Of a stretch of 64,000 nt of DNA, positions 1 to 64,000 are shown in pieces (positions within the stretch are counted from its first letter, which is position 1; each line of letters starts with the position of its first letter). The translations under genes and the position numbers were made by a program. The notes beneath the pieces were generated by a model. The model saw only the letters and a program-made list of their open reading frames with translations, did no database searches and was not told the origin of the DNA. The DNA is from Apostichopus japonicus (Eukaryota; Echinodermata; Holothuroidea; Aspidochirotida; Stichopodidae), in NCBI RefSeq assembly GCF_037975245.1, contig NC_092568.1, forward strand, positions 35,562,501 to 35,626,500. The letters are read 5' to 3'.

Positions 1-34
1 GCTAAAAGCAAAGGAACCTATGTATTCAGGTTGG

Positions 35-80
35 CGTGTGTGTGTGTGTATGTATGTGTGTGTGTGTGTGTGTGTGTGTG
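35..80. repeat. (TG)n microsatellite
   Basis: Nearly pure TG dinucleotide run, broken by two TATG steps, at the left edge of the satellite block. Confidence 0.95.
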
Positions 81-2850
81 ACGCTTAAGCTTGTATGCAC
101 GATAACTCAACAAGGGATTGACTGATCATGATCAAACTTGGTGGGTGGGTGGCCCATAGTGAGTAGATGAACCCTATTGTTTTTGGTGCCCACAAAGGTC
201 ACCAAAGGTCAGTTATGGTCCAAAAACCCAAAATACTAAAACTGCAATAACTCCCAGTGCCAATGTGCGACAAGGTTGATATTTTGGGACAAGTTGTGAA
301 CTGGTTAGGGAAACATTTTGAAACTTAACGGTCATGTGATGTGAGGTCACCAAAGGTCAATTAATGTTAAAAAACTAGTTTTTTTGCGATAACTTGAGAA
401 CGAATTGTCCGTTAGGGTTGGGAGTTGCTTCAGTGTAATCCAATTGTCGACCCACATCTGGGTGACCCTTGACCTCAATTTGACCTCTGGTGACCTTTTC
501 ATGTTTTGGGGATTTTTACAGTTTCGATGCTATTTTCAGATGTCAAAGGTACCTTCCGATCATAAATATCGATAGGTTGACCCCCGTGTGACCTTTGTGT
601 GCGAACTTATAAGGGGTCAAAGTTTTCGGTCGGAGTTAGGATGGCTGTACAGACTTATCGTGTTGATTTTTGGAATCAGCAGATCAAACTACATTTGAAA
701 CCAAGGTCAAAAGGTCAAAGGTCACATTAGAAAAAATGTGCTTAGTTTGGGAGAAAACGGGCGAAAAAGAAAATGTTTGGTTTTGATGCTAGATTTGGAT
801 ATCAAAGGTACCTTCCGATCAAAAATGTCAATGGGTTGACACCCGGGTGACCTTTGTGTGTAAAGTTATACAAGGTCAAAGTTAATTTTCAGACATTTAA
901 TGCAATAACTCCCAGGGCCAAGGTGTAACAAGGTTGATATTTTGGGACAAGTTGCAAATGGTATAGAGGAATATTTTCAAACTTAACGGTCATGTGATCC
1001 GAGGTCATCAAAGGTCAATTAATGTTAAAAAACTAGTATTTTGGGTGAGAAAATGGGCAAAGAAAAAAATGTTTGAATTTTTACAGTTTTGATGCTATAT
1101 TCACGTCTCACCAATCAAAAATGTCAATAGGTGTACCCCAGGTGACCTTTGTGTGTGAAGTTATATGAGGTCAAAGTAAATTTTCAGACATTTAGTGCAA
1201 TAATTCCCAGTTCCAAGGTGTGACACAGTTGATATTTTGGGACAAGTTGCAAATGGTATAGGGGAATATTTTCAAACTTAACGGTCATGTGATCCGAGGT
1301 CACCAAAGGTCAATTAATGATAAAAAAATAGTATTTTTGCGATAACTTGAGAATGAATTGTCCGTTAGGGTTGGGAGTTGCTTCAATGTAATCCAATTGT
1401 CGACCCGCATCTGGGTGACCCTTGACCTCAATTTGACCTCTGGTGACCTTTTCATGTTTTGGGGATTTTTACAGTTTCGATGCTATTTTCAGATGTCAAA
1501 GGTACCTTCTGATCATAAATGTCAATGGGTTGACCCCCGTGTGACCTTTGTGTGCGGAGTTATACGAGGTCAAAGTTAATTTTCAGACATTTAATGCAAT
1601 AACTCTCAGTTCCAAGGTGTGACACGGTTGATATTTTGGGACAAGTTGCAAATGGTATAGGGGAATATTTTCAAACTTAACGGTCATGTGATCCGAGGTC
1701 ACCAAAGGTCAATTAATGATAAAAAACTAGTATTTTTGTGATAACTTGAGAACGAACTGTCCGTTAAGGTTGGGAGTTGCTTCAATGTAATCCAGTTGTC
1801 GACCCGCATCTGGGTGACCCTTGACCTCAATTTGACCTCTGGTGACCTTTTCGTGTTTTGGGGATTTTTACAGTTTCGATGCTATTTTCAGATGTCAAAG
1901 GTGCCTTCTGATCATAAATGTCAATGGGTTGACCCCCGTGTGACCTTCGTGTGCGAAGTTATACGAGGTCAAAGGTAATTTTCAGACATTTAATGCAATA
2001 ACTCTCAGTTCCAAGGTGTGACACGGTTGATATTTTGGGACAAGTTGCAAATGGTATAGGGGAATATTTTCAAACTTAACGGTCATGTGATCCGAGGTCA
2101 CCAAAGGTCAATTAATGATAAAAAACTAGTATTTTTGTGATAACTTGAGAATGAACTGTCCGTTAAGGTTGGGAGTTGCTTCAATGTAATCCAGTTGTCG
2201 ACCCGCATCTGGGTGACCCTTGACCTCAATTTGACCTCTGGTGACCTTTTCGTGTTTTGGGGATTTTTACAGTTTCGATGCTATTTTCAGATGTCAAAGG
2301 TGCCTTCTGATCATAAATGTCAATAGGTTGACCCCCGTGTGACCTTCGTGTGCGAAGTTATACGAGGTCAAAGTTAAAAAATATTAATGAGGTCACAGGT
2401 CAAACGTGAAAAACTCCCAAGTTGCAATAACTTGGCTACTATGTATTGGAATTTCGTCAAACTTGGTATGATATTGGTAGATAGTCTCCACACACTGATG
2501 TGTGTTGCAATTGATATCATGCATGTTTATAGGGGGGGGGGGCCTAGCATTATTTTGTTATGAAAAGTTTGTATGCACAATAACTCAACAAGGGAATGAC
2601 CAATCATTACCATACTTGGTGAGTGGGTGGCCCATAGTAAGTAGATTAACCCTGTCGATTTTGGTGCTCATTTCATGAATATTAATGAGGTCATGGGGTC
2701 AAACGTGAAATACTCCAAATTGCAATTACTTGGCTACTATTACTAGTCAGAATTTCGTCAAACTTGGTATGATGATAATGGTAGATAGTCTTCACACACT
2801 GATGTGTGTTGCAATTGATATCAGGGCTTAGCATTACTTTGGCAACAAAA
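81..2850. repeat. AGGTCA-rich satellite, tandem unit about 399 bp
   Basis: The same sentence of sequence recurs. The phrase beginning GATAACTTGAGAA is at about 1341, 1739 and 2138, which gives a period of 398-399 bp. More diverged or shortened units lie at about 240-900 and 900-1340. The block around 95-180 is echoed at 2573-2655, and 2380-2520 at 2690-2830. It is dense in AGGTCA/TGACCT hexamers, including direct repeats with a 4-base spacer at 196, 344, 1002, 1297, 1696 and 2095. Short reading frames here (for example 1358-1579 and 1796-1978) are copies of the repeat and not genes. Confidence 0.9.
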
Positions 2851-3502
2851 GTTTGTGAGCATAAATTACTGTTGTTGTATTAGGGCTTTGTTAGAAATTT
2901 CCCTATGAATGGAACTAATGAACAGCAGCAAGGAACCATGAAATGTTTTCATTCTGGTTACTGTAGAGTATAATGTTTGTAATACAATGGGGATATTGAA
3001 ATAGTTTTACAACTTAACTTAAAGCAATATACTTTCTTTACACTGTTGTCATACTGCTAGGCTCTTCATTAACACAATCCGGGAATTTCCCCAATTCAAG
3101 CAGATCAAGTAAATACTGGAAACCGTGAAGTTTCAAGCTCCTTGAAAATATTCTTCATTTGGATGCTAACTAATGTTATTGTCCACTGACGGTTTTAGGA
3201 AACGAAATATTCTTCGTTCATGTCACGTCAGGTAAAATTTGGGTGGCAAATGGTTAGTGCCTCGGTTCAATCGGTTGCAATTACTTTAAGAGCAGAGTCT
3301 CCATTGCCATGGGCAAACTGTTTGAAACCCTCGATGATACTCCAAGAAGGCTTGTGCATCATTTATTTTGGGTGAAATTTTGTGACAAGAATATGTCACG
3401 TACATAATAAAACATTTGACAAGTCACATATTTTGAGTTTGAATTTGATCCCACACTGCAAGTTACTGTCATACCTGTGATCTATCTTATCTTTCATTGT
3501 AG
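2851..3502. other. Spacer or intron before SCCPDH-like exon
   Basis: No exon with family similarity is visible. The stretch presumably is intron of SCCPDH-like copy A, because the first exon seen at 3503 starts inside the protein. Confidence 0.5.
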
Positions 3503-6500
3503 AAACCGTGTATTCTACAGCGACTTCTGTGAGAGATGGAGTGTGGTATTCTCTGGCTCTGACGTCCCTAACGTTGAAAGGTCACAGAGATACCTCTATG
3601 AGAAGGAGAACCAGAGACCGGTTTGTTATAGACTGTTAACTTTATGGAATTGGTTTACTTGACTAGGACAAAGATATTGCTTATAACTGTTCTTTAGGTG
3701 TAAGTTGACCTTTTTTGGTCCAGTGGGGCTTCCATAGGGATGTAGTGGAGGAAGGGGGAGGGGGGGGCAGAAGGGACAGGGAGAGGGAAGGAAATTCCAT
3801 GTTCCCTCACTAGAGGAGGTCGACGAAGGAACATCAGGACAGGTGAAGCATTTCAACTTTGACCTCGTCCAAAAGAAAAATGCTACCAGTGAAAACAGCT
3901 TACAGGCCGACTAGCTACAAAACATCTCTATGCGTGTTTTTTTTTTCCCTAGTCTGCAGAGTGTAGTTCGGTGGAATGGTAGGGGATTGGGGTGGAGAAT
4001 GCTGGGAATAATATTTCAAAGGGGTCAAAATTACCTTGCCTTTCTTGGACAAACCGGGGGAGTTACCCTGGTAAGGTCAATAGTAACCATTCAATAACCA
4101 AATCACTTTGGTTCATCTTCACGTTGCTGGTTTTTGGTCGTTTCAGATTCAGTATGCTGCATATGCTACCGAGAAGAGTCTGGCTGTATTACTGGGTATC
4201 ATTCTGGTCGTCGTAAACTTGGCCATATTTGCCTTCTTCCGTTGCGGAAGGAAGCTGATTGAAAAGGTGAGGACCCAAAGCCAACCGGTGGTTTATATCA
4301 TTCATTGTTTCATTAAGAAATGAGTGAACTCATTGAAAGTTTGAATTCAGTGATAAAAAAAACTAATTTAAAAAAAGTTCAATCTATGCTTTACATGTAC
4401 AGTTTTGCTTTATCAGTTTTCTATTTCTCCTTCACTTGCAATGATATCTGAAAAGAAAAGGATTTCAAATATCTTGAAATAACTTTCCTGATTTGCATAA
4501 AGATGATATGAGTGTTTATTTATCACTTTACATGCCATCCTCATTGGTTCGAGTCCTAGCAACTTACAAACAAGGAACATTGTAATAATTCTGACAGTTT
4601 TGATGAATAAAAATATTTAATAATAATATTAAAATTGGATTTTTATATAGCGCTTTATACCAGCAATAGGTCTCAAAGCCCATTTCAGACGTCATATTAC
4701 CCCTGGTCATTGATAACCTGTCCCAGAGACAATCCCTCTAGCCGGCTGCAGGTATATACTGCGCCCAATGACAAGTTACCTCACAGGTACCCATTTAACC
4801 CCTGGGTGGAGAGAGGCAATTGAGATAAAGCATCTTGCCCAAGGACACAAAGTAATGAACTAGGCAGGAATCGAACCAGTAATCCTTGGATCACAAGCCT
4901 GACGATGCCTTACCCAATGGCCCACCATGATCTCAATTTCAGAATATGAACTCTTCTCAATTTCAGTATCCAGGGGCATTCACGTTTGGTGCTTTCAGTC
5001 ACGAGGGACCCAGTGACGCCCAGATGGCAGGTACTTCCTTCAACTTTAAGTTCAGAGGCAGAGGTTTCTCGTCAGAAGCTGTCGAGAAGACGGAGAAAGA
5101 GGACATGGAAATCATCACACAAGTCGATGGACCAGGTTTGCGAAAATATTATTTGAAATCATCTATTTGTTATTTCAAATCTGTATTTTGTTCAAATTTG
5201 TGACAATCTTGTGTTTACCGTACACCACCGGTAAAGAATAGATAAGATACCAGAAAATCTGGTCCCTTTATTCCACTAAAACCTCACCAAGTAACAAGGA
5301 AACTGGGCAAACACGATACTTTGAGCCAGGCCAGGCGCATTAAGCAGTTTTCCCGCGAAAAAGTTAAAATATACATGAACTCTTGTTTGATGAAAATTTT
5401 CTGTACTGGCTTAAAGTGTAAACAAATGGATAGGTAGGGAGGGGCAGCTAAATGGATGTTAACACTTCAGTCTGTTAGTTGGATTGAATAATAGTTGGAT
5501 TGAAATATGTGTGAATATTTCATGGTCTGGTTAGAAAGATACAAAGTACCATTAAATATTCAATATGCAACCAAAAAGCTGATGTGGTAACAGGTCTCAG
5601 TCTTAGAGCGGCAGGTTTCAAGTAGCAGCTTGTTTAGATTACGTAACAACGAAACAATTATTTTAGTATAGCTGACACCGTTATCGATCAAAGAGAGCAA
5701 AATGGTGTTAAGAATTATACTCCCCGCCTCTGTCTTACTGGAAAAGCCTTCAGTCAAGGAAAGTATGAAAGTTACAAAATTTGTCTGATTTTCAGTACAA
5801 GAAACTATACTTTTTCTGAGGTAGGCTGTCCAATTAATACAAAGTTGTTTGTTTGTTGTAAACTTTGTCAGTCTTCCTCTGAATAAGCAGGCCCTCTAGT
5901 TAGGGCTGTTGACGGGGGTAGGAATTAAGGTGTGAAATCTCCGGCCTGACCCTAACCCTAAGGAAGGAGTGTCTAAAAGTCGAGTCGTACCATTTGCAAA
6001 ATTTTCTTTGATTGAGATTGCTTATATGGAAAGTGGTAGTACCTCTTTCAGCTTCCAAGCAGAAGAAAGCGCCTACAGTTTTCATTTTTCAATTAGGGCC
6101 TGTTTTTATGTCGTTATCGATGGTTTTATGCATCCACCCATCCTTCTTGTGGTCGGTCAGTCTGTCCGTCCGTCCGTCCATCCGTCTGCTTGTTTGTTCT
6201 GTTTTCATTCTTATCAAGACCCACGGCCCAGCCATCCAACAGGTCATTGAATAAAACTTTGCCTCTTACCCACAACAAAAACTGCAGACTACCATACTGT
6301 ACATGTAGGTAAATTTCCATTTTGAGGATATGATCATAGTTTAACAGTGTGAACGAAAATGTAAACTTACTAGAAGCTGTATCCAATGGAAAGTAGTAAT
6401 TTCAAATGACAAGCCCCGTTCTCATAACCAGAATAATTACGTCGGCAAACACTTTTCTTTTCTTCCCATCGCAGAGATGGCCTACGTCGCTACTCCGATC

Positions 6501-7459
6501 GTGATGGTCCAGTCAGCACTGACCATCTTACAGGAAGCTGACAAACTTCCTGAAAGGTAAGTTTGGTTGAGACTTTCAGTATGTTACACATTGTTGGGTA
6601 AATCGTTACATTGAAAAGCCACGTATTTGAATGACAGCTTTTGTTGGAAACTGTTTTTAGTTTTTTTTACTCTTTGCCACCCCTTTGTGTCACCCTAATA
6701 CCATTCTGTGCCACCCTGTGAACCTACTATTAGCACCTCTCTTCTGACTCCACTCATCTATTTTGACTTGTGAGAAAACATTTCAGTCTAGTATGAGTTG
6801 TACAGTGTAGGTTGACATTTCGATATCATTGTGTGGTTGACATTTCAATACCATTGTGTGGTTGACATTTCAATACCATTGTATGGTTGACATTTCAATA
6901 CCATTGTATGGTTGACATTTCAATACCATTGTATGGTTTTCATTTCAATACCATTGTGTGGTTGACATTTCAATACCATTGTGTGGTTGACATTTCAATA
7001 CCATTGTATGGTTGACATTTCAATACCATTGTATGGTTTTCATTTCAATACCATTGCATGGTGTATTAAAATGACCTCCATAACATGTCAAGTTGGCCAT
7101 ACCACTATGTTAAGTATGTAAACCATAGATTCTGTTCATCATCAGAATCAACAAAAGATGGGAAACAATGGTAAGCATTATTTCACTCCTACCTTACGGG
7201 TAGCTCGTCACAGAAAATCCTCTGTTCTGGTGAAAGACACTGTTGAAGGAATGAACAGAGGAAGTGGCCGTCCGCCCCTCCTCCACCCCCCCCCGCCCTT
7301 ATCCTCTCCCCTGTCTACTTTCACATCCTTTGATTTGTTTTATATTTCAGAGGTGGAGTGTACACTCCTGCTGCTGCCTTCTACAAGACCACTCTGATAG
7401 ATCGTTGCCACCAGCATGGAGTCAAGTTCTCTGTCACTAAACCAGCGTACAAGCTCTAA
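3503..7459 (+). CDS. SCCPDH-like oxidoreductase, copy A, C-terminal five exons (partial)
   Basis: Exons: 3503-3620, 4147-4266, 4967-5135, 6475-6556, 7351-7459 (stop TAA). Phases join exactly and all introns are GT-AG. The product matches the C-terminal half of vertebrate saccharopine-dehydrogenase-like oxidoreductase (SCCPDH). Family phrases include SQRYLYE, IQYAAYATEKS, then a hydrophobic helix with LLGIILVVVNLAIFAF, GAFSHEGPSDAQM, YVATPIVMVQSALTIL and GGVYTPAAAFYKTTLIDR. The hydrophobic helix in exon 2 suggests membrane or lipid-droplet association, as in the animal family. The N-terminal Rossmann part is not in the window: the left 2.8 kb is satellite, so the 5' exons lie further left or are lost. 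The exact substrate of animal SCCPDH is not established; the name reflects homology only. Copy B (11550-19877) is its mirror-image neighbour. Confidence 0.85.
4620..4935 (-). mobile_element. tRNA-headed SINE, antisense in the SCCPDH-A intron
   Basis: Read on the minus strand it begins with a tRNA-like head: an A-box-like GGGTAAGGC and a B-box-like GGTTCGATTCC. Next come the phrase GTGTCCTTGGGCAAG, a CCACCCAGG segment and an end with AAGCGCTATATAAA followed by TTA-type repeats. The body phrase is shared with the SINE at 24165-24556. It ends about 30 bp before the acceptor of the exon at 4967. Confidence 0.75.
6811..7065. repeat. Minisatellite, 25-bp unit
   Basis: About ten head-to-tail copies of GTTGACATTTCAATACCATT plus a variable TGT(G/A)TG end, within the last intron of SCCPDH copy A. 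Some units carry TTTTCATTTC in place of TTGACATTTC, so higher-order variant blocks are visible. Confidence 0.9.
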
Positions 7460-7614
7460 AAGGCGGTCAAGGTATCACTTTCAAAGCTAATTTCACAATT
7501 AAACTAGACATTTATATGTGATAGGCAATTCCTATTCCAAACTAATGTACGCTAGTATATTGGATTTTTACCAAAATGAGTCTAAAATGTTTCAAGTGTA
7601 ACATTCGGCACTGC

Positions 7615-7878
7615 CAATTTGAAGAGCGGCCATTTTGTCTTATTCTCAGCATATTTTGCTGTCAGTTGGATGCAGTGTGCGCATGACTGCAAAATGCTAC
7701 ATAGCCGTATACTTATTGGCCTAACGTTACAGTATCTCACAGTTGATTACATGTTACTGCTTCAGTTCACTGCAAAGGTATAAAGTCTGGTATCGTACAT
7801 AATACATATGTTCCACCTCACACCAAACAGCTGTTTTGGGGGATTTTACGTCATACAAAATGGCCGCTCTTCAAATTG
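7615..7878. mobile_element. Possible MITE: 24-bp perfect inverted repeat
   Basis: The 24 bases at 7615-7638 (starting CAATTTGAAGAGCGGCC) recur as an exact reverse complement at 7855-7878, separated by 216 bp. This is the architecture of a terminal-inverted-repeat element or a long hairpin. The true ends and a target-site duplication could not be fixed. Confidence 0.6.
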
Positions 7879-9784
7879 CCGGGGACTTTATGGAACATGA
7901 AAATGGTACTTAAAGGGTCACTATTTATTTAAAAATCAACTCATTGATATGTTGGACCTGTTGTACAGGATAGGCAGGTAGGGTGCTGAATCATTCCCTG
8001 AAACAATATTTATACTTTCATTGGTCACAAGAAGTTACAATGATGCCCGTCGCAGTGGTAACCAGACTTTTACTTATATGTTAATTACTCATATTTAGTG
8101 CCTTGTGCTCATATTTAGTGCCTTGTACTCATATTACTTGTACTCATACTGAGTGGAATTTGAGTTGTACTCGTACTCATGCTGTTGTACTTGTGCTACA
8201 AGTCTGGTGGTGAAGCCTCCAGACTTAGTTACTCTTGCATCAAAATAATTTGATTATAAAGGATGCGTGTAGCAGTGACTTTCATCATGGATGCGTTACA
8301 TACCTTCAAAATATTTGTCTTTCAAATTTCATGAATTTATTAGATCTTGAGTAAAAACCTGAAAGTTTATGTATTATTGTCTGATATATCTATCTATGAT
8401 ATCAGTGAGTGGCATTTGTAGATGAAACCTTTCATATACTTTTATTAATACAGAATATACCAAGCATTTGTTTTTTAAATTTAATTGTTTCTAATCTTTT
8501 CTTTCCCATTCAGGAAACTCCTTCTGTCTCGGTTAGGGAGTGGAAGAAATTAAACACACCAGATGGTATTATAAAACTGGAATAACTTTCCAATTTATTG
8601 AAAATCTCTAGAAATGATAAATGACAAAACTTCTTTGTACTATTTTCCAATACTTAATGGAATAGCGTAACCTTGCAAAATGAAGTTTTTAATTTCTGGT
8701 AACGTGTCGACCCGGTTTGGATAATTTTTTGTAATGGTGAGCAGTTTTTCATCTTCTTCATGTCAATGACATAAGTTGAATCAACTAAAACTTGGAGACA
8801 AGATTTTATTATTAACACAGTATCCTATGTAATTTTTTGCTAGAAGTGTACACAAGCATTGGGTTTTTGGAAAGAAGTTGATTTTCCCAAACATGTCATT
8901 GAATATATGTTAGAAAAAAAATATTACGAAGAAGTATCTTATAACAAAATTCCTTGGGGAGGGGGGAGTGGGAAGAACAAGGGGGGTGGGGACGATTAAT
9001 AAACATGCACACAAAATGTTATGATACATAATGTTCCTTGGATTAATAACTTGTGCAAACAAAACTCACTTCTTAATTTTAAATTTTGAAACAGGGTATA
9101 CACATTTTCCCACTTTTTTCTTCACTCTCATCAGGAAGAAGAAGTAGTTTTTTTCAAGGTTTGATGGTTAATGACTAATGTAGCTTCCACTCATTCTCAG
9201 TTTTCTCAACAACGAAAAAAACCTTGCTTATTTCTCGTTCTTAAATTTGATTTGTGCAATTTTTCTCAGGATGGTTTTAAGTTTTCAGCTGGAGTTAGTC
9301 TTTCTTTGCACTGATTTCACTTATTTTCTCAGCAATGCTTTTGAGTGATAAGGCTCTATCTTTGTTGTAACGTTGTAAATCAGACGGGTGGGGAAGATGG
9401 AGAGAAAGGAGATTGGTAAACGGACATGCAAGTCACAGATGTTGCATCGTGGGGATAAAAAAAGTGGGATTTTCTTGAAGTATCGCCGTCTGTAGTGTAA
9501 GAAATCTGTCGCCTTGCCCACCATTCAGTGGCACTAAAGAATAGGGTACACTGTACTATATACTATTTGTAGAAAAGTATAGTTTATTATAATTACACCT
9601 TGATTTTACACTTGAGGTAATCTAGGCTTGACAGCAGCAGACAATGAATCTGTCCTTTCAGTCTGAATGATACATGTGAAGAAAATAAACATTTATTGTA
9701 AAAGTATAAGATCTTAATTATGAATCTGATACATTCGTCCACTGTTAATTGAATGAAATGTGCTTTATAATTGATTACACAAAA

Positions 9785-9915
9785 AGTATTGTAATAATTC
9801 AGTTTAGCATGGAATATCTTAATAATTCAATTTACATGAAACATCGCAATAATTCAGTTTAGCATAGAATATCTTAATAATTCAGTTTAGCATAGAATAT
9901 CTTAATGATACAGTA
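9785..9915. repeat. Short tandem repeat, about 28-bp unit
   Basis: Four to five imperfect copies of a unit containing AATATCTTAATAATTCAG and TTTAGCAT. Confidence 0.75.
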
Positions 9916-11549
9916 TAACATGGACACCAAACAAATGGACACAATATATCACAAGTATTACCTCTAATTTATAAATGTATATAACCAACTTAATAAGATG
10001 ATTAATTATGAGAGATGTATATTATGATATTGATATTTCATGTTTTCAACTAAATCAATTTTGGTTTGATTAAAGTTGGTTTTCCTTTGGGCTTGAAAGT
10101 GGTTTGCTAGAAATATTGACAATGTTGTTGAATATTAATCTCTTGGCTTTGGGATTAAATCATTAATTGTTTACATGTTTAAGGTACCTTGTGGATTAAA
10201 AGATATTGTTCAGACTTGATCATGAACAATCACAAAAAGAAAATTTCATTTTCTTAAACTTACCCCTTCCTAAACCCAATATAAATCATGAATTGATTTA
10301 CATTTTTTCACCATTCATTAAGGTATGTTTTAATACAACTTTCAATAAGGCATATATATGTTATTAAACTTGTTTTTTCCTTGAATTAAATTGTGCTGTC
10401 AATATACTGGGTTTTTGTCTTTTTCCTAAGTAGTAACTACATGTCTTGTACATTTTTGGAAGTGCTTAATTGAATTGCAATAAATTTAAGAGAAATTTTA
10501 TGGTATTTGAAGAAAATGTTTTCATTATAATCGTTTACTAAGAAACAGACAGTAACAAGGATAGAAGAAAATGACCTTAGGGAAAGTGATTATCAATTTC
10601 AGAATTTAATGGCAAACCTTTATGAGTTAAAAAATTTGAATAAAATGGTGGGTAAAATAGTGGTCTAAATTTATACAAAAAAAGGAGTTTTGTCACAAGG
10701 TTTGTTCATGTATGGAGTTTCATGTTACCGTCAATGGAGATATATGTTGAACAGTTTTTTTCCCCTTCAACAAACTGAGGTGACAATATAAGATCATTGT
10801 TGATAATGCAAACAGCTATCCTAGCCCTCTCCTCACCCAACATTCTCACCACCACTCCCCCCCTTCCCCTTCCTCATATCTACTTTGATTGAGGCCTTAA
10901 CAATTCGTAAATACACAGCACCCACATAAACATAAGTATAGAAGAAAAATTATAACGTGTGTCCATGAAGGAGATAACGATTGCACAGATACACAAAGAG
11001 TTGAACAAAGCCACATTTTTTTGAGGTTGTGTCGAAAGTACAGGAAAATATGTCGCAAATCTCTTCGAGTCTTAGTGTTGGGAAATAAGTGACACGGGGT
11101 ATGACTAGGCCTGATGAGACATGGGTCAGGGGGGGGGCAGCGCTGGTGTGCATTTTGGGGCCCAGCCTTGGGAGATACGTAGGGGCCTGGGAAAATCATT
11201 GATGAAAAATAGCATAGACTCTTCTCATGTTTATAATATATGTAATATAAAAATGAAGCATGGCATAAGGGGTGTGGGAGGTGGGGGAGGGGGGGGGGTG
11301 GGAGAGGGCTTCACCTGACCCTCGCCTGTGTTCGTGACCTGTTACAACCTTGCACATTTTTAGGCTTACTTCTGGTTACAGGGAAATAGCTTGCATATTA
11401 TCTGGTTAGATGGATGGGTGGTTACAGATAACCATTATGAATTTCTGCTAGATTCTATCAGATCGGTCCTTTTGATTTTAACCTTCGTTCAAAGTGAGTA
11501 CATACATAAACGAAATAAGCTGCAAGCATTTCCAATCAGTATGTTCATT

Positions 11550-14500
11550 CTATATTTTGTGAGCTGCTCGTATCACAGAGAACTTAATCCCATGTTTATG
11601 ACAGCGATCTATCAGCGATGTCCGATGAAAGGCTGCTGCGGGTGTGTAAACGCCACCTCTGTGAGAATACGTAGATATAAGCATACAAAGATAGCAGGTT
11701 AGAGAAATGAACAAATTGATTGACACCTAAAACAATTAACACGCAGTGAATAAATATAAAGCCATATTTAATGGATTACATTTTGAGCGAGGGGGGGGGG
11801 GGGGTGGAGGATGATTCAGCGATATACAGATATGCGCACAAACACTGTAGGGGGAAAGGGTTCCCATAGGTGCATGGATGTCTGTAGGGTAATTCTTCCA
11901 TGATAGGTGGATATCGATACTATATCCTGCAAAGGCGCAAGGAAGTCCGTGGTATTTTGGTTATAGTGGCTTTAACGGAGTATTGCTGTGTTTGTGTCAT
12001 GCGTGTGTGAGGGTGGGGGGGGGTGGGGAAGGGGTGATATATTAAGAAAAACTTGTGAAAATATAACACCATATTACAAATAAAACTCAACACACTGTCA
12101 TAAAACTTGCTTGGCAAATCGTGGGACATTTGGGTGCGGGTGGGGGGGGGGGTGGGGGCGGTGTTACTGACAAAGATGTGATTACCTGTCTGGAAGATAG
12201 CTCGTTTCTTTAAGAATCGTCAGACCAGCTTGTATCATGCCAATCGGAGTTGTGACGTATGCCATTTCTAACAAAAAACAAACAAACTACAGTTCAAAAT
12301 ATTTCAAAACATACTTTATACAGGCCTTAGTATCGACCTTATGTCTATAAACTGCATATATAATCATTGCAGTTAATATATAGATCGCTGTTATTTTGGG
12401 CAAGTTACGAAGGCATATACTGTTGTATCAGAGTATATGAATTGAAGTACAGACCCATAGATTCGAGCTTTTGATAGCAGTTTCAGTTTCGATCATTTTG
12501 TAGATATTCTTATAAGTAGTACTGGAACTTGCACAAACTGATGTCGAAGACGTTATCAGATCCACATATATAGATATGTATAGATTGTCTTGACTTACGC
12601 AATAGAATGTGTCACCAACGGTCAATTATCAATTCTTCTTATGTCTACCCGACCCCTCCCCACCCCTTTGGGAACCAGGTAGTGTTTCGGGGACATCTAT
12701 GTCACCAGACCCCTGAAGTTTCTGACAGTATTATGAAATAGCAACACTATACTTAAGTTACTTCGCGAGCCCTCGGTATTTTTCCTGGCTCCCTAATTGC
12801 CACAGGTTCCTCCCTTATACCACTCAGCCTGATCAGCCCCTCGCATCGATTCTCTCTCTATGTTTATAAATCCCTAATTAAGGCATGACGTTGCATCCAT
12901 GATGACAAGTTCGTGTGTAATTGAACAATAATGTTGGGAGGTGTATGCTGCGTTGTTTTACCTCCATGGTTGTACTATGAGTCACATTGAGAGAGTTTGA
13001 ATTTCCGATCAATTGAAAACTGAAAACGCTCTTTTACAAACCTGGTCCACATACTTGAGTTATAATCGCCATATCTTCTTTTCCCGACTTTTCGACAGAT
13101 TTAGATGAGAAACCTCTACCTCTGAAGGTAAAGGTAAACGATGTGGTCGCCATCTGGGCCTCAGTGGGTCCCTCGTGGCTGAAAACTCCAAACGTGAACA
13201 TTTTTGGGTACTAATGTCAAAGGATTATTAACCATTAGTTAGACCAAAACAATGTTGACAAGAAATGTCAAAGTTTGGAAGGAAAATTAATTTGAAAGTC
13301 CTAATCATGGATTAAAAATGTAGACTTGAAAGTTAAACTTTTGAAGGACGATTATTTTGCAACTAAATTGTTGGCAAACCTGAGTTTCCTCATAAGAAGT
13401 TAGCCAATTTTGCAGACAAACGTAACATATTTGAGTGACACGAGACATATGTCGAATTGCCAGTTATAATATAACCAGTTGCCATTATTCTTGATTCAGT
13501 GTTGAAGTTAAGTTTCCGTAGATGTATGCAGGCAGATGGGCAAAAGTTGAGCGGCTGAAGGTCAAGGGGGTTTCAAAGGTCACGGGACATATTTTGTTAG
13601 CTTCTCGGCCTTTTGGCTAAGATCATAAGTAGTATCTCTTCCCTTTCGAGGGAAATGGTGATGCACACCTGACGATGATCACACAGTCACAGTCCCGATG
13701 CAAGGGGACTGGGGTTAGAAGCGGATCAGTCGTTCAGTAGTTTGGTTTTCGTGCCCAGGTTCTTTCCTGGGCGACTTTTTCTTAAAAAGTATATTTTGTT
13801 AGCACTGACGGGCAAGGTATAAATAATGTCTGTCTTTTGGTTTGTGCCTGTAACATTTAGTATGGGGGGGGGGGTGGGATGGGGCTTGCAAGCATGGCAC
13901 TCTATATAGAGGGTGCTAATCTGGCACCGATAGCTGTATACAATTGTCGGTATGTCATATTTCTTACATAACTTGACAATTTATCGAATGTCAGGTCAAT
14001 AAAATACAAGACAAATATCCTCAAATTTGCAAAAGAAAGCATACTTCATTTACATAAGAAAGAGTACTTCATTTTCATAAGAAAACAAACAAAGTTGCTT
14101 CATGAATTTACCTTGGAGAGAAGTTTTCGTCCACATCTGAAGATAGACAAGATCCCAATATTTATCATGACAAAGATAAATGACATCAAAGATAAGAAAC
14201 TCCGCCTAGTGTAACTTTGTCGATACTGCACCTGTCAATATTAAATGAACGAAACGATTGGAACAGTGCCCATTAATTGTTGTCTCTTAATTAATTTACA
14301 CACAATTATAGTATACATTCTAAGCCTGCCTATTGTAAGCTGGTTGCATGTCAGAGCAGGGAGTTGTTCCATATAACAACTCCCTGGTCAAAGGCATTTT
14401 TGAACACCCCACAGCCTCCCCGTGTCACTGTCCCTTCCCCCAGCTCCTTTCAAATTCTCCAATCTCACATTTACCTGTCTAGCAGCGGTTGCTCCTGTTT

Positions 14501-16151
14501 TCTAATCCTGTTGTAAAATCGAGACAGCCGATTGGTAACTGATGTCATGCATTGCAAAGAGAACTGAGAGGAAGATCAGAGCATCAAATTCCATTACACT
14601 CAGCAGTGGCGTAGGAAGGTACTTTTGAGTGGGGGGGGGGGCTGAAGACTGACGGCCGGCCTGGGGGAGGGGTCTAAGGGGAGGGGGTGTCCCCTCCTTT
14701 GGATTTTTTTTTGCATTTCCAGGTGGCCTCAGATGCAATTTGGTGCAATATAGCACACTTCAACACCCACTCCATTTTGTAACTAATTTTGCATTTTCAC
14801 CTGGCCTTAGATGCAATTTGGTGCTCCAAATGAGATTTTTTTTCTCATTTGGAAATGAAAAAGGGGGTTTCTGACTTGCGAAGCGGTGGGGGGGGGGGCG
14901 GAATGATACTTCCGCCCCCCATATTTTTCACTAGGGGGCTGGCGCCCCCAGCCCCCCGGTTCCTACGCCCTTGACACTCAGTAAAAGGAGATTAATTTCT
15001 TACCGGTCTTTCCTTCTTGGTCTCGTAAAGGTATCTCTGTGATCTATTGACAACACTGGCATCAGTACTGTTTAATGGTATGCACCAACCTCCACAGATA
15101 TCACTGTAGAACAGCGGGCCCCTGTATAGACATATAAAAACAAGTATTAAATAAAGTGGTATCAGGAAAAACGTGTGTTTTGAAGCTTAACAATATGAAT
15201 GTAAAAATTATTTGAATGGCCATAACGCCAACTTTAATTTACCTCTTGATTTTATTTGGAAAACTGCTAGAATTTTACAAATTCTATACAGGAAAGATAT
15301 ACGAGTCAAGCTGGTCGGTTACCGAGGACAATTATGTCACCAGGTTGCCCCCCCCACTCTATGGTACCCTCCATTCCCCCTTAAGTATATTATGAAGAGT
15401 ATATATTTTCCCGGGCACTCTTCACATTTTCTCGGCTCCCTAATTCCAAGGCCCCCCCCCCCCGACCAACTTGTGTCAGGTCTGATCCGATGTGCAAATA
15501 ACCTATTTTCCAGAAACAGAGTTCTTGTAAAAAATTATCCGTTATGTTAGAGAAAAACACGTATTCGAGTTAACATCAAGTGTATCGTGAAATTGTGATG
15601 TTTAAGGGACGCTCGAAAAGTTAGGCAACTACGGTACCTCGCAATTTTACCTTATCACGACGTAGTCCATTGAAAACACATAAAATCTACTAAGATGGAT
15701 GCTTCAGAGATTCAGCATGTACCTTGGTTTAAGTTTGGGCTTGCACTCAGGTAACGGAGCATAGTGAAACCTTTCACGTATTTCCTTAATCTCATTTCGA
15801 TTGGCTACAACGTGCACTGCAGAATTCAAAGTTCCAAAATTTAAGGTTGTTCCCTGTGTGTAAAATGAATGCGCAAGATTATCAGATGCAAACAGTCTTA
15901 GGCCTATAATTCAAACCGTCGTAATTATAGAGAAAAGAAGAGCAAATTAAGATTAATAGATTTATGATGATGACAATGAGGAAGATCATGCTGACGAAAT
16001 GAACAATAATGATGACGATTACTAACAGTACAATAAACAGTACAAAATATAACAATAGTCATATACCGATAACAGTAACAAGGTAATAACGATATGACGA
16101 TAATGATGATGATGATGACGACGACGACGACGACGATAATGATGATGATGC

Positions 16152-16242
<91 letters not shown>

Positions 16243-16290
16243 TGTGGTTGTGGTAGTGATGACTATGACGATGATGATGATGATGATGAC

Positions 16291-16363
<73 letters not shown>

Positions 16364-16764
16364 GTGGTGGTGATGGTTGTGGTGGTGATGACGATGACGA
16401 TGACGACGACGACGACGATGACGATGATGACGATGACGTTGACGATGATTTTGGAAGATTCTCAATCACAAATTGATTCAGTAATACATGATTTTGTTAT
16501 ACCTCTGGTCCATGGTGGGAGGCCTGATAACCTTCTACTGAATTCAAGATTCCTAGAGGTAGAGATAAAGAGAGACGGGAAGTAAGAAAGGAATAAAAAC
16601 AAAGTGAAGATTTCTGGGATCATTTATGCTAAGATGACTGCAATGAGAGGACTCAATGCAATTAGATGATAACAATCGAAGCAATAGATGCTAACCACAA
16701 AAACATAACCTTAAACCAGAGGAATGCAATATCTTTCAGTATAGATACACACTGCCCACGCATG

Positions 16765-16845
<81 letters not shown>

Positions 16846-19604
16846 GGAACGTCAGTCGGTGAGTTATGAATTAAAATAATTCAACTTTGAAACTTTTGTT
16901 GCCCTCTCTTTGTCTTTGGCAAATCCTTTCCATATTACTTTTTAGTCACATGAAATTTCAACCTGAATTTATTTTTATCATTTAAAATTTGACGGAACGT
17001 ATAGTCAGACTAATCATGAATTGCTATGAGATTTTTGAATTCAGCAGTACCGGAAAAAATAATCGCCCAAACGTTGCTTTCTAGTAAGTAGAGTGCATGT
17101 TGTTAGGAATTTGGTCTCAAAAGACAATTTAAACTTTCACGGAGCCTTAACACAAACAATCTCTAAATGTACAATCATATAGAATAATTCATTCTACCAG
17201 TGAAGCCGTGAAGTGACATACGTACGTTTGAGATCAGGACGAGAACACCACTTGATTTATCAAAATATGAAACTATTAATACATATAATGTGTTTTCTTT
17301 ATCATTTTCAAGGACATGAAATCAAAGTCAACATTTTCTTACCTGGAAATTGTTTCTTGACAAATAAGACTCCAAGATCTGAAGGAATGCTATCAAATCC
17401 ACACGCTTCTACAATGTATACTCCGGCCTTCTTGGCAGTCTCGTGATAATCAAGTTGTAACTTTTCAAGAAACTGCAGGAAGAGTTACATTTATGACGTA
17501 CAGTTGGTTGCTATTGTAAAGTAGGCTACGTATATATACTTGAGTATAAACGATACGGTCTACACACTGCAGAAACTAACGTGCATATTATTGCATCAAA
17601 GGTAGCAATGCATTTTAAAGTTTTAGTAAATTGTTATGTCAGTCCGAGGGAAAAACAAACACACATGAGTGCTCATAATGTCTCTAGCTGTTCCGGTTTT
17701 CAAGACTTCCAGCTTTCAATTATAACTGCTAAATATCAGGAACGCTCCTTTAAGGCTACACTGGCGATGTCGTCACGTCCTCAGTGGAGTGCGTACATGT
17801 TAATTTTAATCCTTTGTCTAACTCGACCAAAACATGTCCTATCTACTTCGTATGGACAATAGAGAACCCTTTGTTGACGTTCAACAACATTTGTCGGTTT
17901 CTTGTACATTGTTAATTAACGTGTTACTTGAGGCCATACTTGTAAGAGTCTTATGGTTCCAATGGATGTTTGTGTTGTATCTGAGGAACTGACCTAATGG
18001 TTTGTATATGTGTTCAACTGAACAGTACAACCACTTAAAATGACGAGCCACTAGTATTTAAATGATCATTTCTCATTTTCAGCTCTTATAGACATGTATA
18101 AACTGACAGCTTTAGTATTTTACGGTCTACATAATCAAACTTAATTTTGTGACTAAAGCAATCCTTTTAAAAATAGGTTGAAATGCATCGACAGACCGTA
18201 TGTATGAATGTACAGTATGTATGAATTTTAGTTCCTCCTGCAAGCAGGCACTCGCGAAGAAGCCATCATTGTCTTATCAAAGCCGCAAGCTGACCGAAGT
18301 CAGTCTCTTAGATTCATATTTAACGTCCATGATTATGAATTGTCAATTGTCAACAACTGTGTAACTTGACGACATACATTATTCTTGGGATGACTCGAAC
18401 TGGGGACCTTTTGATTGGAAGGCACCGGCGTTAACCACTAAGCTAGCACTCCTTGAGCTAACACTTCACACCGTTTATACAATTGTGTTTTTCTCTCAAA
18501 ACTACTTGGCATTTTGTGCCTATAAAGCAATCCTTTTTACAAGAGGTTAAAAAGCATCGACAGCCCGTTTATACAATTTTTTTTCCTTCTCAAACTTCAA
18601 TTCAGGCCTAAACGAATTGGAAACAAATTGTTATTACGATGAGAGGTCTGAAAGCAAATTGAATGACTACATCATTTTAACGAGAAAATATAAAAAAGAA
18701 TTTCAACAAAGTTCAGATTTTTAATTACATCGTCCTTCAAAATTGATTTACCTGTATTTCACCGCTGATATCAATGTGATGACATTTGTTTCTTATGCAA
18801 GCTTCCACCACAGGTACACCGTAGAAACGATACTGTTATAACATAAAAGAACTATAAGATTAAAACGTAGTCGGTTCGCCTCATGATCACGGAGGAATCG
18901 TTTATGACATGGAAATGTTAGATATGTTGTGAGTCTACATTACCAGGCAGTACTTAAAGTATAAGTAATTCTAACATGAAAAGATACTTGTTCCGCACGA
19001 CGTAATATTTACAACTATTCGATCCCTGTCACACAATTGAACGCACCCCACCCCCTTTCTCTATATCACGTAAGGTACCTCACTCCAGACTAAGTTGAAC
19101 ACTTTTAAGGTTGTCATGGGCTCTTCCGGTTTGTATACGCCTTGGCAAGTAGTGAGACATCAATTAAACTGGTCTTTCTCCTGTATGGATATAATTAACT
19201 GTTACTTTCCTGCTCTCATCTTCCCTCGCTTTTTTCCTACTCATGGAATGTAATACATATATATATTTAGAAAATGCAGAGATATTTACGATTTTAAATT
19301 TTTGACCATTGACTGCATGGTATGATGCAATACAGGATAAAATCTTACGGGACCAACAAGATTGAGCAAAAGCTTTCCTCGCCGACACATGGCGTCCAGA
19401 GATGCAACATCGCTCACATCTGCAGAAACGTATCCGACTTGCTTCAGGTTAACTCCTATCAACAAATATTCGAACATAAAACAGCTTTAACGGTGAAGTG
19501 TAGCCTACGTCAAGATTACTGTACTCACACAAAATATCTTAGAAATTCGAAACGTAGACACCTATTTGATCAAATTTGCAGACTGTTTGTGTCTATATAT
19601 AAAT

Positions 19605-19675
<71 letters not shown>

Positions 19676-19877
19676 AGATCAGCTGCGCTAACTATTTTAT
19701 ACCTGTCTTCCGTTCTGCCCAGTCCACTACGTTCCTCAATTTCTCTTCATTCCGCCCTGCAACAGCCCATTTCAAGCCAGGGTTTTCTTTGCAAACTTCA
19801 GCTAACTGTATAACACAATGTTTCCCCGTAAAGCCACTGGCGCCAAACAATACTATGTCGAATTCTTCAGAGGCCAT
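11550..19877 (-). CDS. SCCPDH-like oxidoreductase, copy B (one internal exon not found)
   Basis: Exons in transcript order: 19877-19703 (ATG), 19455-19349, 18832-18752, 17472-17343, [one missing], 15853-15723, 15121-15004, 14231-14112, 13210-13042, 12267-12186, 11658-11550 (stop TAG). The found exons give 1222 nt, about 407 codons; human SCCPDH is 429 residues. The N-terminus has a dinucleotide-binding loop with Gly12, Gly15 and Gly18 (LFGASGFTGKH). Then come LLLNLVGP, YRFYGVPVVEAC, HIDISGE and CGFDSIPSDLG, which are family signatures. The C-terminal half follows copy A: SQRYLYE, a hydrophobic helix, FSHEGPTEAQM, YVTTPIGMIQAGLTIL, GGVYTPAAAF. Phase 1 after 17343 and phase 0 at 15853 do not fit, so an exon of 3n+2 nt (about 16 residues by family alignment) is required between them, or has been lost. 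The start was chosen as the first ATG before the Rossmann strand. Substrate unknown. Confidence 0.88.
13589..13803 (+). mobile_element. SINE with U2 snRNA-like head and target-site duplication
   Basis: The element spans about 13599-13790. It opens with GCTTCTCGGCCTTTTGGC, then TAAGATCA and AGTAGTATCT, which matches the conserved 5' end of U2 spliceosomal RNA. The body then departs from U2: there is no branch-point-pairing or Sm region like that of U2. It contains ACACCTGACGATGATCAC and a hairpin GCCCAGGTTCTTTCCTGGGC. It is bracketed by a 13-base direct repeat, ATATTTTGTTAGC, at 13589-13601 and 13791-13803, the mark of LINE-mediated insertion. The last three bases overlap the head, so the real duplication is 10-13 bp. 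It lies in an SCCPDH-B intron, antisense to the gene. A related copy is at 51761-51946. Confidence 0.85.
14604..14973. mobile_element. hAT-type MITE, copy 1 (8-bp TSD)
   Basis: Perfect 8-bp direct repeats ACACTCAG at 14596-14603 and 14974-14981 flank terminal inverted repeats: CAGTGGCGTAGGAAGG on the left, and CAAGGGCGTAGGAACC read inward from the right. An 8-bp duplication with CA-starting ends is typical of hAT elements. There is no transposase frame, so it is non-autonomous (370 bp). The body is rich in G-runs with AAATGAGA and TCATTTGG palindromes. A related copy in opposite orientation is at 55753-56113. The right edge is about 22 bp from the donor of the SCCPDH-B exon ending at 15004. 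Confidence 0.92.
16094..16440. repeat. Long (GAT)n trinucleotide tract
   Basis: About 350 bp dominated by GAT/GAC/GGT triplets, the longest pure stretches being GAT. It lies in the SCCPDH-B intron where one coding exon is missing. The long Met/Val, His and Ser reading frames over it come from the triplet period and are not genes. Confidence 0.97.
16766..16846. repeat. (TA)n microsatellite
   Basis: About 80 bp of TA repeats in the same SCCPDH-B intron as the GAT tract. Confidence 0.95.
18228..18455 (-). mobile_element. tRNA-headed SINE, second family, minus-strand copy
   Basis: The minus strand reads a tRNA-like head with A-box TAGCTTAGTGGTTAACGCC and a B-box-like CAGTTCGAGTC. A body containing GACTTCGGTCAGCTTGCGG and GATAAG follows. 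The same order of words occurs on the plus strand at 39252-39450. The element lies in the SCCPDH-B intron between 17472 and 18752. Confidence 0.75.
19606..19679. repeat. (TA)n microsatellite in SCCPDH-B intron 1
   Basis: Pure TA run about 25 bp downstream of the exon 1 donor (19703) on the minus strand. Confidence 0.95.
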
Positions 19878-19914
19878 TTTTGTCAGCACCTCATTGGTGA
19901 TGAATTATGTAGGC

Positions 19915-19923
19915 CTATATATA
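19915..19923 (-). promoter_or_regulatory. Possible TATA box of SCCPDH-B
   Basis: TATATATAG on the minus strand lies about 38-46 bases upstream of the ATG at 19877. If used, the 5' untranslated region would be only about 10-15 nt. TA-rich words are common in this DNA, so this is weak. Confidence 0.25.
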
Positions 19924-20879
19924 CAGTGGTTATTGTGTCATGGACTTCTTGGTCTGCACACAAGATAATTTACATTTAAAGTTTAATCTGTACTTTGGAG
20001 TTTGAGTTGAGTGTGATTACGTTTCTTAATTAGATCAATATTTGATTGATACGGATTAAATCAACTAGACTAGTATATACATGGATATTTTGCATTAATT
20101 TTGTTAAATTAACAGACCTTTATCGTGTTTTTACACCAATATTGTATGTAATTTTAGTTCATTTGCTTGAAAATTGGTTTTATTTGAAATAGTGAAAGTG
20201 TCCAAAGTTTGGGAAATCTTAAAAAATAAGGTGTTTGCAGATGATTATAACAGTACAAAAGAGCTTGTGGTCGTCAAAATATTTAGAGCCGACCGGACCC
20301 GGAACCGGGAACAGGCTATACGTCAAGTTCCCCTGCCTCCTGCTCAATCTGGTGAAACTTTGAACCTGGAAGTGGCCCTTGGTATAATTATAAACTTAAG
20401 GTTTGAAAAAAAGCTTTTGAAAGAAAGTTTACCTTTTCATCAATTGAAAATGAAAATGCCAGCACGTCAGAAACACATTTTTTTCTTCAAATTGACATGC
20501 TACGTGCCACGCAGCAATGCGACAATTTGGTAATTTTCACCATTGCAAGATATGATATTATTATAATTTACAACTGTCAACTGGACAAATATTGTAAATA
20601 TGGCTTACCGTGTAACCAGGGCTAATGTTTTAGACAACTTACTCCAGCCAATTCGTAATTAGTTTGACAATAACATACATATTCGTCTTTTTTGTCCATT
20701 TTGTTTTGTAGTTGAAATTTGTTAATTATCAAAATTGTAAGATATATTGCAATTGCAATAACATCAATTGTACAATCAGCATGTAGCAATATAATCGAAA
20801 TATGCAAATAATTTTGACATTTGATCGCTGGAACGAATCACGTTTCACGAAGTAGCATAGCGCCATCTAATATAGGCCT

Positions 20880-21034
20880 CGACTGCGTACCGAATCCCTG
20901 TTCAATACATCATGGTTCAGACTACAGTTAAATAACAGGCTAAACTTAGGCCTAGGTTTCTCAGTGTGCACCGTTTACACAACCAACCTTAGGTTTCCTC
21001 TGTACTTTCACCAACACCACTTACAGTTCGCAAG
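20880..21034 (+). other. Possible 5' untranslated exon of the small proteolipid gene
   Basis: A good donor (CAAG|GTAAGG) ends at 21034, 1 kb before the acceptor at 22048, and lies in the space between the divergent SCCPDH-B and proteolipid genes. The left edge is a guess; no reading frame is involved. Confidence 0.3.
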
Positions 21035-22059
21035 GTAAGGCACACTCAGTATCACTCATGATTCATGATTATCCTTCTCATCATAAAAAGGCGTCGAACG
21101 GAATGGATGTAAGCAGATCCTGTGTCTTCGTTTACTAAACTACCAGCCTTTGGAGGCTATTTCTAGGGTACTACAATGAAGGCCCTAGCCTAACGTGAGC
21201 CAGTAATGTCTTTGCCTAGGCATTGGCTAGTTACAAAACGTAGGCCTACACTTCAGTAGTACTGTAGTTTTATTTCCAAGGAGTCCTACTTAGCAAAGTA
21301 TCGATCGCTATTCGTGTAAAATCATAGCGAACAGGTAGAAACTATACCTAGCCTATAAAAATCCTTGCCATTAAGCGAAAGATACCTAAACATATGATGA
21401 TACCAAACAGCTTAACTGAGCCTAGGCTAGTATGATATTCTAATGACATTGTATACTTAGCTGTAGGCTAGGGCTTCTCAATCAGAACTTGATGACAGCA
21501 AAGCAAAATACAACTTCATATACCTACAGGCTACAGGAATGTTTGGCTAACATCAACGTTAGTCTTACACTATAGTATAGTACCAACAGAAACTACCAAT
21601 TCAACAGGGTACTCGTGATACACATGAATTTAATTGAACAATTTTAAGCTAATTGCAACAACCAATTCTACATACGCTAGACTAACATTTGTTCTGGGTA
21701 TGTGTCATTAGTTTTGTCATGCTATGCTCCAACTGTAGAAAACTGAGTACCCATCAGTTGGAACCTCAATTCACCGTGCAGCGTAGTAGCCTCAATCATA
21801 AAACTATAATTTAAAAGTTAAAACTACACTTTCTTTGACATAAGAATTGTGTCGTTCTCAAATTTAAGGCCTGTAATCAGTTGTTCCACTGCAATTCTTC
21901 ATCACCCAGAATGGAGACTTAGTGGACTTGTGCACTTTTCTGAAATGATCTCTGTATATAACATTAACATTTACCCCTGTACAATACATATAAGTGAAAT
22001 ATAAATGAACCATAAAGGTTTTTCAAGCACTTTTGCTTCTTATTTCAGAAACAAGCACG

Positions 22060-24733
22060 ATGCCAGCAGGAGCTATGCCATCAAGGCCTGTGCAGGCTTT
22101 GGCCCCGTATGTCAGGCAGATCGGACCATTTCTCATACCTTGTGTAGTACTTACAGGTTACCTAATGACAAAGGCAACAATAATTGGATGTAAGTTACAC
22201 TTCTATCTCATGTATCTATTCTTTCAACCTCAAGACAAAACTTCATGATAATATTTAGCTTGTCTCACATTTCCAGAAATGTGACTTATGTTGAACTTAG
22301 TGACTTGGCATAAAACGGCTCTTTTGTCACATTAACTTCACAGCAACTCTTTGGCTTTGATTTTATTACTGTTAGATTGCTGTACAACAATTAAATTCCA
22401 TTACACTGTTCATGTCGGGCATTAACTAAACTACTGAGGATCTTTTTTATGTTCAAACAATGAGGTAACACTCCAAAGTTCTGAACATCTTGAATTTGTT
22501 CTTTGTATGTGCTTAGTAAACTATGTTAAGTGTCTGGTTATCAAAGTGTAGAGGATTGGATCAAACTCAATAAAGAATCCCTCAGTAACCTTCATTTGGT
22601 AATCAAACCCAGGAGGTTTATTAACTATGATTGGTTGTGTTTTTCAAATTGACCACAAAGCTCAAAAGGCACTTTAAGTTACCAAATCTAGTTGGAATTG
22701 CAGGAGTTTTGCCATCCAATGCCCCACTCCCTTTCCACTCCTAAACAGAGGTTGGTTTCAGAGACCCCAGGGCAGCACCCCCTGGTTTTTAAAGTCCATG
22801 ATTTGCCTCTGGTCTTTCCATAAGGGTTCAAGGATCCTACCTTCAGCAGTCAGGGGAATTTTGCTTTTTGAGATCGAGCCAACACCTCGGACCTACTGTA
22901 CGTTAGGCCCTATGGACTTTAGAAGGTCCCACGGAAATACTGTATTCTACTTTTAAGTTTCCTGTAAAGTGTGATGGTTCTGTTCTGTTGTAGGTGCATA
23001 GTCATATCAAACTACTTGATACTAAATGTAATGTGCATCAAAAGGCTGCCAGACTGACTCTTCAAAGATTGGCCATAGTTGCTGAAAGAATGTAGATTTG
23101 TCTTGTCTGTTGATGTTAACAGAGGTTATCCTTGGGTGTAGCATTCTTCTCTGAAGATGCAATATTTTCTTAATTTCAAATGCCTTTTCTTTTCTTCCAG
23201 TGAGGGAGAAACGTGCAAAACAAGCAATGGGAGGTGACTCAGGTAAGGTTTTGAAGAAAAACTGTTGCTTGCACAGTTTGGTATAAATTTGTGATACATT
23301 ATTGATACTTAAATTGTATATTTATTATTCAAGTTTTCATTGAACCAACAGCAAGCAAGTTCAATATTTTGAAACATTCGTGACTGGGTCTTCGTCCATG
23401 CGACACAATTTTCAGATTCAAATGCAATACCTGGTGGGTTTGTAAAAGTTTACAAGAAAGCTCCTTTAATGACACAATGGGATAGAGCAGCTCTGTACAA
23501 TTGATCTCTAAGTGCTGACAATTTCTAGCCGGCATTCTGAGTATTTTGGACACTAGGACTGTTATTAATCAATCTAAGAAACCATCCCAGCTGTTTTCAC
23601 TGTGACAAATCATGCAAGACTACTCTTGTAGAATTGATATGTCACATACAGTTGCTTTGCAACTGAAGTTCACTGAATCACATCATCTACCTAGACTTGT
23701 CATTACTTCGAGGTGCCTTGTTGAAACGAAACTAAGCCGTCCATTTTTGATATGCTTACATCATAGTATGCACATATGTATACATAGTATGCACATATGT
23801 ATACATAGTATACATAGTATGCACAAGGTAAGTTGCTGCTATGTTAACCATGTGGCTTGACTTACAATAAATGAAATGAATTCTGACTTGACTTAAGTTG
23901 TGCTAAAATGTAAAATGACTTTTGACTTGAGCAAAATTGACCTGTGACTTGGCTTCACAAAAAGTAAGCTTCTCTGAGCTATGGTGTAGGTTAACCAATC
24001 ATTTCTAAGTTATTAGATTGACTTGCAAATCATGGACCACTAGTTGGCTACGGAATCTCTTATACTCAAGAATAGAAACGACAGGTATCATTGACCATTA
24101 TGTGTAGTAATTATAGCACTGCCCGAGGATACCAATTGCATTCCTGGAGAGATACGTGTCAATGTGGTTTGCGGTCAAGTGGTTAAGGCAGTGGACAGGT
24201 GATCTAAGGATTACAGGTTCGAGCCCTGGCCAGATCATTGCGTTGTGTCCTTGGGCAAGGCACTTTATCTCCATTGCCTCTCTTCACCCAGGTGTATAAA
24301 TGGGAACTTGCAAGGTAACTTGTAAATATAGTTGCGTGCGCCGGTTTGTAGTTGTACCCTATGGGAAGTCCCCCGGGGGACACATGGTTGTGGTGCACTT
24401 TGGTGCCCCAGGAGAATTGCGCACACTTTGGTGTGTAGGTGTGACAAGTTACCAATGACCAACGCTTAGTTGTACATGCTATGGTACATTTAGCGCCTTT
24501 GAACAATTTCTGTTGACTTTGGCGCTATAAAATGTCTTCTGATTGATTGATTGATTGAAAGAAATGTAAACTGAAGTTGGTTGATGGCGCAATGTCATGT
24601 AAGATCGATTTGAACTGGAGGTACAGTTATCTGTATCACATAATTCCATGATATTGGTTCGGTTTGCTTCTCCTTGACTGGAAATGCTTCTTCTTAAAAA
24701 CAAAAATTGTTTCTATCTGCAGGTCATCATTGA
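22060..24733 (+). CDS. Small single-span membrane protein, ATP5MJ/6.8-kDa proteolipid-like
   Basis: Coding parts: 22060-22189, 23201-23242, 24723-24733 (stop TGA). All introns are GT-AG with agreeing phases, giving exactly 60 residues. The acceptor at 22048 lies 11 nt before the ATG. The N-terminus is short and Pro/Ala-rich, followed by APYVRQIGPF, one hydrophobic span (FLIPCVVLTGYLM), a basic stretch (LREKRAKQA) and the end GGDSGHH. Total length, one N-terminal-half span, the basic tail and the final Gly-His-His resemble the vertebrate 6.8-kDa mitochondrial proteolipid (ATP5MJ/MP68), a small inner-membrane subunit associated with ATP synthase. Sequence identity is low, so the assignment is inference; another small mitochondrial membrane protein is possible. 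The last exon adds only three codons plus stop. It is head-to-head with SCCPDH-B. Confidence 0.6.
24165..24556 (+). mobile_element. tRNA-headed SINE in the proteolipid gene intron
   Basis: The tRNA-like head has A-box GGTCAAGTGGTTAAGGC and B-box GGTTCGAGCCC. The phrase GTGTCCTTGGGCAAGGCAC, a CACCCAGGTGTATAAATGGG segment, the end GGCGCTATAAAATG and a (GATT)n tail follow. The body is shared with 4620-4935. It lies in the last intron, in the sense direction. Confidence 0.85.
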
Positions 24734-25045
24734 TGAAGGGGCCTGGTGCTGCTTCTCTCCGTCTCTACCATTGGTGGGAGGATAGAAGTAACTCGTGTAA
24801 TCATTTTGAAGTGAACTTTGAACTTGGGAGCCGTGCATATGCAGATACAATGAGCTAGTGTCTTTTGAGATAGTAATATCCTAGTTTCTTTCCTGTTGTA
24901 ATGGACTGAAGACAAAAATAATTCATTTTGGCTCATTCACAGCCACAATATTTTTCAATTTATGATTTGCATTGTGTCATATATGATGTAACTTGTCAGT
25001 TCTTTTGTCATGGATTTGCTTCACAGTTTACAACATTAGTCAAGA

Positions 25046-25051
25046 AATAAA
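25046..25051 (+). terminator. Poly(A) signal of the proteolipid gene
   Basis: AATAAA lies 313 bases after the stop codon at 24731-24733, followed by TG/T-rich sequence. Confidence 0.5.
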
Positions 25052-27210
25052 GATTCTATGAATAGTTAAATTTGAGCCTCTTGTTTCTCTTTAGTTGTAT
25101 TGAAGATTCAACATGAGCACTTTCAAGTGACAGTTGCAGCTGTGTTGGGTAGTTCATGGAACTTCAAGCAAGATTTCAAGCTTTACTCGAGCTTCATTTG
25201 GCTCTGGGTTGTGACTTAACAACCTTAACAATATTCTCAGTGCTCCATGTAATATGTATGTGCAAATGAATAACGAAATAGTTCGTTTTGGACTGATATA
25301 TTGAAACTACAATTCTGGCTGTCATCATTTTAATGTGTTTTGGGTGGTTGCTACGTAACATCTCATCCATTTAAGAAACACACAAAGCTCAACAATTATT
25401 GTTTATCATTTTTTCCCAGATGAATTTGACAGGTGATATAACAGAACAGAACTGACTTTCCCTTTTTTGCAACATTGATACATTTTGGCAACATTGATAT
25501 ATTTTTGCAACATTTTGACGAAGTTTTTTAGTTCACTCAAATCCTCAATTGACAGGCCTTTATTGACAGTGCAAACATGAATAAAATTTGTCAGCTGGTG
25601 TGATGTTCTTTATTTCATATAGTTTGTAGCATCATATCAGAGCAGACGCTTTCAACTTACCATTATGTTAGGTTTTCAAACATGGACAACACCTAACCTG
25701 GGTGCAATACTTTCTAACAGTCTGCAGATGTACCCCTTGAGTTTGCCTGTTCATATGGAACCTTTGGCTAAGCCTAGACATATGAAACACTGAAGGTTAA
25801 TGCCTGCAGTAGCTTTTCTCATTCTCCAGCACTGTACCTGGCAGGAGTGAATTGCTGAAAGTGGGGATATGGGAGAGGGAAGGAGAGGCTGTGGTTTGAA
25901 AGCAGTTTTCAGTGGCAATTGTATGATTCTCTCCAGCCCCCCCCCCCCAATTAAAAATGAGAAATTGTTTTATAGCTCTATTTAAATTAACAAGTTTTTT
26001 CAAATTCATCTATGCACAATAAAATTGAGTAAGGAATGGTTTAAGGGGCTTGAACTTCCCTCGAAGGAAAAGCCACAACTAGACTCCACTTGGGTACAAT
26101 TGCAGCTCCACAGGGCATAGTGGTCTAATGAAAATGGTAAATTTCAACTTGGGGGGGGGGGGGGAGGGTGGGGAATACTAAGTGTTTGTCAGGCAGCTTG
26201 TAGAGAGCAGAGATGTAGAGGGTGGTGAAACATTTGCAGGCCTGTCCAAGAATTCCAGTTGAAATATGCCATGGCACAAACAAAAGAGTTGGTTTTCTGA
26301 ATCACGACATTTTTGAGTCTTGCTAACGCAATTGCTGTACTGGTACACTTTCAGACTTCAGTTACTAAATAGGTGAATTCTCAAAGTTGTAACACTACTA
26401 TTAATTAGCAAGTAGGAAAGGAAAAACTCAAAAGATACAAACCAGCAAAATGTTAAGCATATTTATTGATGACAGAGACCAAAATATGATTACTTTCACT
26501 TCAAGGTATTTCTGTATCTCAGGCGCTATCTAAACCATGTAAATTTAATTTTAGACAATGCGACCTCCAAATAGTACTAACTTCTAAGGCATTAAAAAAT
26601 GATCTTGATCTGTATGACATATGCTAAAACTGATAAATTTTCCTAAGTACTTTCCCGTTTTAAAAACATGATTGGATCATGGAGGCAAACATTTACCAGA
26701 TTGACAAGGCAAGATTGAAAAGCTTGAACAGTAAATTTTGGTTCATCTCGGACAGCTCTTTAAAGTTTCTATCTTTGAGTGTTACATGAACTTAGGCAAA
26801 AGGAAATGTCACTTGACGATACCAAATACAATGTAACCATAAACCAACTATTTGTCATTGTAAAAATCAATGCATTTTTTTCTAATCTGAAAATCTTTTG
26901 AAGTTCTTTGAGACTATCTAGCAATTTTTGTTTCGTGATATTATGAGAATGGATACGTTTCATGTAAAACCTTATCAAGAGGAAGGAATTATGATGAAAA
27001 AAGAAAATGAATACAAAAACTAAGTGAGAGGATGGTTAGATTTGATCAGAATAAGCAGCTACTAAAGATAATGAACTATGACAAGAAATGAAGGCAAACT
27101 TGAATGAATAACAAAATTAGTATTTAATTACTTATAATTATTTTATTAAACGCTTTTATCATATGTTCAAATTTCTTGATTAATTAGCAATATTTGAAAA
27201 TTGAAATTTA

Positions 27211-27220
27211 TATATATTTG

Positions 27221-27318
<98 letters not shown>

Positions 27319-27342
27319 ATATTAACATATGTATATATATAT
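27211..27342. repeat. Long (TA)n microsatellite
   Basis: About 130 bp of TA repeats with a few TG/TA-A interruptions. Confidence 0.95.
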
Positions 27343-28119
27343 ATTTGTTTCCTGGAAGACAGCTGTGAAAGTACTTTGATATTTATATTGACTGACTTGT
27401 TCAATCTGATTTGCTCAATCTTGATTGATTCTTTCAATCTGACTGACTTTCAATCTGTTTGATTTGCTGAATCCTGATTGACTTGTTCGATCTGGCCGAC
27501 TTCTGATGAAACCATACTTATTGACAGGACTTTTATAGTTAGAAATAGCTGGTTCTTTATACAAGAAAAATTTGTTTGTTAATATCAAACTCAAATGTTT
27601 ATAAATTGTGCATTCTTCCGTAACTCCAAACAGTCTGTTTACTAAGACACTGGTAGGATTCAAAATCATTCGATAAATTGAGGCATTCATAAAATGGTCA
27701 AGAAAATGAAAACATTGACAAATGAATAGCTAAACTTGGAGGGCATTGTGGACCTTGTCTTTCTGTAACATTTCATGTCTAAACTGATATGATTGAACCA
27801 TTTTAACATTTAAATCTTGTAGCCTTTTCATGGAGTTACCTTTCAGAATCAATATTTTCCTGAAAAGAGGCTGGGGAGCCCTCAATTTAGACCCCTCCCA
27901 CAGGTTGTTACAACCTGTCCTCCTTTCTCCAGATGAAATATGGTAACCTTATTGCAATCAAAGTTATTACACAAAGCGATGTCTTGGATATAGATAACAT
28001 TATATTACTCCCCTTCCCCCCACCCCCCCCCCCCCCCCCTGCACCAAAGAATGGAATTTTGGTTTGCTGATTAGCAGAGCTTGAACATGGTATAAAATTT
28101 AGACAACAATAATAGTTTA

Positions 28120-28430
28120 TGCGTCCATTAGTGTTCGATACCCTTTGATAAACATGCATCCGTGTTGCAACCTATATACATATTGATGGGTTCTAGGCAA
28201 GAAAGTTTCAAAACTAAAATGCTAAGTCTTCCAAACTGATGCACAAATCGCAGCTGAAATATTGCAAGCATATAGTTTTGCAGTAGGTGGGATTTTCAGT
28301 TTACACATTATACATCCATTAGAATACAGCACCCTTTGGTAACCATGCATCCGAGTTGCAACCTACATACATATGATAGGTTCTAGGCAAGCATATAGTT
28401 TTGCAGTACGTGGAATTTTACACATTGTAA
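28120..28430. repeat. Local duplication, about 190-bp spacing
   Basis: The word order ATGCATCCG(T/A)GTTGCAACCT, then GGTTCTAGGCAAG, occurs at about 28155-28205 and again at about 28345-28390. Flanking words such as GCATATAGTTTTGCAGTA are also repeated. Confidence 0.7.
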
Positions 28431-28989
28431 AATCTGATGGCAAAGAAAAAAAGAATAAAAAAAAAGAGAAAACTATGCCCGAACAATGGTTTCGAAAAAC
28501 CTGATATGAACACAGGAGGTAGTTTCCGTTTTTAATTTGGTACAATAGCTGTTGTAAAATCTTATGCAAAATCATTTCTATTCTCAGGAATGGGGTGGGA
28601 CCTTGGATAGTATCTTTGACTGGAATAACCAACGGACCAAGGTTTCCGTAGAATCAAATACTCTTCGCTTGGGTAATATCTAATATATTCTGTTTTTCCC
28701 AACAATCTTTTTGATGATTATGATTATTGCATATTACCTTATTTTGCAACTGAGCCATATTATTAATGTAACAAAAAGGTTAACAAAGAAAAAAAAAATT
28801 TTTTTTTGGTTCTTTCAAGTTGAAATGGGGTAACCAATCGTATATTGAATAAAACAAAATGGTTTACTTCTATTTGCTGTTTCACATCCCTATGCAAATG
28901 GAAAGTAAAGTTGCTTACAAAAATTTCCCCTAAAAATGAGAGTTTTTCACACGTTTCTAATTCTTGCGATAGGTCGTCGCCCTTTCAGG

Positions 28990-31900
28990 TCACTCAACCT
29001 TCTTCTCCAAGCCAACTAACTCAGCACTGACTTCCCAGAGCTTCCTAGCTATTGCTTCATCTTCTGCTTTGGGTAAGGGTTTCTTGACTTTACAATCGCT
29101 GTTGAAGAGAGAAGAAAACATGCATTGAACGGAACTCTTTACTTTGAAACCTAATCCAATAACATTTGACATGACAGTTGTTATTTCATTCGGTTTAAGT
29201 TATTTTGTTTTATCATAATGTACATATACAGACATGTGTATATCAAATAATATGTAGGGATATATACATACATACATTGAACGAAGTGATCTAAGAAAAC
29301 ACCAAGTTTGCAGTTTAGTCCAGTTGGTCACTGTAAAACACAGTATAACCAAATGACATGTAAACACAACAAACAAAACAGATACAAATACAACCAGACA
29401 GTATTGCTAAAAGTAGAAAATACGTGGCCTTGACTGACAAAAGAATTTAAATTATCTACTGGATGATGAAACAGTGCAACAATTTTTTAAAATCCTGTGG
29501 AATTCCAGAGAGAACACAGTCTAAATTTTGGCTGTATTCTTTCATTTATATTTTGACGTCAGTAGCAGAACAAAAACCTATCACAGTGGATACTGTTGAT
29601 AGATTCAGTAAAGGGCAACACGAGAGAGATGATGAGAAAGGTGCAATGGGGTGGGGAGGGGGGGGTGTGGGGATTCCAAAACTCTACAAACTTTAGTTTT
29701 TATCCCTGATAGATTGCTAGACTCAACAGAGCTCCTATCTGCCTTCTCTGTCAGATTCATACTTCCTTTCAGTCCTATCCCATAATTCAATGAGCAGAAT
29801 CTGCCTACTTCCTGTCCCCCCTCCATCTTCCATCCACCAAACAGATGTAGCACTCTACATCCCTTGACTGTTGCCCATACATTCTCTCCGGAACCCAACT
29901 GAACGACCACACTGTGCAGGATCTCAATACATTCAAGTATTAAGGTAAGTGTCAAACAATATGCAGTATGAAATCAAAGAGCCATCACCGCACTCACCTG
30001 TAGTACAGACCAGTCTCCTGGCCAGCTTTCTCGTCCACGGCGCAGTGAATGGTGGTCTGGGCGCCCTCTACCGCCGATTTGAACATCAACCTCCTCAAGA
30101 AGGGACCCAGTATGGCCAGTGGTATACCCAGCCAAGGCCACGAGGTAGTGACGTGTCTCTGCAGCTCTGTATCGACTCCACCGGGATGCAAAGAATAGGT
30201 AGTCACCGATGTTCCTATTAAAAAGATAAATAATTTTTCGTTTTTTCCCCTTCAAACCTTTGGTAAAGAAAATACTGTTTGGATAAATATAACAGTACCT
30301 TGCTATTACACAATATATTATTAATGTAAAAACAAGAAGCCTAATATCTTGTACTCTTTCCTTTGTTCAAGAGATGGATTCATCGCCAAACAACTACAAT
30401 AATAATAATGTGAAATGTCTTGTCAACTCTTTGCCGTCTATTCAATTAATGAATATATATTTTGAATAGACTGTCCTAAACGACAGAATCTCAGAGCCAG
30501 GTCGAGTGGAGGGTACAATTGCTTCATCAGACCCACATTTAGAAGTCTTCTTTTTTCATCAAGCATGAAGTGAAGAAAAAGAAAGAAGTATTACTCTCCC
30601 CCCCCCCATTTTTCCTCAGGCCCCCTGATTTACCCTGGTCCCCAGACTGTAGCCCCTCTCATTCCATCTTGTCAGACCTGCTTAGGCACCAAGAGAGATT
30701 AAACCCTTCTTACAAACATAATAAACAATTCACAATGCATACAAATTGTGCAATCGGCACTCTTAATAGTACTGTTCTACAAATTTTCAAATATCTATTA
30801 AAGTCATATAACTAATTCCCTCAAAGGTCAGAAGTATTGGGCCCACATATAATCATGTTAAAAATCACTAGAGAATTTCAAAACTTCTTTCTGGGAATAG
30901 TGGACTCTTCAAATTACTAATGGGTACTACAGATATTGAGGAGTTCTAAATCAGACTGCTAAATCATATTGGAAAAAAAGGCTTTGGGGGTGCAATTAAA
31001 ACAAGTTTTGGGGGTTTGAACATGAGAGATCAAAATTACTTCATTTTCTAGCTAATAGCCCAAATACTGACAACTTTAAAGAGCTCTACGCATGATGATG
31101 GTAAGGCAAGAGTACCGTTTCATGTGAATGTCATCATGGAATTGTTTAAAACACGTACCTTCCAGACGTCTGGCTAGTTCTTTGGTAAAGAGTACATTAG
31201 CTAGTTTACTCTGACAGTAGGACTTGATGGGTGTGTAGTCTTTCTCAAGCATCAAGTCATCAAAGTGTATGTCACCGTTCTCGTGTGCCAACGATGAAAG
31301 ATTGACGATTCTGGCCGGGGATGACTTCTTTATGAGATCCAGCAGAAGGTTGGTGAAGAGAAAATGGCCCAAATGATTGGTCCCAAACTGCAACTCAAAA
31401 CCATCTTTGGTCGTCCATCTCGGACATGTCATCACCCCTGGAAGAGGAGAGTGTAAGCAACGACGCTCAGACCGATGAAAACTTAATTAGCATGCCTGGT
31501 TGCGATGACCCTAAGCTACAGGTTAATTGCACGGTCTACGACCTTAACATCGTTAGTTGGAAGATTTCAGACAGAAACATAGCACTGGGCAACAAAACGG
31601 CATTTATGAATACATCATTTAAATTTGGAGAAACAAAACCTGGTTACAAGAAGGCAACATGAGATGTCATTTTTTTGGCAGTAATTTATTTGGTAAAGAG
31701 CAATGCTGTCAAGTTAAGCAGTAACACAATAGAGTTCTGCAAAATAAATCAAAGGATTATTTCTGTGAAAATTTGTGTTTTCAAAACAAAAGTTGCTCAG
31801 AATGTATAAATCATCATATCTTTTGTCACAATGTGAAAATAAGTCATTTAACAATTTCTGCATAACATTCTGTATCAACTTCTTATCAATCTGGATGTTA

Positions 31901-34223
31901 AGGGCCAAGGTTTTAGCCAAATCAATGCTGAAAACTTTGCAAATGATGTCTTTATATAAGGATCATGATTGAGAGGCTCTACTTATCCAAAAGAAAATTA
32001 CAGAACTTTTGACTATATAAGGATTTGTATTGTGCCTTTAGATTCCTCTTGTTTTCACTATGGTACTCAAATAATTCCCTGGAATTGTAAAAATTGTTGT
32101 ACTGTATACTGATATTTATTTGTATTAAATATTTCAATAAATTTCAATCCATAAAAATTTCAATTAAATTAGTAATATTTGACAAGATTAAAAAATACTC
32201 TACCAGCATTGTTAATGAGGATGTCCAGTCTCGTCAGCTCCTTATTAATCTTCTCGGCACACTGACGAATCGACTCAAGGGATGCCAAGTCCAATTCCAT
32301 GACAGATACATTTCTATTTCCTGAGAACTCAATGATTTCAGCCTGGGCTGCTTCAGCTTTCTGTACGCTCCGACAAGCAATTATGATCTTGGCACCTGGC
32401 AAATGAAACATTTGATGATGCCATTAGAATTAGGAAGCATTCTACAGCATCTACTGTATTTCACATGGATCAAAGAAGAAGGATTGATGCACATATGTGT
32501 AAATCTTCACATGTCATTGGGGAATAAGGAGGTTCACCAGTTCTAACACTAATAATCATAGTCACTATATATAGTCCCAGTCAGTAAAACTAGCTGTTGC
32601 AATTGATCATGAGCTCTATATGCCATATGAGAAGTCTCTGGGTCCCCCATATTATTCTTCCCCTCCCCCTCCATTCCCTTGCAGGGAGTGGGGGGGGGGA
32701 TACTGTATGCCTCGTCAGCCTTTTGCAGTCTGCACTGGTAGGCCTTGTTGATTTTTGTTAGGTTGGCAGAGATCTTGGCTACAGTGCTGATAGCATCTGT
32801 CAGCCCTCTGTTCAAACAGCATCTGAGTAACTCACCTCTCTTTGCCAGGTCAATGGCTGTCTCCTTACCAATACCAGTGTTAGCTCCAGTTATCAGCACA
32901 GTTTTGCCATCAAGACGAGCTTTACTGTAGCACCATCCTCCAGCTACCCACCGTCTGAACAGAAAGAGGCTAATTCCTTCAAGATACCAAAAATGAACAT
33001 GAAAAAGTTATCATGCTACAAACACGAAAGGCCATGAAAGAGAAGTTAATACAAAAATTTCTGAGATTAGGCTCGGCAAATTCTAACTTCTATCTTGATA
33101 TAGGCCTATTTCAATATTGACTGAACTTGAACAGCTTACTATGTACAGTGAGTTACACATCATCATGAAATAAAAGTAGTTGGAATATCTGTCTCTCGAC
33201 AACTGTCGCAAAACCTATACCCCTAGTCCCCTACTGTCCATTTGGACTTCTTAGTCTTAGAGTCTGACTACAACACTCAGTAGCTTATTTCTGCAGCTAC
33301 TACTAGTGTACTCCTACCAGTACTAGTACTACTTATGCGAGCGCTAGTTGTGGGATCTTATGATCGCTGAATTACTTGCTTTAAGATATGGTATAAACCA
33401 TAACTTTATATGAAACACCTAATTTGAAATTAATGAGTCAATCAACTCATCGGTTTGCAAAAATGGTTTCTATTTCATCGTTAAGTCTGATTAATAGATT
33501 CTACACAAATACAAAACACCCTAATAATAGTGAAATATACCGACCGGCGACGAATTGGACATGATCCATGAATTCTAACATATTTTGTTAGGCCCTAGTT
33601 ATTACTATAGTCAGTATTGCGAAGCTCGGAACACTGCGAAGTTCGGACACCCCTAAGAAATACTGTACACGATTTAACCATGAAAACCTACAGCAAGAGC
33701 CAATTTCACGAAAAACTACGAAGCTAGTTATTTTCTCTCCAAAAGGACCCGTGTGCAAGCAAGTACTTACATATTTTGTCAATGAAAAGAAGTTATAGTT
33801 TTGGGGTGTTTTAAGGCTTAGGTGTCCGACCTTCGCACTGTGCATGATACTACTAGTACTAGGTCTAGCCTAGTACTAGTAGTAGTAACAGTTACAAGTT
33901 ATACTGATGAATAGATAAAACATTCGTGATAAAAAGCATCAAATAAGCTCTATTTCAGGCTAACCACCGAAATATTCCAATGACTAGGCCTAGTATGAGT
34001 TGCGGCAATGTTTTCGCGATGTGTAGTTTCAATTGGCGAAATCAGTACTACTATTGTAGCCTAGGGTTACTTTGACTTTGTACTCTTACTCAGTCTTACC
34101 CTTACTACCTTAGCCTAACTGCCCTAAGCTACACATACATCTTAGTCCTTTACCTGTCCCAACCAAAGCGGAGATAAGCACGGGGTGCTTTTTCACGTAT
34201 TCCAAGAATAAGTCAAAATCCAT
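28990..34223 (-). CDS. RDH11/12-like retinol dehydrogenase (short-chain dehydrogenase)
   Basis: Six exons in transcript order: 34223-34154, 32976-32836, 32395-32204, 31437-31159, 30214-29998, 29098-28990. They sum to 1008 nt, giving 335 residues with no internal stop, slightly longer than human RDH11/12 (about 316-318). The N-terminus holds a hydrophobic anchor (LFLF before RRWVAGG). Visible motifs: cofactor loop TGANTGIG (53-60), NNAGVMTCP (from 132), Ser in NLSSLAH (182-183) and catalytic Tyr208-x3-Lys212 in [20 protein letters not shown]. Family markers [29 protein letters not shown] and [14 protein letters not shown] point to the RDH11/12/13/14 group, closest by eye to RDH11/12. These enzymes reduce or oxidise retinoids and lipid aldehydes with NADP(H) at the endoplasmic reticulum; the substrate here is not shown. 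The upstream neighbour (pseudokinase) is divergent. Confidence 0.92.
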
Positions 34224-37200
34224 TCTGAATTGGTAAACTTTACCCTGAACTTGAGAACAGAAATTGTGGATGAATTCGACTTAGCGCTAACTCACTTGCC
34301 AATGTCAGTGTAGCTCGTTCGTGTATACCAAGCACAGACCTATGTAATCAAGTAACAGACTAGGGTCTACTACATGTGTTCAGTTTCACAACAGACTGTA
34401 CAGTGTTCAGACTGTACACTGTATCAGTTTTTGTCGCGTCATTCCCAGGCCGACTGACCTAGAAAATTAGTTTGTTTATCCAAGAAGGCTACGTGTTTAC
34501 ATACTGATGCCTGACTTATTCCCCCCCCCCCCCACTTATGCAGTCTAGAATTCAAAAATAAGTAAAAGTCCTTGTGAAATAGCTACATCAAAGGAAAACC
34601 AAACCCAACCATCATAATTAGGGTACGTAATAGAGAAATCTTTTATGACCAATGCAACGACATTGTGGCGGAGGTTCTAGTCTATGCTTATCTAGCTGTG
34701 AGGGCTTTCCTGCCGCCGAGCGAGACGTAGCGAAAATAGGAAAAAACATACACGTTGTCTTGCCTGCATTAAGTACATAGGGTATCATGAGCGGTTTTCG
34801 ACCACTTAGATATTTTAATGCTAATTGTAAAAAGGAGAGAAAGTAACGTATTTTACAGTGCAATTATGGTGTGCGCTATCCCGTCTGGTATCTTATCCCT
34901 ATAAGATAGTTTTGATTGAAGATCGCTTACACACTTACATTTGTGATTTCTTAGTGGCAATCGGGATGGGGTCTTAGGCATAGTATGCGAACTTCGACCT
35001 CATAGATAAGCAAACTTCGACCAAAAGATATGCTTATTTCGACACGAAAGATGAATATTTTGCTCCACGTTTTCGTTATTTGGAGAATCCACTGGCTAAA
35101 TTCGACATGTCCATTGTTATTCCGACATGTTGAATTCGGCGATATTCGACATGCTTTATCAAATATCTTTGAGCAGTGCGATGAATGCAGTCACCACGCG
35201 AGGCTAATTATCCCCGTATACGTTAATTTGTCACGCGTGTGATTTCTATATCCGGTTTTATTTATTAATTCCGTATTCTGTAGTTGTTAAATCTGTTTAC
35301 TTATGATAATTCCGACAGTGGTCGTAAATTCGACATGTTTGTATTGGGTATAATAGACATGGTCTTAAAATCATTCTCTCCCATTTAAGAGTTTCTCTAA
35401 TAGGCGATAATCGAACACACATTAGCCAAATACTCCCGAACATCTTATATTTGGATACATATTTGATAAATGACCATATTACAAGACTAATATGGAATAA
35501 AGCCACCTTTCGACCTGTCGGATATCTGAGTTCGGCATGAAAACATTTTGCTAATTGCATCCAATGGAACAATTGGAAAGTTACATTATCATTGTTAGCA
35601 TCAAGTTTCGTTTTCGCTTTAGGTATCAGCTATGGAATTAAAACAATAACTAATTAGACATTTCTGTGTTATATCATTCGTTATGATGTTTGTGTGCAGG
35701 AACACGAACTTGTGCAAATCATAACTGTCAGTGTCTGTGTGATTATCATAAATGGGCAACTGTAATATCATATATCTGAATACATAACTGTCATCTACAC
35801 GTCTCGTTCTTTTGTATATTGAACACAGTTCAAACAGTAATAAATTTCACAAATTAAATTGAGGAATCAGTTTGTAGCTTATATTAGCTAGCATTTGATT
35901 TAGAAATAAGCAGTCAGGTGATCTCTTTAAGAAGATCCCTTTCTTACATTCATAAGCAGTTAGGTCATCTCATTCTTACATTCATAAACAGTTAGGTGAT
36001 CTCATTCTTACATTCGTAAGCAGTAAGATGATCTCATTCTAACATTCATAAGCAGTTAGGTGATATCATTCTTACATTCATAAACAGTTAGGTGATCTCA
36101 TTCTTACATTCATAAGCAGTAAGGTGATCTCATTCTTACATTCATAAGCAGTAAGGTGATCTCATTCTTACATTCATAAACAGTTAGGTGATCTCATTCT
36201 TACATTCAAAAGCAGTAAGATGATCTCATTCTTACATTCATTTGCAGTTAGGTGATATCATTCTTACATTCATGAGCTGGAAGGTGATCTCATTCTTACA
36301 TTCATAAGCAGTTAGGTGATTTCATTATTACATTCATAAGCAATTAGATGATCTCATTCTTACATTCATAAGCAATAAGGTGATATCATTCTTACATTCA
36401 TAGGCAATAAGGTGATATCATTCTTACATTCATAAGCAGGAAGGTGATATCATTCTTACATTCATAAGCAGTAAGGTGATCTCATTCTTACATTCATAAA
36501 CAGTAAGGTGATCTCATTCTTACATTCATAAGCAGGAAAGTGATATCATACTTACATTCATAAGCAGTAAGGTGATCTCATTCTTACATTTATAAGCAGT
36601 TAGGTGATCTCATCTAACATTCATAAGCAGTAAGGTGATATCATTCTTACATTCATAAGCAGTAAGGTGATCTCATTCTAACATTCATAAGCAGTTAGGT
36701 GATATCATACTTACATTCATAAGCAGTAAGGTGATCTCATTCTTACATTCATTAGTAGTTAGGTGATCTCATTCTTACATTCATCAGCAGTAAGGTGATC
36801 TCATTCTTACATTCATAAGCAGTAAGGTGATCTCATTCTTACATTCATAAGCAATTAGATGATCTCATTCTTACATTCATAAGCAGGAAGGTGATATCAT
36901 TCTTACATTCATAAGCAGTAAGGTGATCTCATTCTTACATTCATAGGCAGTAAGGTGATATCATTCTTACATTCATAAGCAGGAAGGTGATATCATTCTT
37001 ACATTCCTAAGCAGTAAGGTGATCTCATTCTTACATTCATAAGCAGTTAGGTGATCTCATTCTTACATTCATAAGCAGTAAGGTGATCTCATTCTTACAT
37101 TCATAAGCAGTTAGGTGATCTCATTCTTACATTCATGAGCTGGAAGGTGATCTCATTCTTACATTCATAAACAGTAAGGTGATATCATACTTACATTCAT

Positions 37201-37368
37201 TAACATTCATAAGCAGTAAGGTGATATCATTCTTACATTTATAAGCAGTAAGGTGATATCATTCTTACATTTATAAGCAGTTAGGTGATCTCATTCTAAC
37301 ATTCATAAGCAGTAAGGTGATTTCATGCTTACATTTATAAGCAGTAAGGTGGTCTCATTCTTACATTC
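34224..37368. other. Spacer between divergent RDH-like and pseudokinase genes
   Basis: Probable promoter region of the RDH-like gene (34224-35000), with a poly-C run near 34520. The remainder is AT-rich DNA and the 32-bp minisatellite. A frame from 35048 starts with a hydrophobic stretch (MNILLHVFVIW) but has no family similarity or clear donor. Ectodomain exons of the pseudokinase were looked for and not found. Confidence 0.5.
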
Positions 37369-37405
37369 ATGAGCAGTAAGGTGATCTCATTCTTACATTC
37401 ATACT
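35930..37405. repeat. Minisatellite, 32-bp unit, about 45 copies
   Basis: Head-to-tail copies of CATTCATAAGCAGTAAGGTG plus ATCTCATTCTTA. Variants recur at fixed positions (AGTAAGG/AGTTAGG, GATATC/GATCTC, GCAGG), suggesting a higher-order structure. The last unit stops about 18 bp before the acceptor of the pseudokinase membrane exon (37424). Confidence 0.97.
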
Positions 37406-39977
37406 ATTTACTTTGTTTCACAGTTGGTGTGTTCGCTTTGTTATTGGGTAACCTAGCATCGGTTATTCCCAGTGTGGTGGCGTTTCTGTCCTGCTGTATG
37501 TTACTTTGTATGTATATCAGTAACAAGAGAACTGGATGTAGGTATTACAAATTATTAATGTTAAGACTCGTTTACACCTATATGTCTCCTATTAACACCA
37601 TATGCTTGTAATTCACACACACAAAGGATACATATAGTTTGTGCGTTATAACGCCAAAGGAATATGACTTTTAATTTAACTCGTAATTGATTTGGTTCTA
37701 GCGAAAATTGACCTTTAACTTAACATGTAATAGCTTTAGTTTCAAAACGAATCAAACCAATGTTCTGAGTTCTTTCTGTGTTTTCAAATTTCTTTCCGAT
37801 TTTCTGACAGTTTTCTCTTACTTGGAAACTTAGCTTATCTGTGTTTGAAAATAATGTATTAGGCCTACCTCCCTTTAACACTAGATTCGGATTGCACACT
37901 CGAGGCTCAAGTTAAGAGACATAAGCCCTAAGTTAAATAAGAAGTTTTAACGTAATTCCAATAACGTAATGCATTTGAACTTTCCTGAAATGTGGTCGAA
38001 TCGAGTAGAGATGGGTCACGATCTTATTACTATTGCATAAACTTTATACCACGTGTATGCTTTAGCTACCGACTATGTAGTCGGTGTATATAGCTAGAGA
38101 TCTTGGATAGACCAGTGCTGCAGTATTACTACCAGATTATATTCCATGGAGTGAAATAAATTGCAAATCATTCTGACCAATCTTGACTGATCGTAGTTAT
38201 AGCTGTTCACGACTGTTCACGACTGTTTGTAACTGTTCGCGACTGTTTGCGACTGTTCGCGACTGTTCGTGACTGTTCGCGACTGTTCGCGACTGTTCGT
38301 GGCCGTCTTTTTCTATTCGAGTATATGTTTAATGGACATTTCGAATTATTTGTAAATAAATTTACTGTAACACAATCAGTTTCGTAAATGTAAAATAGTT
38401 AGATATTGTGACTAACACATATGTATAGACCTCTACTTGAAGTGTGCTTAGTTCCCATCATAAAGCTATTACTGTTAGCATATTTTGATTGATTCAGTTC
38501 ACTTTATTTAAGTTCATTCCACTATGTAAAAAACAAGGAAAAACCAAGTATGGATACAAGACGTGGATGGGAGCTGAAGAGGCTAAATGCATTTACAGGC
38601 AGCTCCCATTTACAAAATTAAGACAAACATTAAATCTATTCGACCAACTGTCGATATCATTTCTTCATGCAGCACACTTGATGACAGTTGGAGTCAGCAC
38701 GTAAGTACTCCAATTATATCAACTCCTCCACTCCCCCACATCAACCCCAATCATAACAACAACACTCTGGTGAACCATTGATGTGATAAGTCTCAATTGG
38801 TTAGGTAATTGATAAAGTATCAATAAAGGATCGCTCGTAAAAATAATATGGCTTTTGCTGTTTTACTCAGTAAGTTGCTGGTCCAAGTGATATAATTTAA
38901 TTTTTATTCAGTATATGACAAACGACATAGCACAAAAAGTCTGATGACTGCATGATTGCATTCTTATTTTCGTTTTCCTTTATAGAAGGAGCGACGCTGC
39001 ACTGAATTCTAATGAAGTTTCTTTGAACGTTCTCAGCAGAAATATTGAGAATCCTCAACGACCGGGTAAATACTTTTGAAATATAAATTTTGATATTTTA
39101 ACTTGAACAAGTCAACAACTTTTCCTTTTTTTTTCTGTTTTTCCTTCCTTCTTTGCATGTTTAACTAAACGTAATAGTTAACAAAATAGTTAAGTAATTC
39201 AGCAGGTTGGTCGCGTCTTACATAAAGGACGTCTTATATAATATATATAAATGAGTGTTAGCTCAGTGATTAACGCCGGTGCCTTCCAATCATAAGGTTC
39301 CCAGTTCGAGTCACTACAAGATTGTATGTCGTCCAGTTACAGAGTTGTTGACATGGACGTTAAATATGATCTAAGAGACTGACTTCGGTCAGCTTGCGGC
39401 TTTGATAAGCCAATGAGGCTTCTTTGCGAGTTCCTGCTTGCCAAAGGATCTAAAATACATATATACATATTTTGTGCTATATGTTTTCGGTTTGTTTGTA
39501 TATTGTACACGTCCCGTTCATCTTGAAGCAATATGAAAACACTTGCACATAACATTAGGCTGATATGTTCTCTATGTATGAATGATGTGTATGGTGTCAT
39601 TTTTACTAACCAAATACTTATTTGGCAAGATTGAAAGAAGGGGGAGCATGGCTTACTCTTTATCATCTGCAGTATACTAGTAGTATTTTACCCAGGAAGC
39701 ACGTGACTGTCATGTTAATTACCTTCTCATCTGATACATTTGCCGTATGCTTCTGTCAACTAGCTTGTCATGTATGTTCAACCTTATGGTATCAGTACTA
39801 CGTTGTACCAGGAAAATGGGAAAATAGAACCTGGCCATCTCAGTCATCTTCCACGATATTGGAGTTAGCAATATGTTACGTATAACATATACAATACACT
39901 TACATGACTGTACTCCAACTGCAATACGTTGCCTCTCACTGCACCTCGTAGAATCTACCATAGCAATGTATTCTGAG

Positions 39978-40045
<68 letters not shown>

Positions 40046-43000
40046 TTATTTCATAAATTCAATTTTCTTTCTCCATTTTCATTAAAAAAAATTGTTACGT
40101 CATTAGTCGGTTGATTAACATAAAACATTTCTATTACTTGCTATTATTTTACGTAGAGAACTTTAAATACTATATTTTTTTTACTTTATATTTTCCTATA
40201 TAGTTGTTCAACCTAGCATTCCAGTACGCAAAAAGTAAGTTTTAATTACCCTGTTAATAATTAGTACAGGGTTATTCCCTTCGTTTAAATGATAATGTCG
40301 ATATACTTAAGAATGGGCTTACCATAGCAGACGAATGTACCAAGCTGTTTGCCAAAATTACATAATGGGGGAAGCAAATGTTGGCTAACGGTCGTCAAGG
40401 TAGAGGCCTAAGGGGAGTCTATTTCGCCTCCACTTTGTGAAACAATTGTTGGGAAGATATGGGGAGAGATTTCCAGCACCTACCACCCCCCCCCCCCCTC
40501 CTTCCTAACATGCATCTATGGGTCCGATATTGATTGTTTGATTAAAATAACGGTCAATAACTTGTCATTTCAATAACTCCCTGCGTCACAAGTTATACTC
40601 AAGGTATCACTTTTTAGCTAGCTTAGCTATGTAAAAACACACTCCTTATGGTATTCAGTTAGCTTAGCTAGGTAAAGGCACACTCCCTATGGTATTCAGT
40701 TAGTTTAGCTATGTAAAGGCAACTTCTTTATGGTATTCAGAGGCACACTCCCTGTGGTATTCAGTTAGCTTAGCTATGTAATGGCACACTTCTTACGGTA
40801 TTCAGTTAACTTAGCTTAGTGAAGACACACTCCCCATGGTATTCTGTTAGCTTAGCAATGTAAAGGCAACCTCCTTATGGTATTCAGTTAGCTTAGCTAT
40901 GTAAAGGCAACCTCCTTGTGGTATTCAGTTAGCTTAGCTATGTAAAGGCAACCTCCCAATGGTATTCAGTTAGCTTAGCTATGTCAAGGCAACCTCCTTA
41001 TGGTATTCAGTTAGCTTAGCTTTGTAACGACACACTCCCCATGGTATTCAGTTAGCTTAGCTATGTAAAGGCAACCTCCTTGTGGTATTCAGTTAGCTTA
41101 GCTATGTAAAGGCAACCTCCCAATGGTATTCAGTTAGCTTAGCTAAGAAAAGCACACTCCCGTTGGTATTCAGATAGATTACGTTACTAAATCTTCTAGC
41201 GGACACTCACTTTCATTGAACTTATGTTTTTGTTTCAGAAAAGAATTACCAATGATTCCTGTTACAGCAGAAAATTCGCGGTAAGATCAATATGCCTTGT
41301 CAAAAAGAAACCGTTTCTTCCTCCTTGAAGAATATCCTCTTTTTTCTTACTTTGGTTGTATTTTAACGATAATCGCTTTAATTTGGTCATTTCAGAATAT
41401 ATAAGGCAAATTTACTCGAACAGAGACTTGGAGAGGATATATCAAATGATTCTTCAGAGAGCGAAAAAAGTAAGTTGCTTCAGTGACCTTTCAGTTTTGT
41501 TCTCGTCTAAAATGTTACATCAATTTAAATAAGGGTAACTCCTGTTGCCTCAAAAGAACAATTATTAGCGAGAGAAGCACTGTTTTACCATAATAATGGA
41601 AAACGGGACGAAAAAATAGTCAAGAAATTTTGTGGCAATACTTAAATACCATGACTGCAGGAACATGATGTTGCATGATCAGTGTAAGAATATAAAGATT
41701 TAATTTGTAACGAGAAGATAATGTTACTAAAGCGACATCTTTTTATCATAATGTGTGGAACATTTCTCAATCCAAACATGTTTTATTAAACCTATCGTGT
41801 ATATAAGCAAATAATCTCGCCTAAATGTCGAACTTTCTGAGAATGATGATATTGCATTTAAGTTATTCCGTATGAAATGAATAAAATAACTTTAATATTT
41901 AAATTAAAAATATTGTCTTGTGAATAATTTGCTTCTGTCTTGAATATTTCGGTAAACTTTTAAGACATTCAAGGGAATGTTGTTTGAGTAGAAAGCAATT
42001 CTGTACGTATCTGCAAGTATCAGGTAAGTTCATTGTTTGGATATTAAAGTAACATATATAGCCCATGTGGATTAGAGGCTGTCAATTACGTCATACATAA
42101 TGCGGTATTGGTGCTGCTGTTACATAACTCTTTACGATGTAATAATTAAACCATCGAGTTATGCGTTCCCCTGACAGAGTACTATTCTACGACAAACGAA
42201 GGGATATACCATGAGGATAGGATACTAGACCAGAAAGATGTTAGTATTATTATGGTTATCAAGATTGGAAAGATCCACAACAGATGGACGGGATCCATTA
42301 ACATCCCTGGTGGTATCACCAAATGTGTGGTACTAACAACTATGGCAGGTAGGAATGTGTATTATGCAGGTACACAATGCTTGGTATGACAGTATTGACA
42401 GGAATTTGACTAACTAACTTGACGGACTAGGGCATTGAATGGGACAATCTTACTTGACATACTAGGGTATTGAATGGGACAATCTAACTTGACATACTAG
42501 GGTATTGAATGGGACCATCTTACTTCACACACATTACGGTATGGAATGGGGCAATCTCACTTGACATACTATAGGGCATTGAATGGGACAATCTCACTTG
42601 ACATACTAGGGCATTGAATGGGACAATCTCACTTGACATACTAGGGCATTGAATGGGACAATCTCACTTGACATACTATAAGGCATTGAATGGGACAATC
42701 TTACTTGACATACTAGGGTATTGAATGGGACTATCTTACTTGACATACTAGGGTATTGAATGGGACCATCTTACTTCACACACATTACGGTATGGAATGG
42801 GGCAATCTCACTTGACATACTATAGGGCATTGAATGGGACAATCTCACTTGACATACTAGGGCATTGAATGGGACAATCTCACTTGACATACTATAAGGC
42901 ATTGAATGGGACAATCTTACTTGACATACTAGGGTATTGAATGGGACTATCTTACTTGACATACTAGGGTATTGAATGGGACAATCTTACTTGACATAAT

Positions 43001-46000
43001 AGGGTATTGAATGGGACAATCTTACTTGACATACTAGGGTATTGAATGGGACAATCTCACTTGACATACTATAGGGCATTGAATGGGACAATCTTACTTG
43101 ACATACTAGGGCATTGAATGGGACAATCTCACTTGACATACTATAGGGCATTGAATGGGACAATCTTACTTGACATACTAGGGTATTGAATGAGACAATC
43201 TTAAATGACATACAAGGGCATTGGATGGGACAATATTACTTGACAAACTAGGGTTTTGAATGGCAATATCTTAATTGACACACTAGGGTTTTGAATGGGA
43301 CAGTCTTACTTTCTCAATGTTACGTTTGCTCTCTGATAAATGTTCATTCTTGTTACCGTATTTATATTTCCAGATGAACTTAAAGAGTGACGCGAATAAT
43401 AACCAAAAACCTTTTTTCTTTTCTAAAGATCGAGTGAAAAAGAAGACAATCCATTGGGATGCTTTCATCAAGTTATGTCTAGAATTGCCAAAGACAGAGC
43501 ATATCGTAAAGGTTGAGGCGATTTCCATCCAAAAGAGTAAGATATAAGCAGCTTCCAGTTGCTTCCCTCTCGTGATGTTCTATAAATATATTACCTATCC
43601 AATGTTTTACATGAGTAATAACAAACAGAATATAAATTAACTTGCTTTCCTAAGCTACTTATATCGTGTGAAGAGTAAGTTTTATATTAAACAACAATAA
43701 GATTGATCAAAGTTAGAAAAAGAAGCAATCTGATTTATTTTTGCTGCCGCCTCATTTCAGAATACAATTATCTCATTACCGAGCATCTTGTCTGTGAAAC
43801 CTTGAAGAGCAAACTCTCCCGGACAGGAGATGAATCTGCTGCTGCTAGCTCATATGGTTCACTTTCCATTCCTGACGTCATCCAACACGTTGCAGGTATT
43901 TTAGAAGCAATGGACATTTTGAAGTCGTTTGGGGTAAGCTTTAGTTTATTGACATATGTTATGTCAAACGTATTTACCATCAAGCTTGCTATCATTTCAA
44001 GATGCATGTTAATATGTACACTTCGGTCTTATATTTATTACATCGATTATTAATGTAGGATGATGTATTCTGTATGATGTTATACTATCTTGTTTTCTTT
44101 GCATCAAAGTTTCTCCATCCTGGTTTATCAACCAGAAAGATCTTGATAACTCACCAAGGAGTTTGTAAACTTTATGATTTCTGTTTGGCTGGTGATGCAC
44201 CGAAGATAGCTGCATTGATTAAACAACAGGTAATTTAATACATCATTTCAAAGTAGTATCATTTAAAACTGGCGATTTGCTTTTCCATGGTGTTTCTGAA
44301 GAGACAGGCAAATTGTGTACGCTGACTGTTGTAGTTTAATATTACATTCGACAATTTGTCATATTTGTGAAAACGTCATTGTAGTCTAACTCGATTGTCA
44401 AGTGATAGACTTTTGTTTTGAGATGCCGTGAAATTAAAGGTAAGCTAGCTCCATGTGAAAAATCAGCTTTTGACAATTGACAATTCTTGTGAAGACATCA
44501 CGCTAGCGTGACTTTTTCTTTCTCTAATATAATGCAACACAGTCACTCGACAATTTGGCAAAGTTAGTCAAGATATATCATCTATTAAAGTACGACAGCT
44601 CGACAAAAGTATACATTTTTCTTATGATGTAATTTTGTTTCTGACACAGTGGCTATTTATTTTCGCTGTTACAAGAGATCTGAATATTCTGGTTGAGCAT
44701 ATTTCTGCTGTTACAAGAGATCTGATTATTCTGGTTGAGCATATTTCTGCTCTTACAAGGGATATGATTATTCTGGTTGAGCATAGTTCTGCTGTTAAAG
44801 CAATCTGATTATTCTGGTTGAGCATATTTCTGCTGTTACTAGAGATCTTATTATTCTGGTTGAGCATATTTCTGCTCTTACAAGGGATATGATTATTCTG
44901 GTTGAGAATATTTCTGCTCTTACAAGGGATATGGTTATTCTGGTTGAGAATATTTCTGCTGTTACTAGAGATCTTATTATTCTGGTTGAGCATATTTCTG
45001 CTGTTACTAGAGATCTTATTATTCTGGTTGAGCATATTTCTGCTGTTACTAGAGATCTTATTATTCTGGTTGAGCATATTTCTGCTCTTACAAGGGATAT
45101 GATTATTCTGGTTGAGAATATTTCTGCTCTTACAAGGGATATGGTTATTCTGGTTGAGAATATTTCTGCTGTTACAAGAGATCTGATTATTCTGGTTGAG
45201 CATATTTCTGCTGTTACAAGAGATCTGATTATTCTGGTTGAGCATATTTCTGCTGTTACTAGAGATCTGATTATTCTGGTTGAGCATATTTCTGCTGTTA
45301 CAAGAGATCTGATTATTCTGGTTTAGCATATTTCTGCTGTTACTAGAGATCTGATTATTCTGGTTGAGCATATTTCTGCTGTTACTAGAGATCTTATTAT
45401 TCTGGTTGAGCATATTTCTGCTGTTACAAGCAATCTGATTTTTCTAGTTGTGCATCCGCCTGTAAAAATATTCCACTTAGGAATGGGTCAGTACATACAT
45501 TCAGTGTGAAATATTGAGGTGGATCAAATATGAAATTGTGACCTTTTTTTCATACAACTCTCATGTATCAAACACAAGACATCCATGTACACTGTAATGT
45601 TCGATAAAGTTATAATAATGGCAACATTGATACATATCGTCATTAATACTGCTTTTAGTAATATTCAGCTAAGGGATATATCATAGTGAAAACAAAAACG
45701 TTAGTTATGAGTAGTAACAAACAGTGTATTTGCCTCTTAGATGATGAATGTGTCATTGAACGAATTTCCACCTGAACTGTTGCTGTCAAGTGAATATACA
45801 GAATCCAGTGACGTGTGGTCTACAGCTGTGGTGATATATGAAATTATGTCAGGTGGTAAGACTATACATCAAAGACACCATGTATATAACATACATTAAT
45901 ATTTATTGCACTTCTTTATTACATAGGTTGTATAAAGTAGCATGATTAAATCGAATCTAGCGATGTTTGATCAAGAGCAGTTGTGATGTTTATGACCATG

Positions 46001-48280
46001 ATTTGTAGTTACATCTTTCGGTACTTGTTTACCTTAAAGCAAGGGTTCCCTAACTAGGGTGCATAAACCCCCAGGGGTACGTGAGTCCATCCCAGGGGGT
46101 CGTGAGACGTTTCTGAAAGTCAAAACTAGAGTACTTTTTTTTGTTGAACTAAAATCTGAGGTATCATATCATTTAGTAATGTACAAAAGTTGTACCTATC
46201 GACAAACTCTTTTGGCGTTCCATACACATATGTTGCCATAGTAGTACCGTACCGTGCATTTTTCATTACATTATTACACTATGAACTTGATCTTTAACAA
46301 AGCACTGTTATGAGTGTTATAGTATAATAATTACTCAGATCGTGTCTCGAAAATTGCGGGGTTCGTGGACATCTCTGATATCCACAAGGGGTTCGTGGGG
46401 GATAAAGTTAGGGAAACCCTGCCTTAAAGTATAAGACTGTTAAAGCAGCATTTTGCGTTGGGTCGCTTTTTTCCACTTTTTTAACATGTGCATCGATTTT
46501 TTTACATGTATCAATCATAAAACAGCAATCTAAGATACCATCCAAGTTTCACCCTGCCAAGAGCGTTAATTAGCGAGTAATTAACGATTTATGTCGATAA
46601 ATGAGAAGAGTGTCCTCGACAAATTTCACAGTTAAAATTAATCGCATACAATTCCGCCAAACCCACTAGTTTGAATTCAACCAATCAGAGATGCAGGTTA
46701 AGTTATGAGCCGTTGCTAAAAATAGATTCAAGACTTCGCGTTGGTTGTACCATGGAGTTGTTATGCAACTCCCTGGTACAACTGCCATATAGACTGTACA
46801 CAAATCAAGCGTGGTGTTATATTACGTATCTGTCAATGACGTTCGTAGTGTTTAAATATTCATATTATGGGCGAGGTTTATTGGGTTCCCAACGGAAAAT
46901 ATCTTGGAGAACAACAAAGTTGAAAGTTGCAATTTTTTCGACTTTTATGCCACCATTTGAAGTAAAATATAAATAGATTAGCTAGTTATGTATGTCGTTA
47001 TGGCAAAGTGGAATCAGTGAGGTTGAAAAAAATCATAGAAAAGGACGCAAAATGCTGCTTTAAGTACCAGACGACAATATTTTAGAGGAATGTCCTGTAA
47101 CTGCAGTGTGATTCCTGCTCAGAGATAATTCATGATAATTTGTTTAATCAGTAACATTATACTGGAAACCTTATTAATATATACCTCAATAATTGAAAAT
47201 TGGAGATATGAGATATTTATTTAAGTCTTATAATATGCTCTTGCAGGTAATCCGCCATTTCCTGATAGCATGAAACCTGATAAGGATATGCATGCAACAA
47301 CTCCATCTTGGCCGACAACATACAAGGAGTTCAAGTAAAATTGTGCAATCTTTGCTTGGGAAACATATTGTTAGAGCTGATAGGAAATTTGAACTTGGAT
47401 TATTTATAATAAAACAAAAAATGTCCTAGTATCCAGATACAGCGATTATGAAAATATTATAATGAATGCATTGTAATTAAGTTTGCATAATCATTTTCAT
47501 TCATCCCTGCATGTAATGTTAACGTGTAATGTAATAAGTTTGCATGTTTCCTTTTCCTTCTTCCCTGTATGTATGGTTAACTTCTAATTTATTAAGTTTG
47601 CATAATTCCTTTCATGTATGTAATGTGAAACGCAGCGAACCTTTGTGGTTGAACGAAGAGTTTTTTCTTGTATGAATCACTAAAACTTTTGCTGACTATT
47701 TTATTAATGTTGCTAGTGCATATGTATTCTACAGAAACAATGCGTTGTTTGAGAGCTGGAGTCACAACTGTTCTTTGCGTCCCTCCATTCACCATTTAAG
47801 AGGAACATTTTTAGAGGTAACTCATATTCCTGCTAATTGTTCTATCGTTAATTATGTCTTACTTTAGAGGGTGGCGGGCTTTGCTAACGATCCACATTAT
47901 TTTGCTTGTAACGTTATTCCTGATGAATAATATTTTCAAGATAGCATTAAGTCTAATCATCACCTTTTACTTTATTCTTGATCACCAATGATTTACCAAA
48001 ATGTATTTTTGCAGAGGATTTAGTTCTATATTTTCCAATCCTCATTCTCAACATTTATTCTTCTTTTTGCGGGATAGATTATATTCTGGCAGAGGCACTG
48101 CTACAATCTTTGTTGTATTTACTAATAGAAATAAATTGCTTGAATCGACAGATTTTTGAGAAGATTATTGAAGACGGTTCATATGAGATACCAATCCCAA
48201 CTATGTACATACCCATGCCAGATCCCTATGACGTCAATGACGAGACATATCAGGACCGCATTTACCATGCTTGGGAGTAA
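37369..48280 (+). CDS. Membrane-anchored receptor-type tyrosine pseudokinase
   Basis: Fourteen exons joined by phase: 37424-37537, 38673-38700, 38986-39065, 40204-40234, 41239-41280, 41396-41469, 42178-42348, 43429-43536, 43761-43933, 44110-44229, 45741-45855, 47247-47334, 47735-47816, 48152-48280 (stop TAA), about 451 codons. Exon 1 is a membrane span (VFALLLG to LLCMYI). If read without splicing from ATG 37369 it would be the N-terminus; otherwise ectodomain exons lie elsewhere. A Ser/Glu-rich juxtamembrane part follows, then a tyrosine-kinase-like fold: YNYLITEHL, LHPGLSTRKILI at the HRDLAARN site, KLYDFCLAG at DFG, ESSDVWSTAVVIYEIMSGG, and the end NCSLRPSIHHL. The beta-3 Lys (CVVLTTM), catalytic Asp (HPG), the loop Asn (Lys instead) and DFG Gly (Cys) are missing; only the DFG Asp remains. 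Catalysis is therefore unlikely. The tail has YEIP, YIPM, YDVN and YQDR. The acceptor at 48151 has a weak pyrimidine tract. Confidence 0.75.
38206..38304. repeat. 10-bp tandem repeat
   Basis: About nine copies of GACTGTTCGC and variants, in the first intron of the pseudokinase gene. Confidence 0.9.
39252..39450 (+). mobile_element. tRNA-headed SINE, second family, plus-strand copy
   Basis: Head with TTAGCTCAGTGATTAACGCC and AGTTCGAGTC, then the body GACTTCGGTCAGCTTGCGGC and GATAAGCCAATGAGGC. It shares its full word order with 18228-18455. It lies in a pseudokinase intron. Confidence 0.8.
39981..40041. repeat. (TA)n microsatellite
   Basis: Pure TA run of about 60 bp in a pseudokinase intron. 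Confidence 0.95.
40600..41185. repeat. Minisatellite, about 41-bp unit, intronic
   Basis: About 14 copies of a unit containing TTAGCTTAGCTATGTAAAGG and CTCCTTATGGTATTCAG, in the intron between pseudokinase exons ending 40234 and starting 41239. Its right end is about 55 bp from that exon. Confidence 0.95.
42400..43320. repeat. Minisatellite, about 35-bp unit, intronic
   Basis: About 25 copies of a unit containing CTTGACATACTAGGG and TATTGAATGGGACAATCT, some with two extra bases (CTATAGGG). It lies between pseudokinase exons ending 42348 and starting 43429. The minus-strand frames across it are repeat artefacts. Confidence 0.95.
44650..45445. repeat. Minisatellite, 42-bp unit, intronic
   Basis: About 19 copies of a unit containing GAGCATATTTCTGCTGTTAC and GAGATCTGATTATTCTGGTT. 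Because 42 is a multiple of three it stays open in several frames on both strands (263 codons on minus, 145 on plus), but these are periodicity artefacts inside an intron. Confidence 0.96.
46040..46421. mobile_element. hAT-type MITE, second family (8-bp TSD)
   Basis: Perfect 8-bp direct repeats CCTTAAAG at 46032-46039 and 46422-46429 bracket inverted ends: CAAGGGTTCCCTAACT on the left and CAGGGTTTCCCTAACT read inward from the right. The element is 382 bp with no transposase frame. It lies in the pseudokinase intron before exon 47247. Confidence 0.92.
46444..47059. mobile_element. TTAA-flanked MITE
   Basis: TTAA occurs at 46440-46443 and 47060-47063, directly outside inverted ends AGCAGCATTTTGCG and CGCAAAATGCTGCT (14 of 14). 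TTAA target sites are used by piggyBac and Kolobok superfamilies; which one applies cannot be told. It is 616 bp and non-coding; the frame at 46671-46976 has no similarity. It starts 14 bp after the neighbouring hAT duplication. Confidence 0.9.
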
Positions 48281-48445
48281 TTTATTCAACTGATGATTCA
48301 CGTTCATAGTGTTTTTAAATATCAATTATGTTATTGTTTTAATCTTGTTTCAGAGTTTGAATGTTTTTCCAATGTAGACAATTTTATTAGCTATTTTAAT
48401 CATAACAGAAAACTAACTGAGGAATTTTAGACGATGGAACAAACA

Positions 48446-48451
48446 AATAAA
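48446..48451 (+). terminator. Possible poly(A) signal of the pseudokinase gene
   Basis: AATAAA lies about 165 bases after the stop at 48278-48280. Confidence 0.4.
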
Positions 48452-50404
48452 TACTTTCAAACAGTAAATGAACCACCACATTGTAAAGTGAGCGCTCAAC
48501 GTATGTTTACTGTTTTGGATGATTAAAATTTACACCTGTTTGTGTATCTATAAATAGGGTTGCCTTTATACGTTGTTTATGTACACAACTTGCATGCTCA
48601 AAGCACACGAGGAAAGTAAGATAAGCTATTAATGCAATTAGTGTTTGCCCACCATGTGTGGGATTTCATCGTTTTACATGTTTAGGTGTCTGTTGGGAGA
48701 GCGCAGGGAGAGCTGTATATTTCACATGTTACTCGTTTGAAAACCAAGTGCTTTGTAACTTTATTATTTCTTGATAACTGTGTGTATAATGCACTTGAAG
48801 CATTAAAATATTACTTAGGTCTATTTTGTGAGTTTTCCTGAATAAGAAGAAGGAGGATGTATGAAAGACGCAGATAACGCAACAACAAAACCATTTGACA
48901 TTGGACATTAGAAATTACCACTCCTTTTAGTGTTAATTCAAATCATTTTCTTGCAAACAGACTTTATGATGAACAGTATGTATATTAATTATAAGTGCAT
49001 GATAATGTGTGGGTGCAAACAAGTGTTGACAATTCTTAATGAAGACATATCGATAAATTTCATTGATTACCTATGGTATTGGATGTTGTGTTAATATAAA
49101 ACCACTATAACTCCGGAAAAGTGACTTAAAACCACAGTTACTGTGTTATTAATACACACGCATATAACTACTGTTCCTACAAGGATATTTCAAGGCAAAC
49201 TGGTTATATATGCAAAATATTATTGGAAATAAAATGAATGCGCCTTTGTCCAGGAAATGATGTTCATACGTATACTTTATGTATCAGTTTATTTGTTCGT
49301 ATCTAAATGATGCTAACGAATTAAGGAGTCTTAATATACTTCAGTGATACTAGTTGAATAGTTAACGTTGTACGCATTTAATGAATGTACAATTTCTTCA
49401 TTGAACGAGTATCGCTGCAGGGGACTTATGTGTTGTTCTTGATTGTCTTAAATTGGTCATCATTGACTAATACCTTCAAAACTGGTCAAACAGAATAATA
49501 AATAAGTAATGACCGATTAATCATTTCAGAGTAAACTGAACATTATTTCCGTCACATGAATTGATTTTTTTCCCTAATAAAAATAATTGCGTAGACACAG
49601 TTATCAAGAGATCTTTGTTTGAAATTTTGTCAACTGTTCAGCTCATTATTCTCAATTATTTCTTGAATCATATATCCTTCTCTTACAGTCATCGTAGACA
49701 CTATATACCGGTAAAGACAGACGAACAATACAACATCATTTTCAATTGTTTAGTTGTAATTCAAAGCATGTCAGTTATAAATAGAAATTTAAAAGTCTGT
49801 AGTTACAAGCTTCGTGTGTACAGTTACATCACCCATCACAACTTTACTACTATAGAATTAGTATTGTCATACAAACATTGTACATTTATGTAGACTGCGA
49901 ATGCATAGGTTTGATTTATAATAGGAGTACTACAAGGAAGTATTATCAAACAAGGAAATATTAATGAACAACTAACCCAGAACAACGAACCCACATACTG
50001 AGAGATACAATACTCAAAAGGGAAATTGTTTAAAAGATACTTTCATTGCACATCTGTGTAAAGTTAGAAACGATACTAAAACTATTTGATCACTACTCTG
50101 CATACGTATGGCCATTACATTACATATGATGAGTACATATCATTGTCCTAGAAGGTAGAAATGCATCGAGGTTTCTGTTTCTTGGTTTCATTTTATATTC
50201 TATCAAAATGGTTTATTTTTACTTAGCTCTCAAAACGAGCTTAGCAGCTATTAAGGAACAATAATGTAATTTCCTAACATTTTACATTAAAAATATTTAG
50301 TTTAGTGCTGATGAAGAAAGCTGTCAACACACCTACATTACAATAATTAGATTGATTGGAGTTATACATGGCAGTCAATATCTACTGTTATTAGCTTCCA
50401 TACA

Positions 50405-50590
50405 ACACTTTATATCCCGATATGTGTCCTCGTACTTTCCTACACATCCCGAAAATGTGTTCTCGTACTCAACCTACACATTCCGATGCGTGTCCTCGTA
50501 ATATCCTTCACATTCCAATACGTGTCCTCGTACAATCCTACACAATCCGATAAGTGTCCTCGTACTACCCTACACATCCCGATACGGCAT
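50405..50590. repeat. Short minisatellite, about 36-bp unit
   Basis: About five imperfect copies of CACATCCCGATA and GTGTCCTCGTAC with variable spacers. Confidence 0.8.
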
Positions 50591-50721
50591 ACTCTATTTG
50601 TTGCACCAAAGGACAATGTAGAATATTGATGTTAGATGGTGTAAGCTGGGCTACGTACATCTCCATAGAATTAAACGCGATACAGTGGCTGTCTTCACTC
50701 TTTGGTAGAAAGGGATCAGAT

Positions 50722-51057
50722 GTACCACGGATTACACCTGCTACCAACCGATCCAAGTCCACCACGGATTACACCTGCTACCAACCGATCCAAGTCGACC
50801 ACGGATTACACCTGCTACCAAACGATCCAAGTCCACCACGGATTACACCTGCTACCAAACGATCCAAGTCCACCACGGATTACACCTGCTACCAAACGAT
50901 CCAAGTCCACCACGGATTACACCTGCTACCAAACGATCCAAGTCCACCACGGATTACACCTGCTACCAAACGATCCAAGTCCACCACGGATTACACCTGC
51001 CACCAAACGATCCAAGTCCACCACGGATTACACCTGCTACCAAACGATCCAAGTCCA
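50722..51057. repeat. Minisatellite, 37-bp unit, about nine copies
   Basis: Units contain CCACCACGGATTACACCTGC and TACCAAACGATCCAAGT with very few differences, so the array is young or homogenised. Since 37 is not a multiple of three, three frames stay open across it. Confidence 0.96.
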
Positions 51058-51760
51058 TAAATTGAATACACTAAGTGTTGCATCTATATATCTCTTTTAC
51101 TTGTAGCGGGATTCCTCTACAGGCAAACGTATCTGTGGAAAAAATCCATTAGGGTATCGAAAATTGTGCGATTTGTATATATTACATGCTTCTATAGCAC
51201 TGTAAATGTTGAGTGTAATATTTACATTCCATCGACTAGATAATAAAACGCTTTATGCTATATTTTAGTGAATCGTTTACATAGGCACTGTACAGAGCAT
51301 GTTGCAATCCCCAATTAGCATGACAAACGTAGTTAGTTACACACAAAACGATCTGTAGGCCTAATAAAATAAACAAGTGAAATATTACGAATTAATAATT
51401 GAAGATGTGAATCACTTACATTATAATAAATACATAAATACATAAGTTATGTTATTATTAGCTTGAAAACATCTTTATCTATGATCTATTACTTAACTTC
51501 CATCAATGGATTCTTACAGACCGTAGTAAGAGCATTGCATCGAAACTACGAATCACAATGTTAGAGCCACAGGAAACATCAAATTTGCACATTTTCATCA
51601 ACGGTAAAATAATTGGTGAAATATTAAGTCAAGAGGGATTCTTTTGATAAATGTAAACACTAAGGCAACATTTTCCTGTAATATATCTCAGGAAAAAGGA
51701 AAGAAATGCAACAGTCGAATATTATGGCTGACCGATTATTCCCGACTGTACCCTACATAC

Positions 51761-51946
51761 TTTTTAAGAAAGGTCACCCAGGAAAGAACCTGGGCACGAG
51801 AAAACCAAACGACTGATCTCAAGCCTAGTACCCCTGCATCGAGACGTGACTGCGTGATCATCGTCAGGTGTTCCCGGCCTAAAATTTTCGAGAATATATA
51901 GTGCTACACGGTCATGATCTTCCAAGTTAGCCAAAAGGCCGACAAG
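51761..51946 (-). mobile_element. SINE with U2-like head, second copy
   Basis: Minus strand: the head CTTGTCGGCCTTTTGGCTAA, then a diverged segment. The diagnostic body phrases ACACCTGACGATGATCAC, ATCAGTCG, TTTGGTTTTC and the hairpin CCCAGGTTCTTTCCTGGG follow, with the end CTTAAAAAGTAT. The order is the same as at 13599-13790. No target-site duplication is evident, so this copy is older. Confidence 0.8.
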
Positions 51947-52023
51947 AATTTAATTACATATATTGACGAAGTGTCTCACTCCAGACTCGGCACTCGAATG
52001 CCCTCCAAACTACCAACAATTAC

Positions 52024-53450
52024 CAGGTGCGTATCCAGGGGGGCGTTGGGGGCGTGCGCCCCCCGGGTAAGAAAAAGAGGAGAGAAAAGAAGAGAAGAAA
52101 AAAGGGAAAAGGAGGGGGAAAAAGAAAAGGAGGAAAGAAAGGAAGGGAAAAGAAGAATAAAAAAGAGAGAAAAAGGAGAAAGGGAGGGAGTAGAAGATAG
52201 CCAAGACTTCGGGAAGAGAAAGAGGAACAGTCATAGTTAAAGCGCTGATCCCTATTATATACACAGGGTAGCCAGAGACAGATCAAGGATTACGGAGGGG
52301 GTGTGCGCCTCACCCTACCCCTTACACCAACAACTCCATTTTTGACGAGGCAAATTTTCTTTATGACATCGCTAGTAATTTCAAAATAGACAATGCTTAG
52401 GTGCAACTTATAAGGCCTGGGAAGTGTCATTTCCAGCGATCTGGGAGGCATTTTCGGCCAAAATTTTTCTTGCACGCTTCGCGCCAACACATGGTGGCGC
52501 TTCGCTTAGATAGTTTGCATACAGGCTTCGCCCTCCCTTGGCAATTACTCGGTACACGCCTGTTCGAATTTGTAAAGCAAAGAGCAGATATAACATCATA
52601 TCAGTGAGCATTGAAATGCCTGTTCCACGATGAACAGCCTCAAAAACTGTCTATGTGTGTAGTTGAAGGCGTAGCCCAATTGGATTTGGGGCTGTAACGA
52701 CTTGCCCGAAAAAAAGCCAAAATTTTTCTCGCCCTTTGCGCGCGTTCAACATATCGATGCCAATATCATATAAGCAAGCATCGGTCATTACATTGCATTG
52801 CATCGTGTACCTTGCGGTCCGTGAAAGTAGCACAGTATACCGCCGGATGCTAATGTAAACAACCAAATGTCTTATGTAGATGGAGAAAAAGCATACAGAT
52901 CCATTTATGTTAAACTCTCTTTTACAGTAGTAATGTCGGCCAATCTTAGAACTTTATTTTAATTACCAAGGAGATAATTTTTAAGCTATTCATTGCTATT
53001 TACTTTTCTCTCAGTAGGTGCCCGAAAAAAAGTGGAAAAAAAAATTGGTTGCGGGGCGCGGGGTGGGGGCTGCAGCCCCGCCTCCTACGGGACCTACGCC
53101 TATGTGTGTAGTGCTCGGTTTCGATATACCTGATATCGGAAATATCTGGTATTTTTCATTTCCTTCAACCAGGTTTTATAATAGCCATAATAAGAGGTTT
53201 TAATATTTCTACACCAATAAATTAACTGTGTCGGAATTTTCGACAATTTCCTCACCAACATTCTTCATCATACTTTCCTCTACTCGTGCAATTTGTACCT
53301 GTCTATTAGGGGTTGAAGGAGGTTTTTCTCTATTGGTTGTCCATAGACTGAATTTTGTGCAACATTATGGGTATGTTTTGAAGTGATTTTTATTCACGAG
53401 AAATGTGAATTTTCAAATTCTCAACAAATAATGGGCTGGATACGCGCCTG
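52024..53450. mobile_element. Non-autonomous DNA transposon, 1.43 kb, 5-bp TSD
   Basis: Inverted ends CAGGTGCGTATCCAG (52024) and CAGGCGCGTATCCAG (read inward from 53450) match at 14 of 15 positions. ATTAC lies on both sides (52019-52023 and 53451-53455). A 5-bp duplication is unlike hAT and would fit, for example, Transib-like elements, but the superfamily is not established. The inside has GC-rich patches (52040-52070, 53045-53100) and a purine-rich run (52070-52200). No transposase is present; frames at 52010-52286 are low-complexity. Confidence 0.75.
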
Positions 53451-54649
53451 ATTACAGCTGCTACTGCAAGTAATTAAAACACAAATAACAGAAATAGCAT
53501 TGTTATACACAGCCGTCTAATTACTTTCAAAGTGCAAATGAGCTTCACTTGACAATAAAGACAGTTTACGTAACATAGTATGCTAAGCATACACTCTTAT
53601 ACCAACCTCAACAGAGAAAAATCTGGTTCATTTGATGCAACCCCTAGTTTTGGTTTCGATGATAATCGTAACCTATGAATTCATGCAGGCGGAGAGTGTG
53701 TGTGTATGTGTGTTTGTTGGGGGGGGGGGGGGGGTGAGCGGTGGATTATAATCTTCCTCGACTGATTATAAGGTAGAAGGTCAATGGGAAGAACTAGGGT
53801 TTAATGAAGGTGAGGGTGTAGTCCTGGGGTCGTCGAAGCCTTCTCCCATGTAAGGAGGTTCGCCCCCCTCCCCCACCGGCCCATTCGAGAAATTAGTTTT
53901 TAGACGTTAAACGGTGAAGTTCTGCTAAACAGTCAATATATTTTCGAAGTTTTTGGTGTTTGATGTTGTTCGAAAAGGGGTCCGACCGGTAATTCTTCCC
54001 GAGCGCATGTAAACAAAACCATCGACTGGATTTCTATTGTACAAAATGGTCTTAGGTTTCAAACTGTTCTTATGCACATTGCAGAGAGTCATTTTTGGCT
54101 TTCCCGACATACTTCTCCACACTCGACTATCATATCTATATACAAAGTGACTTTAATGTTAAAGACACCGACGTATGTACAGGCCTACTAGACTAACTTT
54201 AACACATCAATGTCTTGGACTGGTGTTATGAATGCAATTAGGTTAATCGGCAATTAGAAGTAGATTTGAAACGGCAACATAGTTTCCAGCTCATATACAA
54301 ACTTTACTATTAAATCTAAGAAAAAGTCAATGGTAATTTCATGTTCAAATAACATCATAAGCCCAATTTCAATTCCACATACATTACTAAGACTATATAT
54401 ACAAAGTATTTCCCCTAATAAAATGGTAAACGAAGGTTTTTTCCTCTAAACAATGAATGCCACGGGTTCTTTAAACACGAATGATAGTCAGTAAATAAGA
54501 CAAATGAACTCGAAATGAAAATCTTTAACGTTCCTTTTAATTTTAAATTAAACTCATATATATCCGTGTACGGTAAGTACATTAATAAAATTAGCATAAA
54601 AATTAAATTCAACCTCTACTACAATATCGATATGTATACCTCTATTATA

Positions 54650-55000
54650 CATTGTCATGTATGAGTTACATTGTCATGTAATGAATATCCAATCATGTAA
54701 TGAGTTACATTGTCTTGTAGTGAATTACATTTTTATGTAATGAGTAACATTGTCATGTAATGAGTTACATTGTCATGTAATGAGTTACATTGTCATGAAA
54801 TGAATATCCAATCATGTAATGAGTTACATTGTCTTGTAGTGAATTACATTTTCATGTCATGAGTTACATTGTCTTGTAATGAGTTACATTGTCATGTAAT
54901 GAGTAACATTATCATGTAATGAGTTCCATTGTCATGTAATGAGTAACATTGTCATGTAATGAATTACATTGTCATGTAATGAGTAACATTGTCACAGTAT
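54650..55000. repeat. Minisatellite, about 20-bp unit
   Basis: Repeats of GTAATGAGTTACATTGTCAT with a longer variant containing GAATATCCAATCATG that recurs about every 120 bp. Confidence 0.93.
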
Positions 55001-55752
55001 GAAACAAATTAATAGATTAGCGAACAAAAGCTGGTGTTTGTAGTTTAAAACGATTCATTCAATTATCAATAAAGTTATCGATCAAGCACGTTGAAGATAT
55101 AAATTGCCTTATTAATACGCGAATCACAATATGGAAGTTACAATAATTATTTTACATATAGAAGAATGCCAAAATGGTAATAATATCAAATATCCATGCA
55201 GACAAAACGTTTCACATATTCTGTGTGCATTATTTACGAGCCTGTATATACACACACTTTAATCCAACACCACCTCTGGATGGTTATCCAACTACAATAA
55301 AGATTAGGAAGGGATCCTTAAGTACTTAGTGTTATAAGCGTTAATATCATGATGACTTTAAACATTGTCATTAGCACCCCTCTGCCCCGTCTTTCCTCCC
55401 CGTTTAACCGCTACTCCCACACCACACCGCCACCAACCTTGCTACCTTCGAGAAAGAAGACTGCTTGTACAAGTAATCTATTACGAATACCTAAATCGTC
55501 TCTCATTCCCTTCCAAATTACCCCTCTATATTCCCCCATTCCCTTTCCTTTCCTTCGAAAAAATACCTTGAAATACTACAATGATTACCCATAAATATTA
55601 TGGGCCTATTCATGTTGTGATAACATCACACTATTATAAGCCATGTCTCCTTTCTCTTCCTCCCCCAGTCATACCATTTGCACGACCCTTCATTTCTTCC
55701 GCATTACAATAATCCTTCATAATAAATAATTAAATATATAGGCATACACTAT

Positions 55753-56113
55753 CAAGGGCGTAGGAACCGAGGGGCTGGGGGGCGCCAGCCCCCCAGTGAA
55801 AAATATGGAGGGGCGGAATTATAATTCCGCCCCCCGCTTCGCAAGTCAGAAAACCCCTTTTTCATTTCCAAATGAGAAAAAAATCTCATTTGGAGCACCA
55901 AATTGCATCAAAGGCCAGGTGAAAACGCAAAATTATTTACAAAATGGAGTGGGTGTTGAAGTGTGCTACATTGCACCAAATTGCATCTGAGGCCACCTGG
56001 AAATGCCAAAAAATTCCAAAGGGGAGGGGGACACCCCCTCCCCTTAGACCCCTCCCCCAGGCCGGCCATCAGTCTTCAGCCCCCCCACTCAAAAGTACCT
56101 TCCTACGCCATTG
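55753..56113. mobile_element. hAT-type MITE, copy 2 (8-bp TSD), inverted relative to copy 1
   Basis: TACACTAT at 55745-55752 and 56114-56121 flank ends CAAGGGCGTAGGAACC and CAATGGCGTAGGAAGG (read inward). Internal words, including AAATGAGAAAAAAATCTCATTT and the G/C-rich arms, match the reverse complement of 14604-14973. Confidence 0.92.
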
Positions 56114-56234
56114 TACACTATTATGATTAACATTCCTCCCTCCCTCCCACAACTCCCTCTCCTCCATATCAATTTACCATATCAATTTACGATGACCGTT
56201 TGACGCTAATAACCCGTGAACTTACCATCATTTG

Positions 56235-56240
56235 TTTATT
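56235..56240 (-). terminator. Possible poly(A) signal of the CYP46A-like gene
   Basis: AATAAA on the minus strand lies about 90 bases after the stop codon at 56330-56328. Confidence 0.45.
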
Positions 56241-56327
56241 TGTTAGTGGTGATACCTGTTTACATCTTGAATATCGCATATATGCGAGTATTCCTCTTGT
56301 TTAGTCAAACCTGACATATTATTGTAT

Positions 56328-59300
56328 TTAAGCAGCCATTTTCCTCGTATAGATGAAGTTAGTACAAAGACCTTCCGGTTTCAAAGTTAGTTGATCAACA
56401 ATTCCAAAACTCTGAGTTTGATCTAACTTGAAGGTAAAATTCTGGAATAACTTGGCGAGAATCACACGAGCTTCGATCTATAAGGCATTATAAAGAATAA
56501 AGTAAAATGTGTTGGTTAAAAATGTAAAGTACACATACACACACACACACACCCAAACATATTGATAACTTTCTCCACATGATAGATACTTGCTACAAGT
56601 TCATATGCGGTAGATCTTCTGAAAAGTACCGTCAATGCAAACATTCAAACTACAACGTTAATCATTATTGATAAGGAGGCATACAAATTTGAAAAGTTTG
56701 TTCCTTAGCCTTACGAAATAGCTATTATCAGGTTGTCGTCGTCATTAGTTATTATCAGGATGTCGTCGTCAATAGTTATTATCAGGTTGTCGTCGTCAAC
56801 AGTTACTATCAGGTTGTCGTCGTCGACAGTTATTATCAGGTTGTCGTCGTCAATAGTTATTATCAGGTTGTCCTCGTCAATAGTTATTATCAGGATGTCG
56901 TCGTCAATAGTTATTATCAGGTTGTCGTCGTCAACAGTTATTATCAGGTTGTCGTCTTCAACAGTTATTATCAGGTTGTCGTCGTAAACAGTAATTATCA
57001 GGTTGTCGTCGTCAATAGTTATTATCAGGTTGTCCTCGTCAATAGTTATTATCAGGATGTCGTCGTCAATAGTTATTATCAGGTTGTCGTCGTCAACAGT
57101 TATTATCAGGTTGTCGTCGTCGACAGTTATTATCAGGTTGTCGGCGTCAATAGTTATTATCAGGTTGTCGTCGTCAACAGTTATTATCAGGTTGTCCTCG
57201 TCAATAGTTATTATCAGGATGTCGTCGTCAATAGTTATTATCAGGTTGTCGTCGTCAACAGTTATTATCAGGTTGTCGTCTTCAACAGTTATTATCAGGT
57301 TGTCGTCGTAAACAGTAATTATCAGGTTGTCGTCGTCAACAGTTATTATCAGGTTGTCGTCGTCGTCATTATCACCATTCCGTATTTCTTTTTTTAGTTG
57401 ATGAACAGAATTTTAGAAGGCTCGCTCGTAATGAAACTAACGGGATCGGGGTAAGAGGAAGGGGTGGGGGTGGGGGTGGGGGGTGGGGGACGTACATGAG
57501 TTTACAAGAAAAATCATCAGAAACATGCTACAGTGAACTTACCAAAGCAAACTGTTGTCCAATGCAGGACCGAGTGCCGAGAGAAAATGGAAAGTAGGCG
57601 TACAAAGGGCTTTAAAAGAAAAATAAGGAAACCGTTCATTTTATTATATACATGTCAAGTATGCTTCAAATACAAACAAATATGAAACGAAGTAATTATT
57701 ACTGCTGCTCAGTATGAAAACAATCAGTCAGAATTGTTGCAGCATTCAGAGAGTGAGGTTGCTACAGAAGCACGAAATCTTACAAAATGAATGAGTTATC
57801 AAACTGTGGAGTAGATGATGGGAGGGGTGGGGAGGGGGGGGCGAGGATCAGTCAGAGAAAGGGTCAGCTTTTTCTCCGGAAGGAAGACAGTAGTACTTGG
57901 AGTAAATCACACGAGGCAATGCTTTATCATAATTATTGTAAATTATTGTTTCGTGAAGATGGAGGGGGCCGATAGGGGTGGGTGGCCTGGGGGTCCCCAC
58001 CACCACCCATAACCTCATTGTTAACCTCACTGTCTGGGTACTTACTTGTCTTCATCTCTGAGGAACCGATCGGGATCAAACTCCAAAGGATTTTTGAAGA
58101 ACTGTTCCATTCTGGACATTATATAATGAGTCAGCTTCACATGTGGAGGAAAACAACAAGCAAGATTCAGTGTAGCCTATACATATCAAACTTAAGGATT
58201 GACATACTCTTAAGAGTGAACGCTTGAGTTCGCCGCTAGCAATTTCAATCACATAGATTGATTAAGATATCACTTAGAATCAATCTGAATGAACGTTGGT
58301 TTCATTGAACTGACAAAGAAAGTTTTTCATCTGTCGACGGCTAACTCTGAGTAAACTTTAGGTTACTATAACAGGGACTTACTTAGTATATAAGGCTATA
58401 TCAACGAAGTAGTGCGCCTGATCCTCCCCATCAACCATCCACACCCTCTCACCCCTTCTTCGTCCCTAAACAAACATAACTAACGCGTAATATCACCCGT
58501 ATTTTTATTGTTTATATCATGATGTAATGGAATTTCATTTAACAAGTGTTTATGTATCCGTTTATAGTGCATGGACGTAGATAGCTTTTCTGAAGTGGGG
58601 GGGGGGGGGGGGACGATACCAGTCGGATCAATCGAAGATGATGTCACATGGGAAGCAGAATGATGTAATACTAGAACGCATTCGTCGCTGTTATCAATAC
58701 CCGGATATCCGGATTTTTTTTTAAATAACGCTATAGGGGCAGGTTAGCACTTAATATTTGAGTTTCAACATACTGAGTTTTCACTTGGTCAAATCAGTTT
58801 CAATGTACTCTAGTGCCTCTGTCACATCAACAGTATTCGTGAGACATTGGACGATATTGCCAGTACTGAATATTACGACTTACCATTCATTTTCTTCTCA
58901 CACGTGGAGGGATGTTCGTGATGATGATTATTATTATTACTTTTTTCATTAGAGGCTTGAAAAGTGGGCGGGATATTATGTGTTACGTCCCCCACAGCTC
59001 ACAAGTGTGGGGGGCATATCCCCACCCTCACGGGTTCTACGCCCTTGCAATAGCGTATATACAAAGTACCTGAAAAGTTATCAGCCTCACCTTTACATAT
59101 ATTTCGTGATTAATTAGAACAGTAAATACCTGGCAATTGGTTCCAGCGGGGACGTGATATCCACACACTTCCAGATCGTGGGCACATTCCCTGCTTGTTC
59201 CGGCAGCTGGGGGATAAAGACGCAAGGCTTCCTTCAAAACCTGCAAAGATAAAACAACATCGCTTTGGGCTATATAGACTTGGAAATTCTCTCGATTCAG

Positions 59301-59485
59301 TTAACAACAACCATACTAATATGTATATGTGATAGTATATATAAATTCGTCAACGGTATAATTTTGTCAAAATTCATTCTCACCAGTAATGAGTATTCCA
59401 TCTTCATAACATCTTGATATTCTACGAATTCTTTGTCGCCAACGATAGAATCGATCTCCTCTTGTACTCTAGGGAGAAATATGTA

Positions 59486-59516
<31 letters not shown>

Positions 59517-62500
59517 GGTTTTTGTTGTTGCTTCTTTCTACCTAATTTTACTATTAGCATCAATATCTTGTTCTGAATGTCCGATGTCGATATCAAAATA
59601 AACAGTAAAAGCCAACTCGATAGGATTAAGATAAAAAGAAATATGTCAAATAGCACTTGTGAGACATAGTCAATCTACTATAACCCTTTCAGATCACCTT
59701 CGAAGTTTATTTTTTAATTTTGAAATATTACTTTTGGGTTACAATATCAGTTCAATTCAGTTGAATTTGACCATTGTTAATGTCTTATATATGAACATAG
59801 TTCAGAATTATAACAATGCAGGAAAGTAGAACTCTTACAGACAAAGGGTAAAAACAGTCATTTTTAATACCTTAAAAAAATCGCAGTTGACTGTTTTAGA
59901 GATGTATTATTTTTTATATCCCGTCAGTGTCCTATTGTTAGTAATAATTATTTTCTAATCTGACAGTTTTATAGAAAAGATTACTTTTTTAGGAGAAGTT
60001 TATTCAATGAATAATTAGGGCACGGCGGAAACTTTATATTGTCACGGTCAGATTTATATCCATCTTCGTATGATTTTTACGTTATATCTTATTGATAATA
60101 GGCCTGTGTCTATAATCTATGCGGTATTAAAAAGGCTCGGTACGGTACAGCAAATACATAGCATCAAAGGGATCTTATCCAAACAAGGAAACTTATAGAG
60201 GACTTACTTCTTTGCAATTTCCGGTCGCCTTCCTAACTCAAGAAGGACAAAGCCTAGCATATTGCTAGTCGTTTCTTGTCCTAACATGTAATAAAGAGGG
60301 AGAGAGAGAGGTGTAGAAAGGTTGACAGAATTGTCGGAAAGAATTTGGCATTAGCTTTATCAAAGCAGAAAATCACCGATTAAATAAATAAATCATAAAT
60401 ATCACCAATCACCAAAATCTGAAGATGCCTTTCCATAAAGTCATATAATTTCGTTTTGTGAATAAAAAAATGTTGTTTTCCCACTTTTATAGTTACGCCA
60501 ATTTTTTTTTTTTTGGAAAGGGGGGGGGGGGGGAGGTGAGGGTTATGAATATTGGAATTGGAGGTATACAGACTGAAAAAGAGCATTTCATTTTATCGAA
60601 AAGTGTTGATGTACTTTAAATGTGTGGCCCGGCAAGCAAAGTCACATATGCCAGTGCCTCTCCGGAAGTTCTCTTCTCTCCTCAACCTCCACAGAGTTAA
60701 CCCTCATCTACCGCCCCTGAAAAACACGTCGGGTGTCTGCCTATATTCGTATTATGTCCGTCATAATGATTTCATTCTCATCTATAAGAATGCAAAGAAA
60801 CACTTACCGGCGACGAAAAATGTCAAGAATTCATCCACCATCGTTTCCATATCAAACTCCTCTTTGCTGAAGTCAAAATATTTGAGAATGTTGTTCAGAA
60901 TGTTGTTAGTCTGGGCTTCTCCTTTGTATTGTTCCTCTCGACTTTTTGCGATGGTATCTCTGCCAAAGTTACGGAGGAAAATCAGGGATTTCCGAATCTC
61001 TGCATGATATTTCCAATTGCGTGGATTCATCTGAATTGAGGAGAGATGCAAAAGGATTATCTATCTGTGATCACTTAATGATGAAGGTAAAGGTTGCTGG
61101 TTTTATTACCCAAAGTTCATCCTGACAGGCATGTGGAATATATATATATATATATATATTTGTATATATATTTGTATATATATATATATTTATATATATA
61201 TATATATTTGTATATATATATATATATGGAAGCCATATCGGTTACATATTTCATTGTTTGATGTTAACTGTTCAGATTACCTGTTATTAGATGGTTGTGA
61301 CCATTTTATAATTACAAGCCAATCAGATGTTGCTTGATTCTTTCAAGTGTAGAAATATTCTGTTCATTTCTTTTGTGGGACCGTTCCACTAAATAAAGGG
61401 GGGAGGTCAACTTATGAGCGTAAGAGTCCCGTCTGCTTAAAACTGACCAAAGGACTAAGAATAGTTTTGTTAACAGTTCAATCATTATAATTCTAGAACT
61501 ATTTGTTTATAGTGCACATTATAACAGTTAGTTCTACGGAAAAAAATACCACTTAATAGAATGGTTGACCCGTACTGCGTAACATTTAATTATTCTTCGA
61601 ATGAAACCGTAGAAGCTACACAAAAGTAACCATTATAGCGTATTGAAGCACAGGTAAGTGGGGAAATGGAGGGCGATCAAAAACATACCACTCAATGAAA
61701 TAGTCAACTTAACAGCGTTGTATCTGTTCAAGTATGCGAATACGTTCATACTGAGCGTGTGTTAATGTAATTGGAGCATGAGAACTTTACTGTTATATTC
61801 ATACGCGAGCAACGTAAGATGGCGCAAAACCACGTGACAATATCTACAACTCATATAATCGAAGCTGAGGGTTTCTATTAATCACTGTCATAATACGCAA
61901 CTACCATGGGAACGTACAAAGGCGTGACGTTGTAGGATGATATGACCTATGAACTTTACGTAACGATACGTTATACGATAGTTTATACACAATAGAGAAA
62001 TAAATGTAATACATTTTACGCCAGCTGTTCTTTTTCCTGAGGCGACAATATGTAACTCCAGTTGTGTGCAGCTATCACGTTAAACAACAAATTTATACAC
62101 GAATGCATATCGCTGGTAACGGGGTTCATTATCTCCAAATACAGCAAGAGTTGTTGATGAGTAGAAGTAAAAGTTAAGCAACATTCCTACAATATTGACT
62201 TATACAAATTGATTTATACAAATAATTAAGTAACAAACCCAATCGAAAGGATTTTGAAATTTGTGGAGCATTCCTTTGAGGGAAGTCTCGACGGCATCGA
62301 TAAAGGGGCTGTCTTCCAAAATTAGTTCTTCTTTCATCCCGAAACCAGCCTGAGAAATAAAAAAATTAATAAAAAAGAAACGTTGTTTATTCCTTCTGTA
62401 AACAACACAATGTTCAAATGATGATGATATTTAACATTATATGCTCTTGGCTCGTTAATTTATTATAGTCATGTTATTAGAGGCCATAAAGCTTGTAAAG

Positions 62501-63765
62501 CTTTCATTTCTTCTTGCATCGATTATTGTGTGGTTCTGAGCTGATGGCGTAATGATACATGCGCTAGGCTAGGCTTTCCATCCACTTTCAGTGATGCACC
62601 ACCATGATTTAGAAGATGTTTTTCTTTCTACACTGTCTCAAACGAACTAATATAGACATCGTGTATAACCAATTTTTAAAAATGACATTTTCTTTTTCAA
62701 AATCATTGTTTTCGTTTAATGTTAATTATACCAGTAAAATAATAAAACATTACAACAACAAAACATGCCACATTCAGTTCCAGAAGAAATACTGAAGGGT
62801 CAAAAGAGACCTTCAATTTATCGATCCAGGTTGCATTACATGCTTCCGGTTACCATTGTAACAAGCTACACATTGAGAGCGCTCTTATGAATATTTCCTA
62901 CAAGGCCATATACTCATATCTTTCTATAGTTACTGTACAAACATAAGCATGTGTTTGCTATTGTAATGTAGCAAGTAACCATGCGGGAAGTGATATAGGT
63001 TTCCTGTGATTGAGGTTTCTTTTCTTCACAAAATAAACAAAATCACAAAGTATCTCCGATTTTATCGAATTAAAACGATTGCTAATACTATATGTGCTTG
63101 TTTCTGATATACTCTAACATACTGATGTTATATAACAAGGATTTATAAAAGGCTAAAATAGAAGGATAGAAACCAAAACCTACGAAATCAAAACCCTAAG
63201 ATAAACTAGAGAGTGCAAAAGTTAAGTACTATAACCAACATGAAAACGATTAAAAAATAAGTTTTTAACAGCTCCTCAAAAGTTAAAAAAGGTGTCACTA
63301 CTACGAATTTGAACAGGCAAACAGTTACCAAACTAAGCAGTTATTACAATATATCTCCGATTGCAAAATTATAATTGTAAGCAAGGGGGATCATGACGTC
63401 AGCTGTAGACATGCCCGAGATAAGGATGACGTCACTTCACTCGTCGATCAAAGGCATCGTCGCATAGAAGGGCAGAACATAAACATACAGATGAAATTCA
63501 CGCATTGTACTCAGACTAATACAAAGGACGAATTTAGTCAGGTATACACCTAGGTTATCGTGCTGTCGTTTGATTAATCAACAGCACAAGTGGTGACATT
63601 CTACCTTCACCTTCAATTCTACCTACCTTCGCAATAACATCTAACGTTGTGCGACACAGGCCGTCCATAAGTTGCACGGGCTTATCAGTGTCAGCATCTT
63701 GTTTGAATTTCACAACAAGTTTATCTGAGCTCGTGTTGAAGTGACCCATAAAGTCTATCAACTGC
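56328..63765 (-). CDS. CYP46A-like cytochrome P450 (N-terminus outside the window)
   Basis: Ten exons in transcript order: 63765-63627, 62349-62239, 61030-60808, 60280-60208, 59468-59384, 59240-59130, 58417-58383, 58111-58046, 57609-57543, 56477-56328 (stop TAA). All phases agree, giving about 352 residues; about 150 N-terminal residues of a usual 500 lie to the right. P450 landmarks: I-helix FFVAGQETTSN, K-helix KEALRLYPP (ExxR), MEQFFKNPLEFDPDRF, and haem loop FPFSLGTRSCIGQQFA with the Cys ligand. The loop plus the ending FGIVDQLTLKPEGLCT resemble CYP46A1, vertebrate cholesterol 24-hydroxylase, more than other P450s. The family uses NADPH-P450 reductase at the endoplasmic reticulum; sterol hydroxylation here is inference. 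The 35-nt exon at 58383-58417 was placed by phase and a perfect donor (AA|GTAAGT); its acceptor is purine-rich, so it is the least certain. Confidence 0.9.
56725..57370. repeat. Minisatellite, 27-bp unit, about 24 copies, intronic
   Basis: Units contain GTTATTATCAGGTTGTCGTC and GTCAACA; a block of about five units is itself duplicated (56860-57010 resembles 57030-57190 and 57190-57320). It lies in the last CYP46A-like intron. The frames reading SSSIVIIRL are repeat artefacts. Confidence 0.96.
58570..59047. mobile_element. Decayed hAT-type MITE (probable)
   Basis: The left end CATGGACGTAGA and the right end read inward CAAGGGCGTAGA agree at 10 of 12 positions and resemble the ends of 14604-14973. 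The flanks TTATAGTG and CAATAGCG agree at 5 of 8, so the duplication, if real, is eroded. It lies in a CYP46A-like intron, between the exon ending 59130 and the 35-nt exon. Confidence 0.5.
59487..59517. repeat. (AAAT)n microsatellite
   Basis: About seven AAAT units, 19 bp upstream (gene sense) of the CYP46A-like exon starting 59468. Confidence 0.9.
61138..61230. repeat. (TA)n with TATTTG interruptions
   Basis: TA-rich microsatellite in a CYP46A-like intron. Confidence 0.9.
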
Positions 63766-64000
63766 CTACATAAAACAAACAGAGAACATGATTAGTACCG
63801 ATGGGAACTATAATACAACAGATCAGGACATATAAGTTTAATTTGGTGTAAAGGCTATATATAAGGTAAAAGCAGAGAAATAAAATATGATTCATAATTA
63901 AGTAAAAAAAGTAAAAAGGAGTGTTGTTTTAGAAAATAAATTGGAATTTTCGGTCCCCCTGGGACCTTCGTCAGCCATTCTTGGCAGTGGAATGAAAAAG

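Follow-up and report, generated by a model that had tools for sequence, protein, structure and literature searches.

The spread of SINEs is generally held to depend on an internal Pol III promoter. What sustains a short element whose head comes from a spliceosomal RNA, and how was that head acquired? The question is raised by a repeat at 13589-13803 in a 64,000-nucleotide stretch of the Apostichopus japonicus genome (C8:35562501-35626500, hereafter the window), which a sequence-only reading had taken for a SINE built on U2 snRNA and enclosed by a target-site duplication. We confirm that it is a genuine U2-headed SINE, belonging to a dispersed snRNA-headed family; an internal Pol III promoter, part of the usual definition of a SINE, finds no support in the sequence.

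The copy proper lies on the forward strand at 13600-13790 and consists of a head corresponding to U2 nt 4-45, an unrelated body and a hairpin tail. The head (13600-13641) is delimited by the Rfam alignment, the family consensus and the host U2 genes. Positions 13598-13641 match nt 2-45 of the Rfam U2 consensus in an ungapped alignment at 40 of 44 sites, a score reached in none of 5000 shuffles, and form the top U2 match among tiles of the window on both strands; the mismatches fall at nt 30-32 and 42, and the base at nt 30 is that of the host U2 itself. With the Rfam U2 model the copy scores 37.2 bits (E 6.6e-6), short of the gathering score of 46 and with the match confined to the first ~45 nt; a scan of the window at Rfam gathering thresholds gave no match. 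Some 45 bases had been attributed to the U2 5' end and the rest to sequence unrelated to U2, and both attributions are borne out, the body scoring 8 against U2 from nt 47 to its end where shuffles average 9.2.

A small hairpin, TTCCC/GGGAA, spans the end of the head and the start of the body (13639-13654, forward strand), and in some other copies it takes the shorter form CCCTTCGGG. Further into the body (13668-13737, forward strand), two-copy, copy-B and consensus folds predict a long stem, CCTGACGATGATC / GATCAGTCGTTCAG, enclosing an inner hairpin GTCCC..GGGGAC; RNAalifold, run on the 63-row family alignment entered as T and not U, returned few pairs (-7.8 kcal/mol) and did not return this stem. 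The tail hairpin GTGCCCAGG-TTCTTT-CCTGGGCGAC (13751-13775, forward strand), supported by the two-copy fold and the many-copy alignment, ranks with the most strongly conserved parts of the family. It is followed by the 3' end TTTTTCTTAAAAAGT (13776-13790, forward strand), evident in the sequence and recurring as the family end motif, so that the short hairpin and A/T-rich tail ascribed to the element are both present; the motif was located in 70 copies, and in 68 of these the next base is A. Clean direct repeats had also been claimed, and the left duplication, ATATTTTGTTAGC (13 bp, 13589-13601), is identical at 13 of 13 positions to the right one (13791-13803), both on the forward strand. The window is rich in repeats, with three 13-bp runs at exactly the offset of the duplication, and a 13-bp repeat alone is not rare; the duplication is credible because its repeats flank both ends of the element, not because of their length. 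The left repeat and the U2 part overlap by 'GC' (U2 nt 4-5), and the bounds of the element are therefore 13600-13790: the proposed extent holds for the repeats and the head, and shifts at its start.

A second, older copy (copy B) occupies 51757-51946 on the reverse strand, is 82% identical to the first copy over the body and bears a degenerate U2 head. This head is correctly placed and ranks second among the U2 matches of the window, with a score that again none of 5000 shuffles reaches; no convincing target duplication accompanies it. Among the open reading frames listed for the 64-kb window nothing useful pointed to a LINE. Three other repeats were observed in the window. Two, at 18215-18454 / 39466-39250 and 24180-24323 / 4771-4916, contain by eye tRNA-like promoter sequences and are probably tRNA-headed SINEs, and the third, a foldback repeat of ~370 bp (14604-14974 and 55752-56113; copies 91% identical, G/C-rich ends starting GGGCGTAGGAACC), looks like a MITE. 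No body similarity was found between any of the three and the U2-headed element.

The genome (671.6 Mb in 35 contigs) holds many further copies. The dispersal that the sequence-only reading had anticipated was found: 45 matches came from the best 40 scored of 2594 first-look candidates, and 41 from the best 40 of 1829 when copy B served as query; the first-look counts are unverified, and as the scored matches are the best ones the sample is tilted to young copies. Neither of the outcomes that would have told against the claim, a lack of further copies or a head closer to some non-U2 RNA, materialised. Sixty-two copies at 58 loci give a consensus of 190 nt, from which the rows of the alignment (63, the window copy being entered twice) diverge by 1.7 to 17.8% (median 4.8%). 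The consensus head comprises U2 nt 4-45, nt 1-3 lying outside it, and differs from general U2 at nt 30 only (41/42); in 22 of the 63 copies the alignment starts at U2 nt 1. Target duplications, expected to vary in sequence and length, do so: 37 of 63 copies, tandem ones counted, have one of 8-24 bp, against 2% of 2000 re-paired flanks, and in the other 26 none was found by the same scoring. The family is thus short and non-coding, has many dispersed copies and is flanked by variable duplications of the LINE type. Pattern searches for copies beyond this genome gave 0 in viral contigs and 0 in GTDB genome contigs.

Individual loci illustrate the history of the family. At L052 a young copy has inserted into an old one and is flanked by a perfect 20-bp duplication. 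SINE copies stand in tandem at L003 and L041 with the same short target sequence between them, and the L003 pair represents two subfamilies. At L006 (1501-1691, minus strand) two U2 heads lie within one 15-bp duplication, likely a trace of template jumping. The sequence at L031:770-945 is, by eye, related to the body and tail but diverged; it shows no recognisable U2 head and may be an older SINE with a different one.

The head can be compared with the U2 genes of the host. A 17-base U2 pattern occurs at 149 places in the genome, 101 of them on the reverse strand, and some are SINE copies; on contig C16 many recur at a regular spacing of 645 bp, and the units read there are full U2 genes (184.8 bits). 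General U2 usually has A at nt 30, whereas host U2 has T, as does the SINE consensus, whose head agrees with host U2 nt 4-45 at 42 of 42 positions; this is a head from the U2 5' part, of the kind (U1 or U2) that marks SINEU elements. The three places in the genome with the commoner A at nt 30 are all SINE copies. Patterns combining U2 with its usual downstream sequence found 0 matches in the genome because host U2 reads CTTTTCAG there. Thirty dispersed copies start with ATCGC, and 14 of them agree with host U2 at every position from nt 1 through at least nt 45, 11 of the 14 up to nt 45 and three up to nt 49-50. Four further loci (L065, L071, L076 and L078) have, near base 1500, a U2-like start followed by non-SINE sequence, three of them reading CAGAYACACAG shortly after and L076 also carrying a weak SINE match; these may represent another U2-headed family or be pseudogenes of U2.

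The SINE also resides within the U2 genes themselves. At least seven copies occupy six units of the host array, joined between U2 nt 38 and 39: three units at L096, one at L098, one with two SINEs at L106 and one at L107. The search with one SINE-bearing unit scored the best 40 of 2797 candidates, and the number of residents is a lower bound. In the measured units the order is U2 upstream region, U2 nt 1-42 or 1-53, SINE, rest of U2. The upstream region of four SINE-bearing units matches that of an intact unit at 399/400, 399/400, 307/308 and 65/65 positions, and the U2 remainder downstream is identical over 155/155 positions three times and over 122/122 once. All seven 3' junctions are at U2 nt 39, one of the two at L106 being nt 39 of the adjacent SINE's head. 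The 5'-truncated residents of L096 and L107 are flanked by a duplication of U2 nt 39-52 or 39-53, and in L096 this duplication gives the truncated SINE a U2 head reaching nt 53. At L107 the truncated SINE stands behind a LINE end, which separates it from the U2 start, so that it does not adjoin the promoter. At L106 an outer truncated SINE is inserted in the U2 head of the inner resident, again between nt 38 and 39; the U2 target survives in that head, and the element therefore carries its own target site.

Autonomous elements share this site. The U2 array at C16:31006580-31162963, read in part (L092-L104, L106 and L107), contains LINEs and SINEs between nt 38 and 39 with intact units in between, and the LINEs have by eye three kinds of 3' end, each joined to U2 nt 39. 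LINE1 (L093) encodes an ORF1 with a CCHC knuckle and an ORF2 with RVT_1 and Exo_endo_phos domains, that is, a reverse transcriptase (RT) and an AP-type endonuclease. At the 5' junctions LINE1 follows U2 nt 1-30 and LINE2 (L094, with L095 taken by spacing as the other end of the same copy) follows U2 nt 1-50, the latter close to the head end of the three longest-headed SINE copies (nt 49-50). A tail in common with a LINE 3' end had been worth looking for, and none was found in the two ends scored: the SINE tail matches those of LINE1 and LINE2 no better than shuffled tails do. By eye only the last few bases of the third kind of LINE 3' end are common to the SINE.

The dispersed copies retain an echo of the U2 site. 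Ninety-five were located in 85 of 91 loci, 70 had the end motif, and the target was rebuilt for 37 distinct keys, including at least five tandem-copy rows (two from L003 and one each from L041, L070 and L073) and L062 in a TA repeat, so that the P-values calculated for the base preferences come out too small. These targets favour A/TCT (the slash marking the insertion point), the sequence with which the U2 cut site begins: A at -1 in 31 of 37, T at +1 in 28, C at +2 in 19 and T at +3 in 19, where 11.4, 11.4, 7.1 and 11.4 are expected; the A at -1 is partly ambiguous, as the element may itself end in A. Position +4 departs from U2, agreeing in only 3 of 37, and the window copy's own target is A/TAT and not A/TCT. 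The element hence has a fixed insertion site in U2 genes and is not strictly specific to it, many copies lying elsewhere with only the A/TCT preference retained.

What promoter could serve such an element? The best A box of the consensus matches at 6 of 9 positions and the best B box at 7 of 10, values equalled by 2000/2000 and 1646/2000 shuffles, so no internal Pol III promoter is detected by this test. The consensus also contains runs of four and five T, and a run of at least four T occurs within the first 30 nt in 74 of 91 dispersed copies and near the end in 85 of 91; Pol III is expected to stop at such runs. The absence of A and B boxes above chance, the T-runs and the copies aligning from U2 nt 1 together point to RNA made from the U2 promoter, from which the element is most likely transcribed, judging by sequence.

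These observations can be combined into a model that we regard as likely: a non-coding, snRNA-headed SINE that inserts site-specifically into U2 genes and persists there, with its RNA presumed to come from the U2 promoter and its mobilisation from U2-targeting LINEs. The U2 promoter (Pol II) would drive transcription from U2 nt 1 through the element, and the enzymes of U2-targeting LINEs (AP endonuclease and RT, as encoded by one LINE at this site of the array) would copy this RNA by target-primed reverse transcription. Insertion into another U2 gene would create a new promoter-driven source, the residents acting as sources, while insertion elsewhere, at A/TCT sites resembling the U2 cut site, would leave a promoterless copy such as that of the window. 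The U2 head would have been gained through insertion into a U2 gene and not by way of a Pol III gene, and could then, by its homology, help to make the 5' junctions of full-length residents scarless; R2 in 28S genes offers a precedent for leader homology at the 5' junction. Two residents match one dispersed copy at 189 of 190 positions. The residents could nevertheless be sinks instead of sources, since the dispersed copies are nearer one another than they are to residents (median best identity of 91 copies, 0.974 and 0.937, respectively). A more specific proposal, to which we give an even chance, is that a promoterless SINE homes into U2 genes, so that insertion, head gain and promoter capture would be a single event, the head would assist the next scarless 5' junction, and off-target copies would be by-products whose A/TCT preference stems from U2-like pairing or cleavage.

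Template jumping is the chief competing account of how the head first arose. The head may have been added when reverse transcriptase switched from SINE RNA onto U2 RNA, a mechanism put forward more widely for chimeric retrocopies, with spread from the element's own or neighbouring promoters and U2 genes as occasional sinks. Jumps do seem to occur, as in the double head of L006 and the partial extra head of L105; the 22 heads aligned from nt 1 fit a jump that reached the end of U2 RNA, and the residents are not, by the medians above, the nearest relatives of most dispersed copies. Against this, four residents between nt 38 and 39 adjoin upstream regions resembling those of intact units, the head boundary at nt 49-50 in three copies lies where a LINE inserted in U2 has its 5' junction (nt 50), one truncated SINE in a U2 unit is observed with a head supplied by the gene, and the sequence shows no sign of another promoter; we consider this alternative rather unlikely. 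L105 itself, on C20, lacks the U2 upstream region and comprises the partial extra head, the SINE and U2 from nt 39 on, with no exact repeat of at least 7 bp at its flanks; it may be a retrocopy of a U2-SINE co-transcript or a rearranged genomic fragment.

It is very improbable that the element is an ordinary Pol III SINE, perhaps tRNA-like, for which the U2 likeness would carry little weight. Copy B does contain a near-perfect A box (TGGCTAACTTGG, 8/9) and by eye a possible acceptor stem, and two other repeats of the window look tRNA-headed; the candidate tRNA likeness of copy B was rejected, as its box depends on a 7-nt insert absent from the other aligned copies. Moreover, the consensus boxes stand at shuffle level, T-runs come early in most copies, Rfam tRNA gave no match at E up to 10 and ARAGORN found no tRNA in the window. 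Errors or collapse in the assembly of the tandem array might also have produced apparent SINE-bearing units, such arrays being hard to assemble and all residents coming from one assembly. We think this extremely unlikely, given that the seven residents occupy six units in four separate parts of the array, that their heads and truncations differ and that two have plain target duplications. Retrocopies of snRNAs are known in animals (PMC7245038), and one-off U2 retropseudogenes or chimeras might accordingly be invoked in place of a family; this is practically discounted, being refuted by the 62 aligned copies with a common non-U2 body and tail at many insertion sites.

If the homing proposal is correct, it would explain the origin of snRNA-headed SINEs as well as repeated head replacement. 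Residence in U2 genes, with the leader kept as head, would constitute a direct genomic route to snRNA heads. It would likewise offer a tiny element a route to persistence, with one safe multicopy gene as source and many dispersed copies as output.

How does this element compare with known systems? In the crocodilian SINEU elements reportedly described by Kojima in 2015, the head is said to be the 5' part of U1 or U2 snRNA, with body and tail unrelated, and a Mariner transposon to be the preferred target; the elements were reportedly ascribed to a Tx1 LINE. The A. japonicus element resembles SINEU in its head from an snRNA 5' part and its unrelated body and tail, and differs in being found also inside U2 genes at one site; we set it beside SINEU, a named class of SINEs (PMC4455052), by its head. 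Keno and Utopia are U2-gene-specific LINEs, Keno having an AP-type endonuclease and Utopia being known from two sea urchins and one starfish (PMC4640811). Our element has in common with both the U2 cut site and the downstream U2 from nt 39, and an array LINE encodes, as Keno does, an AP-type endonuclease and RT; LINE1 fits Keno as described there, 'Keno-like' being a description from domains and site. Keno and Utopia are, however, autonomous LINEs with ORFs, whereas the SINE is ~190 nt long and non-coding, and it has no 3' tail in common with the two array LINE 3' ends scored. Snatches of this biology, namely snRNA-headed SINEs and U2-specific LINEs, are thus known, while a SINE resident in U2 genes with the leader as its head is unreported in the open-licence literature searched, in which we found neither a U2-headed SINE in an echinoderm nor any SINE in U2 genes.

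The remaining comparison is with the SIDEs (PMC3414825), which derive from R2 and R2/R1, are non-autonomous and sit in 28S genes. Like them, the present element is short, non-autonomous and at home in a multicopy RNA gene. SIDEs reportedly depend on transcription of the host RNA gene and on a site-specific LINE, as the present element would under the model above; they are reported to keep the ends of R2 and to have their 28S leader removed by the R2 ribozyme. In the sea cucumber SINE, by contrast, no LINE-derived end was found, the U2 leader is kept as the head, and many dispersed copies populate the genome.
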